Assembly: GCF_000022065.1 (NCBI RefSeq)
Contig: NC_011898.1
Coordinates: forward strand, 1,976,501-2,040,500
Direction: 5' to 3'
Length of the DNA: 64,000 nucleotides
From: Ruminiclostridium cellulolyticum H10
GTDB lineage: Bacteria > Bacillota > Clostridia > Acetivibrionales > DSM-1351
Part shown: positions 1 through 64,000 of the stretch, piece by piece
Layout of the letters: every line of letters starts with the position of its first letter
Numbering within the stretch: the first letter of the stretch is position 1
Translations under genes and position numbers: made by a program
Notes under the pieces: generated by a model
What the model was told of the DNA's origin: nothing
What the model saw: only the letters and a program-made list of their open reading frames with translations
The model's database searches: none

Positions 1-889
1 AGTAGTTGCCCACATAGGATCTGTATACTTTGATACCCTTTTGTGCAAGTATTTCTTCAACTTTGTTGTAAAGGATATATAATTCCATTATAGGAGTAGC
101 ACCAAGACCTGAAACAAGAGCAACAACCTCATCACCTGCAACAAAAGGATAATCCGGCAGAATAATATCAAGCATTTCCTGAGCCATCTCATCAGCAGTC
201 TTAAGTTCCGAAACCGAAATTCCAGGTTCACCGTGATGACCAATGCCAACCTCCATTGTTCCCGGCTCTATCTTAAAGTTTGAGTGTCCTACAGCAGGTA
301 TTGTACATGATGTAAGACCAATACCCACACTTCTTGTATTATCTATGGCTTTTTGTGCTGCAGCTATTACTTCATCAAGAGTTCCTCCCTTGGCTGCTTT
401 AGCTCCTCCAACCTTCCACATTAATATTTCCCCTGCAACACCACGTCTTTTTTCCTTTTCAGATTTAGGTGCGGAGGCAACATCGTCATTAGCTACAACT
501 GTTTTAACTGTTATGCCTTCTTCTTCCGCAAAGGTTGTTGCCATTTTGACATTCATATTGTCTCCGGCGTAGTTTCCGTAGAGACATGCCACACCATTTC
601 CCGAATCTGCTTCTCTCATAGCATCCAGGAATGCCTTTGCTGTGGGTGATGCAAATATTTCACCTACAGCAACAGCGTCCACCATATTTTTTCCGCAATA
701 ACCGATAAACGCTGGTTTGTGCCCTGAGCCTCCCCCTGTAACAATACCCACTTTACCGGGAACAGGAGCGTTTTTATATTTAATAGTTCTTGGATTGTCT
801 GTTTTAACAACTATATCAGAGTGAGTCTTTAGAAAACCTTCTAACATATCTTCTACACAATTGAATGGATCATTAATAATTCTTTGCAT
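1..889 (-). CDS. DhaK-type dihydroxyacetone/erythrulose kinase (3' part outside window)
   Basis: This is the N-terminal ~296 residues of a DhaK-fold kinase; the reading frame runs off the left edge without a stop. Visible motifs are GGGSGHKPAF near residue 50 and the GHHGEPGIS stretch, where DhaK proteins carry the histidine that forms a hemiaminal with the ketose. The start ATG (887-889) has AAGGGGG just upstream. It is the last visible gene of a run with an RpiB isomerase, an SDR and a sugar ABC importer. In mycobacteria this combination phosphorylates erythrulose, so the substrate may be a tetrulose rather than dihydroxyacetone; that is inference. A DhaL (nucleotide-binding) part, fused or separate, would lie beyond the edge. 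Confidence 0.88.
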   Translation of the reverse strand, partial: MQRIINDPFNCVEDMLEGFLKTHSDIVVKTDNPRTIKYKNAPVPGKVGIVTGGGSGHKPAFIGYCGKNMVDAVAVGEIFASPTAKAFLDAMREADSGNGVACLYGNYAGDNMNVKMATTFAEEEGITVKTVVANDDVASAPKSEKEKRRGVAGEILMWKVGGAKAAKGGTLDEVIAAAQKAIDNTRSVGIGLTSCTIPAVGHSNFKIEPGTMEVGIGHHGEPGISVSELKTADEMAQEMLDIILPDYPFVAGDEVVALVSGLGATPIMELYILYNKVEEILAQKGIKVYRSYVGNY

Positions 890-919
890 ATTAAAATCCC
901 CCTTTTTTCATTTTTATGA

Positions 920-1378
920 TTATCTACAACTTTTTAAAAATTCATTTTCGTACTCCATGATTTTATTGACTTTCGCCTCTGAACCACCGCCACCAAATTC
1001 ACACTCCAGCCATAAATCCACCAGAAGCTTTGCCAGCTCTATTCCGATTACACGTGCCCCAAGGGCCATAATCTGTGCATTGTTGCTTTTTCTGGAACGT
1101 TCAGTTGAGAAAGAGTCATGACAAACGGCCGCTCTTATACCCGGAACTTTATTGGCAGCAATGGCCATTCCTATACCTGTTCCGCAAATCAATATCCCTC
1201 TTTCATGTTTTCCTTCAGATATTGACTTTGCAACGGCAACAGCAATATCAGGATATAGCACAGGGTCTGTATTATATACTCCAAAATCTTCAACATCCAA
1301 CCCTTTTTCTAATAAAAGATTCTTTATTACTTCCTTGAATTGAAATCCTGCTTCATCACAACCTATAGCTATAGACAT
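920..1378 (-). CDS. rpiB: RpiB/LacAB family sugar-phosphate isomerase
   Basis: About 152 residues, usual for RpiB, a cytosolic aldose-ketose phosphate isomerase. The family signature GTGIGMAIAANKVPGIRAA is present, preceded by the Cys (ILICGTGIG) that acts as catalytic base in RpiB. The frame extends to a GTG at 1387, but AGGGG lies 8 nt before the ATG at 1378, so ATG is preferred. It sits between an SDR and a DhaK-type kinase, 31 nt upstream of the latter. That context suggests interconversion of erythrulose-4-phosphate and erythrose-4-phosphate rather than housekeeping ribose-5-phosphate isomerisation. The family call is firm; the substrate is inferred. Confidence 0.88.
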   Translation of the reverse strand: MSIAIGCDEAGFQFKEVIKNLLLEKGLDVEDFGVYNTDPVLYPDIAVAVAKSISEGKHERGILICGTGIGMAIAANKVPGIRAAVCHDSFSTERSRKSNNAQIMALGARVIGIELAKLLVDLWLECEFGGGGSEAKVNKIMEYENEFLKSCR

Positions 1379-1411
1379 TCTATTCACCCCTATTATGCTA
1401 GTTTAATTTTT

Positions 1412-2179
1412 CTATTTTATAGTATAGCCTCCATCAATAAGCAGATTGTGTCCTGTAATCATACCTGCTGCACCACTGCATAGAAATGCTATGGCACCGG
1501 CAATCTCATCGGGTTCTGCAAAACGTTCAGAAGGCATTTCTTTCTTAAAGGCATCTCCAACGGGGCCTTCCCAAGCCTTTTTGCCCAAATCGGTAAGAAC
1601 TACTGTAGGTGAAACTGCATTTACCCTGATACCGTACTTGCCCCATTCATATGCCATTACCTTTGTCATTGCAATAATTCCACCCTTGCTGGCACAATAG
1701 GCAACGTGCTTGTCAAGTGCAATAACACCTGCCTGTGATGCCATATTAACGATAGAACCTTTTTTACCTGCATCGATCATATATTTTCCAACCGCCTGAG
1801 CCATCTTGAAGGAGGCTGTCAGGTTTATGCTTATTGTCTTATCCCACATATCATCATTTAAAGTTTCAGCACTATCCAATGCTACTATGCCTGCACAGTT
1901 TACAAGAATATCAACACTGCCGAATCTTTTTACTGCTGCATTAATAACAGATTGTCTGTACTCCGCCTTTGTTATATCACCAGAAACACCTATGCAATTA
2001 TCACCCAGCTCATGTGCAATTTTATCAGCTTCAGGATTGAGATCTGCTAAAACACAATTAACACCTTTTCCTTTAAAAAAGTGTGCAGTAGCCAGTCCTA
2101 TTCCTGCTGCACCTCCTGTGATTATTGCTGTTTTGCCTTGCAACGAGAAATTCAAATCTGCTCCGCAGTATTCCAACAT
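1412..2179 (-). CDS. SDR family polyol dehydrogenase
   Basis: Classical short-chain dehydrogenase of 255 residues. It shows the TGGAAGIG dinucleotide-binding loop, NCAGI, a catalytic Ser in the MASQAG region and YCASKGG (Tyr-x3-Lys), ending in the usual IDGGYT. The longest frame starts at 2194, but GGAGGG lies inside that extension, 7 nt before a second ATG at 2179, which fixes the start. The gene is between a sugar ABC importer and rpiB/dhaK homologues. The family includes D-threitol dehydrogenase and other polyol dehydrogenases. A role oxidising an imported C4 polyol to erythrulose is inference; the SDR call itself is secure. Confidence 0.87.
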   Translation of the reverse strand: MLEYCGADLNFSLQGKTAIITGGAAGIGLATAHFFKGKGVNCVLADLNPEADKIAHELGDNCIGVSGDITKAEYRQSVINAAVKRFGSVDILVNCAGIVALDSAETLNDDMWDKTISINLTASFKMAQAVGKYMIDAGKKGSIVNMASQAGVIALDKHVAYCASKGGIIAMTKVMAYEWGKYGIRVNAVSPTVVLTDLGKKAWEGPVGDAFKKEMPSERFAEPDEIAGAIAFLCSGAAGMITGHNLLIDGGYTIK

Positions 2180-2279
2180 AATTAGACCCTCCATTTAGCT
2201 ACATTTTGTTTATCTTGTATGTTTCCGATTATAAGGAAAGGGAGCTTTACTCCCCTCCTTATAATCCATATCAATAATA

Positions 2280-3281
2280 TTATTGTGCTCTTTGCTTGAA
2301 TTCTGCTACATTGTCCTTTGTTACGGGTTCAAAATCAATCCAGTATTCCTTGTCAACATTTTCGCCTTTAGCTTTAGCAACAGCAATTTCTAATGCTTTA
2401 CTTCCTTGTCCTGCACCATCTTGGAATATTGTTGCAATTAATGTTCCTTTTTCTACAGCATCCAAAGCATCTGTTATACCATCAACACCGATTGTAGGGA
2501 TATCCAGTTTCTTAGCTTCAATTGCTTTTCTTGCACCCAGTGCCATTTCATCATTTTCAGCAACAACTGCATCTATCTTGTCAAAAGCCTGCAACCAGTT
2601 TTCCATAACTGTCATTGCTTCTGAACGTGACCAGTTTGCTGTTTTTTCTGCCAAAACCTTTATATCAGGATATTTCTTAAGTACATTTTGGATTCCCTCG
2701 CTGCGTTCTAGCTGAGCTGATTGTCCGAGAGGACCATCAAGTATAACTATGTTGCCCTTTCCACCGATCTTATCAGCAATTGCCTGCATCTCCAATTCAC
2801 CTGCATATACGTCCTTTGAGCCAACGTAACTTGTAAGTTTTTCGCTGTCAACACGTGTGTTAACTCCGATTACAGGTATATTTGCTGCTGCAGCCTTATC
2901 AACCGCTACCGCACAGGCCTTTGCATCCTGAGGATTTAGAATAATAGCATCCACACCGTCAGAAATCATTGTTTCTACCTGGTTTATTTGTGTGTTTGGA
3001 TCATAGTTACCGTCATAAATCTTGAGTTCCACTCCCAATTCTGCTGCTTTCTTCTTAGCAGCATTTGAAAGGCGGACTGTGAATTCATTTTTTAGACTGT
3101 ACAGTGTCATTCCAACAACAATTTTTTTGTCAGCAGGCTTGCTTGTTTCAGTTACTTTAGTTGTGTCAGAAGACTTGGATTCTTCCGACGAATTTTTGCT
3201 GGTGTCTGAAGAACAAGCTGCGAAAGTGATTAGCATTATTGCAGCTACTAGCATTGCTACGAGTCTTTTCATTCTTTTCAT
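2280..3281 (-). CDS. Sugar ABC transporter substrate-binding lipoprotein (RbsB-like)
   Basis: Periplasmic-binding-protein-like lipoprotein of the RbsB family, 333 residues. It has a lipobox LITFAAC with Cys23 as the lipidated residue, a Ser/Thr-rich linker, and two lobes from about residue 50. It should sit on the outer face of the membrane and deliver a small sugar or polyol to the importer encoded just upstream. An ATG at 3281 with AAAGGAGA ahead of it is the start; the longer frame to 3344 would overlap the permease end and bury the signal peptide. Order is ATPase-permease-binding protein. Confidence 0.93.
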   Translation of the reverse strand: MKRMKRLVAMLVAAIMLITFAACSSDTSKNSSEESKSSDTTKVTETSKPADKKIVVGMTLYSLKNEFTVRLSNAAKKKAAELGVELKIYDGNYDPNTQINQVETMISDGVDAIILNPQDAKACAVAVDKAAAANIPVIGVNTRVDSEKLTSYVGSKDVYAGELEMQAIADKIGGKGNIVILDGPLGQSAQLERSEGIQNVLKKYPDIKVLAEKTANWSRSEAMTVMENWLQAFDKIDAVVAENDEMALGARKAIEAKKLDIPTIGVDGITDALDAVEKGTLIATIFQDGAGQGSKALEIAVAKAKGENVDKEYWIDFEPVTKDNVAEFKQRAQ

Positions 3282-3336
3282 AACTATTTCTCCTTTAAAT
3301 TTTAATTTAATAATAAACCGTTTTTTATAACGGGTA

Positions 3337-4299
3337 TTAATCATTAGAACTGTTTAAGCTATCCATCATAACAGCTGCAATAATTATCAAACCTTTGATA
3401 ATTAACTGCCAGTATGATGATACAGCCATCATATCCAAGCCATTATTTAAAACTGCTATTATAAGGACGCCGACAAGAGTTCCCCATAATCTTCCTTTAC
3501 CGCCTGCCAGACTGGTTCCGCCCATTACAACAGCCGCAATAGCATCTGTCTCATAGTTTTGTCCGGCCATTGCCAATCCGGAAGATACACGAGAAGTCAA
3601 TACTACACCCGCAAGTCCTGCCAAAACCCCTGCTATCATATATGCTGACCACTTGATTTTCTTAACATTTATACCTGATAGACGTGCAGCTTTTGCATTT
3701 CCACCTACACCAAAAATGTATCTTCCATATTTTGCCTTGTATATAAGAACACTGCAAATAATAAATACTACTGCAAGGATAATAACTGGGATTGGTATAA
3801 TTCCAACATTTCCTCCACCAATTTTCAGAAATCCTTCACTTAACCCCGGTACCGGCTGTGCATTGCTGGCCAGATAAGTAATTCCTCTGGCGACGCTCAA
3901 CATTCCCAACGTAGCAACAAAAGCCGGAACCTTTAGCCATGAGATTACTATTCCGTTTAAACTTCCAAGTATAAAACCTACACCCAATCCAACAAAGACT
4001 GCCACAAACCAGGGAATATCATGGTTCTGGGCAACAAGTGCTGCAAATATTCCAGATGCACCCAATATTGAGCCGACGGAGAGATCAATTCCCCCTGTTA
4101 ACACTACAAATGTCATTCCAAGGGCAAGTAAGCCATTTATGGATGCCTGTCTTAACAGGTTAAAAACATTGTTTACATCAAGGAATTTGGGTTTTAGTAA
4201 AGCAAAAATCAATATAACCAAAAACAGTCCAATCAATGTCGCAAATTTCTCTAAAAACTGACCTGCAGTCATTTTTCTGTAATTTTTTATATTCTCCAT
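3337..4299 (-). CDS. Sugar ABC transporter permease (RbsC-like)
   Basis: Integral membrane permease of the RbsC/BPD_transp_2 family, 320 residues with about 8-10 hydrophobic segments. The conserved loop GLLALGMTFVVLTGGIDLS follows the second membrane span, and an AAVVMGGTSLAGGKG segment near the C-terminus matches the ATPase-contact region. It begins 16 nt after the ATPase gene and is followed by the binding protein, so the three form one importer operon. Confidence 0.93.
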   Translation of the reverse strand: MENIKNYRKMTAGQFLEKFATLIGLFLVILIFALLKPKFLDVNNVFNLLRQASINGLLALGMTFVVLTGGIDLSVGSILGASGIFAALVAQNHDIPWFVAVFVGLGVGFILGSLNGIVISWLKVPAFVATLGMLSVARGITYLASNAQPVPGLSEGFLKIGGGNVGIIPIPVIILAVVFIICSVLIYKAKYGRYIFGVGGNAKAARLSGINVKKIKWSAYMIAGVLAGLAGVVLTSRVSSGLAMAGQNYETDAIAAVVMGGTSLAGGKGRLWGTLVGVLIIAVLNNGLDMMAVSSYWQLIIKGLIIIAAVMMDSLNSSND

Positions 4300-4315
4300 T
4301 TTTTATACCCCATTA

Positions 4316-5800
4316 TCACATTTTAGATACAGCAAGTCTCATAATATTTTCCTGTACAAAATCTTCCCTCTTAAGTTCGCCGCCTAATTTACGATTGCTG
4401 AATACTATGATCCTGTCAGCCATCCCCATTACTTCAGGCATTTCCGAAGAAATCATTATAATAGAATTCCCCTGTGCAACAAAGTCGCACATAATCTTAT
4501 AGATTTCAGATTTAGCACCTACATCAATACCTCGGGTAGGCTCGTCCAATATTAACAGTTTTGGCTTTTTTATCAACCATTTTGCAAGAACAACCTTTTG
4601 TTGGTTTCCTCCTGAAAGAGATGATACTAACTGCTCTTTTCCTTGTGTTCTTATACGGAGGGAAGAAATCTGTTTGTGAATTACTTCATCCTCAGATTTC
4701 ATGTCAATCAGAAAATTCTTTTCAAAGTCCTTCATAGAAGCCAGCGTAATATTGTTTCCAACACTCATATACGGTACAAGTCCCTCACCTTTTCTATCTT
4801 CAGTAACAAATGCCAAACCATTCTTAATCGCTTCCACAGGCTCTTTGGGATTAAGTTTTTTCCCCTCGAAGATTATTTCACCCTCATCTGCCGGACTAAG
4901 CCCGAACAGAGCCTGCATTACTTCAGTACGGCCTGCACCAACCAATCCCGCAATACCAAGAATCTCTCCTTTTCTAACATCAAAGTTAATACCGGAAAAT
5001 TTGTTTTTAAGTGTCAGGTTACGGACCTCCAATACCTTCTCGCCTATAGGAACGTGCACCTTTGGATAAATATCGCTGAGTTCCCGTCCAACCATGTTTT
5101 TAATAAGAATTTCATTGTTGATATCTTCAGCCTGCCAGGAATCCACATATACTCCATCTCTAAGCACGGTAATTTCATCAGAAATCCTGAAAACCTCATC
5201 CATCTTATGAGAAATATATATGATTCCCTTTCCTTCTTTTCTAAGGTTATCTATAATTAAAAACAGGTTATCAACTTCTTTATCTGTTATTGCAGAAGTC
5301 GGCTCATCCATAATAATAATCTCTGCATTAAAGGAAATAGCCTTTGCTATCTCAACAAGCTGCTGGTCAGCAACCTGCAAATTCTGAAGCTTTTCTTTTG
5401 GACTTATATTGTTAATATGAAGGCTTTTTAATAATTCTCCTGTTTGCCTGTACAGCATTCGATAGTCAACAAATCCTCCTTTTCCAGGTTCACGTCCCAA
5501 ATATATATTTTCAGCTACTGTCATTCCCGGAATAGGAGACAACTCCTGATGGATCATTGCTATTCCCATATTCTGGGAATCCGTAGGCGAATTGATTTCT
5601 ACATTACTACCATTTATACTGATGCTTCCCGTATCACTCTTTGTTACTCCAGCTAGGATTTTCATGAGTGTGGATTTGCCAGCTCCATTCTCACCCATAA
5701 GGGCATGAACTGAACCCTTTTCCAGTTTAAAATGTACATTATGCAATACATTTACTCCGTTAAAACTCTTGCTGATATCTTTCATTTCCAGTAAGCTCAA
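4316..5800 (-). CDS. Sugar ABC transporter ATP-binding protein (RbsA-like)
   Basis: Tandem ABC ATPase of 494 residues, energising the importer from the cytosol. Domain 1 has Walker A GENGAGKST near residue 40 and Walker B IIIMDEPTSA. Domain 2 has the degenerate Walker A GLVGAGRTEV, signature LSGGNQQK and LLILDEPTRGIDVGAK, the asymmetry usual for RbsA/MglA/XylG. The start is apparently TTG (5798-5800) with AGAGGTG about 7 nt upstream. First gene of the operon that continues through permease, binding protein, SDR, RpiB and DhaK. Confidence 0.93.
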   Translation of the reverse strand: MSLLEMKDISKSFNGVNVLHNVHFKLEKGSVHALMGENGAGKSTLMKILAGVTKSDTGSISINGSNVEINSPTDSQNMGIAMIHQELSPIPGMTVAENIYLGREPGKGGFVDYRMLYRQTGELLKSLHINNISPKEKLQNLQVADQQLVEIAKAISFNAEIIIMDEPTSAITDKEVDNLFLIIDNLRKEGKGIIYISHKMDEVFRISDEITVLRDGVYVDSWQAEDINNEILIKNMVGRELSDIYPKVHVPIGEKVLEVRNLTLKNKFSGINFDVRKGEILGIAGLVGAGRTEVMQALFGLSPADEGEIIFEGKKLNPKEPVEAIKNGLAFVTEDRKGEGLVPYMSVGNNITLASMKDFEKNFLIDMKSEDEVIHKQISSLRIRTQGKEQLVSSLSGGNQQKVVLAKWLIKKPKLLILDEPTRGIDVGAKSEIYKIMCDFVAQGNSIIMISSEMPEVMGMADRIIVFSNRKLGGELKREDFVQENIMRLAVSKM

Positions 5801-5846
5801 TAATCACACCTCTTTTCCCATAGCTTCTATGAAGTATTATTTTTAT

Positions 5847-5901
5847 ATTTTATGTCTCCCCGCATTTCATGGTTTAATTATATTATTGAATTTATGGTTT
5901 A
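5847..5901 (-). promoter_or_regulatory. Candidate activator sites and -10 for the ABC/tetrose operon
   Basis: On the minus strand TAAACCAT occurs twice as direct repeats (5894-5901 and 5869-5876, 25 bp apart). The nearer copy lies at the -35 position of a TAAAAT hexamer (5847-5852), and there is no good -35 element. Direct half-sites overlapping a poor -35 are what an AraC-type activator needs, and the neighbouring regulator has an AraC output domain. The assignment is inference. Confidence 0.4.
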
Positions 5902-5950
5902 GTAGGTTAACTATTTTAATATTAAGTTTGGTTTTTTATGATTTGAAAAG

Positions 5951-5987
5951 AAAAAATACATGAACTATCAGAATTCATGTATTTTTT
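5951..5987 (-). terminator. Intrinsic terminator after the response-regulator gene
   Basis: ATACATGAA and TTCATGTAT form a 9-bp stem flanked by A and T runs on both sides, so it can stop transcription in either direction. It lies between the stop of the regulator gene (6013) and the promoter region of the ABC operon. Confidence 0.8.
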
Positions 5988-6012
5988 AATGTGATTTCAC
6001 TGTAATTCAACC

Positions 6013-7593
6013 TTAATGCATAGAGTTTTGCCTGTATACAACCGGGCTTACACCAAAAGTATTTTTAAACACTACAGAAAAATACTTGGGGTTTATATAT
6101 CCACAAAGACCACTTACCTCACCTATAGGAATGCTTGTGTCGGCAAGCAGCTTTTTAGCCATAGCCATACGGATGCTGGTAATATATTCATTGAAACCCA
6201 TTCCGGTACCTTTTTTGAATAAAGCACTCATATACGCCGGAGTACGATCAAATTTTTCCGCTACTATATTTAAATTGATATCACTGGCGGCATTTTCCCT
6301 GACAAATTGCAATACCTCTACTATAAGCTTTTTATTAGGTACATCTATCCCGGCCTCATCAGCTGCCTGACACACTTGATTGAGATATCTGTTAATCTCC
6401 TGTTTAAGCTGTAAAAAACTCCAGAGCTCAAAAAAGGGAAGAGGCTTAATAATACTTTCCGTCCTTGTGCTGTTATACTTAACAAGCTGACGGTTAATAC
6501 TATCAACAAGTTTTGTATAGCTTTGCTCAATAACTGACAGAGACTGTAGTGAAGGGGTTAACCTAATCAGTTTTTCAAAAGAATTAATAATTTCTGCATT
6601 ATTAATATTCTTAAGGGGGCGGATTAAATTACCCCAATCAATCTGTTCATACCTCAATGACATAGGTATCTCCGAGAATAATTGTACACTGTTACCTGTA
6701 CGATACAATTTGTAATTGGTAGCCATGTTGGCAAAATTAAAGGTTTTATGCAATAATGTAGAGCCATAGACGGCATCACCAATACCGGCAAAAACATCTA
6801 CCATCAGGTACTTGCGAACCAGATTGCAGATCTTATTTAGCTCCTGCTTTACTGAAAGGAACATTGTCTCTCTTTTAAGTCCTTCAAAAACAGCAGCAAG
6901 TCTGCCTGATTCATATTGAACTGTAATCAAGAAATCCTTACCCATTTTCTGGGTCAAAACTTCATCTGCTATGTTTTTTACTGCAAAATCAATATAGTCT
7001 TTGTTTTCATTATTCACCTGGTATTGTATGATTGCACAGAGTAAAAGCTTTTCACTAAAGTGGATACCCAAATCATAAAGCTCGGTCAGGCATCTATTTG
7101 ACTCTTCTGCATCAGTGGAATCAAGTAAGCTTCTAAGGAGCTTTTGCTTTACATTTTCTACAACCTTCTTATTTTCACTTTCACGGGCAAATTTTTCGTC
7201 TATTCTCTGTTTCTCATTAGCCAAGCTTTTTACATAACCCTCAACCATAGAAACAAGTTCATGCTTTTTAATAGGCTTAAGTACATATTCTTTAACACCT
7301 AACTTAATGGCAGACTTTGCATATTCAAAATCTGCATATCCTGAAAGAATGATAAAAGTTGGAGAATACCCTGTTTCCTTTATATTCTTAATTAAATTAA
7401 GCCCATCACAGAAAGGCATCCGGATATCGGTAATGACAAGCTGAGGTAAATGTTCTTTGCAGAGTTTAAGTGCTTCTATACCATTTTCAGCCTCAATACA
7501 ACAAATATCAATGTTCGCCAGCTCCCTTTTGAGTATTACGACTATACCCTTTCTTATAACATCCTCATCATCTGCCACCAATATTTTGAACAT
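6013..7593 (-). CDS. YesN-like response regulator with AraC-type output domain
   Basis: Cytosolic response regulator of 526 residues. The receiver domain (about 1-120) has the acidic pair VADDED, phospho-acceptor Asp56 in VITDIRMP and KPIKK. A long middle region follows, then a C-terminal pair of AraC helix-turn-helix motifs (FVRENAASDINLNIVAEKF and GFNEYITSIRMAMAKKLL). An in-frame ATG at 7593 has GGAGGGG ahead of it; the longer frame to 7626 is less likely. It overlaps the kinase gene by 26 nt, indicating translational coupling. It probably activates the adjacent sugar ABC operon, as YesMN pairs usually do. Confidence 0.92.
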   Translation of the reverse strand: MFKILVADDEDVIRKGIVVILKRELANIDICCIEAENGIEALKLCKEHLPQLVITDIRMPFCDGLNLIKNIKETGYSPTFIILSGYADFEYAKSAIKLGVKEYVLKPIKKHELVSMVEGYVKSLANEKQRIDEKFARESENKKVVENVKQKLLRSLLDSTDAEESNRCLTELYDLGIHFSEKLLLCAIIQYQVNNENKDYIDFAVKNIADEVLTQKMGKDFLITVQYESGRLAAVFEGLKRETMFLSVKQELNKICNLVRKYLMVDVFAGIGDAVYGSTLLHKTFNFANMATNYKLYRTGNSVQLFSEIPMSLRYEQIDWGNLIRPLKNINNAEIINSFEKLIRLTPSLQSLSVIEQSYTKLVDSINRQLVKYNSTRTESIIKPLPFFELWSFLQLKQEINRYLNQVCQAADEAGIDVPNKKLIVEVLQFVRENAASDINLNIVAEKFDRTPAYMSALFKKGTGMGFNEYITSIRMAMAKKLLADTSIPIGEVSGLCGYINPKYFSVVFKNTFGVSPVVYRQNSMH

Positions 7594-9436
7594 CTTCTTC
7601 CCCTCCGTTTTGAACACCCGATTCAATAATAATGGTTAGAATAATTTTGGTTCCGACATTCTGTTCACTCTCAATGTACATTCCGCTTCCAGCAGGACAA
7701 ATCATCTTCAGACGTTGACTTACATTAAGAATACCTATTGAGTTTTTAGACTTATTTTTATTGTAAATAGTCTTATTTTCCGCGATACATTTATAGATTT
7801 CTTCAAGACGTTCATTTCCAATTCCCACGCCATTATCTTCAACAGTTATGCTCAGCTTGTTTTCTACTATAGAAACATTAACAAATATCTTCCATGGAGG
7901 AAGAGAATCTTTAAAGCCATGTGTAAAACAATTTTCAACCAATGGCTGGAGTATCAGTTTAGGGATCATAATATTCTTTAAGCTTTCGGGACATTCTATT
8001 TGATGGGTCAGTCTTTTATTAAATCGCATTCTCATAATCTCTATATACTGTTCAATATTATTGAGTTCTTCACTTATTTTTACTTTGGGGCTTTCCCAAT
8101 GCAGGCTGTAACGCAGTAAATCACCCAAATTTTCCAGTTTGTCTGCCACTACATAATAATCGTCTATTTCACACTGCATTCTCATATTTTCCAGAGTATT
8201 ATAGAGAAAATGCGGATTTATTTGTGCTTGAAGGGCATGTATTTCCGCCTCTTTCTGTGCTTTTTCCTTTTGGACCATTGAAACAAGCAATCCTTGAAGT
8301 CTTTCAGCCATATGATTAAAGCTCTCTGAAATCCTGGAAATTTCATTAAATCCACCCACTTTAATCCGTACATCAAACTGTCCAGCTTCAATATGTGTAA
8401 TCATTCTATCAATTTCTTTAAGCTTTCTGAAGAATACTCTCGCTGCTACATTGGTAAAAAGTATAATAAACACAATACTGAGAATGGCAATCAAAAGCAG
8501 AAGGGTAGCAACTCCTGAAGTGGAAGCAAGAATTTTCTTCTTGTCCATTACGGCAGCACTGGTCAGACCCGTAATATCATCCTTATAATACGCAATTAAA
8601 TAATCTGCATCCCCGATTTTAATATCCGATACACCTGATTCTTGAGGAAATTTTATAGTGGCAAATTCTCCCTTACTTTTATCGTCCGAGGTGAAAACCA
8701 ATTTTTGGTTACGATCAAAAATCAAATATTTCACTTCTGAATCCTGATCTATAAGTTTGCTTGAATCAGCAAGCTTGCTCATTGTCATATCGACTTCAAT
8801 TATTCCGATGCATTGCTTGGTGCGAATATCTAATATTTTTTGATAAATGGGTAATACCAATTCTTCCTTATTTTCAAGCTCTTCATAATTTACAAGGTTT
8901 CCTAAGGATCTGTCATATACACGTACATTTCCATATATATGTTCACTGCTGCTTTGCATTATTTCAGAATAATAATCACGGTCATATAATCTTTCCATGT
9001 GATATGACCAGTCGAAATACTCATCAATCTGATTATTCGAAGAATATATAACAAGTCTGTTGAATTGATTGGTATATACATAACGTATATTTAAAAGTTC
9101 ATTTTGAACACTGTAGACATAATAATTCTTTTCATGCGTGCTTAGATTATTTTCAGGATTTAAATAATACTGAAATTCCTGACTGAAAACCAATTGATTC
9201 AGTGCACTGTTCATGTCACTGATATTGGAATTTATGTTACTATCCAGTTTTTTTAAATTCTCCTGTACCTTTTTATTTGCTTCCTCCAAAAGATTATCTC
9301 TGACAATTTCAAAGTACGATGTGGTTATCACAATTGCAGGAATTATCATTATAAGTGAGAAAACAATAGTAACCTGCCATACCAGACTAAGTCTTGTAAG
9401 CTTATTTATCAGTGTTTTCATGTCTACACACATCAT
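7568..9436 (-). CDS. YesM-like sensor histidine kinase
   Basis: Membrane sensor kinase of 622 residues. A first membrane segment at about 15-38 and a second at about 300-325 bracket a ~260-residue extracytoplasmic sensor domain. HAMP follows, then the His_kinase domain with His409 in QINPHFLYN, then HATPase with VEDNGVGIG and GIGILN-type glycine boxes. Start choice is uncertain: ATGs at 9436, 9433 and 9421 are all possible, with ACAGG just upstream of the first. The phosphorylation partner is the YesN-like regulator encoded immediately downstream. The ligand is unknown, presumably an extracellular sugar or its binding protein. Confidence 0.92.
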   Translation of the reverse strand: MMCVDMKTLINKLTRLSLVWQVTIVFSLIMIIPAIVITTSYFEIVRDNLLEEANKKVQENLKKLDSNINSNISDMNSALNQLVFSQEFQYYLNPENNLSTHEKNYYVYSVQNELLNIRYVYTNQFNRLVIYSSNNQIDEYFDWSYHMERLYDRDYYSEIMQSSSEHIYGNVRVYDRSLGNLVNYEELENKEELVLPIYQKILDIRTKQCIGIIEVDMTMSKLADSSKLIDQDSEVKYLIFDRNQKLVFTSDDKSKGEFATIKFPQESGVSDIKIGDADYLIAYYKDDITGLTSAAVMDKKKILASTSGVATLLLLIAILSIVFIILFTNVAARVFFRKLKEIDRMITHIEAGQFDVRIKVGGFNEISRISESFNHMAERLQGLLVSMVQKEKAQKEAEIHALQAQINPHFLYNTLENMRMQCEIDDYYVVADKLENLGDLLRYSLHWESPKVKISEELNNIEQYIEIMRMRFNKRLTHQIECPESLKNIMIPKLILQPLVENCFTHGFKDSLPPWKIFVNVSIVENKLSITVEDNGVGIGNERLEEIYKCIAENKTIYNKNKSKNSIGILNVSQRLKMICPAGSGMYIESEQNVGTKIILTIIIESGVQNGGEEDVQNIGGR

Positions 9437-9476
9437 CCTGTCTTGATTATTTGAATTTAAATAGGTTATATTTATG

Positions 9477-9505
9477 ATTTTATGTTAATTCTTGATTAAA
9501 AGCAA
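9477..9505 (-). promoter_or_regulatory. SigA-type promoter of the YesMN-like pair
   Basis: On the minus strand TTGCTT (9500-9505) and TAAAAT (9477-9482) are separated by 17 bp, about 40 nt before the kinase start. Good match by sequence; no start-site data. Confidence 0.6.
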
Positions 9506-9596
9506 GTTATGTCTACTAACAGGTAAAATTTTTATATAAGAATATCACCATATGTTTTCGTTGTAGTTAACATAAAATAATTATTCTTTCCATTAT

Positions 9597-9648
9597 AAAA
9601 AGACTACCACAAAACAATTTTGAATCGTTGTCTTGTGACAGTCTTTTA
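9597..9648 (-). terminator. Intrinsic terminator of terC
   Basis: AAAAGACT..CACAA..ACAA pairs with TTGT..TTGTG..AGTCTTTT, an imperfect long hairpin ending in a T run on the minus strand, 20 nt after the terC stop. Confidence 0.7.
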
Positions 9649-9667
9649 TAATCAAAATTCAGAAGGA

Positions 9668-10507
9668 TTATCCTTGTTTTATTTCTTTTTTCCTTCCGCT
9701 AAACAAAACTGATAGTATTATACTTGAAGCAAGTACAAAGAATATTATTCCCACTGAAAGTTCAATAGGTATTTTAATGTCAAACATAAGCACTGACAGT
9801 TTTACTCCAGTAAATACCAGAATCAGTGCTACACCGTACTTAACATACTTGAATTTTTCATGTAGATTACCAAGTACAAAATACATACTTCTAAGCCCCA
9901 ATATGGCGAATATGTTTGAGGTGTAAACAATAAAAGGATCGGTTGTTACAGAAAATATGGCAGGGATTGAGTCTACAGCAAATATAATGTCTGTAAATTC
10001 TATTAAAATCAGAACAGCAAACAAAGGCGTAGCATATAGAATTTTGTTCTTTCTGACGAAGAATTTATCTCCTTCCACCTTGTCAGTAACCGGAATAATT
10101 TTACCAAGAATTTTTATTATTTTACTATCCTTTACAGCATTATTATCTTCATTGTTAAAAATCATTCTTACTCCGCTAATTATGAGAATAGCTCCAAATA
10201 CATAGAGAACCCAGTGGAACATATTTACAATTGTAACCCCAAGTAAAACAAATATAAGCCTTAGTATCAGTGCTCCCAATATACCGTAGTTCAAAACCCG
10301 TCTTTGATATTCCAGTTTTATACCAAAGCTGCTGAATACCATAATAAACAAAAACAGATTGTCAATACTCAAGCTTTTTTCAATTACGAAACCGCCCAGA
10401 AACTCCAATGCCGGTTCCTTGCCCTTAAATACATAAATCCCTAAATTAAATATCAATGCCAATCCAATCCAGAACATAACCCACTTTAGTGCTTTTTTTG
10501 TAGACAT
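9668..10507 (-). CDS. terC: TerC/Alx family membrane protein, probable Mn2+ exporter
   Basis: Integral membrane protein of 279 residues with about 8-9 hydrophobic helices. Family motifs include FVIEKSLSIDNLF near residue 42 and IEFTDIIFAVDSIPAIF near residue 170; both carry the acidic residues thought to bind metal. Alx/TerC proteins of this type export manganese, which agrees with the yybP-ykoY riboswitch found in its leader. The start ATG has AGGAGGATA upstream. It appears monocistronic, with a terminator 20 nt after the stop. Confidence 0.92.
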   Translation of the reverse strand: MSTKKALKWVMFWIGLALIFNLGIYVFKGKEPALEFLGGFVIEKSLSIDNLFLFIMVFSSFGIKLEYQRRVLNYGILGALILRLIFVLLGVTIVNMFHWVLYVFGAILIISGVRMIFNNEDNNAVKDSKIIKILGKIIPVTDKVEGDKFFVRKNKILYATPLFAVLILIEFTDIIFAVDSIPAIFSVTTDPFIVYTSNIFAILGLRSMYFVLGNLHEKFKYVKYGVALILVFTGVKLSVLMFDIKIPIELSVGIIFFVLASSIILSVLFSGRKKEIKQG

Positions 10508-10538
10508 TCATTATCCTCCTGTTTTTTTGTACATTTAT

Positions 10539-10583
10539 AAAAAAGACTTTTAACATAATCAGTTTCAGATTATGTTAAAAGTC
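10539..10583 (-). terminator. Regulated terminator of the terC riboswitch
   Basis: A perfect 16-bp stem (10545-10560 with 10568-10583), loop of 7, followed by six U. Its 5' arm contains the CTTTTAAC that also forms the 3' strand of aptamer helix P1, so the two folds exclude each other. Confidence 0.9.
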
Positions 10584-10665
10584 TCGTTAACCATTAAGGA
10601 AACAAAGCCAGATGCGGGTGCATCATGATGTTGACTTAGTTATTAAAAACTACTCCCTTTTAACA
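10539..10665 (-). ncRNA. yybP-ykoY Mn2+ riboswitch upstream of terC
   Basis: Read on the minus strand, the leader holds the hallmarks of the yybP-ykoY aptamer: GGGAGTAG at the 5' side, GCACCCGCATCTGGC in the middle and GTTAACGAGAC at the 3' side. P1 is a perfect 8-bp helix between GTTAAAAG (complement of 10657-10664) and CTTTTAAC (complement of 10574-10581). The expression platform is the terminator at 10545-10583. A TATAAT -10 lies just upstream near 10672-10679. Known members bind Mn2+ and turn genes on. Confidence 0.9.
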
Positions 10666-10811
10666 AGTTTATTATAGTATATGCAATATATTTGCGTCTA
10701 TTAAGAGAATGTTAATTCTATGTTAATAAGTTCTATTAAAGTCATCAGCACGTGTTAGTTACAATAATTGGCAATTTATGCATTGATCGATAAGGTTTTT
10801 AGCTTTTTCGT

Positions 10812-13661
10812 CTAAAAGGTAGATATTGCTCCAAGAAGATACTTCTTGAGTAATGCAAGGTCAATTGCATTAACAGATTCATCTTTATTTACATCTGCTC
10901 TGACACAGCTCTCCGAATCCAATTCCAAAGCACCGAGCAGGTATTTTTTCATTAATGCAAAGTCGATTGCATCAACAGTTCCACTGCCGTCTACATCTCC
11001 GAGATTGATACTGATAACAACAGGTTCGACTCCATACTTGAGTTCACCCTTTATGTAACCTGTAATTTTAGTATTGTCCCCAAGTTCAGCCATTTTTGAA
11101 TTATATGAATAGTCGTTTGACTGGTCATAAGGCGATGCTCCCTCAATTCTGAATGGTATGGCCCCGGTACTCCCCCCCGGTGCAAGCTTTCCAGCCTCGC
11201 TTGTAAATCCGATTTCACAATAGGTGTCAGCACCCGGAACAGGATTGCTTATGTTTGAAAAATTACCAATGACATTTCCGGTTCCTAAAGCTGCGTATTC
11301 GCATGTAAAGGAATTCTGCTGGTTCCCGTCATTTGTGAACCAATATTTTACTTTTATGTCCGACAAATTAATAGGAACTGTTCCGGTATTTTTAATATTT
11401 ATTGAAGACCTTATGGTATTTTTTGTACCATCCGAAGTACCGCTCTTATACGAGACACTTATTGACGGCGGAGTATTATCAGGGTTTTCCGGTTCAGTTG
11501 AAGGGTCAAGCTTTGGAGCTTCTTCTCCATATACCAAGGTCCCATCCAGATACACAGGTACATTCTTGGTTACTGCATATGTACTTGTTAGATTCTTCAT
11601 GCTGTAGTCATTGGAAGAATCCCAATGAGTTAAGTAATTTGAATCCTGTTTTGCACGGAAAGATATTTGAAGCTCTCTGTCTCCATATATTTTGCTTCCG
11701 CTCCAGTCAAATTCATAATAATATGTTCCTGCCTCATCCCATTTGAAAGGCCCTGTGTACTTAATAGGCTCCTGCTGCATGGAAATCTGTTCGTCATACT
11801 CTACTGCAAAAATAACATCGTCTATACCTTGTCCGCTTTTTAACAATTCATCAATATTAAAGAAATATCTTGCCTTCATTCCTGTTTCGTAATGAGGTGG
11901 CTGACATGATTCATTATGAATCCTTAGAACTACCTGTGTACTGTCAGCAGTTTCCCTTGCTACACGGGCTTCGCAGTAGTAATCATCGGCTCTTGGTTCC
12001 TTTGGAGGGAAATCTGCTATTGGCTCTTGTCCCTGACCGTAGTAATTAAATAGTCCGGCACAAGCACCTACAAAGGCAGCATTATAGTCAACTGCAACTT
12101 CATTATATGCATACTCGGTAGTTGAATCTATATGATAATCACTTGCGTCTGGTCCACCAGACAATGCACCCCATAAAATATGCCTGTGTTCCTCAGGATC
12201 GTTCATACTGTTCGTTTTTGAGCCATGTGCTGCTCTGTGGTGCGGATGACGTGCAGATGGAAGCCCCTGCTCATAGCCGTAACCTACTATATAGGAATAT
12301 CCCATAGGATTTCTTCCCATAATGTATTCCATCTGGCTCTTTGCCCATTCACCGAAATCAGTTCTTTCAGGGTGGTGTTTCATATACACAAGGGCACATA
12401 ATTGTGCGGCTGTATTGTAACGGGCAGATCCCCAACCGTTTATCATAGTATATCCGGCGGGTGATGTTTTATAATAGTTATGGTCATTTGGGTCTGTATG
12501 CTTTGCTACACCGCCGGACAAGTATTCTACGTTCCAGCTTGCAATAAAGTTGAATAGTTCATTTTCAGGTAATAGTTCATTTAGCTTTAAAAATGTTCCG
12601 CCCCATACAGCATCCCAGCAATGAGTCCATGAATTGTACCATGTATTTGTGTTATATGTTTCAGGTATTATTCTTTTCATATATCCGGTATAGTTTCCCT
12701 GTGCATCAACAGAGTCAATATCTTTTATGTAGTCCATATTTCCAGTACACTGATAAAGCCATACAGCAGCCCAAGCCAGCTCATCTTCATCATAGTCAGA
12801 AGTATAGTAGCCGTCCCCAGCTGCCTTACCCCTGTACTTCTTTGCGAATTCATACAAGGCTTTTGCTACCTTCAAGCACTCTTCTGCATATTGTGGGTCC
12901 GAATCCTTAAAATTCAGGTATGATGTACAAAGTGCAGCAGCAGTACTGGCACATACATCACTTCCCGGAGTTTCAGCAGTAGCAAAATCAGCAGGTCTGG
13001 ACTTTTGATACTCTTCGGGATATAGTTCCGGCGGTCCCCAGTAACAGTGATCGACGTCACCTTCCCCTACCATATAGCAGAATGCAATCAGATTTCCGTC
13101 CTTGTCAAGATAGGAGCAACGCAAAAAGGTATCAGTAAAATATTTTAAAATATCAATTATATGCTGTTCTTCTCCTATTGCCTTGTAGGAATCCCTGAAT
13201 TCATAAAAGCCCCAGCCAAGAGTACCGGCAGTATAGCTCTGTGGAAGGCCGAAACGCACATGATCGCCTGCATCATGGAACCCTCCGTGTACATCTACTG
13301 TTCCGTCTCCATCGGGATCAAGTATGCTCTTATACTTTTCTATAAAAGCAGCGGACAGGTTAGTGTTTTTTAACGGAATTTTCGCGTCCCCTTCATGGCA
13401 AGAACCTCTCCACTCAAGCCTGCCGCCCTTGTCATAACCGGCTTCTTCACCGCATTTTTCCGCGTCATAGAAGTAAAGTGATTTTTGCAGAGCTTCTGCA
13501 AAGTTGAAATAGTTAAAATTCTCCCAGCCTTCAGCCGGTGTAAAAGAAGATGGCGGTGCTTCCGCCGATACCGTAAACGCAGACATAATCTGTCCTGCAA
13601 TAAAAGCAATGATCAACAAGACAGACAGCCTTTTTTTCCTTTCCTTTTGTACTTTCGACAT
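10812..13661 (-). CDS. Cellulosomal GH9 cellulase with CBM3 modules and dockerin
   Basis: Secreted beta-1,4-glucanase of 949 residues. In order: signal peptide (~1-34), GH9 catalytic domain (~47-545), a CBM3c-like module (~560-700), a Pro/Glu linker, a second CBM3 (~735-870) and a C-terminal type I dockerin (888-949). GH9 catalytic residues are visible: Asp130/Asp133 in HDAGDH and the Glu of YNEVAVDYN, plus the substrate-binding HPHHRAAHGS. Both dockerin repeats have Ala-Ile at the recognition positions, as in C. cellulolyticum. The GH9-CBM3c pairing is typical of processive endoglucanases. Start ATG has AAGGGGGAG upstream. It stands alone, not in a cel operon. Confidence 0.95.
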   Translation of the reverse strand: MSKVQKERKKRLSVLLIIAFIAGQIMSAFTVSAEAPPSSFTPAEGWENFNYFNFAEALQKSLYFYDAEKCGEEAGYDKGGRLEWRGSCHEGDAKIPLKNTNLSAAFIEKYKSILDPDGDGTVDVHGGFHDAGDHVRFGLPQSYTAGTLGWGFYEFRDSYKAIGEEQHIIDILKYFTDTFLRCSYLDKDGNLIAFCYMVGEGDVDHCYWGPPELYPEEYQKSRPADFATAETPGSDVCASTAAALCTSYLNFKDSDPQYAEECLKVAKALYEFAKKYRGKAAGDGYYTSDYDEDELAWAAVWLYQCTGNMDYIKDIDSVDAQGNYTGYMKRIIPETYNTNTWYNSWTHCWDAVWGGTFLKLNELLPENELFNFIASWNVEYLSGGVAKHTDPNDHNYYKTSPAGYTMINGWGSARYNTAAQLCALVYMKHHPERTDFGEWAKSQMEYIMGRNPMGYSYIVGYGYEQGLPSARHPHHRAAHGSKTNSMNDPEEHRHILWGALSGGPDASDYHIDSTTEYAYNEVAVDYNAAFVGACAGLFNYYGQGQEPIADFPPKEPRADDYYCEARVARETADSTQVVLRIHNESCQPPHYETGMKARYFFNIDELLKSGQGIDDVIFAVEYDEQISMQQEPIKYTGPFKWDEAGTYYYEFDWSGSKIYGDRELQISFRAKQDSNYLTHWDSSNDYSMKNLTSTYAVTKNVPVYLDGTLVYGEEAPKLDPSTEPENPDNTPPSISVSYKSGTSDGTKNTIRSSINIKNTGTVPINLSDIKVKYWFTNDGNQQNSFTCEYAALGTGNVIGNFSNISNPVPGADTYCEIGFTSEAGKLAPGGSTGAIPFRIEGASPYDQSNDYSYNSKMAELGDNTKITGYIKGELKYGVEPVVISINLGDVDGSGTVDAIDFALMKKYLLGALELDSESCVRADVNKDESVNAIDLALLKKYLLGAISTF

Positions 13662-13708
13662 TTTTTAACTCCCCCTTAAAAAATAATAATTTGGATTAAA
13701 TATACCCT

Positions 13709-13758
13709 GAACTCTTTTAGCCTTATTATGGTAAAAAGAGTTCTCTGCAACAATTATA
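13709..13758 (-). promoter_or_regulatory. GH9 promoter -10 and 5'-terminal hairpin
   Basis: TATAAT on the minus strand (13753-13758) is followed after about 9 nt by a perfect 10-bp stem, GAACTCTTTT / AAAAGAGTTC (13709-13718 with 13734-13743, 15-nt loop). The hairpin would occupy the extreme 5' end of the message. No good -35 is seen. Confidence 0.55.
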
Positions 13759-13942
13759 CCAAATTAATACATTAATAAAATAACATTGCAAAAGGTTGTA
13801 CAAAAAATTCAAAATATTCTATATAACAACATATATTAATGAAACCTACTGAAATCAGTATAGATAACATAATTTTCAATTATATTTGGTATAATGTTAC
13901 TTGAATATAAGCATTTTAAACACTAAGGTGGTTCAATTTAAT

Positions 13943-14776
13943 ATGATAACAACATCAATCGTAATTTTACTTATTTCCGTATTAGCAGGCTTTCTAGGCT
14001 CACTGCTTGGGCTTGGAGGAGGAATTATTATCACTCCTGCACTTACACTTTTGCTTGGAATTGATATTAAATATGCAATAGGAGCGAGTATTATTTCCGT
14101 GATAGCAACTTCCAGCGGTTCCGCCGTTGCATACCTAAAAGACAGAATAACAAATGTCCGGGTCGCAATGTTTCTCGAAATTGCAACAACTATAGGAGCC
14201 CTAACTGGTGCTTTTATAGCAGGGTTGGTTAGCACCAAATACCTGTATCTAATATTTGGGTTCCTTCTATTATACTCTGCTATTAATATGTTTAAAAAAA
14301 GAAAGCAGGAGCTGCCAAGGGACATTTCCCCCTCCCCTCTGTCCCAAAAATTAAACCTCAGCGGTGCTTATTATGACAAGGCACTCTCCGAAACTGTAGA
14401 ATACAATGTGACCGGGGTTTATGGCGGGTTTGGGATGATGTATGTCGCAGGAGTCATTTCAGGACTTCTTGGAATAGGCAGCGGTATTTTCAAAGTAATG
14501 GCCATGGACTCTTTTATGAAGCTGCCAATGAAGGTTTCAACGGCAACTAGTAACTTTATGATTGGTGTCACTGCCGCCGCAAGTGCAGGAATTTACCTCT
14601 CAAGAGGAAACATTGATCCCAGTATTGCCGCACCTGTGGCATTGGGTGTTCTTTTAGGTGCTTCTGTGGGAACAAAAGTAATGCAGAGGTTAAAAAGTTC
14701 AACACTTAGATTGGTTTTCATACCCGTTTTACTATATGTATCAATACAGATGATAGTTAAAGGAGTGAAATTGTGA
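13943..14776 (+). CDS. TauE/SafE family anion exporter
   Basis: Integral membrane protein of 277 residues with about 8 helices, sulfite exporter TauE/SafE family (Pfam TauE). The first helix has the typical LGSLLGLGGGIIITPAL, repeated in the second half as GLLGIGSGIFKV. The frame can be read from TTG at 13901, but a TATAAT -10 at 13890-13895 leaves no room for that start; AAGGTGG at 13925-13931 serves the ATG at 13943. It overlaps the following DUF1634 gene by 4 nt (GTGA). These two families are regularly paired and probably work together in export of sulfite or a related anion; the actual substrate is not shown. Confidence 0.87.
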   Translation: MITTSIVILLISVLAGFLGSLLGLGGGIIITPALTLLLGIDIKYAIGASIISVIATSSGSAVAYLKDRITNVRVAMFLEIATTIGALTGAFIAGLVSTKYLYLIFGFLLLYSAINMFKKRKQELPRDISPSPLSQKLNLSGAYYDKALSETVEYNVTGVYGGFGMMYVAGVISGLLGIGSGIFKVMAMDSFMKLPMKVSTATSNFMIGVTAAASAGIYLSRGNIDPSIAAPVALGVLLGASVGTKVMQRLKSSTLRLVFIPVLLYVSIQMIVKGVKL

Positions 14777-15129
14777 AATCCAAGATTGAAAGCTCTGAGA
14801 TATTTATAAGCAAAATTCTGAGAATCGGAGTAATCGCCAGTGCCATTGTAATAGCAGCAGGGCTTATACTGCTTTTTATAACGGGTAAAAGCGGTTATCC
14901 GGGAAGCTCTTTTCCAACCTCATTGGGTGATATTCTCACCGGATTGGTGGTTTTAAAACCTTACGCAATAATTCTTACGGGATTATTGATTTTAATTATA
15001 ACCCCGGTCTTTAGGGTTGGCGTATCCATTTTTACTTTCCTGAAAGAGAAAGATTATATGTATGTAATTATAACAACCGTTGTTTTTGTAATATTGATTA
15101 TTAGTTTCTTACTTGGCAAGGTAGAATAA
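14773..15129 (+). CDS. DUF1634 small membrane protein
   Basis: 118 residues with three hydrophobic helices (about 16-37, 57-78, 95-115), matching the DUF1634 family that accompanies TauE/SafE exporters. Start is GTG overlapping the TGA of the exporter gene, with AGGAG about 8 nt upstream, so translation is coupled. Function unknown; a partner or accessory subunit of the exporter is likely from context. Confidence 0.8.
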   Translation: MKSKIESSEIFISKILRIGVIASAIVIAAGLILLFITGKSGYPGSSFPTSLGDILTGLVVLKPYAIILTGLLILIITPVFRVGVSIFTFLKEKDYMYVIITTVVFVILIISFLLGKVE

Positions 15130-15136
15130 ATATACA

Positions 15137-15271
15137 AGGGGCTGTTCAAAACAGATAATTTTTTTGTTTTAACACTGGTATTCCCGTATAAAATTATATC
15201 AATGATTGCTTACAGGATATAATTTATACTCTAAGTTAAAAAAGATAAAAATTAATTTTGTGACAACCCCT
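15137..15271. repeat. 135-bp MITE-like element with terminal inverted repeats
   Basis: The ends AGGGGCTGTTCAAAA and (inverted) AGGGGTTGTCACAAAA face each other, each continuing into a T-rich TAATTTTT stretch. There is no reading frame inside. It lies between two convergent genes. A clear target-site duplication was not found, so the mobile origin is tentative. Confidence 0.45.
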
Positions 15272-15277
15272 CTTTTA

Positions 15278-16381
15278 TTAATCACATACTGTTATACCTC
15301 TAGGGCCCTTGCCAACTGCTACGGTAGCGATTACGACATTGGATTTAGCATCTACTACAGTTACGTTACCTGACCCGGCATTAGTAACAAAAACATATTT
15401 GCCGTCCTTGGATATCGCAACACCGTGTGCTTTTGAACCTGCTGCAATGGTTGCGGCAACATCCAGAGTTTCCGTTTTTATAACACTTATGCTATCGCTT
15501 CCCGTATTTGCAACATAAATGAATTTACCATCAGGTGTAACAAAATCCTGAACGGGGGTTTTTCCTACCGGAATTGATTTTTTGACGCTCATAGTGGATG
15601 TATCAATAACGTCTACCCTGTTTTCGTCACCGATTGTTACAAAGACCTGCTTATTATCCGGTGTTACTGCTACCTGAGCAGGTTTTTTGCCTACCTTTAT
15701 CGTCTTAATGACTTTGTTGGAACTCAAATCAATAACTGATATGTCATTTGAATTTGAATTAGCTACATAAAGATTTTTCCCATCCGGGGACATTCTTAGC
15801 CCGTGAGGCATTTTACCAACGGGAATTTTATTCTTTACAGTCCCCGTAGCAATATCAACAACGTAAACATTCCCTTTTTTATCTGAACCACTCATTTCCC
15901 CTGTTTCTGCCATTTCAGTTACTGTAACATATGCCGTTTTGGAATCTTTGGAAAATATGATGTGTTTTGGCCCTTCTCTAACTTTAATTGTTTTTGTAAT
16001 TTTATTTGTTTTAGTATCAATTGCAGACACGGTGTTACTTTTATTTTCTACAACAAAAACAAAGTTTCTGTCAGGTGTGACCTGAACATTATGGGGGCCT
16101 TTTCCCACAGGAATACTGGCTGTAGTCTGCATTGTAGCTACATTTACGGCAGATACGGAAGATTCATCCTCATTTGCCGTATAGAAATAATACTGTGACA
16201 TATTATTTATTTCTGATTGTGTAGTGTTCTTAGTAGGCGTCTGTAAAGCATTTTCAAGGTTACTTTGAATAGACTGACTTCCGGAATTATTCGGAGGCTC
16301 TTGTAATACTTTTTGTGAACAGGCTGTCAGTGTTAATAGCAACATTGATGCAAATAATGAAATAGCTCTTTTTTTCATCAT
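15278..16381 (-). CDS. YVTN-repeat beta-propeller lipoprotein
   Basis: Secreted lipoprotein of 367 residues; lipobox LLTLTAC. After a Ser/Gln-rich linker, the body (from about residue 70) is a set of ~42-residue repeats, each with a core such as VSVIDLSSNKVIKTI or VYVANTGSDSISVIKT. These are YVTN/NHL-like blades making a seven-bladed propeller on the cell surface. No catalytic residues are recognisable, so a binding or scaffold function is likely but unknown. The frame is open to 16465; GGAGG at about 16386 places the start at ATG 16381 or the adjacent ATG 16378. Confidence 0.85.
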   Translation of the reverse strand: MMKKRAISLFASMLLLTLTACSQKVLQEPPNNSGSQSIQSNLENALQTPTKNTTQSEINNMSQYYFYTANEDESSVSAVNVATMQTTASIPVGKGPHNVQVTPDRNFVFVVENKSNTVSAIDTKTNKITKTIKVREGPKHIIFSKDSKTAYVTVTEMAETGEMSGSDKKGNVYVVDIATGTVKNKIPVGKMPHGLRMSPDGKNLYVANSNSNDISVIDLSSNKVIKTIKVGKKPAQVAVTPDNKQVFVTIGDENRVDVIDTSTMSVKKSIPVGKTPVQDFVTPDGKFIYVANTGSDSISVIKTETLDVAATIAAGSKAHGVAISKDGKYVFVTNAGSGNVTVVDAKSNVVIATVAVGKGPRGITVCD

Positions 16382-16519
16382 GCTTCCTCCATTAATTAAT
16401 ATTCTAATGTACATTATCCGTACATTGAAAAAATTCAATCCATGGAAAAACGAGGTATTAAACAATGAGGGATTCTTGAAAAACCTCCTGATTGCTTGTT
16501 ATTAAGTCATTTTTAAAAT

Positions 16520-17056
16520 TTATATAACTCTTTTTGCACCTATATATAAAGCCTTGTATTGGGATAGTTTTTGTATACGGACAGAACCTTTTGAAGAGGA
16601 TGCATGGATGAAATTATCACCGCCTAAATAAATTCCTACATGGTCGATTGCTCCCGCCCTATTTCTTGAAGAGGCATCAAAAAACAGTATATCCCCTGCT
16701 TTCAATGCATCTCTTGATACTTTTTTACCGTTTGAGTACATGCTTTGAGCAGATCTGCTTAGTTCGATACCGAAATTCTTATAAACGTATCCGATAAAAC
16801 CTGAACAGTCAAAGCCTTTTGGACTTGTTCCACCGTATACATATCTGACTCCAACAAATTCTTTGGCATAATCAACCACCATTCTGATAACATAACTTTC
16901 ATAATCCATACTTTCCGAGATAGGTGTGTTTCTTATATCTATATTAGTTATCATATCTTCTGTCAAACTGTTTGATGCCATTATGTCGGTTGAAGTAAAA
17001 AAAAGTAATAGAACAAAAATACAGCCTGTCAGAAGTTTGCTATATCTGCCTGACAT
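16520..17056 (-). CDS. Secreted NlpC/P60 (C40) cell-wall peptidase
   Basis: 178 residues: signal peptide (~1-27) and one NlpC/P60 domain from about residue 58. The catalytic triad is visible as Cys84 in GFDCSGF, His139 in IDHVGIYLG and His151 in FIHASS. It should cleave D-gamma-glutamyl-diaminopimelate bonds in peptidoglycan stem peptides outside the cell. There is no separate cell-wall-binding module. GGAGGAATT precedes the ATG. Confidence 0.92.
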   Translation of the reverse strand: MSGRYSKLLTGCIFVLLLFFTSTDIMASNSLTEDMITNIDIRNTPISESMDYESYVIRMVVDYAKEFVGVRYVYGGTSPKGFDCSGFIGYVYKNFGIELSRSAQSMYSNGKKVSRDALKAGDILFFDASSRNRAGAIDHVGIYLGGDNFIHASSSKGSVRIQKLSQYKALYIGAKRVI

Positions 17057-17244
17057 TAATTCCTCCTTTTATTGCTTTTATAAAATCACAATTTTTATAA
17101 ATACAGATTGGGAATTCCAATACAAAAAATTTATGGAGTTTTAGCAAAAATTATTCAAAACATTTCTGGAATACTTTTCATGGATAACCTCCAATTGTAA
17201 CTGCATAATATTATTGAATAAAACAAAATACAAGGGTTGATGGA

Positions 17245-18198
17245 ATGCATACCGATAAAAGATTGCTTAAAGCTTATAAAAACGCCAAGCTTCAACTGTT
17301 TGACAACAATTCCAAATATATATTCTTTAGTGATTCCCATAGAGGAGACGACAGTATCTCAGACGAGTTTGCCAGGAACCAGAATATCTTTCGTCATGCT
17401 CTTAATTATTATTTTGAAAACGGGTATGTTTATGTAGAGGCAGGTGACGGTGATGAGCTATGGGAGTATAAAAAGTTCAGGCATATTAGATTAGCTCATA
17501 GCGATGTTTTTATAGTTCTTAAAAAATTCTTTGAAAACAACAGACTTATCATGCTTTATGGTAACCATAATATTTACCTTAAAAATGAGGACTTTGTGAG
17601 TAAGAATTTTTACAGCTATTATGATGATTACAGTCAGGACATTCACGATTTACTCAAAGGAATGACCCCTTTAGAATCCCTTGTATTGAAAAACAAGGCA
17701 ACGGGTCAGGAGATACTTGTTGTTCATGGACATCAGGGAGATTTGTTGAACGATCAGCTTTGGTTTATATCTATGTTTCTGTTACGTTACTTCTGGCGTT
17801 ATATACACGTGATTGGCTTTCATAGTCCGTCTAGTCCTGCCCGAAATCATTTTAAAAGGCATAAAATTGAGAGAAATTATAAAAAATGGATTCAAAAGCA
17901 TAAAATTATGCTCATTTGCGGGCATACGCACAGGCAAAAATTCCCAAAAAGTAAAGAGCTTCCATATTTTAATACCGGCTGTTGCATACATTCAAAAGGT
18001 ATAACAGGTATAGAAATCTTGGAAGGAAAAATATTAATGGTTGATTGGAGAGTCCGTTCAGACAAAAATGGTGTTCTGCAAGTTGAGAGGTATGTTATGA
18101 GAGGCCCGGTACCTATTGAGGAATTTGATATGAACAGCAATCGCGACTATGAAGATTGTATGAATAAAGACTTAAAATACGATGAGGAAGATTGCTGA
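17245..18198 (+). CDS. Metallophosphoesterase
   Basis: Calcineurin-like phosphoesterase of 317 residues. All metal-binding blocks are present: SDSHRGD (Asp-x-His) near residue 30, AGDGDE near 72, GNHN near 110, VVHGHQGD near 155 and CGHTHRQKF near 228. No signal peptide; cytosolic. The layout resembles LpxH/UDP-diacylglucosamine-hydrolase-like and other small phosphodiesterases, but a clostridium has no lipid A, so the substrate is unknown. It precedes the tyrosine recombinase by 106 nt. Confidence 0.85.
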   Translation: MHTDKRLLKAYKNAKLQLFDNNSKYIFFSDSHRGDDSISDEFARNQNIFRHALNYYFENGYVYVEAGDGDELWEYKKFRHIRLAHSDVFIVLKKFFENNRLIMLYGNHNIYLKNEDFVSKNFYSYYDDYSQDIHDLLKGMTPLESLVLKNKATGQEILVVHGHQGDLLNDQLWFISMFLLRYFWRYIHVIGFHSPSSPARNHFKRHKIERNYKKWIQKHKIMLICGHTHRQKFPKSKELPYFNTGCCIHSKGITGIEILEGKILMVDWRVRSDKNGVLQVERYVMRGPVPIEEFDMNSNRDYEDCMNKDLKYDEEDC

Positions 18199-18304
18199 AA
18201 CACAGAGGTATCATATCTTTATAAGCCATTTCTTATGTGATATACTAATATATATATGAATCATTTGGTATTGTATATATTAATATTATATAGGGGTCTT
18301 ACAT

Positions 18305-19297
18305 ATGAAAAACATTTTTGATTTTGAAATGCCTTTGGTTTTAAAGGATTTTTTAAACTATCTTCAGACTATAAAGGGTAAATCTAAAAACACTATACAG
18401 GTTTATTTCTATGATCTTAGAATTTTTTTACGTTTTCTTAAAATACATAGAAATTTAGTGGATAAAAACATCGAATTTAATAGCATAGATATTACGGATG
18501 TTGATATATCTCTATTAAAGACGGTTACACTCAGTGATTTATATACGTATATGTCCTTTGTCAGCAATAAAAGAGATAATACATCTCATGCACGTGCAAG
18601 AAAGGTTGCCAGTCTTAAATCTTTTTTTAACTACCTATCGACAAAGGCAAAGCTCCTGGATATAAACCCTACCATAGAACTGGAATCTCCAAAGATATTA
18701 AAGAGACTGCCCAGATATCTTAATTTTGATGAGAGCAAAAAACTCTTAACCTCTGTAAATAAAGCAGATCACGAATATGCAATCAGAGACTACGCAATAA
18801 TTACAATTTTTCTAAACTGTGGAATTCGTCTTTCGGAGCTAGTTGGAATTAATCTGCACAACATAAAGGACAACACGCTTATAGTATTCGGCAAGGGCGG
18901 AAAAGAACGCAGCATCCCTTTGAATAGAGCATGTCTTCAGGCTATAGACGACTACTTGAAGGTACGTCCTGTTAATGGATTGAAAGACAAAAGTGCTTTA
19001 TTTATAAGCAGAAGAAATCAGCGTATCAGCAAGGAATCGGTACAGAAAATTGTTAAAAGGTACATAACAGAAGCCGGGTTGGATCCCCAACGTTATTCTA
19101 CCCACAAACTGAGACATACCGCAGCAACTCTGATGTATAAATACGGGAACGTTGATATCAGGGCTTTACAGGAGATACTTGGCCATGAAAGTATTTCTAC
19201 TACCGAAATATATACCCATCTGGATCAGCAGCAGCTAAAGGAAGCTGTAGATAAACACCCCCTTTCAGATTTCGGTGTTGTAAAACAAAGTAAATAA
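18305..19297 (+). CDS. XerC/D-like tyrosine recombinase
   Basis: 330 residues: N-terminal SAM-like core-binding domain (about 10-125) and C-terminal catalytic domain. Catalytic residues are seen in GIRLSEL (Arg), HKLRHTAAT (His-x2-Arg), LGHESISTT (His) and TEIYTHL (nucleophilic Tyr). This is the simple XerC/XerD/phage-integrase arrangement. No att sites or phage genes surround it, so chromosome-dimer resolution or a resident recombinase role is more likely than an integrated element. A terminator follows. Confidence 0.9.
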   Translation: MKNIFDFEMPLVLKDFLNYLQTIKGKSKNTIQVYFYDLRIFLRFLKIHRNLVDKNIEFNSIDITDVDISLLKTVTLSDLYTYMSFVSNKRDNTSHARARKVASLKSFFNYLSTKAKLLDINPTIELESPKILKRLPRYLNFDESKKLLTSVNKADHEYAIRDYAIITIFLNCGIRLSELVGINLHNIKDNTLIVFGKGGKERSIPLNRACLQAIDDYLKVRPVNGLKDKSALFISRRNQRISKESVQKIVKRYITEAGLDPQRYSTHKLRHTAATLMYKYGNVDIRALQEILGHESISTTEIYTHLDQQQLKEAVDKHPLSDFGVVKQSK

Positions 19298-19319
19298 GTA
19301 ACGGGAATTTCTGACAAAG

Positions 19320-19357
19320 AACGCCGCCAAGTTTGTAAAACCGACCTTAGCGGCGTT
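19320..19357 (+). terminator. Intrinsic terminator after the recombinase gene
   Basis: AACGCCGCcAAG and CTTaGCGGCGTT form a near-perfect 12-bp stem followed by TTCTTTTT on the plus strand. Confidence 0.85.
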
Positions 19358-19386
19358 TTCTTTTTAATCATCGGTAAAGTTTTCAG

Positions 19387-20694
19387 CTACTTTATACTTT
19401 CATAGAACGTAATTGTAACACCGCCTGCTCCACCACCCGGATCTGAGCTTAGATATAACTTTTGGTTCAGGTATGAGTATTTACTGTCTGCCCTAACTTC
19501 GAATGTAGGTACAAGAGATCCGAATTGTCCCCCATTTCGAACAATAATAATTTCTCCGTCATCAGTTTGCCAAAGATATCTGGCATCAATTGTTATAGGG
19601 TTTGATAGGTTCTGGTAATCCGCACCTGCCGCTAAAATCTTAGCGGTTAAATTCCCGGTCACAGATCCGCCAGTTATGGGAATAATGTTCCTGCTACCTC
19701 TCTTGCTTGCTCCTACAGATTGACTCGCCCCAAGACTGACCGCCTCAGTTATAAACTTACTGCCGTTTCTCTCATAGGATGCCTTTCTATAGTCCCATGG
19801 CTGGTCCGGCACATCGTCCGGTTCAGTTACTATTAATGAATTTGTGGAATCCGGTGTAAAATTTATGCCGGATACGTCATAAACACTTATCTTCATTGTT
19901 CCGGCAACTGAGTCTATAATACGCCTGCCCACATATTTGCCAGAGTTAAGCCAATTGTATGAGCTTGAGTTTGGAGCTTCAAAATCCCACACCATCCTCA
20001 CATCATTCTGGTTTACGGCTGTTCCGGCACTTCTTAGATAGATATAATTCCCGTCATTCGTCTTAATCATTAATAATTGTTCAATTTCCATTGCACCATT
20101 TGAAAGAGTCAACTGAAAATCAAGGCCCCCCGACATAACTGAACCTTGTATTTTTGTAGCGGTTATACTGCCATTTTGAACTACAAAAACTTTTCTCAGT
20201 CCATATTGGGTTTTCCCCAGATCATAACTGTTTTGTAGCTTCATAGTAGTTTCAAAAACAAGTACTCCGGTTTCGGGCTTGGGTATGCCATCAGCCATTC
20301 CACACGTCCATGATTTATGTGGAATCAGTATTTTCCCATTCCCATTGTCATCAGCAGGTAAAATGGTGATTAGTCCCAAAAGGTATTTTTTAAGTACAGC
20401 GTAATCAAGTGCATCAAGGGTACCGTCACCAGTAACGTCCGCAGCTGCGATATTTGGCAGAGTACTTGTTATAGCTAAGATATAAGCCTTTAGTAATGCC
20501 AGATCTACAGAATCAACTGCATTATCCATATTAACATCACCATATTTAATATCATTTGTAGTCGTCGCTGCCGCTGAAGCTGTTCCTTCACCCATAGATT
20601 TTACCATTTGCGTAACAGCCATTGTCCCCGTGGTCATTGACCCAACAACTATATTGCTAATCACAATAGTTAACAATAATGCTTTTTTAAACAT
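19387..20694 (-). CDS. Secreted dockerin protein with two DUF3237-like domains
   Basis: 435 residues: signal peptide (~1-40), a type I dockerin placed at the N-terminus (~52-110, repeats GDVNMDNAVDSVDLALLK and ADVTGDGTLDALDYAVLKK), then two related domains at about 140-275 and 310-435. Each contains the DUF3237 pattern: a GS(x)T-type strand, a GG-D-Q/YQ turn, and a (L/Y)(M/W)(I/Q)TDDG(E/N)-I-x-(L/V)RN/SxG strand. Dockerin targeting means cellulosome attachment. The catalytic or binding function of DUF3237 is not known to me; with a cellulosomal partner it might bind or modify a polysaccharide. It lies beside, and in the same direction as, a GH141-like dockerin gene. Confidence 0.75.
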   Translation of the reverse strand: MFKKALLLTIVISNIVVGSMTTGTMAVTQMVKSMGEGTASAAATTTNDIKYGDVNMDNAVDSVDLALLKAYILAITSTLPNIAAADVTGDGTLDALDYAVLKKYLLGLITILPADDNGNGKILIPHKSWTCGMADGIPKPETGVLVFETTMKLQNSYDLGKTQYGLRKVFVVQNGSITATKIQGSVMSGGLDFQLTLSNGAMEIEQLLMIKTNDGNYIYLRSAGTAVNQNDVRMVWDFEAPNSSSYNWLNSGKYVGRRIIDSVAGTMKISVYDVSGINFTPDSTNSLIVTEPDDVPDQPWDYRKASYERNGSKFITEAVSLGASQSVGASKRGSRNIIPITGGSVTGNLTAKILAAGADYQNLSNPITIDARYLWQTDDGEIIIVRNGGQFGSLVPTFEVRADSKYSYLNQKLYLSSDPGGGAGGVTITFYESIK

Positions 20695-20786
20695 ATAAAT
20701 CCCCCTCTACTTACTATTTTGTTTAAAATATTATCCTATTATTGGTAAATAGTAAATACTTTGGGAATTAAATCCATCAGATAAAA

Positions 20787-20822
20787 AATAAGCACCTACC
20801 ATTTTTTTGATAGATGCTTTTA
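20787..20822 (-). terminator. Intrinsic terminator of the GH141-like gene
   Basis: AAGCAtCTAtC pairs with GgTAGgTGCTT, followed by ATTTTTT on the minus strand, 23 nt after the stop codon at 20845. Confidence 0.75.
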
Positions 20823-20844
20823 TTAGATTAATTCTTAATAATTT

Positions 20845-23700
20845 CTAAGTACCGCTTAGCAGGTTTTTCTTTAGCAGAGCCAAATCAATTGCATCAATAA
20901 CACCATCTTTATTTATGTCACCCGCTTTGAGGTCGTCTTCTACAGGGAAATCATTGATTAAACCGAGAAGATACTTTTTCATCATGGCATAGTCTGTTGC
21001 ATCAACGCTATCATCTCCATTGACATCTCCTGTAAGTACAGGAGTCGTACCTCCGCCTGTAAATTCAAACCAGTTAATGTTAAATAAGTACCCGCTACCA
21101 CCTGTAAATTTAAGATACAAATTGTGAATTCCGCTGACTCCGCTGACGTTACATGTAGCATCAGCCCAGGTCTGCCATCCTCCTGTGGACGTCACCGGAC
21201 ACGTTCCTACTAAAGGTCCTGTAATACTGTCCAGCCTAATCTCTATATTTCCCCCGCTGGCACCACTGGCTACTCTGGCCTTAAAGCCCGTAACTCCGTT
21301 TTTGAAATCAAAATTGTTGTAAACCGTATAATCTCCATTTTCAATATATCCTACATCCTGTCCGCCTTCACTGCAGTTTTCAGTTTGAACTCCCGATTGT
21401 GAGGAGAAACTCTCAGCTTCAATTTGTGAAGCGGAACCGCTCACTCTCAGCAATGCATCAGATTCACCTATCTTAGCACCAGATGAATTTACTACAAATA
21501 ATTTGTATGTCCCTGCTGTTTCAGGTGTTACAATTGATGTAGCAGTTCCTACCGCCTTTGTCATAGTTGGCCCAACAACAAATTTGGTTGTCCCGGCGGG
21601 AGCAAACCATACTGTATTTGCTGCATTACCGCTGCTTCTTATATTTAAATCAGCTCCACATTTTGTGGCACAGCTTGCGGGAAATACATAATCCTGAACA
21701 GGGAAGAGATTACTTGGCAGAATACTCCTGTATGCTTCCTGAACTCCCGCATTTAAAGCTATATTGTACTGTGCTAAAGGCCATACATTATCAGGAACTG
21801 CAACGGGTGTGTCTATTGTGCTTTTTGGCGGATTTTTACCCATTTTATTAACCGTCGCATAGGTTCTTAGTATTGTTAAGTCGTGTTTTTGTCCGAAATC
21901 CTCACAGTTGATTGTATACGTTACCCCCGGACTAATATCAAGCACATTGTCATTTTCAGTTATGAACGCACTTCCTTCGTCGTTATGTAAACCATAAGTA
22001 GGTCCAGTTGAATTGTCAGGAATTCCCTTAACATAATTCTCATTTATAGTCGTATAAGGCATTTGGCCTATTGTGTATATTGCTCCGCTGTCATGAAGCC
22101 TGTTTAATGCATTATATATACGATTATTATTTATTACGTTGTCCTTACAGGTATTTGAGTCGAGGAAATTACACCAGCCCCACCCCAGCGTGATACCATT
22201 ATAGCCCGTGGTATGAACTGTGTTGTACGTTACCTTGAGTTTGTTTACAAAAAATGCCGTTATACCGGCGCATCCCCCGAATCCGGGAGCAGTGCTGCAA
22301 TCCCACAGCATATTATTGTTGATTACAACATTGGTGCAAATACCTTCTACACCCGGTGCGTATTTCTGGTGTTCTCCACCGTCACCCAAGTACACATGCT
22401 GTGGATGACCTACTGTAATCCCACTTGATGTGATGTCATAAATATAGTTACCTACAAGATTTGAATTTATAACATCGTTTACCATGGTAATTCCGTCGGC
22501 AGCACTGTGCTTTATTATATTACCTGTAAAGTTGATGGAATCACTGCTGCTTACGTTTATCATGCCCGGATATGTATCAAGAAGAGTGTATTTGGTGTCA
22601 TGCCAATTACCGTTATAATAAGCTATAAAGCCGTCTGCACTCTGGCATGTTGTTCTGCCGTAAGAATCTCCGACTTTTATAAGGTTCCAGTCCGTATTTG
22701 CAAAGGTAATGCCCTGGAAGGTTATATTCTTGACTCTGTTTGTGTTTGATTTCCCTGAGATGTCGATTAGTTTCTCTAAAACAGGGGCCTCAACATCGGC
22801 AGTTGACATGTCCTCACCTGGACGCGGATAATAATATAGCGTTTTTGTAGTCTTATTAAAATAGAATTGCCCCGGAGAATTTAAAAATTCAAATGCATTG
22901 TAAATTGTATGTGTACTGGTAGTAGTGAAAGCTGCACCCCAACCGGGCAGTTGTGCTATTGCTCCATATGGCTGCTGTAAAAGAAGTACTCTTGAAGAAC
23001 CTGATGTAATAACATCTCTTGTACAAACAATATTTTCGTTCCAAGTGGTACCGTTTACTATCTCAAGGTCATCCTTATTGCTTGTGATTTCCGGCACATC
23101 CGACGCATTATACTTAACTCCGTCACTATTGCTGCCGCTTGTCCAAGCCCAGCTGGCCTGTCCTTTTGTAACAGCATAAGTTCCATACCCGCCCTGACCT
23201 TTTACTGTTTTTTTAGTCATCTGAGCTCTCTTGTCATTCACAAAAAGGTATCTCAATTTGGTATTGCGGTTCAAGGTAGCCTTATATATATTTCCGTTAT
23301 GTTGAGTCCACCCTGTAACCTTTGTTGCACCGTTTAAAACAGGTATTTCATCTTGATATGCCTGATAAAATATTCTGAATCCGTTTGTCCCGGAATCCTC
23401 CGGTCCAAAATTAATGGTACTGGTTAATCGATAGTCTCCTCCTCTTAAATAAACATAAATGTCACCCGTCATATTTTTGTTTACAGTACGTACTACATCC
23501 CTGGCTTTTGTGATTGTCTGAAAGGGTGCATCTATGGTTCCCGGGTTACCGTCACTTCCCGTAGGGGATACGTAATAGGCTGCCTGCGTTGCAGCAGTAA
23601 CAACCATCGGTGATACCGTAAATGTGAAAATACTGCATAACACAATTACTAAAGAAAGAATTAATGATATAAATTTTTTTGATACCTTGTTTTTTTGCAT
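20845..23700 (-). CDS. Cellulosomal GH141-like beta-helix enzyme with CBM6 and dockerin
   Basis: 951 residues: signal peptide (~1-36), a right-handed parallel beta-helix domain (~38-640), a Ser/Thr-rich beta-sandwich-like linker (~650-750), a CBM6 (~755-880; begins IEAESFSSQSG, contains YIENGDYTVYNNFDF) and a C-terminal type I dockerin (891-951). The start of the mature chain, YYVSPTGSDGNPGT..PFQTITKARDVVR, followed by YLRGGDYRL and FGPEDSGTNG, is the signature of GH141-like proteins, a family containing xylanase and alpha-L-fucosidase activities. Pectin or xylan side-chain hydrolysis in the cellulosome is plausible; specificity is not readable here. A long 5' leader precedes it. Confidence 0.85.
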   Translation of the reverse strand: MQKNKVSKKFISLILSLVIVLCSIFTFTVSPMVVTAATQAAYYVSPTGSDGNPGTIDAPFQTITKARDVVRTVNKNMTGDIYVYLRGGDYRLTSTINFGPEDSGTNGFRIFYQAYQDEIPVLNGATKVTGWTQHNGNIYKATLNRNTKLRYLFVNDKRAQMTKKTVKGQGGYGTYAVTKGQASWAWTSGSNSDGVKYNASDVPEITSNKDDLEIVNGTTWNENIVCTRDVITSGSSRVLLLQQPYGAIAQLPGWGAAFTTTSTHTIYNAFEFLNSPGQFYFNKTTKTLYYYPRPGEDMSTADVEAPVLEKLIDISGKSNTNRVKNITFQGITFANTDWNLIKVGDSYGRTTCQSADGFIAYYNGNWHDTKYTLLDTYPGMINVSSSDSINFTGNIIKHSAADGITMVNDVINSNLVGNYIYDITSSGITVGHPQHVYLGDGGEHQKYAPGVEGICTNVVINNNMLWDCSTAPGFGGCAGITAFFVNKLKVTYNTVHTTGYNGITLGWGWCNFLDSNTCKDNVINNNRIYNALNRLHDSGAIYTIGQMPYTTINENYVKGIPDNSTGPTYGLHNDEGSAFITENDNVLDISPGVTYTINCEDFGQKHDLTILRTYATVNKMGKNPPKSTIDTPVAVPDNVWPLAQYNIALNAGVQEAYRSILPSNLFPVQDYVFPASCATKCGADLNIRSSGNAANTVWFAPAGTTKFVVGPTMTKAVGTATSIVTPETAGTYKLFVVNSSGAKIGESDALLRVSGSASQIEAESFSSQSGVQTENCSEGGQDVGYIENGDYTVYNNFDFKNGVTGFKARVASGASGGNIEIRLDSITGPLVGTCPVTSTGGWQTWADATCNVSGVSGIHNLYLKFTGGSGYLFNINWFEFTGGGTTPVLTGDVNGDDSVDATDYAMMKKYLLGLINDFPVEDDLKAGDINKDGVIDAIDLALLKKNLLSGT

Positions 23701-24029
23701 ACTTGTCCTCCTCTTTTAAGTTATATTAAGATAGTTTTAAAATAGTTCGGTACCTTATGGAATTAATTAAAATTGAATTAGTAAAATTGATAATTATTCT
23801 GAAAAGTGTTGATATGATTATGATATTAAATCTATATGTAATTACATATAAATTATTTCGAAAACTGAATTTTGTTCAATCAGGTACACCTTGGCTAACG
23901 AATTTAAAATCTTCTTATTCTCTTAGATTTTAGCCTCCCTTCTTAATCAGTTTCTAATTGCCAAAGAATAAGAGTAAAATGATTAGTAAATCTATATTCA
24001 TTATAGAATGTAAACTGTTTCCAGCTCAA
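23701..24029 (-). promoter_or_regulatory. Promoter and long structured leader of the GH141-like gene
   Basis: On the minus strand TTGAGC (24024-24029) and TATAAT (24000-24005) are 18 bp apart, placing the start near 23993 and leaving a ~290-nt untranslated leader. Within it TAAAATCT / AGATTTTA (23905-23912 with 23925-23932) make an 8-bp hairpin, and GGCTAA (23893-23898) can instead pair with TTAGCC (23930-23935), so two folds compete. No known riboswitch class is recognised. Confidence 0.45.
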
Positions 24030-24097
24030 TATAAATCCTTTTGACTTTTGTATATTAATTTTGTAAAATATCATTTTCAGTGTATTGGAGCAACATA

Positions 24098-24130
24098 AAA
24101 AAAGCAGCTGTAGAAAATCCAGCTGCTTTA
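24098..24130 (-). terminator. Intrinsic terminator of the DUF2680 gene
   Basis: AAAGCAGCTG and CAGCTGCTTT form a perfect 10-bp stem followed by a T run on the minus strand. Confidence 0.85.
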
Positions 24131-24163
24131 TACTTGCTATTTGTACAATTTTAGAATTACTTG

Positions 24164-24607
24164 TTAATACCTTATTCCGCAGCCTGCACCACGGCCCATT
24201 CCTTGACCTTTACCACCGCCTAAACCTTGTCCAAAACCCATACCATTTTGTCTGCCCATCCTTGCAGTTCCTGTTCCATCACAGATTGCCTGATTGTTTT
24301 TTATGGCATTGTAAATTTCGTCAGCCTGCTCCTTTGTAAGTTCGCCATTTTTTACTTTATCATCCAGAATTGCCTTTTTCCGTTCCAGTACTTTAGTTTT
24401 AAATTCATCCAGCTTTCCAGATTCATTTGCTATAGTTCCGTAGGTCTTTCCTTCTTCTCTTTCCTCATATATATCCGTCATGCTTTTTCCTGTTAAGGCC
24501 GAAACAACCTCTGCAGGAGTTTTTATATCTGCCGCATAAACCATTCCTGCTGCTCCAACTACCAATACTGACAATGTTATTGCCACCAATTTCTTAATAT
24601 TTTTCAT
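24164..24607 (-). CDS. Secreted DUF2680 protein with Met/Gly-rich tail
   Basis: 147 residues: signal peptide (~1-26, cleaved after VYAA), a small helical domain of the DUF2680/YckD type (~30-110; EVVSALTGKSMTDIYEERE, LTKEQADEIYNAI), and a tail rich in Gly, Met and Arg with repeated GMG and GQG units and one Cys. The start is ATG 24607 with AAAGGAGC 9 nt upstream, not the GTG at 24616. It is divergent from a two-component system and likely its target. Function unknown; the tail could bind a soft metal. Confidence 0.75.
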   Translation of the reverse strand: MKNIKKLVAITLSVLVVGAAGMVYAADIKTPAEVVSALTGKSMTDIYEEREEGKTYGTIANESGKLDEFKTKVLERKKAILDDKVKNGELTKEQADEIYNAIKNNQAICDGTGTARMGRQNGMGFGQGLGGGKGQGMGRGAGCGIRY

Positions 24608-24659
24608 AAAAACCACGCTCCTTTAAAAAAATAAGTTTAACAATTTGTTTATGAGCACA

Positions 24660-24714
24660 TTATAATAATTAATTGTGTCAAAACTTTGACAAAAGTTCGA
24701 AACAATTGTGTCAA
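24660..24714. promoter_or_regulatory. Divergent control region with paired direct repeats
   Basis: AATTGTGTCAA occurs at 24671-24681 and 24704-24714, 33 bp apart (three helical turns). Both lie upstream of a TATAAT for the minus-strand DUF2680 gene (24660-24665) that lacks a good -35. A TATAAT for the plus-strand regulator gene lies at 24753-24758. The repeats fit binding by the OmpR-type regulator; inference. Confidence 0.45.
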
Positions 24715-24782
24715 CTCCACAGATTTGTCACAAATGGCTTTTGGCTCCATGATATAATTAACGTGAAACGGAGGGATCTGAT

Positions 24783-25475
24783 CTGAGCAAATATATACTT
24801 ATTGCTGATGATAATGAAGGAATTCTTGACATATTAAAAACATACGCTGCAAAAGAGGGCTTCACTCCTCTGCTAGCACATGACGGAATTGAGGCAGTGG
24901 ATATTTTCAACAAATACTCCCCCCTATTATTATTGCTAGATGTTATGATGCCAAAAAAAGATGGCTTTGAGGTCTGTCGTGAAATCCGTCAAAACTCCAA
25001 TGTTCCCATAATTATGATTACTGCAAAGGCTGAAGAGGCAGACCGGATTATGGGACTTGATATCGGAGCTGATGACTATATTGTTAAACCATTCAGCCCC
25101 GGCGAGGTAATGGCACGAATCCGGGCTATATTAAGGCGGGTGGATATTTCAGATGAGGATGACAAAAAAATAATTCAGCATCCCGGACTTGAAATTAACA
25201 TATCCGATTACGAAGTAAAAGTTAACGGTTCCCCGGTTAATCTTACAAAGAAGGAAATAGAAATCCTGTGGCTTTTGTCAAACAATCCAGGGAAGGTTTT
25301 TTCAAGAGATAACCTGCTTGATAGTGTATGGGGCTATGAATACTTTGGAGATGCACGTACGGTAGACACTCATATCAAACGGCTAAGAGCTAAAACAGAT
25401 ATTACTGATACATCCGCATGGGATATAAAAACAATTTGGGGTGTTGGATATAAATTTGAGGTGAAGCATGTTTAA
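24783..25475 (+). CDS. OmpR-family response regulator, apparent CTG start
   Basis: 230 residues. The receiver domain has the acidic pair in ILIADDNEG (residues 10-11), phospho-acceptor Asp53 in LLLLDVMMPKKDG and Lys in IVKPFSPGE. The C-terminal half is a winged helix (TKKEIEILWLL, DNLLDSVWGYEYFGDARTVDTHI). No ATG, GTG or TTG lies in frame before the conserved ADD; the only codon that fits is CTG at 24783, 7 nt after GGAGGG (24770-24775). The -10 at 24753-24758 puts the transcript start near 24765, excluding any upstream start. It overlaps the kinase gene by 8 nt. Confidence 0.88.
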   Translation: MSKYILIADDNEGILDILKTYAAKEGFTPLLAHDGIEAVDIFNKYSPLLLLLDVMMPKKDGFEVCREIRQNSNVPIIMITAKAEEADRIMGLDIGADDYIVKPFSPGEVMARIRAILRRVDISDEDDKKIIQHPGLEINISDYEVKVNGSPVNLTKKEIEILWLLSNNPGKVFSRDNLLDSVWGYEYFGDARTVDTHIKRLRAKTDITDTSAWDIKTIWGVGYKFEVKHV

Positions 25476-27252
25476 AAAAACGCTGGCATTCAAGTTGACC
25501 CTGGGCTTTGTAGTAATCGTGTTTATTTCAATGCTCACAATTGGGGTGTTTTTTATTCAGATATTCAGGCAATATACATTTGACTCCAAAGAAAGGGCAA
25601 TGCTGGAAAAAGCCCATAATATTTCGGATGTAATAGCTGAAAACACTCTAAGCAATGGCCAGATGCATGGTTTCGGCGGAATAATGCATTTTCTTGACAC
25701 GATGGCAGAGGCTAATGTATGGATTACAGACAGTAAAGGTAATCCTGCCGTTTTTTCGGGGATGGGCATGGGTATGGGTATGAGACAAAGATTCAGTTCT
25801 GAACCTATTCCCGATGAAGCAAAAAATGTTATTCAAGAAGTACTTTCTGGTAAAGATTCTGTCAGTGAAAGTTTTAGCAGTGTATACAAAGAAACTACAT
25901 TAACAGTCGGAGTACCTATTTTTGATACATACCAAAATGTAACAGGTTCGGTATTTCTTCATGCCCCGGTAACAGGAATAACACAAACACTAAACAAGGC
26001 TGTAAGCATTCTGTCAGTTAGCATAATTATTGCATTATTACTTGCAATAGGACTAGGGCTTTTTTATTCTCTTCTGTTTACAAGACCTCTTAAAGCTATG
26101 AATTCAACTGCCTTAGAAATGGCAAATGGCAATTACTCTGTTAGAACAGGAATAAGCAGCAAGGACGAATTGGGCCAACTTGGAAATTCCCTGGACCTTT
26201 TAGCTTCAAAACTAGGTTATACAATTGACCAGCTTTTTCAGGAAAAAGGTAAAATGAGTGATATTATTTCCAGTATATCAGAGGGTCTTGTAGCCTTTAA
26301 CCTCAAACTGGAACCATTAAATAATAACAATGCACTTTCAGATATAATGAACCGTACTCATCCATATAAAAGTGAGCTTCTGACAAAAGACTTTGAGTCT
26401 TTAGAAATTAACTTAATGATAACTAAAGTTATTAAGGAAAAGAAATCATTTCAGGTTACCAAAAATTGGATGAATAAAAAACTTAGGTTTACACTTTCAC
26501 CTATTATTGATAATAAGGGGAATGTTACAGGATGTGTAGTTTTGGTTCTAGACATAAGTGAAAGCGAGCGTTTGGAGCAGCTACGAAAGGATTTTGTAGC
26601 AAATGTCTCCCATGAATTCCGTACACCCCTCACTGTAATAAAAGGATCTATCGAAGCTCTCATTGACGGCACTATAGACAACAAGGAAGACATTGAACGT
26701 TATTATGGCAGAATGCTTTCCGAAACCAAAAGCCTTCAAAGACTGGTGGGTGACCTTCTTGAACTTTCCCGCCTTCAATCAGGCAAAATTTCGGTGAATA
26801 ATGAGTTAGTTCATATTCCCAGCCTACTTTCCGATATAACCAAAAGCATGCAGACAATTGCCATTATGAAGGAAATATCGATAGTATACACTCCAATTAA
26901 TGATGTACCCGCTGTATCAGGTGATTATGATAGACTCAGGCAATTATTTGTAATTTTTATTGATAATGCTATTAAGTATTCACCCCAAAAAACTGAAATC
27001 CATATTAGGGCAGCTGTAAAAAGCACTCTCGAAATCTCTATTGAGGATCATGGGTATGGTATTTCCGAGGAGGAACTGCCATATGTATGGGATCGTTTTT
27101 ACAAGACAGACAAATCACGGGAAGGCGGCGGTACAGGTCTTGGTCTTGCAATTGCAAAGCACCTTATAAAGCTTCATAAAGGAAGTGTAATAATAAAAAG
27201 CAGCCTCGGAAAGGGTACAACTGTAACTGTATCTCTTCCCTTTGCTAAATAA
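25468..27252 (+). CDS. Sensor histidine kinase (HAMP-PAS-HisKA)
   Basis: Membrane kinase of 594 residues. Two membrane segments (about 10-30 and 172-197) enclose a ~140-residue extracytoplasmic domain. HAMP (~195-250), a PAS-like region (~260-360), HisKA with His382 in NVSHEFRTP, and HATPase with VIFIDNAIKYS and EGGGTGLGL follow. The outer domain holds an unusual MHGFGGIMH plus a GMGMGMGM tract near residues 97-105, echoing the Met/Gly tail of the secreted DUF2680 protein encoded divergently. Soft-metal or redox sensing is a reasonable guess. Partner is the overlapping upstream regulator. Confidence 0.92.
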   Translation: MFKKTLAFKLTLGFVVIVFISMLTIGVFFIQIFRQYTFDSKERAMLEKAHNISDVIAENTLSNGQMHGFGGIMHFLDTMAEANVWITDSKGNPAVFSGMGMGMGMRQRFSSEPIPDEAKNVIQEVLSGKDSVSESFSSVYKETTLTVGVPIFDTYQNVTGSVFLHAPVTGITQTLNKAVSILSVSIIIALLLAIGLGLFYSLLFTRPLKAMNSTALEMANGNYSVRTGISSKDELGQLGNSLDLLASKLGYTIDQLFQEKGKMSDIISSISEGLVAFNLKLEPLNNNNALSDIMNRTHPYKSELLTKDFESLEINLMITKVIKEKKSFQVTKNWMNKKLRFTLSPIIDNKGNVTGCVVLVLDISESERLEQLRKDFVANVSHEFRTPLTVIKGSIEALIDGTIDNKEDIERYYGRMLSETKSLQRLVGDLLELSRLQSGKISVNNELVHIPSLLSDITKSMQTIAIMKEISIVYTPINDVPAVSGDYDRLRQLFVIFIDNAIKYSPQKTEIHIRAAVKSTLEISIEDHGYGISEEELPYVWDRFYKTDKSREGGGTGLGLAIAKHLIKLHKGSVIIKSSLGKGTTVTVSLPFAK

Positions 27253-27285
27253 ACTTTACTACTGTTTTTATTAATTACATTGTTT

Positions 27286-27311
27286 ACTATACCCTGTACG
27301 GGGTAAATAGT
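27286..27311 (+). promoter_or_regulatory. Candidate CsoR/CstR-type operator upstream of ccdA
   Basis: ACTATACCCTGTACGGGG followed by TAAATAGT is an inverted repeat with core TACCC-N5-GGGGTA. CsoR/RcnR-family regulators (CsoR for Cu(I), CstR for persulfide) bind G/C-tract inverted repeats of this form flanked by AT. No such regulator gene is in the window, so the match rests on sequence pattern alone. Confidence 0.45.
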
Positions 27312-27345
27312 AATGTAGTTATCGGTTATTTTTTGAAGTAATTTT

Positions 27346-28059
27346 ATGAGGAAGGTGATTTTACTGTCTCCAATTTACTATTTTTTAACATTTGTAGAGG
27401 GAATATTAACCTTTGTTTCACCTTGTATACTCCCAATGCTTCCTATATATTTCCTCTACCTGGCCGGAGAATCCGACAAAGAAATAAAACAATCAACTAC
27501 AGCCAAAGGCAGATTACTTGTAAATTCTATAGGGTTTGTTATCGGATTTACTGTGATATTTACTTTACTCGGAGCAACGGCTACCTCTTTGGGATATTTT
27601 CTGTCCAATCACAGGAATCTACTGGAGAAAATTAGCGGTTTAGTAATGATTTTATTCGGTCTTAACTTTATAGGTATACTAAAGATTAATTTTATAAATA
27701 TGGAAAAAAGAATTAATTTTCAATTCAAACGTCTGAAATTTATAAGCTCAATTTTATTTGGTATGGTTTTTGCCTTTGGATGGTCGCCCTGCCTGAGTTC
27801 CTTTTTAGGCTCTGCCCTTGCAATTGCCAGTAACTCAAAAACGGTCTTTCAAGGAATACTTTTACTTTTCTTTTTCTCTATTGGCCTCGGTATTCCGTTT
27901 ATTATTACTTCAATTATCTTTGAAAAGGTAAAAGGAGCTTTCAAAAAGATACAGGCACATAGCAAAACTATAAGTATTGTTTCAGGAGCACTTCTTATAG
28001 TAGCAGGTATTTTAGTATTTACAGGCAGCTTAAAATATTTTAACTACTTTGGTTTATAA
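27346..28059 (+). CDS. ccdA: CcdA/DsbD-family transmembrane electron carrier
   Basis: Integral membrane protein of about 237 residues with six helices. Redox Cys residues are visible in FVSPCILPMLP and in GWSPCLSSF, the pair that carries reducing equivalents from cytosolic thioredoxin across the membrane. The likely acceptor is the TlpA/ResA-like protein encoded 17 nt downstream. Start is ambiguous: ATG 27346 has a weak upstream site, while AGGAAGGTG lies inside the frame and points to a CTG at 27364 (giving a chain beginning at SPIYYF). Confidence 0.92.
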   Translation: MRKVILLSPIYYFLTFVEGILTFVSPCILPMLPIYFLYLAGESDKEIKQSTTAKGRLLVNSIGFVIGFTVIFTLLGATATSLGYFLSNHRNLLEKISGLVMILFGLNFIGILKINFINMEKRINFQFKRLKFISSILFGMVFAFGWSPCLSSFLGSALAIASNSKTVFQGILLLFFFSIGLGIPFIITSIIFEKVKGAFKKIQAHSKTISIVSGALLIVAGILVFTGSLKYFNYFGL

Positions 28060-28076
28060 AAACGGAGGAACGAATT

Positions 28077-28655
28077 ATGAATAAAAAGGTCAGTATTATT
28101 ATATGGACTCTCGCAGTATTTGCAATTATAGCGGCAGCTTATATCTTCTACTCAAAGAATAGACCTCAGAGTTTTGTAACACCGCCACAAGAAACTTCTT
28201 CACAGAGTCAATCATCCCAGAGCGACAAAGTTATGGCTCCTGATTTCGCTTTAAAGGATATGGATGGAAAAACAGTTAAACTCTCAGATTATAAAGGGAA
28301 AGTTGTAATACTCAATTTCTGGGCAGTCTGGTGTAAATATTGCAAGCTTGAAATGCCTGATTTAAATGAACTTGACAAAGAATTATCTCAAGAGAATAAC
28401 GCTGTTATATTAGCAATAGATGTTGAGGAATCACATGATACCGTAAAGAATTATCTTACTTCAAATGGTTTTGATTTAAAGGTTTTATTGGATAACGACG
28501 GATCTGTTTCCCGGAGCTATGGTGTTTCAGGCTATCCCACTACTTTTATTATTAATAAGGATGGTTCGGTATACACTTATATTCCTTATAAAACTGATAA
28601 GGCAACACTTTTACAGATTCTTGACCAATTAAAAGCTGAAGAACAGCTATTTTAA
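28077..28655 (+). CDS. Membrane-anchored TlpA/ResA-like thioredoxin
   Basis: 192 residues: N-terminal membrane anchor (~5-25), Ser/Gln linker, then an AhpC-TSA/TlpA domain from about residue 52. Redox site Cys86-x-x-Cys89 in WAVWCKYCK; the cis-Pro loop is GYPTTF. It acts outside the membrane, reducing disulfides with electrons delivered by CcdA encoded just upstream. Such pairs serve cytochrome maturation, spore cortex or repair of oxidised surface proteins; cytochrome genes are absent here. GGAGGAACG precedes the ATG. Its stop overlaps the stop of the convergent MFS gene. Confidence 0.9.
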   Translation: MNKKVSIIIWTLAVFAIIAAAYIFYSKNRPQSFVTPPQETSSQSQSSQSDKVMAPDFALKDMDGKTVKLSDYKGKVVILNFWAVWCKYCKLEMPDLNELDKELSQENNAVILAIDVEESHDTVKNYLTSNGFDLKVLLDNDGSVSRSYGVSGYPTTFIINKDGSVYTYIPYKTDKATLLQILDQLKAEEQLF

Positions 28656-29813
28656 AGTTCTCCTTGTCACGATTTTATTGATTTTCTCACTGCTCACAAG
28701 CATAACTATGAGTAATACTAAAATGAAGATGGGATAGAACTGAATCCCTACCACACCCGATAATACACCAATTGCCGGAGGTACCAGCGTTGTTCCCATA
28801 TAGGCAACAGCCATTTGAACACCCATGAGTTTTTCGGAATTGTTTTTACCAAAACGAACTGGCGTTTCATGCAACATAGATGGAAAAATAGGTGCACATC
28901 CCATTCCAATCAGAATAAGGCCCAGTAAGTTGACATAGGTTTGATTAGAAATCAGTAATAAGATAGCTCCGATACCAATTATGATTTGACCGCCTCGAAT
29001 CAAAGCAGGATTACTCCACTTGGTAGTAATAAACCCATTAACTAACCTGCCTAAAGTAATGCCAAGGTAATACATGGATATCCAACCCGCAGCAACATCA
29101 GCAGAAACACCTTTTGTCTGCACCAGATAACTGGCACCCCATAAACCCGCGGTGGTCTCCAATGCACAATAACAAAAGAAACTAAGAAGTGCTGGGGGTA
29201 TCCCCGGCAATCTAAAAACATGCTGGTTTTGATTTTCTACAGCAATGTCTTCTTGTCGGTTTTCACCAAACAACCTCCAAAGCGGTAATGAAAAAAGCAA
29301 AATAATCACCAGACAAATCTGAATGATGGCAACAGATAAGTAGCCCTTCTGCCACGAACCATTCTGAATAATGGCAACTGACATAATAACGGGGCCCGCT
29401 GTTGCACCGATTCCCCAGAAACAGTGAAGCCAACTCATGTGTCTGGCTGAAAAATGCAAAGCCACAAAGTTATTCAAAGCAGCATCAACTGCTCCCGCCC
29501 CGAGTCCCAATGGAATTGCCACAAGACATAGCCATATATAGTTTTGGCTAAAGGAAAATCCTAGCAAAGCCATGGCTGTCATAAATACGCTCATTAGTGT
29601 AAGTTTGCCAGTACCAAATTTCTGAATCAGTTTGCCACTGAGGATACTCGATATTATGGTTCCGCCTGATATAATCATAGAGATTAATCCTGCCCCAGCC
29701 ATTGGCACGGATAAATCAGTCCGAACCGTTGGCCATGCAGCACCAAGCATAGAATCAGGAAGTCCCAAACTGATAAAAGCAATATATATAATAATCAATA
29801 ATAATGTTGTCAT
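28647..29813 (-). CDS. MFS transporter, sugar/FucP-like
   Basis: Major facilitator of 388 residues with twelve predicted helices; LGLPDSMLGAAWPTVR in helix 1 and LSGKLIQKFGTGK in the 2-3 loop are typical of the FucP/YbjJ-like branch. The longest frame begins at 29849 inside the regulator gene, but GGAAGGCGG leads to ATG 29813, 14 nt after that gene's stop. Pairing with a ROK regulator suggests a sugar or sugar-derivative substrate. Confidence 0.85.
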   Translation of the reverse strand: MTTLLLIIIYIAFISLGLPDSMLGAAWPTVRTDLSVPMAGAGLISMIISGGTIISSILSGKLIQKFGTGKLTLMSVFMTAMALLGFSFSQNYIWLCLVAIPLGLGAGAVDAALNNFVALHFSARHMSWLHCFWGIGATAGPVIMSVAIIQNGSWQKGYLSVAIIQICLVIILLFSLPLWRLFGENRQEDIAVENQNQHVFRLPGIPPALLSFFCYCALETTAGLWGASYLVQTKGVSADVAAGWISMYYLGITLGRLVNGFITTKWSNPALIRGGQIIIGIGAILLLISNQTYVNLLGLILIGMGCAPIFPSMLHETPVRFGKNNSEKLMGVQMAVAYMGTTLVPPAIGVLSGVVGIQFYPIFILVLLIVMLVSSEKINKIVTRRTLK

Positions 29814-29826
29814 GGTACCGCCTTCC

Positions 29827-30825
29827 TTATCGTTGCCATTTGGGTTCAAATGGTTTTAATGATATTTGTTTGATACCCTCTGCAAAATCTTCGCCAAATA
29901 TATTTGATACAACGACGTCAGGCATCACTTCTGACTTAAGTATTTTTTTACAATCCTCAATGATAGGGTCAATCGATAATCTGGTGAGATTTTCTCTGTA
30001 AATGACGAGAATATCCGGATTTAAGAGGCAGGTAAATGTAAGGATTAATTTCTTAAGTGCCACTGAAATATTTTCAGAAACAAACGTTGGATTGTTCCAA
30101 TCAAATTCATCCGGAAGAAATTTAGCTTCACCTGCAAAGCCATCTTTTCCTTTATACATATTTCCATTGATAAAAATACCTACTCCTAATGGATACTTCT
30201 CTGGAATATAAATACCAATTACGTTTTTATCTTCACATTGATTAGAAATACAATATCCCAATACAGCGGCGTTAACGTCATTTTCAAAAACAACAGGTAT
30301 TTGAAATTGCTTTCTTAAATGTTCCACAAAGGCTTTTCCTTCAAGGGATATATAATCACTGTTCTCCATCTTCCCTCTTATTTCTTGTCCTGGCATACCA
30401 ATGCCTATCAATTTTATATTAGGATATTTTTTCAGCATTTTGTCAATTGTCAAATCGAAACTATACTCTGATATTTCATCTAGGGCAATCTTGTTAACTT
30501 CAATTACTTCACCATATAAATTAACAACGGCTATATGAGTTAAATCCTTCATTTCATACTCATTTGTATAAATAACTAATGCCATACTGTATTCCTCATT
30601 AAAGGAATATATGGTTGCCGGTCTGCCACCACTGGACACTTCCAGCTCATCAACAAGAATTTCTCCATTTCCCAAAAGCAGTTCCACAAGTGAATTAATT
30701 GTAACTACACTTAAACCTGTCAGATTTGCCAACTGGGGTTTTGTTGCTTTTTTATTTTCTTTTATCACCCTTCTAACTTTGTCTAAATTAATTTGTTTTA
30801 TTAAGTTTACATTCTTTAAAGCCAT
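29827..30825 (-). CDS. ROK-family transcriptional regulator
   Basis: 332 residues: N-terminal winged helix-turn-helix (~10-65, KATKPQLANLTGLSVVTINSLVELL) and a ROK/actin-like ATPase fold. The kinase-type glycine motif is present only weakly (GIGMPGQEI) and the zinc cysteines of active ROK kinases are absent, so it is probably a repressor of the NagC/XylR kind rather than a sugar kinase. It is the first gene of a two-gene unit with the MFS transporter and likely controls it in response to the transported sugar. Confidence 0.85.
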   Translation of the reverse strand: MALKNVNLIKQINLDKVRRVIKENKKATKPQLANLTGLSVVTINSLVELLLGNGEILVDELEVSSGGRPATIYSFNEEYSMALVIYTNEYEMKDLTHIAVVNLYGEVIEVNKIALDEISEYSFDLTIDKMLKKYPNIKLIGIGMPGQEIRGKMENSDYISLEGKAFVEHLRKQFQIPVVFENDVNAAVLGYCISNQCEDKNVIGIYIPEKYPLGVGIFINGNMYKGKDGFAGEAKFLPDEFDWNNPTFVSENISVALKKLILTFTCLLNPDILVIYRENLTRLSIDPIIEDCKKILKSEVMPDVVVSNIFGEDFAEGIKQISLKPFEPKWQR

Positions 30826-31050
30826 ACCGTTCCCCTTTGATAAGTTTATAAAGAGTATTTATAAAGTATCTTTAATATATCAGGTATGTAATTATATGTC
30901 AAGGTGGCTACATTGACTATCACACAAATCTTTGATTTAACCCCGAATATATTATTGTTTATTGGTGATACTAATTTCTGACAAAATAGATTTTGGGAGT
31001 AGATGCCAGAATCTTTTTTCTCATAGTTATTAGAAAGGAGGCAATAATTT

Positions 31051-31227
31051 ATGCAGAATGATGAAAAAATGGAATACAAAGTGGCCAGATACGATAAAGC
31101 AAGGGGCTGTGAGTGTGAATGTGGCTGTCAAGAACCAGTTAGTGTAGCTGTTTTTCCCAATGCAGCACAAATTAATCCCCAAGACCTAAAGACTATAAAT
31201 CCTAAAATTACAGTAATAAGTAATTAG
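31051..31227 (+). CDS. Candidate RiPP precursor peptide (CxCxCxC)
   Basis: A 58-residue open frame with AAAGGAGG ideally placed before the ATG. The N-terminal 19 residues are charged; then comes CECECGCQEP with four Cys alternating at residues 20, 22, 24 and 26. A Cys-free tail of 32 residues rich in Val, Ile, Asn and Pro ends in KITVISN. It is directly followed by a radical SAM-SPASM gene with a PqqD-like domain, the standard context of sactipeptide/ranthipeptide precursors. Four N-terminal Cys plus a tail that could supply acceptor residues resembles hairpin sactipeptides such as thurincin H. No named precursor family is recognised. Confidence 0.7.
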   Translation: MQNDEKMEYKVARYDKARGCECECGCQEPVSVAVFPNAAQINPQDLKTINPKITVISN

Positions 31228-31234
31228 AACAAAC

Positions 31235-31276
31235 AATCTAAGAAGGGGCGGATATTTAACTCTTCTTAGATTTTAT
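31235..31276 (+). terminator. Partial terminator between peptide and maturase genes
   Basis: AATCTAAGAAG and CTTCTTAGATT form a perfect 11-bp stem with a 16-nt loop, followed by TTATTTTA. It should let only part of the transcripts reach the maturase, giving excess precursor, as in many RiPP operons. Confidence 0.75.
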
Positions 31277-31296
31277 TTTAAAGGAAGGTTGTGAAT

Positions 31297-32613
31297 ATGG
31301 AAAATTTGTTACTACGACGTGAGCCGTTTGGTGGAATATTAGCAGAGCAAGAAGGATCAAAAGTAAGATTTCTTAATCATACGGGTTTTGAAATAACCTA
31401 TGGAATTGCCAATGGGTGGTCGGACAACGATATAATACATCACATCAAATCAAAATACGATGTATCAAACTCAAGTTTAGTTGAAAATGACATTAAGAAT
31501 TTTCGTCAAATGATTTCCAAAGTAAAAGATTGGGATACAGCTGAAAGCCTTTGGAAAGATTCTTCAGATAATAAGGAAATCGCTTCTATTCCAGCACTGT
31601 CAGCACCATTGGATTTATCCTGGGAAGTTACCAAAAGATGCAATCTTAACTGTCATCACTGTTATAATGATTCACATGCAATAAATTACGAGCCAAACTT
31701 AGAACAAATACATTCTGTCGTAAATGAACTTAGTTCAACCAGACTAAGGAATATTGTAGTAACGGGCGGAGAGCCTTTAATGCGGGAAGACTTGAAAACG
31801 ATTATTGGTTGGCTTCGTCCCCTGACATTTAATCTCACTTTAGCTACAAACGGAACTTTAATAAATGAACAAAACATACCGTGGCTTGGAGAAATGATTG
31901 ATCTAGTTAATTTAAGTCTAGATGCTGGCAATAAATTTGCATATGAAAAATTCAGGGGACGCAAGGGAACTTTTGATAAGTGCCTAAGAGGGTTGGAACT
32001 TTTAGTTCGAAAAAAAGTTCCTGTTGTAATTCAGACTACTATTTCTCGTTTTAACATAGATTCTCTCGAAGAGCTTGCAGATTTAGCCATTGAAAAGGGT
32101 GCTACAGCTTGGATTGCAAGGCTACCGGTGTACAGTGGCAGGGCTAACCAATATAAAGGAGATTTTCTCAGCAGGGATGAAATAGTAAAAAAAGCACCAT
32201 ATTTATCAGAAATCAGGTCACGATATAAAAGAAAGTTTGCAGAGTTACAGATCGGTGTCAACTTCGTTTGGAGTTATGGGAAACCTTTTAATTATGTTCA
32301 ACAGCAGGACAGGGCTATTTCTTGTGCAGCAGGAACTGTCAGTACGCTTTTAACGGCAGAAGGCACATTAGTTCCTTGTTCCTTATTTTCAAGTACAGAC
32401 TTTAGGTCTAACGTTGTATGGGACAATAACTTTCTTAAAGAATGGGAAATAGCTCAATGTATGCAAACTATGCGGTCTCTTCGTCTACATCAGATTAGGA
32501 AATGTTTCCATTGCGAAGACTATAAAGTGAAATGTAGTTCCGGATGTAGGGCTAAATCCTACCTGAGTGGGGATTTGTATTCAAAAGACCCAGACTGCGG
32601 TTATTTAAGCTAA
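31297..32613 (+). CDS. PqqD-radical SAM-SPASM peptide maturase
   Basis: 438 residues. N-terminal PqqD-like/RRE domain (~1-75) for leader-peptide binding; radical SAM domain with Cys115-x3-Cys119-x2-Cys122 (CNLNCHHC) holding the SAM-cleaving [4Fe-4S] cluster and VVTGGEPLMR; C-terminal SPASM domain with Cys in ISCAAG, LVPCSLF, RKCFHCEDYKVKCSSGC and DPDCGY for auxiliary clusters. Such enzymes install thioether or C-C crosslinks in ribosomal peptides. The frame opens at GTG 31291, but ATG 31297 has better spacing from GGAAGG. The substrate is presumably the 58-residue peptide encoded upstream. No exporter or protease gene adjoins. Confidence 0.9.
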   Translation: MENLLLRREPFGGILAEQEGSKVRFLNHTGFEITYGIANGWSDNDIIHHIKSKYDVSNSSLVENDIKNFRQMISKVKDWDTAESLWKDSSDNKEIASIPALSAPLDLSWEVTKRCNLNCHHCYNDSHAINYEPNLEQIHSVVNELSSTRLRNIVVTGGEPLMREDLKTIIGWLRPLTFNLTLATNGTLINEQNIPWLGEMIDLVNLSLDAGNKFAYEKFRGRKGTFDKCLRGLELLVRKKVPVVIQTTISRFNIDSLEELADLAIEKGATAWIARLPVYSGRANQYKGDFLSRDEIVKKAPYLSEIRSRYKRKFAELQIGVNFVWSYGKPFNYVQQQDRAISCAAGTVSTLLTAEGTLVPCSLFSSTDFRSNVVWDNNFLKEWEIAQCMQTMRSLRLHQIRKCFHCEDYKVKCSSGCRAKSYLSGDLYSKDPDCGYLS

Positions 32614-32647
32614 AAGAACTTATAACCCATCAAAAAAGGGCATAAAA

Positions 32648-32672
32648 CGCAGAAATTCTTCTGCGAGTTTTT
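32648..32672 (+). terminator. Intrinsic terminator of the RiPP locus
   Basis: CGCAGAA / TTCTGCG stem, 4-nt loop, then AGTTTTTT, 35 nt after the maturase stop. Confidence 0.85.
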
Positions 32673-32748
32673 TGCCTGTTTTTTGTTAAAAAATACTAAC
32701 TAATCGTCACTACATATTGCACATTTTGTATGCTAAAAGCTAATCCAT

Positions 32749-33075
32749 ATGAAAAAGAGAAGAACTTTTACCCCTGAACAGAAAACCAAAATAGTCCTCG
32801 AAGTCTTAAAAGAGGCACAAACATTGACAGAGATCGCTGCTAAGTACGAAATCCAACCAAATCAGCTTACGCGTTGGAAATCTGAGTTCATAAAGAATGC
32901 CAACCGTGCTTTCAGTGTTGATGCTGATGAAACCGAACAATTGAAGCAGGCACATGAAGCTCAGATTGACGAGCTTCACAGGCAAATAGGTCAGTTAACC
33001 GTAGAGCGTAACTGGCTCAAAAAAAAATCTGAACAATTCGGCCTCCTGACAGAGCCGCCAAAGCATGGTGGATAA
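32749..33075 (+). CDS. IS3 transposase orfA
   Basis: 108 residues: N-terminal helix-turn-helix of the transposase_8 family (RRTFTPEQKTKIVLEVLKE, LTEIAAKYEIQPNQLTRWK) and a C-terminal coiled coil with leucines (residues ~70-95). It binds the element ends. A run of nine A at 33018-33026 could be slippery, but orfB is in the frame reached by a +1 shift and has a stop just upstream, so classical -1 frameshifting is not supported. Confidence 0.92.
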   Translation: MKKRRTFTPEQKTKIVLEVLKEAQTLTEIAAKYEIQPNQLTRWKSEFIKNANRAFSVDADETEQLKQAHEAQIDELHRQIGQLTVERNWLKKKSEQFGLLTEPPKHGG

Positions 33076-33898
33076 AAAACATAAAAAGCTGACCATTACT
33101 CGGCAGTGCCAGTTGCTAGGGCTTAATCGGAGTACGCTTTACTATCAGCCGCACGAACCGGATCGCAGCGAAGAATACCGTGTTAAATGGCTTATTGATG
33201 AAATCTATACGAGAGACTCTTCACTTGGGTATCGGCGTATGACGCATATCCTTCATAGGGATCATGGCATAAACATCAACAAGAAGCGTACCCGCCGTTA
33301 TATGAGGGAAATGAACATTTATGGAATCTGCCCAGGACCCAACCTAAGTAAACGGGGCCGATTGAAGTATGTCCATCCATATCTTCTCAGAGGGCTTACA
33401 ATTGATAGGCCTAATCAGGTATGGTCAGTGGATATTACCTATTGTCGGATGCCCAAAGGTCATATGTATTTAGCAGCTATCATCGATTGGCATTCCAAAT
33501 ATATCGTCGGTTATGAATTATCCAATACCATGGATAAAAGTCTTGTCCTCAATCTGGTGAAAAGGACTATCACAGCACATGGGAAACCCGAAATTATTAA
33601 CAGTGATCAAGGATCCCAGTTTACCTGTGAAGATTATATAAATCTTTTGAAAGAGAACAACATAAAAGTATCAATGGATGGAAAAGGTCAAGCCCTTGAT
33701 AATATCTGTATTGAACGCTTCTGGCGCAGTCTGAAATGGGAGAAGCTATATCTTGAGGAATATTCCACACCTAAGCAATTACGTAACATTATTCAGGAGT
33801 ATATAGCTTATTACAACATTTACCGTCCACATCAGACCTTAGAGTATAGGACACCAGGAGAAGTTTATTATAGAACCCTAGCAGAAAAAACTGCCTAA
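33065..33898 (+). CDS. IS3 transposase orfB (DDE integrase)
   Basis: 277 residues: HTH_21-like N-terminus then an rve integrase core. DDE residues are visible in WSVDITYC, NSDQGSQFT and the Glu of DNICIERFWRSLKWE. The ATG overlaps the end of orfA by 11 nt, so coupled re-initiation probably drives its translation. It appears full length and potentially active. Confidence 0.93.
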   Translation: MVDKKHKKLTITRQCQLLGLNRSTLYYQPHEPDRSEEYRVKWLIDEIYTRDSSLGYRRMTHILHRDHGININKKRTRRYMREMNIYGICPGPNLSKRGRLKYVHPYLLRGLTIDRPNQVWSVDITYCRMPKGHMYLAAIIDWHSKYIVGYELSNTMDKSLVLNLVKRTITAHGKPEIINSDQGSQFTCEDYINLLKENNIKVSMDGKGQALDNICIERFWRSLKWEKLYLEEYSTPKQLRNIIQEYIAYYNIYRPHQTLEYRTPGEVYYRTLAEKTA

Positions 33899-34088
33899 GC
33901 TTAGGCAGATATCTATTCTCGCTGTAAGGCAGGAGCCTTTATAAAGCTACCAAGAATAGACGTTGGTATCCAAACTTGTCAATTAAACAACATTTTTAAG
34001 ACCTTGACAAGCTCTAACAAACACTATACACCCATCGAAAGGAGACCTAACTAAAATTTAAAAATGTTTGTCTTGACATTGGGGGGCA

Positions 34089-34343
34089 TTATATTTTGCC
34101 TTTTAAATATCCCATTATTTCTGATACACTATATTTAGGTAGTATCCTAACAAGCATATGTATGTGGTCCTTACAACACTCCGCTTCTATAATTTCTATA
34201 CCTTTCCTTTCGCACAGTTCCCTCAGCATCTTACCTATATCCTGCTTTATTTTCCCGTATATTATTTGTCGACGATACTTTGCTGCAAACACCAAATGAT
34301 ATTTGCATTCCCATGTCGTATGTGCTAAATTATTCTTGTCCAT
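34089..34343 (-). pseudogene. tnpA: Truncated IS200/IS605-type TnpA
   Basis: 84 residues corresponding to the first half of a Y1 transposase: HLVFAAKYRRQIIY and the HUH motif DHIHMLV are present. The frame stops right after GYLKGK, where intact relatives continue for ~65 residues including the catalytic Tyr helix. It cannot transpose by itself. Start ATG 34343 has GGAGGG upstream. Homology ends abruptly at about 34089, suggesting deletion or replacement by the neighbouring IS3 insertion. Confidence 0.85.
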
Positions 34344-34443
34344 TGTGGACCCTCCTTTGTTTTTTAATGTGGTTGGCAAACCTACACTATTTTAACATTG
34401 GAGGTTTTATTTTTTCTACTTGAAGCTAAAGCCTTATGGCTCA

Positions 34444-34641
34444 CCCCGGCTTAGCCGGGGGTTTATTGTTATATACAGTCAAAACCACCCGTAAAACGGG
34501 TGGCTTGTGTTAGCCCTATAAGGGCTTGTTACCGGCCAGCGCCTCAAGACGCTGGCTTTCACTTTGTTCAAGCTACTATTGCCTTTGCCACCTTTGCCGC
34601 CCCTGAAGGGACAACTTACTACTTGCTACCCCTTGAAGGGG
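34444..34641. repeat. Cluster of short palindromes at IS200-type ends
   Basis: Five clear hairpins follow one another: CCCCGGC-TTA-GCCGGGG (34444-34460), CCACCCGT-AAA-ACGGGTGG (34485-34503), AGCCCT-ATA-AGGGCT (34512-34526), GCCAGCG/CGCTGGC (34535-34556) and CCCCTTGAAGGGG (34629-34641). The first is the probable left-end hairpin of the truncated element and the second the right-end hairpin of the intact one; the others are unexplained. Confidence 0.7.
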
Positions 34642-35081
34642 TCTTCATACTCTTTCACGCTTAGTTTATCTACCATAATATCGTGCTTTTCCTGCTCTTG
34701 GATATACTTTCTAATAGTTGCTTCATTAAGCCCTACAGTACTCACATAGAAGCCCTCTGCCCAAAAATGTCTATTTCCGAACTTATACTTTAGGTTTGCA
34801 TGCTTATCGAATATCATCAATGCACTTTTTCCCTTAAGATAACCCATAAATGTTGAAACTGATATCTTTGGTGGTATACTTACTAACATGTGTATATGAT
34901 CTGGCATTAGATGCCCTTCAAGTATTTCTACTCCCTTATACTTGCATAATCGTATCAATATTTCTCGTATGCTTTGTTTGTATTGATTGTATATTACTTT
35001 TCGTCTATACTTTGGAGTGAATACTATGTGATACTTACACATCCATTTGGTATGTGCTAAACTATTTTCTTTATTTGCCAT
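34626..35081 (-). CDS. tnpA: IS200/IS605-type transposase TnpA
   Basis: 151 residues, full length for Y1 HUH transposases. HUH motif is PDHIHMLVS; the catalytic Tyr is in the helix ATIRKYIQEQEKHD. It cuts and rejoins single-stranded DNA at hairpin ends. ATG 35081 has AAAGGTG 6 nt upstream, preferred to GTG 35090. The SD lies within a large inverted repeat (see 35083-35148), so expression is probably kept very low. Confidence 0.92.
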   Translation of the reverse strand: MANKENSLAHTKWMCKYHIVFTPKYRRKVIYNQYKQSIREILIRLCKYKGVEILEGHLMPDHIHMLVSIPPKISVSTFMGYLKGKSALMIFDKHANLKYKFGNRHFWAEGFYVSTVGLNEATIRKYIQEQEKHDIMVDKLSVKEYEDPFKG

Positions 35082-35082
35082 T

Positions 35083-35148
35083 AAAATCACCTTTTCCCTC
35101 GTTAATCTAGCAGCTTGAACAACTCTATTTTAACGAAAAGGTGATTTT
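35083..35148 (-). promoter_or_regulatory. RBS-sequestering hairpin of tnpA
   Basis: AAAATCACCTTTT (35083-35095) and AAAAGGTGATTTT (35136-35148) are a perfect 13-bp inverted repeat, extended by CGTTAA/TTAACG. In the message it hides the AAAAGGTG ribosome-binding site, and on the other strand it ends in a T run, acting against read-through. This is the arrangement known to silence IS200. Confidence 0.75.
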
Positions 35149-35256
35149 TTTGTATAACTACTGTCGCGCACCCGCATAGCGGGTGGTTTATTATTTCGTA
35201 TGTCTCCGTTTCTCTGTTGAGAAACTCCAACATACTCAACAGGCTAAAGCCCATAA

Positions 35257-35290
35257 TAAAAATTCCCTCAAACCTAAGTCTGAGGGAATA
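35257..35290 (-). terminator. Intrinsic terminator of the BFD-like gene
   Basis: TTCCCTCA (35263-35270) and TGAGGGAA (35281-35288) make a perfect 8-bp stem with TTTTTA following on the minus strand. Confidence 0.85.
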
Positions 35291-35319
35291 AAAACACATA
35301 ATATTTACAAAAATTTTAT

Positions 35320-35664
35320 TTACCTTCCTAGATCAATGATGTTTTGAATAAGCCCCTTACATTTCCCACACTCTTCGCCAGTTTCTTCATCTACACCTGT
35401 TCCGGCACCTGTTATTTCTCCAACCTTTTCTACTGTATCAGCACCATTTTTAACTGCATTTACTACTGTTTCTAAAGAAACTTTCTTACAGCCACAAACA
35501 GAAGAAAGAATCGCGTTTAATTCACTTTTACACCCTTCACACTCAGTACATACTCCTGTAAGTTCAACTAATTCCTCTATCGTTCTCGCACCAGAAGTCA
35601 TTGCCTTTCTGATAGATAGATAATCTATATTATTTTTTGTACAAATTACTCTATTCTTTGCCAT
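35320..35664 (-). CDS. Tandem BFD-like [2Fe-2S] protein
   Basis: 114 residues made of two BFD-like [2Fe-2S] domains (Pfam Fer2_BFD) in tandem. Domain 1 (~6-55): Cys8 and VCTECEGC; domain 2 (~57-112): VCGC then EECGKCKGLI. Helical segments RKAMTSGARTIEELVELTG and VNAVKNGADTVEKVGEITG are the repeated helix-turn pattern. Domain 1 has one Cys where classical BFDs have CxC, partly replaced by an extra Cys downstream. It may mediate electron transfer or iron release. AAGGAGAAC lies before the ATG. Not obviously linked to its neighbours. Confidence 0.8.
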   Translation of the reverse strand: MAKNRVICTKNNIDYLSIRKAMTSGARTIEELVELTGVCTECEGCKSELNAILSSVCGCKKVSLETVVNAVKNGADTVEKVGEITGAGTGVDEETGEECGKCKGLIQNIIDLGR

Positions 35665-35808
35665 ATCATTAGTTCTCCTTCATATGAATTTTTATTTACC
35701 TATTATAGCAGCTTTTATTAGTTATTCTTAATTAGTAATTGATAATTCATTAATATTAAATATTAATGTAACAGAAATTAGCTATAAGGCCAGCTATTAA
35801 AAAATAGT

Positions 35809-37608
35809 TTACTTATACTCGAAATCCGGTATCTGAGTCCAGCGGTTTTGAAGATAATGAGCTGCCAGCTTGGGACGCCTATCCCTAGTAAAGGCTCCCT
35901 TTTTGTTCCCTTCAACCCTCATAATTCCTTGAATAGTCTGGAAATCTGCGAAGTTCCAGACATGCTCACCTACAAAGCAGTCATATTTATCAAAAATCTC
36001 GTGATTTGCCCTTAAAAATTCTACCTGATATTCCTCAGTAAACATAGTGGGTGTAGCCAAATGAAGCCCTGCCACTGTATCTGCTCCATACTCTGTAAAG
36101 ATAATCGGTTTGCCGATGGTTTTCCAGTAATCTAATTCAATGCTCAAAGCCTGCTTTGCCGCATTCAGATCGCCGCCGTAAATATACCAGCCATAATAGC
36201 GGTTTAAGCAGATTACATCCATAGCAGGAAGGGTTTTGTCTGTTTTGTATTCACCTTGCACACCGACAATTGTCACTGGTCGGTTCTGCGGGTCCACCTT
36301 ATGAGCTAAATCATAAAGAGGCTTATAGTAATTATAGGAGCTTTCCGGGAAAGCAGTAGTATCGGACTCATTGGCTATGGACCACATAACAATGCAGGGA
36401 TGGTTTTTGTCTCTTTCAATCATGTCTACAACCACATCATGATGGTGCTGGTGGGTATGCAATACCTCAAAGGTATCTCTCTTACCTCCACCGGACATTG
36501 CACCAAAATTGACATTGACACCAACAGCCGGAGTTTCATCTATTACCACAAAGCCTTCACGGTCACAGAGATTCATCATTTCCTCAGAATAGGGATAGTG
36601 ACTTGTCCTGAAGGAATTTGCTCCTATCCACCTCAACAAAGACAAGTCCTTTACATTCAATACTTCATCAAGCCCCCTGCCGTGAGCAATAAAATCCTCA
36701 TGCTTACCAAACCCCTTAAAGTAGAAGGGCTTACCGTTAATTAAGAATTGACTGTCCTTGACTTCGACAGTCCGTACTCCAAAGGACTGCTCATAACGGT
36801 CCTCACCAAAGGTGATTTCAGCTGCATAAAGATAAGCGTTTAAGGGCTGCCACAGGTGCACATTCTCAATAATAAAGGTTCCCTCATTTCCTTTAGCCTC
36901 AGCAACAACTTCTCTCTCTTCATCATATATCGTAAGCGTTGTTTCCCCCTGACCTATTGTATCAATTTTATAATAAACTGAAGCTTTTGTTCCCTCAAGG
37001 GAAGGAACAATGGTAATATCTTCTATAAATTTTTTTGGTGTGCTGTATATCTTGACAGGGCGATGAATTCCGGCATAATTAAAGAAGTCAAAGTTCGGTG
37101 CATTCTGCTTTTTAGGAGTGACACCGGGAACCGGTGGGAGTACACCGCCAAGCATATTGCCGCCTACCTCACTTCCTACCGGGAGAGTACTGTAATCTAC
37201 CACATTATTTACAGCAACAGTCAGCAGGTTGTTTTGAGATTTAACCTTATCTTGAATCTCAACTTCGAAGGGCAGAAAACCGCCTTTATGTTCCGTAATA
37301 AGCTGCCCATTCAGGTAAACCTTTGCATAATGAGTGACTGCACCAAAGCGAAGAACAATACGCTGTCCCTCCAAAGTCTTTGGAATAGCTATCTCTCTTT
37401 GATAGAATACATAACCGTAGTGATCACGCAGGTCTATAGATTCTTTCTGATCATTATAGGAAGCTGGTACTGCCATAGTCATAGGATTTTTTAGCTTATT
37501 GGCATACCATTGCTGCTGGAAGCCTGTTCCGTCGTCAGCTTTAAAGCTCCAGATGCCGGAAAGGTCAATTAGTGTTCTTGATGAATTTAAAACAGGATAT
37601 AACATCAT
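35809..37608 (-). CDS. uidA: Beta-glucuronidase, GH2
   Basis: 599 residues, the length of UidA-type enzymes, without signal peptide. GH2 sugar-binding, immunoglobulin-like and TIM-barrel domains are in order. The acid/base Glu is in WSIANESDT and the nucleophile Glu in IFTEYGADT; GKHEDFIAHGRGLD and RTSHYPYSEE are typical of beta-glucuronidases. It frees D-glucuronate from imported glucuronides in the cytosol, feeding the operon that ends with it. Two adjacent ATGs (37608 and 37605) are possible starts. Confidence 0.93.
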   Translation of the reverse strand: MMLYPVLNSSRTLIDLSGIWSFKADDGTGFQQQWYANKLKNPMTMAVPASYNDQKESIDLRDHYGYVFYQREIAIPKTLEGQRIVLRFGAVTHYAKVYLNGQLITEHKGGFLPFEVEIQDKVKSQNNLLTVAVNNVVDYSTLPVGSEVGGNMLGGVLPPVPGVTPKKQNAPNFDFFNYAGIHRPVKIYSTPKKFIEDITIVPSLEGTKASVYYKIDTIGQGETTLTIYDEEREVVAEAKGNEGTFIIENVHLWQPLNAYLYAAEITFGEDRYEQSFGVRTVEVKDSQFLINGKPFYFKGFGKHEDFIAHGRGLDEVLNVKDLSLLRWIGANSFRTSHYPYSEEMMNLCDREGFVVIDETPAVGVNVNFGAMSGGGKRDTFEVLHTHQHHHDVVVDMIERDKNHPCIVMWSIANESDTTAFPESSYNYYKPLYDLAHKVDPQNRPVTIVGVQGEYKTDKTLPAMDVICLNRYYGWYIYGGDLNAAKQALSIELDYWKTIGKPIIFTEYGADTVAGLHLATPTMFTEEYQVEFLRANHEIFDKYDCFVGEHVWNFADFQTIQGIMRVEGNKKGAFTRDRRPKLAAHYLQNRWTQIPDFEYK

Positions 37609-37637
37609 CTAACCTCTTTTCGAATAGATTATTTTCT

Positions 37638-38654
37638 TCAACGATTCATTTCACTCTGTTGTTCGCCTTGGTGAGCTTTGATAATCCTTTCAATTTCACC
37701 GAAGCTGGTTACAATCAGGTCTCCGGGAATGGTGCTTTTCACAGCGGCCATGGCGTTTCCGAATTCCAGAGCTTTTTGTAGATCGGTATACTTAAGCATA
37801 CCGAACAGTACACCGGCTACATAAGCATCGCCGCTTCCAATGCGGTCTACAACTTCAATTTTCTCATATGCATGTTCATTATAAAAACGATCGTCCTTAG
37901 AACTATAGATAGTGGAACTAAAGCTATGTTGGCTTGCACCTATTACCTTGCGCTCAGTTGTGGCGACTACAGGTATTCCATAATCACTGCAATAGCTTTT
38001 CATAATATCATGTAGCTCTCCTGTCTTTCGGAACATCTTGCGAGTGGTTTCTTCAGATATAAATAGAATATCAAGTAAAGGTAGTACTTTCTCAATGGTT
38101 CTTCTCGCTTCATCTTCACTCCAAAGGTTTGCCCTATAGTTCACATCAAAGGAGAGGATTGCACCTGCTTCCTTGAAACGCTTCATCATATTCTGAGCGG
38201 CAGAACGAGTGGCTTCTCCTAAAGCCAAGGTAATGCCGCTTGTGTGGAATAATCGAGTGCTGCCGTAAGCTTCAGGTGGGATTTCATCAAACTTAATCCG
38301 ATTGATGGCCGATCCCTTCCGATCATAGATTATACTTGGCTTTCGAGGGCTTGCACCGCTTTCGTAGTAATATATACCCAGGCGTGTGTCGGGATTTTTG
38401 TCATATATAATGTAGTCATCCGCAACACCCAATGCTCGTATTTCGTTCATAATGAACTGACTCACGTCATGCACCGGCATTCGTGAAATGATGGCAGTGT
38501 TGAGTCCAAGGGCTGCTACACCTGCGGCAATATTGAGTTCTGAGCCGCCGGCCTGCTTTTCAAAGCTGCCGCTGCGGCTGAATCTTTGCTTTCCTGGAGG
38601 AGACAGACGGAGCATCATTTCACCAAAGCTAATAATATCAAAGTTTTTTTCCAT
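37638..38654 (-). CDS. kdgK: 2-keto-3-deoxygluconate kinase
   Basis: PfkB-family sugar kinase of 338 residues. The N-terminal SFGEMMLRLSPPGKQR and GGSELNIAAGVAALG, and the C-terminal catalytic GSGDAYVAGVLFG, match KdgK. It phosphorylates KDG produced by UxuA to KDPG, the substrate of the aldolase encoded just upstream. It sits between eda and uidA in the operon. Confidence 0.9.
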   Translation of the reverse strand: MEKNFDIISFGEMMLRLSPPGKQRFSRSGSFEKQAGGSELNIAAGVAALGLNTAIISRMPVHDVSQFIMNEIRALGVADDYIIYDKNPDTRLGIYYYESGASPRKPSIIYDRKGSAINRIKFDEIPPEAYGSTRLFHTSGITLALGEATRSAAQNMMKRFKEAGAILSFDVNYRANLWSEDEARRTIEKVLPLLDILFISEETTRKMFRKTGELHDIMKSYCSDYGIPVVATTERKVIGASQHSFSSTIYSSKDDRFYNEHAYEKIEVVDRIGSGDAYVAGVLFGMLKYTDLQKALEFGNAMAAVKSTIPGDLIVTSFGEIERIIKAHQGEQQSEMNR

Positions 38655-38707
38655 ACAATTATCCTCTTTATTTACGATTAAGTATGAATAGTCTACAATG
38701 TGACAAG

Positions 38708-39670
38708 CTACTTTTGTACTAAATGCAGGGCAAAACCGAAAATTTCGTCCTTCAAATAAATTGATTTGATTTTACCCTTAGGGTCAGATACAGCGGATTC
38801 ATGATTAAAACTATAGCCTTTATGCTTAATGTAAGAGATTGCACGCTCCATAGAATTCGTTTGAACAGCTATATGACCTTTAGTTCCAAAGTGAGGCTGC
38901 TTCATAACTTCAATAGCTTCACTGACAAAGATTGAAGCGTTATTGTCTGTCTGTTGAAAACCAAATAGGTTAGTCAAAAAATCAGCTATTTTCTTTGCTT
39001 CCTGATCATTCCCGGCAGTAATTCCCACATGTTTGAGCCTAAAGCCCAGCATGATTTCTATCGCGTTTCGAGTCAAAAGCGTAATTTGTTCAAAATCTCC
39101 TGCTTCAACAAGCTCATCTTTAGCCATCCAGCTTCCGCCGCAGGCTACAACATTAGGAAAAGAAAGGTAGTCACTCATATTTTGCGGTGTCAATCCTCCT
39201 GTAGGCATAAATTTCATCTCAGCATAAGGAGCAGCCATTGATTTAATCATTTTGAGACCGCCTGCAGCTTCGGCCGGAAAAAACTTGACTACCTTTAAAT
39301 CGAGCTCAATAGCCTGCTCAACATCGCTGGGATTCGAGCAGCCGGGAATGATGAGTATTCCTTTTTCTTTACAGTATTTAACTACCTTTGGATTAAAGCC
39401 CGGACTTACGATGAAGGCTGCCCCGGCTTCAATAGATTGATCTACCTGTTCTTTATTAAGAATGGTTCCTGCACCCACAAGCATTCCCGGAAGAGTTTCT
39501 CTGACTCTGCGAATAGCTTCAGCGGCTGCTTTGGTACGAAAAGTTATTTCGGCACAAGGGAGTCCTCCGTTATAAAGGGCTTGCGCAAGGGGTACTGCTT
39601 TTTCAACATCTTCTATTTTGATGACAGGAACAATTCCCAATTCACCTATGCGTTTTAAAATATCATCCAT
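38708..39670 (-). CDS. eda: KDPG/KHG aldolase fused to a VOC-like domain
   Basis: 320 residues. The first ~210 are a class I Eda aldolase: GLPCAEITFRT, GAGTILN, SPGFNP, the Schiff-base Lys in LKVVKFFPAE and PTGG. The remaining ~110 residues (LKHVGITAGNDQEAKKIADFL..GHIAVQT) look like a vicinal-oxygen-chelate/glyoxalase fold unit, absent from E. coli Eda (about 213 residues). The aldolase splits KDPG to pyruvate and glyceraldehyde-3-phosphate. What the VOC-like part does is unknown; similar fusions occur in clostridia. Confidence 0.9.
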   Translation of the reverse strand: MDDILKRIGELGIVPVIKIEDVEKAVPLAQALYNGGLPCAEITFRTKAAAEAIRRVRETLPGMLVGAGTILNKEQVDQSIEAGAAFIVSPGFNPKVVKYCKEKGILIIPGCSNPSDVEQAIELDLKVVKFFPAEAAGGLKMIKSMAAPYAEMKFMPTGGLTPQNMSDYLSFPNVVACGGSWMAKDELVEAGDFEQITLLTRNAIEIMLGFRLKHVGITAGNDQEAKKIADFLTNLFGFQQTDNNASIFVSEAIEVMKQPHFGTKGHIAVQTNSMERAISYIKHKGYSFNHESAVSDPKGKIKSIYLKDEIFGFALHLVQK

Positions 39671-39687
39671 ATTATCCCTCCTTATAT

Positions 39688-40539
39688 CTAAACACCCGAG
39701 TAGGAGCTGAAACCTCCGTCAACCGGAAGAACCACTCCGGTAACAAAACTGGAGGCAGGCTTATATAATAGAAAAAGTAAGGCTCCGATTAGTTCCTCAG
39801 GCTCGCCGAAACGTCCCATTGGGGTACTGTTCAGGATTTTGCCTGTTCTTTCTGTGGGGGTTCCATCAGGGTTAAAAAGCAAGCTTGCATTCTGCTTAGT
39901 TGAGAAAAAACCTGGAGCTATTGCATTGACACGAATATTTGTTTTTGAAAAATGCACAGCAAGCCACTGTGTAAAGTTGCTTATAGCTGCTTTTGCTCCA
40001 GAATAAGCGGGAATTTTGGTTAAAGGTGTAAAGGCATTCATGGAAGAGATATTTATAATACTCGCATCTTCTTTATTTAACATATCGGGAGCGAAAACTT
40101 GAGTAGGAATCAAGGTGCCTATAAAGTTAAGATTAAAGACAAGTTCAACACTTTTGGTATCCAGATTAAAAAAGGTTACCAAGTCAGATTTATCAAAGTC
40201 TCCAGAGAAATAATATTCGTTTGTTGTAGTAGCAAGGGGCTTATTACCTCCTGCACCATTAATTAAAATGTCACAGGTTCCAAGTTCTGAATTAACTTTA
40301 GCTCTCACCTGTTCCAGAGTTTCCTTATCAAGGACATTGCATTGAAAAGCTTTGGCTGTATACCCATCTGAGACAATCTCTTCGGCATGCTTTTGAGCTT
40401 TTTCCAAAGTACGGTCCAGAAGTACCACTTTAGCACCGCAGCGGGCAATAGCCTTTGCAAACATACTGCAAAGCACGCCCCCTGCACCGGTAACAACTGC
40501 AACCTTATTTGATAAATCAACATCTATTGGATTTTTCAT
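39688..40539 (-). CDS. SDR-type D-fructuronate reductase (YjmF/UxuB-like)
   Basis: 283 residues. SDR features: TGAGGVLCS glycine loop, NGAGG, a Ser in NISSMNAF and YSGAKAA (Tyr-x3-Lys). The long insertion GGNKPLATTTNEYYFSGDF is typical of the YjmF branch that converts D-fructuronate to D-mannonate with NADH, between UxaC and UxuA. It is not homologous to the larger E. coli UxuB. Start ATG 40539 follows a GAGGAGG-rich site. Confidence 0.88.
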   Translation of the reverse strand: MKNPIDVDLSNKVAVVTGAGGVLCSMFAKAIARCGAKVVLLDRTLEKAQKHAEEIVSDGYTAKAFQCNVLDKETLEQVRAKVNSELGTCDILINGAGGNKPLATTTNEYYFSGDFDKSDLVTFFNLDTKSVELVFNLNFIGTLIPTQVFAPDMLNKEDASIINISSMNAFTPLTKIPAYSGAKAAISNFTQWLAVHFSKTNIRVNAIAPGFFSTKQNASLLFNPDGTPTERTGKILNSTPMGRFGEPEELIGALLFLLYKPASSFVTGVVLPVDGGFSSYSGV

Positions 40540-40562
40540 TATAATACCTCCTCATAATAAAA

Positions 40563-41609
40563 TCATCGGTTAAGCTTTTCGAGGGTTTCCCAGATACCAT
40601 TTATATAGCTTGCACCTAACGCACGGTCATATAATCCATATCCGGGTTTCCCAGTTTCTCCCCAAATCATGCGGCCATGATCAGGTCTTAAATATCCGTC
40701 AAAATGGTTTTTATGAAGAGAGGACATTATTTTTACGATATCCAGTGAGCCATAGGATGAGAAGTGAGCACTTTCTTCAAAGCTGCCATCCTCAAGTATT
40801 TTTATATTGCGAACATGCATAAAGTGAATTCTGTTCTGTTTACTGTATTTATCAACCATATTATAGATATCGTTAAAGGTTCCGCTGCCTAGTGAACCTG
40901 TACAGAAGGTCAATCCATTGTAAGGACTGTCAACCAGCTTCAGGAACCTGTCAAGATCTTTCTCACTTGATATAATGCGTGGGAGTCCAAAAATGTTCCA
41001 TGGCGGGTCGTCAGGATGTATTGCCATCTTGACATCTGCTTCCTCAGCAACAGGAATAATTTCTTTTAAAAAATACTCCAAGTTTTCCCATAGTCTTTCT
41101 TCATCAACCTTTGAATACTCCTCAAACAGAGTCTTCAAATCCTCCTTTTTATAGCTTGAATCCCAGCCCGGCAGGGATAATTCGCCCGTCAGTGGATTCA
41201 TTTTTTCCAATTGCTCTTTGTAATAAACCAGTGCAGTGGAACCGTCAGGAAGCTCTTTATCCAGCTGCGTCCTAGTCCAGTCAAATACCGGCATGAAATT
41301 ATAACAGATGCATTTTACTCCAGCTTCACCCAGCCTCTTTATATTTTCCTTATAATTATCAATATATTTTTTACGGGATTGAAGACCTAACTTGATATCC
41401 TCATGGACAGGTACACTTTCTATAACATCGAGTACAAGCCCTTTGTCCTCCACTGATTTTTTCAGTGCTGCAATACTGTCAATACTCCATACTCCGCCTA
41501 CGGGTACATCATAGAGTGCAGTGACAATACTATGCATATTAGGGATTTGGCGAATATACTCCAGCTTGATCGGATCGGTTTCACCATACCAACGAAATGA
41601 TAATTTCAT
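40563..41609 (-). CDS. uxuA: Mannonate dehydratase
   Basis: 348 residues of a TIM-barrel, xylose-isomerase-like fold. [20 protein letters not shown] at the start, AIHPDDPPW and [11 protein letters not shown] at the C-terminus are UxuA hallmarks; metal-binding His/Asp lie in those. It converts D-mannonate to 2-keto-3-deoxygluconate. The frame opens at 41639, but GAGGTAGG precedes ATG 41609, which matches usual UxuA N-termini. Confidence 0.93.
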
Positions 41610-41663
41610 TTTACCTACCTCTTTCATTTTGATTAACAAAATAGTTTACTTTTATTTATACTT

Positions 41664-43052
41664 TTAAAGCGGTTTTAATTTATCGTCTCCAGTATGCTTT
41701 TCTTTTAAATAGGCTTGAAGCTCAGAAAGCTTCCCTTTGCCAAGGGGATACCAAAACTGCAGTATAATAAATATTACAAAGTAACATATAGCCGGTCCCA
41801 AAGTAGCTAATCCTTTAATACTGTTGGCTACCTCTGGGGTCTGAACAACTGCTGGCTGACCTTTAGGAACAGAAATATAACCTATTGCAGCAAGTGCAAA
41901 GCCGCTCAATCCCCCGGACAGTGCTTGACCAATCTTCCGGGAAAAAGAATAGACAGAGTATATCGTACCATCTTCCCGTGTACCTGTAAGGTATTCCTGA
42001 TAGTCAACTACATCTGTAATAAATGCCCAAATAGTAGCATTAAAGAAACCTACACCCAGTCCTCCAAAGAAAAGAAATGTAATAAATACCCATGGACTTC
42101 GTATGGGCAAAAGGAACATAAGAAGAAATATTATGGCAGAGAGAAGGACACCGATTGCCGCTGATTCTTTTTTGCCAAATTTTTTTACTATTGTACTGAC
42201 GGCAGGTGCTATGATAAGAATCGGTAAAACTGTAACAACACCTGCAACAGTAAGGGCTATTGTATTTTGAAAGTAATCCTTAAACAGGTAGCTGTTAAGT
42301 CCTTGACTAAGCAGAGTCGCAAAAATGACAGCAAGAGCTGCGAAGATTAAGGAAATAAGGCCTCTATTCCTAACAATACCCTTTGCAGTCACTTTAAAAT
42401 CAAACTTTTGCTTTACTCCAACCTGAGTTTTTACACGTTCGATACACAGGTAATAGCATAGGAGATAGCATATTGTAGCACAGATAGCAAAGACGACAGC
42501 TAATTTTGTGAATCGGCTTCCAACGGGTTTATTGTTTACAAACACAACCAAGGGTACAATAAGGCCTATAGCAATGCCTCCCAAAGATGAACCCATGGAT
42601 CTGAAGGTTGATAGTGATGCACGTTCAATTGGATCGGTACTAATGACTGATGCCATTGAGCCATAGGGAATATTGACTGTACTATACAAGGTACCCCAAA
42701 CGACATAGGTCAAAAGGGAGTAAATCATATGTGTATTTATATCCATATTGGGGAAATAGGTAAAAGTAAGTACGCCAAAAATAATCATGGGCAAAAACAT
42801 CCTTAGAATCCAAGGTCTGAACTTTCCTCGCTTTGTTGCAGGGCGGGAGTCTATAAAACGACCCCATAATACATCTGCAAAAGCATCCCAAATCCGGGCA
42901 GCAATAAAGATGGTGCCGACAGTAACTGGACTTAGTCCGACCACATCGGTATAAAACAACATTAAATATGCCGAGATATAAAAGAAGAAAAAGTCATTAC
43001 CAAAATCTCCAAACAAGTATCCAATTTTATCGCGGTTGTCAAAGGGTCTCAT
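41664..43052 (-). CDS. GPH-family glucuronide/hexuronide symporter
   Basis: Twelve-helix transporter of 462 residues, glycoside-pentoside-hexuronide:cation symporter family (UidB/YicJ-like). DKIGYLFGDFGNDFFFFYIS at the start, DAFADVLWGRFIDSRPATKRGKFRPWIL in loop 2-3 and a long final helix are typical. Operon placement between uxaC and uxuA, with uidA downstream, suggests import of glucuronides or glucuronate. ATG 43052 with AAGAGGTG is the start; it overlaps the uxaC end by 14 nt. Confidence 0.9.
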   Translation of the reverse strand: MRPFDNRDKIGYLFGDFGNDFFFFYISAYLMLFYTDVVGLSPVTVGTIFIAARIWDAFADVLWGRFIDSRPATKRGKFRPWILRMFLPMIIFGVLTFTYFPNMDINTHMIYSLLTYVVWGTLYSTVNIPYGSMASVISTDPIERASLSTFRSMGSSLGGIAIGLIVPLVVFVNNKPVGSRFTKLAVVFAICATICYLLCYYLCIERVKTQVGVKQKFDFKVTAKGIVRNRGLISLIFAALAVIFATLLSQGLNSYLFKDYFQNTIALTVAGVVTVLPILIIAPAVSTIVKKFGKKESAAIGVLLSAIIFLLMFLLPIRSPWVFITFLFFGGLGVGFFNATIWAFITDVVDYQEYLTGTREDGTIYSVYSFSRKIGQALSGGLSGFALAAIGYISVPKGQPAVVQTPEVANSIKGLATLGPAICYFVIFIILQFWYPLGKGKLSELQAYLKEKHTGDDKLKPL

Positions 43053-44496
43053 TGTAACACCTCTTATTTTCCTGAACTTCATTTTCCAGCTTTAGTCCAA
43101 AATACCTTACAGAATTATTGAAGCAAATGTCTTTAACCATGCTGCCAAGCATATCCAGTTCTAAGGGAACCTGCTCATGCTCTACCCACTCACCTATTAA
43201 GTCGCATAAAATTCTGCGGAAATAGTCATGTCTGGTATACGAAAGAAAACTTCGAGAATCCGTCAGCATACCAATGAATCCGCTTAGTAAACCATGGTTT
43301 GCCACCGTTTGCATATGATTCACCATGCCATCCCTATGGTCATTAAACCACCAGGCGGCTCCCAGCTGAAGCTTGCTGGGGAACATTGTGCTTTGAAAGC
43401 AACCGATAATAGAAGCGATTTTTGCATTATCAGTGTCATTTAAGCAGTAAATTACTGTTCTGGGTAGCTCATCTGTTTTATTCATCCAATCCAAAAGTGA
43501 TATTAAAGAATCCGCAGATATCCCATTTCCAATTGAATCAAAGCCTGCATCCACTCCGGTACTCTTCAGCATTTTTGTATTTGTGTTTCGAACAACACCA
43601 AAATGGAGCTGCATCGCAAAACCCAGCCTATGATAGGTCCTACCCAAAGCAAGCATAAGCTGGGTTTTATATGCCTCTATTTCCCCTTGCTCAAGTTCTT
43701 CTCCTGCCATTGCTTTTAAAAAGGCTGACCGGGCTTCGTGGAGTTTTCCTTTTGTAAAATCAGGATATCCAAAAGAATGGTCTGATATCATACAGCCTAT
43801 GGATTTAAAAAATTCTGCCCTCTTTTGCAAAGCTAATATCAAGTCTTCGAAAGATGAAATATTCATTTCTGTAACTTTTGAAAGACTGGCAATCCAATCT
43901 GCAAAACCTGTATTTTCAATTTGAAGTGCCTTATCAGGCCGGAAAGTTGGCAGAACTTTAACCTTAAAGTTTTTATCCTTTTCCAGTTCTATATGACTTT
44001 TCAAATCATCAATAGGATCATCTGTAGTACAAAGGGCCTTTACATTGAACCTTTCAATTATGCCTCGTGTCGTAAATTCGGGGCTTTTAAGTTTATTATT
44101 GCAGGCCTTCCAGATTTCCGGTGCACTCTCTGGTACCAAAAGCTCATCAATATCGAAATAGTGCTTTAACTCTAGATGAGTCCAGTGATATAGCGGATTA
44201 CCTATACATTTGGGCACTGTTTCTGCCCATTTTAAAAACTTCTCGTAGGGATCTGCATCACCCGTTATGCATCTTTCATCCACACCATTAGCACGCATCA
44301 ATCTCCATTTATAGTGGTCACCAGCAAGCCAAATTTCTGTCATATTGCTAAACGTCCTGTTTTCTAAGATTTCTTTTGGACTCAGATGGCAGTGATAGTC
44401 AAAAATAGGCACGGATGCTGCATTAAAATGATAAAGAGAAGCAGCCGTTTTGCTTTTCAACATAAAGTTATTATTAATAAATGTTTTCACAGTCAT
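43039..44496 (-). CDS. uxaC: Glucuronate isomerase
   Basis: 485 residues, amidohydrolase-related UxaC. FDYHCHLSPKEI carries the metal-binding His pair; WLAGDHYKWRLMRANG, TTDDPIDDL and GGAWWFNDH-like AAWWFNDHRDGM are characteristic, and SYTRHDYFRRILCDLIGEW is near the end. It isomerises D-glucuronate to D-fructuronate, the entry step of the operon. First gene after a ~320-bp divergent control region. The C-terminus is some 15 residues longer than usual. Confidence 0.94.
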   Translation of the reverse strand: MTVKTFINNNFMLKSKTAASLYHFNAASVPIFDYHCHLSPKEILENRTFSNMTEIWLAGDHYKWRLMRANGVDERCITGDADPYEKFLKWAETVPKCIGNPLYHWTHLELKHYFDIDELLVPESAPEIWKACNNKLKSPEFTTRGIIERFNVKALCTTDDPIDDLKSHIELEKDKNFKVKVLPTFRPDKALQIENTGFADWIASLSKVTEMNISSFEDLILALQKRAEFFKSIGCMISDHSFGYPDFTKGKLHEARSAFLKAMAGEELEQGEIEAYKTQLMLALGRTYHRLGFAMQLHFGVVRNTNTKMLKSTGVDAGFDSIGNGISADSLISLLDWMNKTDELPRTVIYCLNDTDNAKIASIIGCFQSTMFPSKLQLGAAWWFNDHRDGMVNHMQTVANHGLLSGFIGMLTDSRSFLSYTRHDYFRRILCDLIGEWVEHEQVPLELDMLGSMVKDICFNNSVRYFGLKLENEVQENKRCYNETL

Positions 44497-44817
44497 TCTC
44501 TTTTCTTTGTTTGTTTCTATAAATCATATTATTTTCATATGAACAACCAAATATGCAGAATTATAGTATCAGGAAAACCCCCAAAAAATAACCAATATCT
44601 GTGGTAAAATACCCACTTTTGTCACCTGCTCCATTGGTATTTTTTATTTAAACATTTTTTAAGTATGTATTTAAAACATACATTAATGTACTCAAGATGA
44701 TTGACCAAGATAATATTATTAAACTTCTATACACTACAGGTAACGAATAAATACGAATACTTTACTTAACTTGGGTATAATAAAGTTAATATCAAATGGA
44801 AGGGGTAACCTGAGAAA
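44497..44817. promoter_or_regulatory. Divergent control region, uxaC operon / frnE-like gene
   Basis: No gene. A minus-strand TATAAT (44560-44565) without a clear -35 could serve the uronate operon, and a plus-strand TATAAT at about 44777-44782 the frnE-like gene. GTATGT-N7-ACATAC (44663-44681) is a perfect 6-bp inverted repeat that might be an operator. No cre-like catabolite site was seen. Confidence 0.35.
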
Positions 44818-45507
44818 ATGAAAATAGAATTCTTTCATGATGTAATTTGCAGCTTTTGTTTTCCAATGTCCTACCAAATGAGAAAAGTGAAAAAACTGAT
44901 GCCGGAGGTTTCCATTGAACACCGTTCCTTTGCATTAGTAAAAGATGTGGAAGATTTCAACATTATGTTTGGGTCAAGAGAAGCTGCTAAACAAGAAATC
45001 ATGAGCCATTGGGAATCAGCAAATCGAAATGATGATGAGCATCGCTTTAATATAGAGGGAATGAAAGCGGCTTCTTTTCCATTCCCGTCTTCTATGAAGG
45101 TGCTTATAGCAGGTAAAGCTGCTTATTTTACTGCAGGTGATATGGGTTACTGGGATGTTTTTGATGCTTTGCAACAGGCCTTGTTTGTTGAAAACCAAAA
45201 CATTGAAGAAGATGCTATTGTTTTTAATTGTGTAAGAAGAGCTGGAATCAATTTTGATGAGTGGTATAAGCATTATAAGAATAAAGAGACAGAAAAAGCA
45301 GTCCAAGAAGATTTGATACTTGCAAATAAGTATCAAATCCATAGCGTGCCGTGTCTGGTTATTAATGAGACATATAAAGTCAGTGGAGCACAACCCTTGT
45401 CGCAGATTATAAGTGCCATTGAAAAAGCCAGCAAAGATGACGGGACTGGAGTCACAGAGCAAGGAGGGGCCTGCCGTTTAGATAATGGGAAATTTCTATG
45501 CGATTAA
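44818..45507 (+). CDS. FrnE/DsbA-family thiol oxidoreductase
   Basis: 229 residues, no signal peptide, so cytosolic. Redox site Cys11-x-x-Cys14 (CSFC) at the first strand, the inserted helical domain (~60-170) and cis-Pro in HSVPCLVIN identify the DsbA/FrnE branch. FrnE-like proteins act as polyketide-related or general disulfide oxidoreductases; the target is unknown. GGAAGGGG precedes the ATG. A hairpin terminator follows at 45615-45648. The downstream Crp/Fnr gene may be independent. Confidence 0.88.
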   Translation: MKIEFFHDVICSFCFPMSYQMRKVKKLMPEVSIEHRSFALVKDVEDFNIMFGSREAAKQEIMSHWESANRNDDEHRFNIEGMKAASFPFPSSMKVLIAGKAAYFTAGDMGYWDVFDALQQALFVENQNIEEDAIVFNCVRRAGINFDEWYKHYKNKETEKAVQEDLILANKYQIHSVPCLVINETYKVSGAQPLSQIISAIEKASKDDGTGVTEQGGACRLDNGKFLCD

Positions 45508-45568
45508 AGTCCACACTGCTATTACCTCCACCCTGCCCATTCTTCTGCCCAATGATTTAAACTAAGTA

Positions 45569-45648
45569 CTAACTAATAATCCATCTGTTTCCAACTAATG
45601 AGTTGTATAAAAAAGCCTGTACCGGGTAAGACCGATACAGGCTTTTTT
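45569..45648 (+). terminator. Bidirectional terminator, repeat copy A
   Basis: The hairpin AGCCTGTA...TACAGGCT (about 45615-45642) has T6 after it and A6 before it, so it terminates both ways. It ends the frnE-like transcript. The whole 80-bp stretch is ~80-85% identical to 46893-46970 (copy B). Confidence 0.75.
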
Positions 45649-46353
45649 GTGTACCACCGCGGTAATTACCGTTCCGATCATACACATGAATCGCATGAGG
45701 CTTGTATTTCCCTTGTTCCGATTTTTAATCATTTAGAAAGCGATCAAATGGATGAAATCATGAAAGCAACCAAACCAGTCTCATACAAAAAAGGTGAGAT
45801 TATTTACAGGGCAGGTGCTCAATCAAACTCACTTTATATTGTAAGCAATGGGAAAATCAGAATATATCGTTTATCTGAATCTGGAAAAGAACAGCTAGTA
45901 CGTATTCTAATCCCGGGAGATTTTACAGGTGAGTTAGCTTTGTTTAGAGAATCTATTCATGAATCATATGCAGTGGCTATGGAAGACACTAATGTATGTA
46001 TGATCACTCGCTCGGACTTACAGGAATTTTTATTGAAGTTCCCTTCTATTTCATTAAAAATTCTATCCGAATTTTCCAAGAGGTTGGAAACGTCGGAAAA
46101 ACAAACAACCCGTTTTGCCACTGAAAAGGTTGAAACAAGGCTAGCACTTTTTTTGGCTAAGTGTGTAGATAGTGGAGAAAAAACAACGGAATTTGTATTG
46201 CCAATGAATAAAAAGAACTTAGCCTCCTATTTAGGGACTACTCCCGAAACCATTAGTAGAAAGTTAACAGATTTTAAAAATCATGGATATATCAAGCAAA
46301 TTTCACATAGAAAAATTAGAATTTTAGATTTGGATGGGCTACTCCTTATTTAA
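45649..46353 (+). CDS. Crp/Fnr-family transcriptional regulator
   Basis: About 234 residues: cNMP-binding beta-barrel (GDFTGELALFRES; YKKGEIIYRAGAQSNSLYIV) and a C-terminal HTH_Crp (KKNLASYLGTTPETISRKLTDF). The N-terminus has HTHESHEAC, a His/Cys-rich stretch seen in FNR-like proteins, but too few Cys for an FNR [4Fe-4S] cluster. The frame opens at ATG 45598, but that extension is encoded by the upstream terminator hairpin, so the GTG at 45649 or a later codon is more likely; no good SD resolves it. Its ligand and targets are unknown; adjacent redox genes hint at redox control. Confidence 0.88.
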   Translation: MYHRGNYRSDHTHESHEACISLVPIFNHLESDQMDEIMKATKPVSYKKGEIIYRAGAQSNSLYIVSNGKIRIYRLSESGKEQLVRILIPGDFTGELALFRESIHESYAVAMEDTNVCMITRSDLQEFLLKFPSISLKILSEFSKRLETSEKQTTRFATEKVETRLALFLAKCVDSGEKTTEFVLPMNKKNLASYLGTTPETISRKLTDFKNHGYIKQISHRKIRILDLDGLLLI

Positions 46354-46535
46354 ATCTTTTCTAATCTCTTGAGTCTATAAATCGCAATAAACAAAAGAGC
46401 TATGTACCCTTTACAAGGCAAAGCTCATTTTGCATATAGTGCAAACTGTCTAAATATTGCCAGATAGTAAAAAATTGTACACCCTTTTATTTTTAGGGGT
46501 TACTTTCCTCTATATTATATGTTATAAACATTTAG

Positions 46536-46775
46536 CTATAGATTTTGGTGTGACCCGTCACAATATGGAGGGTTTTTAGTTTGCTTGCAAGTACATAAAT
46601 AAGCAGTTTCATCTTTATCAGCAGTAAATGCCATAGGTTTAAATGAAGTACCTTCATGTGCTCCATTACAAAATGGTTGATTTGAACTTTTTCCACATGT
46701 ACAGTAATAATAAGTTTCACCCTTTTTAAGTTCAACCGGAATAGGTGATTTTCCCGCAACTACTGGTTTGTCCAT
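46536..46775 (-). CDS. Tandem CDGSH iron-sulfur protein
   Basis: 79 residues with two CDGSH-type [2Fe-2S] motifs: CTCGKSSNQPFCNGAH (~25-40) and CTCKQTKNPPYCDGSH (~61-76), each with the three-Cys-one-His ligand set. Soluble, no membrane anchor. Such proteins carry labile clusters for electron or cluster transfer; the exact role is unknown. AAGGAGAGA precedes the ATG. It lies between a Crp/Fnr gene and glyA. Confidence 0.93.
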   Translation of the reverse strand: MDKPVVAGKSPIPVELKKGETYYYCTCGKSSNQPFCNGAHEGTSFKPMAFTADKDETAYLCTCKQTKNPPYCDGSHQNL

Positions 46776-46892
46776 ATTTATCTCTCCTTGTTAGTTGTAG
46801 TTATTATTTCATTTTATAATATGTACTAAAGTCCATATTTTATTCAATTTAAAAGTGTCAATAATTTAACTAAACACTATATCAACTTTCAG

Positions 46893-46970
46893 ACTAATAA
46901 TCCAGTAGCTTCCCAACCAATGGATTACACAAAAAAATCCTGTCCCGGGTTAGACCGATACAGGATTAAT
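46893..46970 (-). terminator. glyA terminator, repeat copy B
   Basis: AATCCTGT...ACAGGATT with T7 on the minus strand, 13 nt after the glyA stop. It is the second copy of the ~80-bp repeat at 45569-45648, in the same orientation. Confidence 0.75.
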
Positions 46971-46982
46971 TGATATCTACTA

Positions 46983-48221
46983 TTATTCATATAAAGGATA
47001 TTTATTACAAAGAGCCTCAACTCTTCTTATTATATTCGTCCTTGAATTTTCAAAATCTGAAATTGTGAGATGAATTAAGTCTGCAATCTCTTTCATATCT
47101 TCCTCATTCATTCCTCTGCTTGTTACAGCCGGAGTACCAAGTCTTATACCGCTTGTAATAAATGGACTCTGAGTATCAAAAGGAATACCGTTTTTGTTAC
47201 ATGTGATGCAGACCTCATCTAACTTATGCTGTGCTTCCTTACCCGTAATATTCATATTTGTCAGGTTAATAAGCATAAGGTGGTTGTCGGTGCCATCTGA
47301 AACTAGCTTAAAGCCCTTTTCCATAAGAGCAGAAGCCAAAGCTTTTGCATTTTTTACAATGTTTTGCTGATATATTTTGAAATCATCAGTAAGAGCTTCC
47401 TTAAAGCTTACTGCTTTAGCGGCAATAACGTGCATCAATGGACCACCCTGATTCCCAGGGAACACAGCACTGTCGATTTTCTTGGCATATTCCTGCTTGC
47501 AGAGAATCATACCGCCTCTTGGGCCTCTTAATGTCTTGTGAGTTGTAGTTGTTACAACGTCAGCATATGGAACAGGACTTGGGTGCACTCCGGCAGCAAC
47601 AAGACCTGCTATGTGAGCCATATCAACCATTAGAATTGCTCCAACTTCATCAGCAATCTCCCTGAATGCCTTAAAATCTAGTATTCTTGGATATGCACTT
47701 GCTCCTGCTACAATTATTTTGGGTGAGTTTTCCTTAGCGGTTTTTCTCAACTCATCATAATCAATGTAGCAGTTGTCCTCTCTTACACCGTATGGTACTA
47801 CCTTATAGTACTTACCGGATATGTTAACGGGACTGCCATGGCTTAAATGTCCCCCGTGTGCAAGGTTCATTCCCAGAATTGTATCTCCGGGATTTAGAAA
47901 AGCAAAGTAAACAGCTGTATTTGCCTGTGCTCCAGAATGAGGCTGAACATTTGCATGTTCTGCACCAAAAATCTGCTTTGCTCTGTCAATAGCAAGTTGT
48001 TCAACTATATCTACATATTCGCATCCGCCATAATATCTTTTTCCAGGATAACCTTCCGCGTATTTATTTGTTAAGGGTGTTCCAAGTGCCTCTATAACAG
48101 CATCACTTACAAAATTCTCTGAAGCAATTAATTCTATTTTATTTCTCTGTCTGTTGACTTCTAACTCAATAGCTTCTGCTAATTGAGAATCAATCTTCTT
48201 TATCGTATCAATATTGTACAT
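46983..48221 (-). CDS. glyA: Serine hydroxymethyltransferase
   Basis: 412 residues, normal for GlyA. PLP-dependent enzyme converting serine and tetrahydrofolate to glycine and methylene-THF. PLP-binding Lys is in [35 protein letters not shown] and [12 protein letters not shown] are conserved. The frame opens at 48317 but GGAGGC lies 7 nt before ATG 48221. Monocistronic, ended by the repeat-type terminator. Confidence 0.97.
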
Positions 48222-48359
48222 AAAATGCCTCCACTCCAATGTCACTATAATATGACATTTGTTCGTTATTTTATCCACGCAAGTAAAATTATAATAAAAT
48301 AACCATATATATGTCAATTAAATATGCAAATAATCGCACTTTTACTACATATTTATGCA

Positions 48360-49352
48360 TTATTTAATTATTTTGTATAGTTCATCAGCTCCGGGGGCTT
48401 CAATATTCTCCGAAGTCCCTTCTTTCTCACTTATCAGCAGTCTCCCAGTTTTGTTTTGGGTAATAGTTCCAATAATTGATGCCTTAATATTGTTTTCCCC
48501 AAGAAGCCTTACCAGACCTTCGCCATCCTTACAGGTTATAATCATACATCCGCTGGAAATGAGTCTTAAAGGGTTTATTCCAAAGTGATCACAAATGTGC
48601 CGGGTAACAGGCTCTACAGGAATAGAGTCCTTTTTTATAGTTACGCCCGTACTAGATGCTTCTGCAATTTCCCAGGCAGCTCCTAGTACCCCTCCTTCGG
48701 TAATGTCATGCATTGAAGTAACCCCAAACCTGCCTGCAAGAACACCTTCCGGCACCACACTTATAGCATTTATTAGACTTTTTGCGTATTGAAGCTCATT
48801 TTTGTTCATAACCTCCGCGAGTTCTTCCTCAAAATCACCTGCAATAATTGCAGTACCCTCCAGCCCAGCACTTTTGGTTAAAATAACACTGTCTCCCGGT
48901 TTTGCTCCAGAAGATGATATAATTTTATCTTTAAGAGATTTGCCTACACAGGTTGTAGATAAAATAATTTTATTAACCGCAGGAGTAACCTCTGTATGAC
49001 CCCCGATAATTTCTACGTTCAGTTGTCCAGCAGTCTCACAAACCTGATCCATAAGGTGCTCCAGCTCGGTTTCGGTTGTTCCCACAGGACATAATATGGT
49101 TACCATCAGTCCCAACGGCTCAACACCAGAGGAGGCTATATCGTTGCAGGATATATGAACAGCAAGCCGTCCTGCATTTTTGCCCGCAGCTGTTATCGGA
49201 TCAGTAGACATGACACATGCATATTTGTCAAATTCTATTGCGGCACAGTCCTCACCGATGCCGGGACGCATTATAACCTCTTTTCTGAACGTATTAATTT
49301 TTCCAAAAACTATTTTATTTAATATATCGTTTGGTAGTTTACCAGGTTCCAT
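48360..49352 (-). CDS. HypE/AIR-synthase-related protein
   Basis: 330 residues of the PurM/HypE/SelD ATP-binding superfamily: GIGEDCAAIEF near the N-terminus, STDPITAAG, NDIASSGVEPLG, GGHTEVTPAV, TSMHDITEGGVLGAAWE and SSGCMIITC. The C-terminal Cys required for HypE nickel-ligand cyanation (PRIC/PRVC end) is absent; it ends ADELYKIIK. So it is an AIR-synthase-like protein of unknown reaction, not a hydrogenase HypE proper. GGAGG is 14 nt ahead of the ATG. Confidence 0.85.
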   Translation of the reverse strand: MEPGKLPNDILNKIVFGKINTFRKEVIMRPGIGEDCAAIEFDKYACVMSTDPITAAGKNAGRLAVHISCNDIASSGVEPLGLMVTILCPVGTTETELEHLMDQVCETAGQLNVEIIGGHTEVTPAVNKIILSTTCVGKSLKDKIISSSGAKPGDSVILTKSAGLEGTAIIAGDFEEELAEVMNKNELQYAKSLINAISVVPEGVLAGRFGVTSMHDITEGGVLGAAWEIAEASSTGVTIKKDSIPVEPVTRHICDHFGINPLRLISSGCMIITCKDGEGLVRLLGENNIKASIIGTITQNKTGRLLISEKEGTSENIEAPGADELYKIIK

Positions 49353-49493
49353 CTATAGTCTCTTAGCCTCCTGAGCCGATTTACGGCTTTAAAAGTTGCA
49401 GTTATTAAATAGCATATAGTATAAGAAAAGGATTAAAAAAGGATATCACCTGATTTAACCCACAAAGATTAAGTTTTACCAGTTATTTGATGA

Positions 49494-50186
49494 TTAAGCT
49501 TCAACAGTGCCATCATTGGCTGCCAACTGGTCTTTTGCCAACTGATACTGATCCCTGGCCATATCAATTAACTTTGGATTACTTCTTGCCCCGCTTGAGG
49601 ATACTATGCGGCTGAACCAAAGAACTGATTCATTTAATTTTCCGATTCTTCTATATAGTTCTGCTATTATGTACATACAAGTGTACTCATCAAGTTTGTC
49701 TAAAGGGAACCTCTCTTTTTGGTAAGCATCGTTGTACGATTCTGCAGCAAAGGTAAGAAAATCGATTTCCTTTTTATCCTCTTTTGCTCTATAAAGCCAT
49801 GCAATTCTAAGACAAACTTTAGCCATTTCACTACTTTTGGCTTTTCTTACCTGAAGATTCAGTAGAGCAAGTTTAAATGCTTCAAGAGCTCGTTCAACGT
49901 CTCTTTCCCCTGAAAAACTTCTTCTGGTCCAATGACTGGAAATTTTTTCTCGTATTACAGGGATGTCTCTTGTAAATATACTCTCAAACTTATCCTGCAA
50001 CGCTGCATAACCACAATGTTCACAGACCCAAACGTCATAAAAAAGTACATTAATACCTTCATAGTATACACATAAATCCGTATCCCTTGATTTTACTCTG
50101 CACCCTTTTGTCTTGACTTTAGTGACCTCAATCTCCCTGTTGCAAACAGGACATATAACTTTTTTGTTGTAAAGTAAATCATTCAT
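49494..50186 (-). CDS. DUF2225 protein, zinc-ribbon plus helical repeats
   Basis: 230 residues. Two CxxC pairs (KKVICPVCNREI near residue 10 and WVCEHCGYAALQDKFE near 57) probably bind one zinc. The remainder is helical and TPR-like (EYTCMYIIAELYRRIGKLNESVLWFSRIVSS). It matches DUF2225, widespread in clostridia; function unknown. Codon usage resembles its neighbours. Confidence 0.85.
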   Translation of the reverse strand: MNDLLYNKKVICPVCNREIEVTKVKTKGCRVKSRDTDLCVYYEGINVLFYDVWVCEHCGYAALQDKFESIFTRDIPVIREKISSHWTRRSFSGERDVERALEAFKLALLNLQVRKAKSSEMAKVCLRIAWLYRAKEDKKEIDFLTFAAESYNDAYQKERFPLDKLDEYTCMYIIAELYRRIGKLNESVLWFSRIVSSSGARSNPKLIDMARDQYQLAKDQLAANDGTVEA

Positions 50187-50379
50187 GGCAATACCCCTAG
50201 TCTTTTTAATCAGTCAATTTCCATAATTCGTAAGTTTTTTGTCCATAGCATTTTCTCCTATGACAGGCCACTATTTATTCTGTTGCTCTATCATTTTTGA
50301 TTCTCTATATAATTGCTTTTAAGGCTCTTCGCCAATTTTAAAATATGTTTGTTACAATATCCTAAATTATTTTACCATA

Positions 50380-50407
50380 ATTATAAAAGTAAGTGGAGCT
50401 TTTACAA
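50380..50407 (-). promoter_or_regulatory. Candidate SigA promoter of the DUF2225 gene
   Basis: TTGTAA (50402-50407) and TATAAT (50380-50385) are 16 bp apart on the minus strand. This leaves a leader of ~185 nt in the 300-bp gap to 50487, which otherwise shows nothing recognisable. Confidence 0.4.
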
Positions 50408-50487
50408 TAAAAAACACGCACGCTTTATATATATTTACAGCAGTGCAATACATTTTTAACCTTAAATACAAAGTCTATTCAGCTAAA

Positions 50488-51666
50488 CTATGGCTTTATA
50501 ACAATTACTTCGGTATTTTCGATTGCGGTATTTATAAGTGGTTCAAAGTCAACAACTGACTCTGACTCTATTATTCTATCAAGCTTAGGCTTGGTTTGAG
50601 GGTGCTTTGCAACAAATACAGTACAGCAATCTTCGTATGGAAGAACAGAAGTATCAAAAGTATCAATTCTCCTAGCTATATCCACCACTTCAACCTTGTC
50701 CATACCGATCAATGGCCTGAATACCGGCATATTTACTGCTGCATCCGTACAGTAAAGGCTCTGCATGGTCTGGCTGGCAACTTGCCCCATACTTTCCCCG
50801 GTAATAAGTGCCATGGCATTTACTTTTACAGCTATTTGTTCCGCTATTTTCATCATAATCCTTCGCATAATGATAGTAAGCTGTTCCTCAGGGCAATTAT
50901 CGTTGATTTTTAGTTGAATCTCGGTAAACGGAACAACGTGCAGACGAATTTTTCCGCAGTACTGTGCCATTATTTGTGCCAGATCAATTACCTTTTGTTT
51001 TGCTCTTTCACTTGTATAAGGGTAGCTAAAGAAATGAACGGCTTCAATCTCCACACCTCTTTTACCCATCATCCAACCTGCAACCGGACTGTCAATTCCT
51101 CCCGACAAAAGCAGCATCGCTTTGCCGTTAGACCCAAGAGGCATACCTCCCTGTGCCTTCATCATTTCTGAATAGATATAAGTACTTTCTCTTACTTCAA
51201 GAAATATGATAAAATCAGGATTTTTGACATCAACTGATAGCTGCGGAATATTTTCTAAAATAAAGCCTCCTACATCAGCACTGATTTCAGGTGACTGCAT
51301 TGGAAATCTCTTGTTCCCTCTTTTTGTTTCTACCTTGAATGTCTTGTAGCTCTTTTCTTCTACCAGTTTAGAAGCCAGTTTTAGGGAAGTATCCTTGATT
51401 ATTTCATAGTCTGTTTCAACTTTCCACACAGGACTTACAGAAACAACACCAAATACTTTCGTTACTTTTACAAGAACTGAATCAAAGTCATAGTTCTCTT
51501 CTTGAGGTTCAATATAAATTCTGCCTTGTGATTTGATTACCCTAGCTTTTCCAAATTTGAAAATAGCACTCTTTATATTTCCAATAAGCTTATCTTCAAA
51601 AACGGGCCTGTTTAAACCTTTTAATATTATCTCTCCATAACGTACCAGTATTATTTTTTTGTTCAT
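50488..51666 (-). CDS. thiI: tRNA 4-thiouridine synthetase ThiI
   Basis: 392 residues: N-terminal ferredoxin-like and THUMP domains (~1-165), then a PP-loop adenylation domain with LLSGGIDSPVAGWMM. YEDCCTVFVAKHPQTKP is typical. There is no rhodanese domain, as in most Firmicutes. It adenylates U8 of tRNA and inserts sulfur received from a cysteine desulfurase; its gene overlaps that of such an enzyme by 4 nt (ATGA), as in other clostridia and bacilli. Confidence 0.96.
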   Translation of the reverse strand: MNKKIILVRYGEIILKGLNRPVFEDKLIGNIKSAIFKFGKARVIKSQGRIYIEPQEENYDFDSVLVKVTKVFGVVSVSPVWKVETDYEIIKDTSLKLASKLVEEKSYKTFKVETKRGNKRFPMQSPEISADVGGFILENIPQLSVDVKNPDFIIFLEVRESTYIYSEMMKAQGGMPLGSNGKAMLLLSGGIDSPVAGWMMGKRGVEIEAVHFFSYPYTSERAKQKVIDLAQIMAQYCGKIRLHVVPFTEIQLKINDNCPEEQLTIIMRRIMMKIAEQIAVKVNAMALITGESMGQVASQTMQSLYCTDAAVNMPVFRPLIGMDKVEVVDIARRIDTFDTSVLPYEDCCTVFVAKHPQTKPKLDRIIESESVVDFEPLINTAIENTEVIVIKP

Positions 51667-52826
51667 CTCTTCCCTCCACGTTTTATACTGATTATCGGAA
51701 TAATTTCTTTGAGTGCCTCAATTGTTTCATCCATTTCAGATACATTGTTAGTATGTGACAAACTGAAACGTATTGCACCGTCTATATACTTGGAACTTAC
51801 ACCCATGGCTTTTAATACATGGCTGTGATGTGTCTTACGTGAAGAACAAGCTGAGCCGGTGGAAACAAATATATTTCTTTGTTCAAGGTGGTGCAGCAGA
51901 ACTTCTGATTTCAAATTTGGGAATGAAACATTTATAATATACGGTGACGCACTATCAGGTGAGTTCACAACCGATTCCGCAAATGTTTCATTTATCCTTT
52001 TTACGAAATGATTCCTAAGTTCGTTTGTTCTTTTATAATTATCATCAAGCTTTGAAAATATAATTTCTGTTGCCAATCCAAAGCCGCAAATACCCGGTAC
52101 ATTTTCAGTACCCGACCTCAATGTAGATTCCTGACCTCCGCCTATTAAAACAGGTTTCAATCTTAGTCCTTTACGGATATACAACCCTCCAACACCTTTG
52201 GGACCGTGTATTTTATGAGAACTAATAGACATTAAGTCGATATTACAGGTTGACGGGTTAATTAGTGTTTTGCCAAAAGCTTGAACCGCATCAATGTGGA
52301 TTACAGCCTTGGGACACAGTTTGTTCCTTAGATTACAAATTTCTTCTATTGGCTGAACAGAGCCCGTTTCATTGTTTGTATGAATAATACTTATAATAGA
52401 TGTATCATCTGAAACAGTATCCTTTAAAACATCCAATCTGATTACTCCCTTATTATCAACAGGAATAAAATCTACTATATATCCTTCCAGAGCTAATTGC
52501 TTGTATACTTCTAAAACAGAGGGATGCTCAATTTCACTTGTTATGACATGCTTACCGGCTCTTGGGTTTGCCTTCAGATAACCCAATATTGCCAGATTAT
52601 TTGATTCAGTTCCTCCTGACGTAAAACAAATATCTTTTGAATCCACTTTTAAAGATTCAGCGATCTGTGTTCTTGCTTTTTTTACAAGATTCTCTGATTT
52701 GATACCTTTTGTATGTAAAGAAGAAGGGTTTCCATAAAAATCCCTACTTACTTTTGCAACATATTCTACAACGTCATCATATGGCTTCGTGGTAGCACTG
52801 TTATCAAGATAAATCTCATTAATCAT
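51663..52826 (-). CDS. Cysteine desulfurase (NifS/IscS-like), ThiI partner
   Basis: 387 residues, class V aminotransferase fold. PLP-binding Lys is in SSHKIHGPKG; the catalytic Cys loop is VSTGSACSSRK; NSATTKPYDDVV at the start is typical. It mobilises sulfur from cysteine as persulfide. The 4-nt overlap with thiI indicates its main job is tRNA thiolation (NifZ/IscS-like), though Fe-S assembly for the neighbouring complex is possible. Start ATG 52826. Confidence 0.95.
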   Translation of the reverse strand: MINEIYLDNSATTKPYDDVVEYVAKVSRDFYGNPSSLHTKGIKSENLVKKARTQIAESLKVDSKDICFTSGGTESNNLAILGYLKANPRAGKHVITSEIEHPSVLEVYKQLALEGYIVDFIPVDNKGVIRLDVLKDTVSDDTSIISIIHTNNETGSVQPIEEICNLRNKLCPKAVIHIDAVQAFGKTLINPSTCNIDLMSISSHKIHGPKGVGGLYIRKGLRLKPVLIGGGQESTLRSGTENVPGICGFGLATEIIFSKLDDNYKRTNELRNHFVKRINETFAESVVNSPDSASPYIINVSFPNLKSEVLLHHLEQRNIFVSTGSACSSRKTHHSHVLKAMGVSSKYIDGAIRFSLSHTNNVSEMDETIEALKEIIPIISIKRGGKR

Positions 52827-52910
52827 ATATAACCTCTCATAATTATAACTCGAGCAGCTTATCCCGAGTTATATACTGATTTGAATATATTATTAGTATA
52901 TTTGAATTTT

Positions 52911-53186
52911 TTATTTCTTTTGGTTATTTTCTTTTTCTGCTAGTTTTTTACTCAGGTTCTTCAACTGATCCTTTGTTATGTTTTCTTTCATAAAGTCCTG
53001 GATAGTAATACTACGATATTCATCTATTTCATCAATACACCTTCCGCAATCATCACAGTGTTTTGTAGGGTCAATATCACATATATCACATTCTCCGCAG
53101 TCGATACATTCTCTATCGTATAGCTCGCATTGGTCTTTCATTTTACTTACACGACTCTTATAATCGTGCATACCTCCTTTTGGCAT
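52911..53186 (-). CDS. Small Cys-rich protein, possible metal or Fe-S binder
   Basis: 91 residues of unknown family. The middle (~20-52) has CELYDRECIDCGECDICDID and KHCDDCGRCID, with eight or more Cys in CxxC pairs, resembling a ferredoxin-like or zinc-ribbon site; the C-terminal 40 residues are charged and helical. It starts 5 nt after the stop of the Ehr small-subunit gene, so it is probably the last member of that operon. Two ATGs (53186 and 53171) are possible; AGGAGGT abuts the second too closely. Confidence 0.7.
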   Translation of the reverse strand: MPKGGMHDYKSRVSKMKDQCELYDRECIDCGECDICDIDPTKHCDDCGRCIDEIDEYRSITIQDFMKENITKDQLKNLSKKLAEKENNQKK

Positions 53187-53191
53187 AAATC

Positions 53192-53992
53192 CTATAAGCG
53201 TCCAATTGCTTTTAGTATACCATAAATTAATGCCTGCGGCCTAGGGGGGCAGCCAGGAATATATACATCTACAGGTAAAATTGTGTCAATCCCGTTTCTT
53301 CCTGCATAACTGTCTTTGAAAAGTCCCCCGCTGCAAGCACAGGCTCCGGCAGCTACTACCAGTTTTGGGGATGGTGTCGCATTATAGGTTTTGACTAATG
53401 CTTCCTCCATGTTTCTTGAAACGCAGCCCGTCACCAGAAGCATATCTGCATGTCTGGGAGATGCAACGAAGTGTATTCCAAACCTTTCAATATCATTATA
53501 CGGCCCGTTAAGTGCCTGAACTTCATAATCACAGCCGTTGCAGGAGCCGGCATCAACTTCCCTGATATGCAAGCTTCTTCCAAATTTTTTGCCGATTTTT
53601 TGGTTTAACTTTTTGCCGATAAGTTCGTAATCAATACCGTTTACGTCTTTATCTCCAACATATAACGGAGCAGCTCTAAGCAACTCTCTGCTTTTCTGAG
53701 CAAGCTCAAATTTATTGGATAAGCTTACAGCCTGATTTGAACAGGCTTCTTCACAAAACCTGCAAAAAATACACTCATCAGCATTTACATCAGGAAATTT
53801 TCCCCTTTGCCCGTCTTTATCAGTCATAACCACTGCCCCTGTGGGGCAGACAGAAATACATTTTTTGCACCGTGTGCATTTTGAATAATCAAACTCAGGA
53901 ATACCTGTAATATACGTACTTTTTGTATTCTTCTTGGGATATTCTACAGTAACAGTACCATGCTGTACCAGTTTTTTTACTATGTTATACAT
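53192..53992 (-). CDS. Ehr-type small subunit fused to ferredoxin domain
   Basis: 266 residues. N-terminal 2x[4Fe-4S] domain (CTRCKKCISVCPTGAV and CIFCRFCEEACSNQAV) followed by a NuoB/HycG-like small-subunit domain (~140-266) with CNGCDYEVQAL, VTGCVSRN, ACACSGG and PGCPPRPQAL, the ligands of the proximal [4Fe-4S] cluster. It combines what are separate HyfH and HyfI proteins in E. coli hydrogenase-4. Cytoplasmic arm of the complex, passing electrons towards the large subunit. Confidence 0.88.
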   Translation of the reverse strand: MYNIVKKLVQHGTVTVEYPKKNTKSTYITGIPEFDYSKCTRCKKCISVCPTGAVVMTDKDGQRGKFPDVNADECIFCRFCEEACSNQAVSLSNKFELAQKSRELLRAAPLYVGDKDVNGIDYELIGKKLNQKIGKKFGRSLHIREVDAGSCNGCDYEVQALNGPYNDIERFGIHFVASPRHADMLLVTGCVSRNMEEALVKTYNATPSPKLVVAAGACACSGGLFKDSYAGRNGIDTILPVDVYIPGCPPRPQALIYGILKAIGRL

Positions 53993-54015
53993 TATTCCTC
54001 CTAATACGTACAGTT

Positions 54016-55608
54016 TTATAAATCGTTACCCGCATATGAGAGATTAAAGCTTTTGTTTATCAACGGGAAGTCCGTCAAAGTATTAGTATTTACTGCATGG
54101 CAAAGAGCGGGCCAATTACAGAAGGACGGTGTTCTTACTTTATAGCGGAAAATAGTGTTATTTTCACCTGTCATTACAAAATGTAAATTTTCACCTCTCG
54201 GAGACTCTGTCATTCCGAACGCATAGGAGTATGGCTTTAGTTCTCCTATATCAACAGATACAGGTCCCTCCTCAGGCATTTTTTCCAATACCTGCTTTAT
54301 AATATTTATAGACTCGATTACTTCTTCTATTTTTACATTCATTCTACAGTTAACGTCACAATTACTATGCTCTGGAACATTAAATTTTAGTTTGGAATAT
54401 GCAGCGTATGGAAATTCCTTTCTCACATCGGTTTTTACACCGCTGGCTCTTCCTCCTGGTCCAACAACATTCAAATCGACTGCAATGGAATTCTCAAGTA
54501 TTCCGGTGTGCTCTACCCTATCTATAAACATTCCGTTATTTTTTATAATAGCTACTGTTTCCTTAAATTCCTTATCCAGCTTGTTAATGCATTCTAGAAT
54601 AATCTTCTCATTGCTACGTACAAAGTCACGTCTTAAACCACCGGGCTTATTGGTGTTTCTGAGAAATCTGCTGCCTGTAAGTTGTTCATTCAGAAGTTGT
54701 ATCCATCTCCTCATCATTGCAAACTGGCCTGATGGAAATATATAAGCCGTATCTACACACAGTCCTTGTATATCCCCAAGATGTCCGCATATACGTTCAA
54801 GTTCAGCAAATAGTACTCTCGAATATACTGCACGTTCCGGAATATATGTGATACCATTGAGCTTTTCAATTGCCTGACAGAAAGCCAGCGAATTTGTAAA
54901 TGTCTCATCCCCTGAAATTCTTTCCGAAAACAAAAGAACCTTCATATAATGCTGGTTTTCACAAAGTTTCTCAAGACCACGATGTACATAATAGAGCTTT
55001 GCTTCAAGATTTATTATTGGTTCACCTGCCACGCTGAATCGGAAATGGCCCGGTTCGATAATACCCGCATGAACAGGCCCTACAGGCACTTCAAAAACAC
55101 CCTCGCCAGTAATAGTTGAGAATTCTAACTCACGCTGCTGAAACGGAAGATGGGTATTGGATTTGAAGTTCCTCCTCAAAGGGTGAACGTCTAGCGGAAA
55201 ATTACCGTGATGAACCAGCTCCCTACTGTCAGGTAATTCTTCAAATACTATTCCGTACATATCATGAATCTCACGCTCATACAAGCTTGCAGCCGGAACT
55301 TCCAAAGCTATGGAATCAACCTTAGCTGAGCCGTCATTCTCAAGCTTTGAATACAATGTAATTAACGTGTTTGATGATCTTACTGCAAATGTGTAATATA
55401 CTGTAAGCTTATTGTCAATCGGTGTAGTATCATTAGCAAATAAGCCAACAAGCACACATTCAATATTTTTATATACATTAATGCAGTCCTCCTTCACAGT
55501 GGAGGGAGAAATGCAAAAGTAAATTTCATTTTCATTAATAAGTCTGCTTTCAAGTATATGAGAGGATAACAATCTTTTTATAGTATCCAATATAGCTGCC
55601 GAAACCAT
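54016..55608 (-). CDS. Ehr-type large subunit (NuoC-NuoD fusion) without [NiFe] cysteines
   Basis: 530 residues: NuoC-like 30-kDa domain (~1-140; EREIHDMYGI, DVHPLRR) fused to a NuoD/HycE-like 49-kDa domain. Where HycE has RVCGIC the sequence is Arg230-Ile-Ser-Gly-Asp-Glu (RISGDE), and where HycE ends PCxxC it ends NLSYAGNDL (Ser524, Gly527). All four Ni ligands are missing, so it is not a hydrogenase. This is the hallmark of energy-converting-hydrogenase-related complexes. Its electron acceptor is unknown. Confidence 0.92.
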   Translation of the reverse strand: MVSAAILDTIKRLLSSHILESRLINENEIYFCISPSTVKEDCINVYKNIECVLVGLFANDTTPIDNKLTVYYTFAVRSSNTLITLYSKLENDGSAKVDSIALEVPAASLYEREIHDMYGIVFEELPDSRELVHHGNFPLDVHPLRRNFKSNTHLPFQQRELEFSTITGEGVFEVPVGPVHAGIIEPGHFRFSVAGEPIINLEAKLYYVHRGLEKLCENQHYMKVLLFSERISGDETFTNSLAFCQAIEKLNGITYIPERAVYSRVLFAELERICGHLGDIQGLCVDTAYIFPSGQFAMMRRWIQLLNEQLTGSRFLRNTNKPGGLRRDFVRSNEKIILECINKLDKEFKETVAIIKNNGMFIDRVEHTGILENSIAVDLNVVGPGGRASGVKTDVRKEFPYAAYSKLKFNVPEHSNCDVNCRMNVKIEEVIESINIIKQVLEKMPEEGPVSVDIGELKPYSYAFGMTESPRGENLHFVMTGENNTIFRYKVRTPSFCNWPALCHAVNTNTLTDFPLINKSFNLSYAGNDL

Positions 55609-55611
55609 TAA

Positions 55612-57099
55612 TTAACCCCCAATTCCTAGTATAATATCGGTTGTATTTTCCATTAACTCCTTGAAAGGTACCGGAATATATATGCCGGCCAAAACCGTAA
55701 TACATAAAAGAATAATAAGAACTGCCGGTCCGATAATATCTATTTCACCCTTTTTTATTTGAGGGTTGCTATTATTACCATAGAACATTTTTCCTAACTG
55801 CTTTGTAAAACCAGCAAAAACCATTGAAAGAAATATTAACAACAAGGCTGTTACAATATATCTTTTTGAAAATATAGTTCCCACAACAGTATTAAATTCG
55901 CTCATAAACACACCAAAAGGAGGCATACCGGTTATCGCAAATGTACCAAGGACAAAAACAATTCCCGTGACAGGCATTGTTTTTATAAGACCACGAATAC
56001 TGGAAATCTTTTTGGTATGATGTTTTAAATAAACATTCCCTGTTGCCAGGAATAGCATCAGTTTTGTCATTGCGTGATTAAAGGTATGGTAAAGTGCCGC
56101 AAAAATACTTATCGGCGTACAAACTCCAAGGCCTAAAGCAATTATTCCCATATGTTCAATACTGGAATACGCCAATATACGTTTATAATCCTGCTGAACC
56201 AGTATGAATACAGCCGCAGTACCAATGGAGAGTACACTAAGTACTATCAGCAGATTTCCGGTGTAATTGCTGCTACCCAGACATTTATTAACTATGGACA
56301 TAACTCTTATTACTCCATACATTGCTGTATTCAACAATACTCCCGATAAAAGTGCACTTACAGGCGAAGGTGCTTGACTGTGAGCATCAGGAAGCCATGT
56401 ATGCATAGGCGAAAAACCAACCTTTGTACCGAAACCTATTAAAATAAAAATAAATGCGATTTTTAAAATACTAGGGTCAAGTGCACTTGCATATTTGATA
56501 AGATAGCTCCAATCCATTCCCGAAATTCTTGCTCCTCCCAATTTAACAGTTGACGAATAAAACAGGAGGATAATCCCAAGCAAGGCAAATGTAATACCAA
56601 CTGAACAAATAATAAGGTACTTCCAAGCAGCTTCAATTGCACGTTTGTTGTTGTAAAAACCAACCAAAAACGCAGAAGCCAGGGTAGTGGCTTCAATAGA
56701 AATCCACATTACACCCATGTTACGAGTAGTTAAAGCAAGTATCATCGATAAGACAAATGCATTGGATAATGAATAATATAACTTTAACTTACGTATAGTA
56801 ATCACTTTATTCTTCAATTCTTGGCCAAAATAACTTATTGAGTATAGAGAAACCAAAAAAAATGCCAGTGTCGTTATAAATAATATGTAACCACTTAGTG
56901 AGTCCATATAAAAAATATTTTTAAATAAACCTGAGCTTGAAATCACTTTATATTTATTTATATTAATAAGTGAAAGAATTGAAAGAACCAGCAATCCTGA
57001 TGCCCCAATTAAATTTATAGCATGTATAAAAAATTTATTTTTACTAATCCATACCAGCCCGCCTGCCAGTACCGGAATCACTACAAATGCCGCAATCAT
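55612..57099 (-). CDS. Ehr membrane subunit, HyfF/NuoN-like antiporter subunit
   Basis: 495 residues, about 13-14 membrane helices, proton_antipo_M family. GFGTKVGFSPMHTWLPDAHSQAPSPVSALLSG carries the conserved Lys and the proton-channel signature; LYHTFNHAMTKLMLFL follows. Such subunits translocate H+ or Na+ in complex I and group 4 hydrogenases. Second antiporter-like subunit of the complex; begins 3 nt before the large-subunit gene region. Confidence 0.92.
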   Translation of the reverse strand: MIAAFVVIPVLAGGLVWISKNKFFIHAINLIGASGLLVLSILSLININKYKVISSSGLFKNIFYMDSLSGYILFITTLAFFLVSLYSISYFGQELKNKVITIRKLKLYYSLSNAFVLSMILALTTRNMGVMWISIEATTLASAFLVGFYNNKRAIEAAWKYLIICSVGITFALLGIILLFYSSTVKLGGARISGMDWSYLIKYASALDPSILKIAFIFILIGFGTKVGFSPMHTWLPDAHSQAPSPVSALLSGVLLNTAMYGVIRVMSIVNKCLGSSNYTGNLLIVLSVLSIGTAAVFILVQQDYKRILAYSSIEHMGIIALGLGVCTPISIFAALYHTFNHAMTKLMLFLATGNVYLKHHTKKISSIRGLIKTMPVTGIVFVLGTFAITGMPPFGVFMSEFNTVVGTIFSKRYIVTALLLIFLSMVFAGFTKQLGKMFYGNNSNPQIKKGEIDIIGPAVLIILLCITVLAGIYIPVPFKELMENTTDIILGIGG

Positions 57100-57124
57100 A
57101 TACCCTCCCTGAAACCCACTTTAT

Positions 57125-57787
57125 TTAACCTTTTAATTGCTTTAATTTGTTTATATCTATGGAATTAAAAGTGTTATTAATTTTAAAAACAAATATACCC
57201 ATAATCAAAAATGCAGTTAATAAATCAAAGAAAAGACCAAGTTCAACAATCATCGGCATTCCGCCGGTTGTCAACATAGCTGACAGAAATAACCCATTTT
57301 CTATCACAAGAAAGCCAATAATCTGTCCTAATGCCTTTTTTCTACTTATCATAAAAAATAATCCAATCATAACAACTGATAAAGAATAAATAAGGTAATT
57401 CTCAGTTGCCGGATTTGTAATACCTTCTATGTTGAAAACTACATACCAGCACAGGACAACCAGTCCGCAGCATATAAGCATTGAGATGGGAATGTTTATA
57501 AAAAAATCCTTTTCAACCTTATATTCCACCCTATTAGAGGTTCTTCTCATAACCATTGGAATTAAAAATACTTTAAATACTACAATCAACAAAAATATAA
57601 AAAAAACCTCATCGAATTTTTTGGACTCAACCATACTTTTGACTGAAACAATCAGTGAAATCAAAGCAAGTAATACTGATTGCATTCTGAATGTTGTAAT
57701 ATAAGCATTTTGACGCTTATTTGCCACAAGCGTAAATGATGAAATCAATATAAGAATTGCTAAAAGGTTTAAAACGTTATTATACAT
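57125..57787 (-). CDS. Ehr membrane subunit, HyfE-like
   Basis: 220 residues, six to seven hydrophobic helices, resembling HyfE: a NuoK-like part at the C-terminal end (QIIGFLVIENGLFLSAM, LGLFFDLLTAFLIMGIF). The conserved Glu in IEN and the Asp in FDLL are kept, as in the NuoK channel. Sits between the HyfC- and HyfF-like genes, the order of hyf operons. Confidence 0.85.
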   Translation of the reverse strand: MYNNVLNLLAILILISSFTLVANKRQNAYITTFRMQSVLLALISLIVSVKSMVESKKFDEVFFIFLLIVVFKVFLIPMVMRRTSNRVEYKVEKDFFINIPISMLICCGLVVLCWYVVFNIEGITNPATENYLIYSLSVVMIGLFFMISRKKALGQIIGFLVIENGLFLSAMLTTGGMPMIVELGLFFDLLTAFLIMGIFVFKINNTFNSIDINKLKQLKG

Positions 57788-57811
57788 TATTTACCTCCAT
57801 ACCATATTGTT

Positions 57812-58750
57812 TTATATTAAAACAAAGCGGGTTAAAAAACCTAAAACAGAAATAATTAGAGCAATTGCTGCATAGTTTGGAAGACTAAAAAGTCTGAATT
57901 TGACTGTATTAATCTCAATAATAGCTGCCAGGAATGTAATTACTAACAGCTTCAGCAGGTATATGCTAAGTCCTGCTAATATATTTTCCATATTCAAACC
58001 AACCGGAATTAATATGTTAGCCATAAATGTCATAAATACCAATTGCTTTATATATGAACCCATTTCAATGAAAGCCAGATGCCTCCCTGAGTATTCTAAA
58101 GTCATTGCTTCGTGGACCATAGTAAGCTCAAGATGTGTTGAAGGATCATCAACCGGAATCCGGGATGACTCTGCAATCATTACCATTAGCATGGCCACAA
58201 ACAGTAGGATATTTACAGTAGAAAAAGCACCAATGCTCTCTTTTACTGCGTATTCATATATTGAGAAAACACTTGTCGAAGCAACCTCGGGGTTCGCACC
58301 TACAGTAATGATAATTAGAAAAAGTGCAGGTTCAACCAAAGCGGAAACCAGTAATTCTCTACTGCTTCCCATTCCTCCAAAGGTGCTCCCGGTGTCCAGT
58401 CCTGCCAGAGCCATGAAAATACGTCCGGCTACCAAGAGGTAAACTATGACAAGAAGGTCGGTATAAAAGGAAAAACCTTTAAACTGATATATTATAGGTA
58501 AGCACATAGCTGCCGCAAGGGAAGTTATGAAATAAACATATGGTGCCACAGTGTAAATCCATGAAGAAGTGCTTGACACCACCAAATCTTTTTTTAACAG
58601 CTTTATCAGATCATAATAGGGTTGAAAAATCGAAGCACCTATTTTATGCTGTATTTTTGACTTAATTTTCCTTATTATACCAGTAAACAGCGGAGCTATT
58701 AACAGTAAAAAAATCATTTGAAAAATAAACTTTAGTATTGAAACAAACAT
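57812..58750 (-). CDS. Ehr membrane subunit, HyfC/NuoH-like
   Basis: 312 residues, about eight helices, respiratory-chain NuoH/HycD family. RKIKSKIQHKIGASIFQPYYDLIKLLKKD and ESSRIPVDDPSTHLELTMVHEAM carry the conserved Glu residues that line the E-channel between the hydrophilic arm and the antiporters. It anchors the soluble subunits to the membrane. Confidence 0.92.
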   Translation of the reverse strand: MFVSILKFIFQMIFLLLIAPLFTGIIRKIKSKIQHKIGASIFQPYYDLIKLLKKDLVVSSTSSWIYTVAPYVYFITSLAAAMCLPIIYQFKGFSFYTDLLVIVYLLVAGRIFMALAGLDTGSTFGGMGSSRELLVSALVEPALFLIIITVGANPEVASTSVFSIYEYAVKESIGAFSTVNILLFVAMLMVMIAESSRIPVDDPSTHLELTMVHEAMTLEYSGRHLAFIEMGSYIKQLVFMTFMANILIPVGLNMENILAGLSIYLLKLLVITFLAAIIEINTVKFRLFSLPNYAAIALIISVLGFLTRFVLI

Positions 58751-58777
58751 ATATACGTGATCCTTTTTTTAATTTTT

Positions 58778-60844
58778 TTATGCCGTAAATGAATAATATA
58801 AAAGCATGAGTACCATAGCTACAAAGAAATACATTAAATACGCATGTATACTTCCTGTCTGAACGGTAAAACGGATTTTCCTTGAAAACTTAATTATAGT
58901 ACTTATAATAGGTACATATAGATATTTTTCAAAAAATCTTACCGTAGATGTTGTATATTTACCCTCTTTAATATGATAAGGTGCTATTCCTTCTGTTATT
59001 TCCAAATCCCTTCCAGGTTTAAAGAATCCTCTGAATATAATTCTCAAAGATTTAGAAAAACCTGTTGCAGAATACTGCATTTTAGGATTTAGTTTTGTAA
59101 ATCCGCAATCCCACGTATTATAACGTTCAACAGAGGTTCTTTTTCTCAAAGCCATTACTACCACCAATAATAAACCTCCCAATAGCACCAGCAAAATTGC
59201 CGTAAGGCCTGAAGATATACTCAAACTGCTGTTACCGACGGGGTAATATTGGGGTGATAAAAGCGACCAGTCTGTTGCTAACATCTTAATGTTAATCAGT
59301 TGACTGCCAACACCGTCTATCAACCTTATAGCATATTTTGGCAAAATACCAAGCAACAGACAAAGCACTGCTGCTGATGCAAGTGCTGCCAGCATAGGTT
59401 TGCCCGGCTCTTTGGCACTTTCTGCCTTGAGACTCCTTGGCATTCCCAGGAAACTGATACCGAAAAATTTAACAAAACAGAATGCTACCAAAGCTCCGGT
59501 TAAAGCAAGTGCCGCAGCAGCAACCATAAGGATTACAACCAGCAGGAAGTTTTCCGACGGAGCAAAATAGCTTATACTGCTAATAATAGTCCTGAAAATC
59601 ATAAATTCACTGATGAAGCCGTTAAAGGGCGGTACCGCAGAAATAGAAAGACAACCGATGAAAATAAACACCGAGGCTGCAGGCATTTTTTTTATTAAAC
59701 CACCCAGTTTCTCCATGTTTTTAGTATGTGTTGAATATTGAATTGTGCCTGCACCCATGAAAAGCAGTGATTTGAAAACTGCATGGTTCAAAGTATGCAG
59801 AAGTGTTGCGGTTAAGGACAGGGAGAGCAGAGGATAGTTTTCCGATGCTCTTGCAATCATCATCATACCAATACCTGCCAAAATAATACCCATATTTTCT
59901 ATACTCGAATATGCCAATAGTCTTTTAATATTCGTGGTAGAGGCAACAGAATATGCTATTCCGATTAATGCTGAAGCAATACCTATGCAAAGAACTGCTA
60001 CTCCCCACCACAAACCACTAACAGGCAGAATGTTAAAAATAAATCTGAAAAGGCCGTAAATGGCCATCTTTATCATTACACCTGACATCAAAGCAGAAAT
60101 ATTACTTGGAGCTACCGGATGGGCATATGGTAACCAGATATGAACAGGTATAATACCAGCTTTGGTCCCAAACCCAACAAGCAGAAGTAAAAAGATAATA
60201 TTTGCAGAACCGTGAGGTATGGATTGTGGATTAATTGATGATAAATTGAAACTGCCTGTATAAGCCGCAATCAGAACAAAGGCTGCCATAATACATACTG
60301 TTCCGATATAGGTCATTATTATGTATATTCTGCCGGCTTTCTGAACCTCATCCTTTTCATGCTCGTATATAACAAGGAAAAAAGAAATCAGTGACATCAG
60401 CTCCCAAAATACTAGGAAAAGCAGCATGTTACTACTTGCAACCAAAAGAACCATCGAAACAATGAACAAATTGTACAAACAACCGAAAACAGATATATTT
60501 TTTTTGGAAAAGTAGTGTGACATATATGTATATGAGAACAACGAAACAATAACTGCCACTATTGAAATAATCATTATAAAAAATGCAGACAGACTGTCAA
60601 TATTAAATTCAATGGATAAAAATGGAATATTTGTATTAAAATCCAGTTTAGTTGATACATCTCTGGAATATATCAGCTTGTAAATCATTAAAAACGTAAG
60701 TAAGCTGCTTGCTAAAAGTGCAAACGAATTGGATAATCTGTTGGACCACTTTGGACTTGAATATGAAGCTAAAGATGTCAATGCTCCGGTCATATACAAG
60801 ACTATACATATTATAAACAAAACTGCTATTTGATTCGACAACAT
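58778..60844 (-). CDS. Ehr membrane subunit, HyfB/NuoL-like
   Basis: 688 residues, about 15-16 helices, proton_antipo_M family. GFGTKAGIIPVHIWLPYAHPVAPSNISALMSGVM carries the key Lys; LLHTLNHAVFKSLLFMGAGT follows. The C-terminal extension contains a CGFTKLNPKMQYSATGFSKSLR segment typical of HyfB. First gene of the six-gene operon. GGAGG lies 10 nt before the ATG; a strong promoter is at 60901-60929. Confidence 0.92.
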   Translation of the reverse strand: MLSNQIAVLFIICIVLYMTGALTSLASYSSPKWSNRLSNSFALLASSLLTFLMIYKLIYSRDVSTKLDFNTNIPFLSIEFNIDSLSAFFIMIISIVAVIVSLFSYTYMSHYFSKKNISVFGCLYNLFIVSMVLLVASSNMLLFLVFWELMSLISFFLVIYEHEKDEVQKAGRIYIIMTYIGTVCIMAAFVLIAAYTGSFNLSSINPQSIPHGSANIIFLLLLVGFGTKAGIIPVHIWLPYAHPVAPSNISALMSGVMIKMAIYGLFRFIFNILPVSGLWWGVAVLCIGIASALIGIAYSVASTTNIKRLLAYSSIENMGIILAGIGMMMIARASENYPLLSLSLTATLLHTLNHAVFKSLLFMGAGTIQYSTHTKNMEKLGGLIKKMPAASVFIFIGCLSISAVPPFNGFISEFMIFRTIISSISYFAPSENFLLVVILMVAAAALALTGALVAFCFVKFFGISFLGMPRSLKAESAKEPGKPMLAALASAAVLCLLLGILPKYAIRLIDGVGSQLINIKMLATDWSLLSPQYYPVGNSSLSISSGLTAILLVLLGGLLLVVVMALRKRTSVERYNTWDCGFTKLNPKMQYSATGFSKSLRIIFRGFFKPGRDLEITEGIAPYHIKEGKYTTSTVRFFEKYLYVPIISTIIKFSRKIRFTVQTGSIHAYLMYFFVAMVLMLLYYSFTA

Positions 60845-60900
60845 GAGCCAAAAACCTCCAAAGAACCACTTATTCTAAAGACTTGCTAAACACAAATTAT

Positions 60901-60929
60901 ATAATACTACCATGAATTTTAAATGTCAA
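60901..60929 (-). promoter_or_regulatory. Promoter of the Ehr operon
   Basis: Perfect -35 TTGACA (60924-60929) and TATTAT (60901-60906) spaced 17 bp on the minus strand, about 50 nt before the first start codon. Confidence 0.8.
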
Positions 60930-60937
60930 ATAAGCAC

Positions 60938-60988
60938 GATTCTTTGTTTTTAAACATTCTTTGTTTTTAAAGATTCTTTGTTTTTAAA
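60938..60988 (-). repeat. Three tandem 17-bp repeats upstream of the Ehr promoter
   Basis: gattctttgtttttaaa occurs three times head to tail (60938-60954, 60955-60971, 60972-60988) with a single base change (c for g in the middle copy). On the minus strand they end 8 nt before the -35, where an activator or an UP-like A-tract element would act. Confidence 0.85.
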
Positions 60989-60999
60989 TAATATGACTC

Positions 61000-61290
61000 T
61001 TATTTGTTAACAGGTACAAGGATAGAGGCGTTCTCAGATAAGTCACTTGAATCCATATGATTTATCTTCTTTATTAAGTATATCTTCTTTCTGATATCGG
61101 TATTGCCACCGTACTTCGAGGCTATAGACCATAAGGAATCACCCTTCTCTACCGTAACGGAAATGTACTTTTTTTCAGTAAAACCTGCGACTGAGACTGT
61201 ATAAACCAGAGTAAATGTAAGAAATAGACTAAAAAACAAAAAACTGAAAAATCTTTTTTTATCTTTTAAAACATATTTTTTTCTAGCCAT
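61000..61290 (-). CDS. yneA: YneA-like LysM protein, SOS cell-division inhibitor
   Basis: 96 residues: short charged N-terminus, one membrane helix (~18-40) and a C-terminal LysM domain (~47-95; VEKGDSLWSIASKYG). This is the layout of B. subtilis YneA, which blocks septation during the SOS response, and the gene is divergent from lexA as in bacilli. ATG 61290 with GGAGG upstream is the start. Its promoter contains a LexA box within the spacer. Confidence 0.87.
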   Translation of the reverse strand: MARKKYVLKDKKRFFSFLFFSLFLTFTLVYTVSVAGFTEKKYISVTVEKGDSLWSIASKYGGNTDIRKKIYLIKKINHMDSSDLSENASILVPVNK

Positions 61291-61306
61291 ATTAACCTCC
61301 ACATAG

Positions 61307-61359
61307 CAAACGTATGTTCTTTATATTTTTATTTTACGGAACATGTGTTCTTTTGTCAA
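61307..61359 (-). promoter_or_regulatory. yneA promoter with two LexA boxes
   Basis: TTGACA (61354-61359), 17-bp spacer, TAAAAT (61331-61336) on the minus strand. A palindromic SOS box GAACATGTGTTC (61339-61350) fills the spacer, and a second, CAAACGTATGTTC (61307-61319), lies just after the start site. Confidence 0.85.
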
Positions 61360-61378
61360 TAGGTTTTTGAAAAATATC

Positions 61379-61418
61379 CGAACATTAGTTTGATTTGCTG
61401 TTTTTTATGTGTTATACT
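61379..61418 (+). promoter_or_regulatory. lexA promoter with overlapping LexA box
   Basis: TTGATT (61390-61395), 17-bp spacer, TATACT (61413-61418). The SOS box CGAACATTAGTTTG (61379-61392) overlaps the -35, giving autorepression. Confidence 0.85.
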
Positions 61419-61506
61419 ATACCAGTAATAACTGCACTTTTTGGATAATGAGACTAATAGGTCTTTTATTACATAAAAATATGAGCATAAGCTCAGGGAG
61501 GTCTTT

Positions 61507-62154
61507 ATGGCAAAAAAGAATTCTAACAAACAACAGGAAATTCTTGACTATGTTTATAAATGTGTTCATGAAAACGGTTACCCGCCTTCTGTAAGGGAAA
61601 TATGTTCTGCTGTAGGTTTTAAGTCTACTTCTACGGTACATTCCTATTTGCAAAAGCTTATAGATAAAGGACATCTTCAAAAGGACCCTACCAAACCTAG
61701 AGCAATTAAAATTCTAAATAAAACAAGTCAGGTTCAGGAAAACCGCACTAATAAAGAAGGATACTATACCTCCCGTGAAATGGTGGATGTTCCTGTCGTG
61801 GGAAGGGTTACAGCAGGTCAGCCTATTCTGGCTGTTGAAAATATCACCGATACTTTTCCACTGCCAGTAGATTTCGTCCAAAATAGTGATGCATTTATGC
61901 TGAGAATTCAAGGAGAAAGTATGATAGATGCAGGAATCCTTGACAAGGACTTTGTATTGGTAAGACAGCAGTCATCGGCCAATAATGGTGACATTGTTGT
62001 AGCTTTGATTGGAGATGAAGCTACATGTAAAACCTTTTACCGCGAAAAAGATCATATAAGGCTTCAACCGCAGAATAGCAGTATGGAACCCATTGTTGTA
62101 AAAGATGAGTTGTCAATTCTAGGAAAAGTAATTGGTGTATTCAGACGCATGTAA
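61507..62154 (+). CDS. lexA: LexA repressor
   Basis: 215 residues. N-terminal winged helix (~1-70; [25 protein letters not shown]) and C-terminal S24 peptidase-like domain. Self-cleavage site Ala103-Gly104 in VTAGQP, catalytic Ser138 in GESMID and Lys175 in [10 protein letters not shown]. It represses SOS genes, including itself and the divergent yneA-like gene, until RecA filaments trigger autocleavage. AGGGAGG precedes the ATG. Confidence 0.97.
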
Positions 62155-62177
62155 TATAAAATTTTACATATAAAATT

Positions 62178-62219
62178 AAAAACGCAAAAGGAATTGATGA
62201 TATGTTCCTCTTGCGTTTT
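62178..62219. terminator. Bidirectional terminator between lexA and hfq
   Basis: AAAACGCAAaAGGAA and TTCCTCTTGCGTTTT form a ~14-bp stem with T run on the plus strand and A/T on the other, between convergent genes. Confidence 0.85.
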
Positions 62220-62247
62220 ATTATTTACATATTTAATATATGTAGTA

Positions 62248-62490
62248 TTATTCTTTTCCCTGCTCATTAAAAATAAGGTTCACTGATTTCATAGGACTTA
62301 TAGTTGAAATCGCATGCTTGTATACCAACTGCTGCTTTCCGTCGGTGTCCAGAACAACTGTAAAATTATCAAACCCCTTAACTAAACCCTTCAGTTGAAA
62401 ACCATTTGTAAGATAAATAGTAACAGCAATGTGTTCCTTTCTTACCTGATTTAAAAAAATGTCCTGCAAATTAATAGTATTCTTTACCAA
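62248..62490 (-). CDS. hfq: RNA chaperone Hfq
   Basis: 80 residues with Sm1 ([28 protein letters not shown]) and Sm2 ([11 protein letters not shown]) motifs. Hexameric RNA chaperone for small RNA pairing. Apparent TTG start with AAAGGAGTG 8 nt upstream. The order mutL-miaA-hfq is conserved in Firmicutes. Confidence 0.96.
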
Positions 62491-62643
62491 AGTAATTCAC
62501 TCCTTTGTTATATATATATTTACCCATAAGCTTTCCCAAAAAAATCGGGCTTAACTTAAATTTGATACACTAAAACCATTTCTTTTTTTATTTTACTAGA
62601 TAATGCCATTTGATGCAACAAGAATATAGTTCTATCAAGGTTT

Positions 62644-63570
62644 TTAGCCTTTTATGTATTCATAAATCTCATTAAATACATTTATATTATTTCCAGAATT
62701 ATCTAGGTTAAACCACTTGATTCCATTTATTCGTTTAAACCAGGTAATCTGTCTCTTTGCATATCTCCTTGTTCCCTGTTTTATATTTTCAATTGCTTGC
62801 TCCAGAGTGTAGGTATTCCTTAGGTATTCAAGTATTTCTTTGTATCCTATACCCTGCATGGAAATTATACTGTCTGCATAACCAAGGTTTACAAGCTTTT
62901 TCACTTCATCTACAAGTCCGTTTTCAACCATAATATCAACTCTTCTGTTTATTCTTTCATACAACACCTGCCTGTCCATAGACAGTCCCACAAGAATAAA
63001 TTCGTATTTAGGCGGTGTTTTTCTGGAGATTTCATTGTGATATGAAATCGGCTTATGAGTCTGGTAATAAACTTCTAGAGCCCTTATTACTCTTTTGATG
63101 TTATTCGGATGAATATTTAAAGCTGAATCCGGGTCGACTTCCTGTAATTTTTTATGGAGGTGCTCAGGGCCCAATTCGTCTACCTCTTTTTTTAAAGCTT
63201 CGCGAAGTTCCCAGTCACTTTCACTTTCACTAAAATTAATATTATTTATCAAAGAACTGATATAAAGTCCTGTCCCCCCTGCTACTATCGGCTGTTTGTT
63301 CTTTTCAAGAATTTTGACTATATATTTTTCTGCCAGCTCCTTAAATCTGACAACATTAAAATCCTCACTTGGAAGTACTTCATTAATAAGATAGTGTTTT
63401 ATACCCTGCATTTCGTCCTTAGTAGGTTTAGCAGTTCCAATATCCATATATTTGTATATTTGCATGGAATCGGCAGATATAATTTCTCCATCCATTGCTT
63501 TTGCCAGTTCAATGGATAAATTTGTTTTCCCCGACGCAGTAGGACCAACTATAACAATAATACGGTTCAT
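62644..63570 (-). CDS. miaA: tRNA dimethylallyltransferase
   Basis: 308 residues. P-loop GPTASGKTNLSIELA, DSMQIYKYMDIGTAKP, and the tRNA-binding GTRRYAKRQITWFKR are signatures. It transfers dimethylallyl to A37 of tRNAs reading U-starting codons. Lies 12 nt after mutL. Confidence 0.97.
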   Translation of the reverse strand: MNRIIVIVGPTASGKTNLSIELAKAMDGEIISADSMQIYKYMDIGTAKPTKDEMQGIKHYLINEVLPSEDFNVVRFKELAEKYIVKILEKNKQPIVAGGTGLYISSLINNINFSESESDWELREALKKEVDELGPEHLHKKLQEVDPDSALNIHPNNIKRVIRALEVYYQTHKPISYHNEISRKTPPKYEFILVGLSMDRQVLYERINRRVDIMVENGLVDEVKKLVNLGYADSIISMQGIGYKEILEYLRNTYTLEQAIENIKQGTRRYAKRQITWFKRINGIKWFNLDNSGNNINVFNEIYEYIKG

Positions 63571-63582
63571 TCTGTTTCCTTT

Positions 63583-64000
63583 CTAGACAATTCTTTTAAA
63601 CATTTTTTCTATCTCGTTTTTTGTCAGACGTATAACAGTAGGACGTCCATGAGGACAGGTATATCGTCTTCCGGTATTGGAAAGCTCAGTCAAAAGCTGA
63701 TGAACCTCTTTTTCATCAAGTTTTTTATTTGCTTTTATAGCAGCCTTACATGCAATGGTATGAATTATTTCATCAGCTAAAGGTGTGCTGACAGGTTTTA
63801 TTGATTCTTGAAGTTTTTGTGTCAATTCAATAAAAATATCTCTGGGCGAGTAGTCTCCTACCATATATGGAATTCCTCTGATAATAATGGTATTATTTCC
63901 AAAATCCTCATAAACAAATCCAATACCAGTCAGCAACTTTTCCTTTGCTTTTATTGTATCAATTTCAAAAGGCTGGAGTTGAATAACTACCGGCTCCAAT
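63583..64000 (-). CDS. mutL: MutL C-terminal part (5' part outside window)
   Basis: About 138 residues of the MutL dimerisation domain; the frame stays open to the right edge. CKAAIKANKKLDEKEVHQLL and the C-terminal TCPHGRPTVIRLTKNEIEKMFKR are diagnostic. In species lacking Dam, MutL is a nicking endonuclease; the DQHA motif would be upstream and is not seen here. Confidence 0.92.
   Translation of the reverse strand, partial: LEPVVIQLQPFEIDTIKAKEKLLTGIGFVYEDFGNNTIIIRGIPYMVGDYSPRDIFIELTQKLQESIKPVSTPLADEIIHTIACKAAIKANKKLDEKEVHQLLTELSNTGRRYTCPHGRPTVIRLTKNEIEKMFKRIV

Follow-up and report, generated by a model that had tools for sequence, protein, structure and literature searches.

The peptide-maturase systems closest in layout to the locus analyzed here are those of the radical SAM RiPPs. 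In the passages of the RumC2 papers used here, the donor residues are Cys22 and Cys24, and the authors favor Cys24-Glu31 and Cys22-Asn35 connections within one hairpin, the inner bridge forming first, without wholly excluding the other connection (PMC6779426); the RumC2 leader consists of 19 residues (PMC8188230). The review passage on the sporulation killing factor (SKF) gives Cys4 as the donor and Met12 as the acceptor (PMC8172795). For Ruminiclostridium cellulolyticum H10, the passages used from Letzel 2014 (PMC4289311) and Murphy 2011 (PMC3132745) name only the Ccel_0328 cluster. Elsewhere in the same genome as the locus described below, we identified a radical SAM gene with the motifs CNLRCNYC, GGEPLL and TNG and SPASM-like cysteines, accompanied by a glycosyltransferase-like gene and, downstream, by a gene for a 63-aa Cys-bearing peptide, a putative sactipeptide that carries CPCASVCSCASRC, with CxC spacing (CPC and CSC). 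This arrangement fits the putative thuricin-like cluster Ccel_0328-0333, with the 63-aa peptide as the precursor candidate Ccel_0332, as that cluster appears in the passages used from Murphy 2011 (PMC3132745).

The locus of interest lies in a window of 64,000 nucleotides of this genome, to which all unprefixed positions refer, and consists of a small gene for a 58-aa Cys-rich peptide followed on the same strand, after 69 nt, by the gene of a radical SAM-SPASM enzyme (Table 1). We lean towards the reading that the peptide is a putative RiPP precursor and the enzyme its thioether-forming maturase, so that the two would make up a minimal RiPP operon. The likeness to RumC2 and its sactisynthase RumMC2, one of layout and drawn without comparing the peptide sequences, lies in the radical SAM-SPASM architecture with a tentative RRE on the present enzyme, the putative CxC donors and the putative acceptors C-terminal to them, as described in the passages used from the two RumC2 papers (PMC6779426, PMC8188230); moreover, the first Cys of the 58-aa peptide is residue 20, to be compared with the 19-residue leader of RumC2. 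In those same passages, two Cys pairs give RumC its two hairpins, and its operon has five precursors and two enzymes, whereas the present system has just two genes and a run of four alternating Cys. The putative thuricin-like cluster (Ccel_0328-0332) likewise combines a radical SAM enzyme that has SPASM-like cysteines with a CxC peptide, but the enzyme is a different one and the accessory genes are others.

Table 1. Features of the putative peptide-maturase locus and of two Cys-rich ORFs elsewhere
Feature	Position	Strand	Basis or remark
Shine-Dalgarno AAAGGAGG of peptide gene	31034..31041	+	sequence; 9 nt 5' of ATG
Putative precursor peptide, 58 aa	31051..31227	+	leader about residues 1-19, Cys-free tail 27-58
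CECECGC codons (Cys20-Cys26)	31108..31128	+	sequence
13-pair hairpin, then T-rich stretch, between precursor and maturase genes	31235..31272	+	fold
Shine-Dalgarno AAGGAAGG of maturase gene	31281..31288	+	sequence; 8 nt before ATG 31297
Radical SAM-SPASM peptide maturase (putative), 438 aa	31297..32613	+	ATG start; alternative GTG at 31291
PqqD-like (RRE) N-terminal region, residues 1-80	31297..31536	+	tentative assignment
Radical SAM core, residues 110-264	31624..32088	+	PF04055, 84.3 bits
Region with seven SPASM-type cysteines (residues 343-434)	32323..32598	+	sequence
Intrinsic terminator 3' of maturase gene	32648..32665	+	consensus scan and fold, z -3.92 for 32614-32690
63-aa peptide of the other radical SAM cluster	L120 3238-3429 (G000:C1 383037-383228)		contains SCPCASVCSCASRC
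L040 Cys-rich ORF, 80 aa, eight Cys	L040 414-656		Shine-Dalgarno; directly upstream of L040 enzyme

The peptide reads MQNDEKMEYKVARYDKARG-CECECGC followed by 32 Cys-free residues; its cysteines are residues 20, 22, 24 and 26, in the context GCECECGC, and the border between leader and core would lie at about residue 19. This is the usual layout of a single-hairpin sactipeptide, with the Cys in the N-terminal half and a Cys-free stretch (27-58) that would hold the putative acceptor sites. Thus, the 58-residue, well-initiated frame, the four alternating Cys with their Cys-free tail and the position directly upstream of the maturase gene, all claimed in an earlier note on this DNA, are borne out by the translation and by a strong Shine-Dalgarno sequence. 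At 7.2 bits, the codon-usage score of the ORF is what genuine genes of the window typically show: of 1000 pieces of 58 codons drawn from its 38 long ORFs, 32% score no higher, and a score as high was reached by 5 of 99 false ORFs (45-75 aa, inside long ORFs). An AGGAG/GGAGG site at the corresponding place is present in one of those 99. Among the 810 mechanical ORFs of at least 20 aa in the window, CxCxCxC occurs in this one alone, and the probability of exact alternation for four Cys placed at random on 57 positions is about 1.3e-4. The same note held that this spacing is tighter than in other sactipeptides, so that the crosslink geometry may be new, which is only partly right: CxC donors are not new, being present in RumC2, in the passages used, and CxC spacing recurs, as CPC and CSC, in the other putative sactipeptide of the same genome; only the run of four appears unusual. 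A literature search, a weak test of this point, found no run of four alternating Cys associated with radical SAM enzymes.

The two genes are laid out as in a two-gene operon, with a hairpin between them and a terminator after both. The intergenic hairpin folds at -15.7 kcal/mol (z -3.95; none of 200 shuffles equally stable), was not flagged by the consensus terminator scan, which has a loop limit of 8, and is probably a partial terminator. RiPP operons commonly have partial terminators behind their precursor genes. A consensus scan for a + strand promoter before the peptide gene found none; the region has 6 such sites, where chance predicts 5.9.

In the enzyme, the radical SAM motif reads CNLNCHHC (CX3CX2C), and the Pfam Radical_SAM model matches with 84.3 bits. 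The SPASM cysteines form the pattern C343-X12-G-X4-C361 and C403-X2-C-X6-C-X3-C417...C434, which we read from the sequence, the Pfam SPASM model giving no match. A short putative precursor is thus encoded beside a radical SAM-SPASM enzyme, the arrangement looked for in radical SAM RiPPs. Of the three domains ascribed to the enzyme earlier, the radical SAM core and the SPASM-type cysteine pattern stand, and the leader-binding PqqD domain is tentative: the Pfam PqqD model scores 16.1 bits, short of its cut-off of 23.4, the PqqD-family model WgkC matches the N-terminal region with E 4.7e-4, and MftB matches residues 5-29 with E 0.053. The SuiB alignment starts at residue 2 by sequence and at position 4 with the profile, and that of CteB, with the profile only, at 18; with the N-terminal profile alone, E is 0.11 for SuiB and 0.4 for CteB. 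The N-terminus is predicted to fold as E-E-H-H-H, with strands at pLDDT below 40, in a model that is poor overall (mean pLDDT 53.6; residues 331-438 below 35 per block). The best fold match of this model is viperin, in a broad comparison that covered residues 100-397; among those that extend to the N-terminus are CteB and TigE, which at rmsd 11-14 carry little weight.

The solved structures nearest to the enzyme include SkfB, PqqE, CteB and SuiB, all of them RiPP maturases. The best by sequence is SkfB (4.8e-26 with a profile built from our alignment A1, core region only), which ranks third in a second fold comparison (residues 7-385), but with 16% identity in the structural alignment and rmsd 5.8. 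Among the NCBIfam models, for which the best 25 of 89 families were considered, the top scores are those of AhbD (heme b synthase, 143 bits against a cut-off of 500), NirJ2, NirJ, MftC and WgkB. The radical SAM-SPASM half is, by family model, most like MftB/MftC, PqqD/PqqE, AhbD and NirJ2, but the scores are far under the equivalog cut-offs: MftC and PqqE, the mycofactocin and PQQ maturase models, reach 122.7 against 265 and 98.7 against 381.35. The sactisynthase models, which are narrow, also stay below their cut-offs (AlbA 70.6 against 850, StsB 87.5 against 625), as do SCIFF (TIGR03974, 70.4 against 425) and PapB (NF047865, 71.6 against 340). An identity as a heme or cofactor maturase was considered and dropped because all family scores are far below the cut-offs. 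Judged by these sequence scores, the enzyme belongs to no named family.

The main alternative, which we consider unlikely although it deserves serious weight, is that the two genes form a RiPP pair with a different chemistry, such as a C-C or C-O crosslink, epimerization, decarboxylation or a cyclopropane, the Cys remaining free for metal or disulfides. The family scores speak for it, the best being those of AhbD, NirJ2, NirJ, MftC and WgkB rather than of sactisynthases, and so does the rank of PqqE as the second solved relative by profile. AhbD, NirJ2, NirJ and MftC are not known to form thioethers; SuiB and PqqE form bonds of other kinds. Against this alternative stands SkfB, a sactisynthase that tops the solved relatives by sequence, together with the finding that this enzyme and its only full-length relative each have a Cys-rich ORF upstream.

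That relative, L040 from a genome of the same phylum (G420), is 26-28% identical to the maturase from end to end, shares with it LRxExFGG near the N-terminus and retains all seven Cys of the SPASM region; PqqD-type models do not match its N-terminal region. Its gene is likewise directly preceded by a Cys-rich ORF (Table 1), which has no match in NCBIfam or Pfam, but the encoded peptide is of 80 aa and none of its eight Cys are CxC-spaced. Hence, this ORF supports the pairing and not the alternating Cys pattern. In L040, the gap between ORF and enzyme gene folds only mildly better than chance (z -2.27). As a control, we surveyed the radical SAM genes of loci L039-L059 and L082-L095 with repeats dropped; 36 distinct genes had room upstream, and a further 12 lay too close to an edge and were excluded. 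In 7 of the 36, an ORF of 25-120 aa on the same strand, with at least four Cys, ends within 400 nt upstream, and in four of these seven (the present maturase gene, L040, L048 and L053) the ORF also has a Shine-Dalgarno sequence. These four all fall within the group of 10 genes that are 400-500 aa long, with none among the other 26, so that pairing of enzyme and Cys-rich ORF by chance is unlikely in this small sample, in which the present gene and L040 themselves prompted the test.

The small Shine-Dalgarno ORFs of L053 (3043-3225, minus strand) and L048 (2949-3203, minus strand) are Cys-rich and precede radical SAM genes of 450 aa within the same order; the ORF of L048 is a putative Nif11-type precursor.

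The reading of the two genes as a RiPP precursor and its maturase, proposed in the earlier note, is supported by the operon anatomy, the solved relatives and the Cys-rich ORF that precedes the L040 enzyme gene, with the PqqD domain as its tentative part. In the proposed thioether mechanism, the 58-aa peptide would serve as the substrate of the maturase, its leader, roughly the first 19 residues, docking on the PqqD-like domain at the N-terminus. The radical SAM cluster would generate the 5'-deoxyadenosyl radical, which would take a hydrogen from each acceptor residue of the Cys-free tail; the SPASM clusters may assist onward electron transfer. The thiols of Cys20, 22, 24 and 26 would close up to four thioether rings, each with a loss of 2 Da (8 Da in total). 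The simplest pattern would be a nested hairpin that begins with Cys26, the innermost Cys, reacting with the nearest acceptor. The intergenic hairpin would ensure that precursor is made in excess over enzyme. Export and leader removal would have to fall to proteins encoded elsewhere, unless the product is intracellular; an antimicrobial or signaling function is a guess.

A more specific and rather doubtful proposal is that the four Cys lie on one face of a beta-strand and are stapled to the next strand, yielding a zipper-like ladder of four sulfur bridges made by an orphan enzyme family. Extension of the RumC2 pattern, in which the innermost Cys is joined to the residue at +7 and the next Cys to one four residues further, would place candidate acceptors near Ala33, Asn37, Ile41 and Asp45. 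Such a ladder would be the founding example of this kind of thioether RiPP. If crosslinked as predicted, the peptide would bring the radical SAM RiPPs a new ring pattern, together with a maturase outside the NCBIfam models (best 25 of 89), in a very small system, with one 58-codon gene and one enzyme; if not crosslinked, the two genes would be another of the orphan radical SAM gene pairs, which are common.

Searches of genome, viral, plasmid and phage collections, metagenomes aside, yielded no close relatives of the enzyme or the peptide. In genome contigs, 84 stretches matched the maturase pattern, none confirmed as a close relative, and no viral contig matched; with the profile of alignment A1, four distant loci were found among 56 genome-contig stretches and none among 104 in viral contigs. 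In overlapping sets of genomes, the host's own included in each count, the maturase had matches in 2 of 398 from the phylum at E 1e-40 (at most four candidates scored per genome), in 1 of 291 from the class at 1e-33 (at most five) and in 11 of 58 from the order at 1e-25, where identity outside the host genome was 25-32%. Of 82 genomes in the class of G420, 51 have a match at 1e-45; among the matches listed, that of L040 excepted, the alignment begins at profile position 88 or later and therefore leaves out the greater part of the N-terminal region. The L040 enzyme is matched in 2 of 9 genomes from the order of G420 at 1e-35, itself included. The maturase is matched in 454 plasmid records, all at less than 60% identity, and in the 15 listed the named features are NirJ, MftC, PqqE/PqqD or TIGR04053. 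With the peptide as query, 28 of 100 genomes, its own included, had matches at E<=1, the best other at E 0.003; at E<=0.005, only its own genome of the 398 in the phylum had one. The plasmid search produced just two matches (E 2 and 6), and the phage search none. None of nine short peptide-match loci that were inspected had a long ORF with CX3CX2C; CxC-like runs in some of them (e.g. L016) were taken as chance. As the collections searched yielded no homologue of the peptide and no close homologue of the enzyme, there is no sign that selection has kept the pairing or the Cys.

The string CECECGC itself is present in 24 stretches of viral contigs, none of which holds a radical SAM gene by a motif test; for this reason, we do not read the viral ORFs as relatives of the peptide. 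These occurrences favor another explanation, which we nevertheless consider improbable, namely that the peptide is a small metal-binding protein (a zinc knuckle-like CxCxCGC) or unrelated, with the enzyme acting elsewhere. The peptide has no His and no distal Cys, shows no match above noise in Pfam, NCBIfam, PHROGs or PDB, and shares an operon with the maturase, all of which argues against this explanation. In viral contigs L105 and L096, the CECECGC ORFs also carry a distal CxxC pair, which suggests zinc-binding knuckles.

The pair is flanked by genes for an MFS transporter and a ROK regulator, both on the opposite strand, and is directly followed downstream by transposase genes of the IS3 type. 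Typing of ten proteins in 27346-35664, the peptide and the maturase included, found no ABC exporter, peptidase or dedicated protease, in agreement with the earlier statement that no exporter, protease or immunity gene is adjacent; the MFS protein could in principle export the product. Of 11 genomes of the genus, 4, the host's own included, have a match to the ROK regulator at E<=1e-40 (best elsewhere 43% identity). TlpA, on the left, is found in all 11 at E<=1e-20, and a glycosidase, on the right, in its own genome only. We compared neighborhoods of 17-20 kb each from three relatives with the window ORFs of at least 110 aa, a cut-off that excludes the peptide. The CcdA and TlpA genes are adjacent in all three (67-80% identity), with a histidine kinase next to them in one (L081), and none of the window ORFs right of TlpA was found; the gene pair therefore sits in a species-variable region. 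This region spans 28647-43000 and contains IS3-type (32749-33898) and IS200-type (34626-35090) transposase genes and an apparent partial IS200 copy at 34089-34379. The absence of the long genes right of TlpA from the relatives, the adjacent IS3-type genes and the absence of an orthologue in the genus would suit a recently acquired or decaying remnant that has lost its transporter and other parts and makes no product. The chance of this seems slight to us: both frames are intact, the Fe-S cysteines are kept, the ribosome sites and the terminator are intact, and the G+C content of the two genes (0.373 and 0.376) equals the window average (0.374).

It is highly improbable that the short ORF acts as a leader through which the cysteine supply governs the maturase gene by attenuation: the Cys run is followed by a hairpin 7 nt past the stop codon, but this hairpin begins 106 nt past the end of the last Cys codon, so that a ribosome stalled at the Cys codons would not reach it, and 58 codons are long for such a leader.
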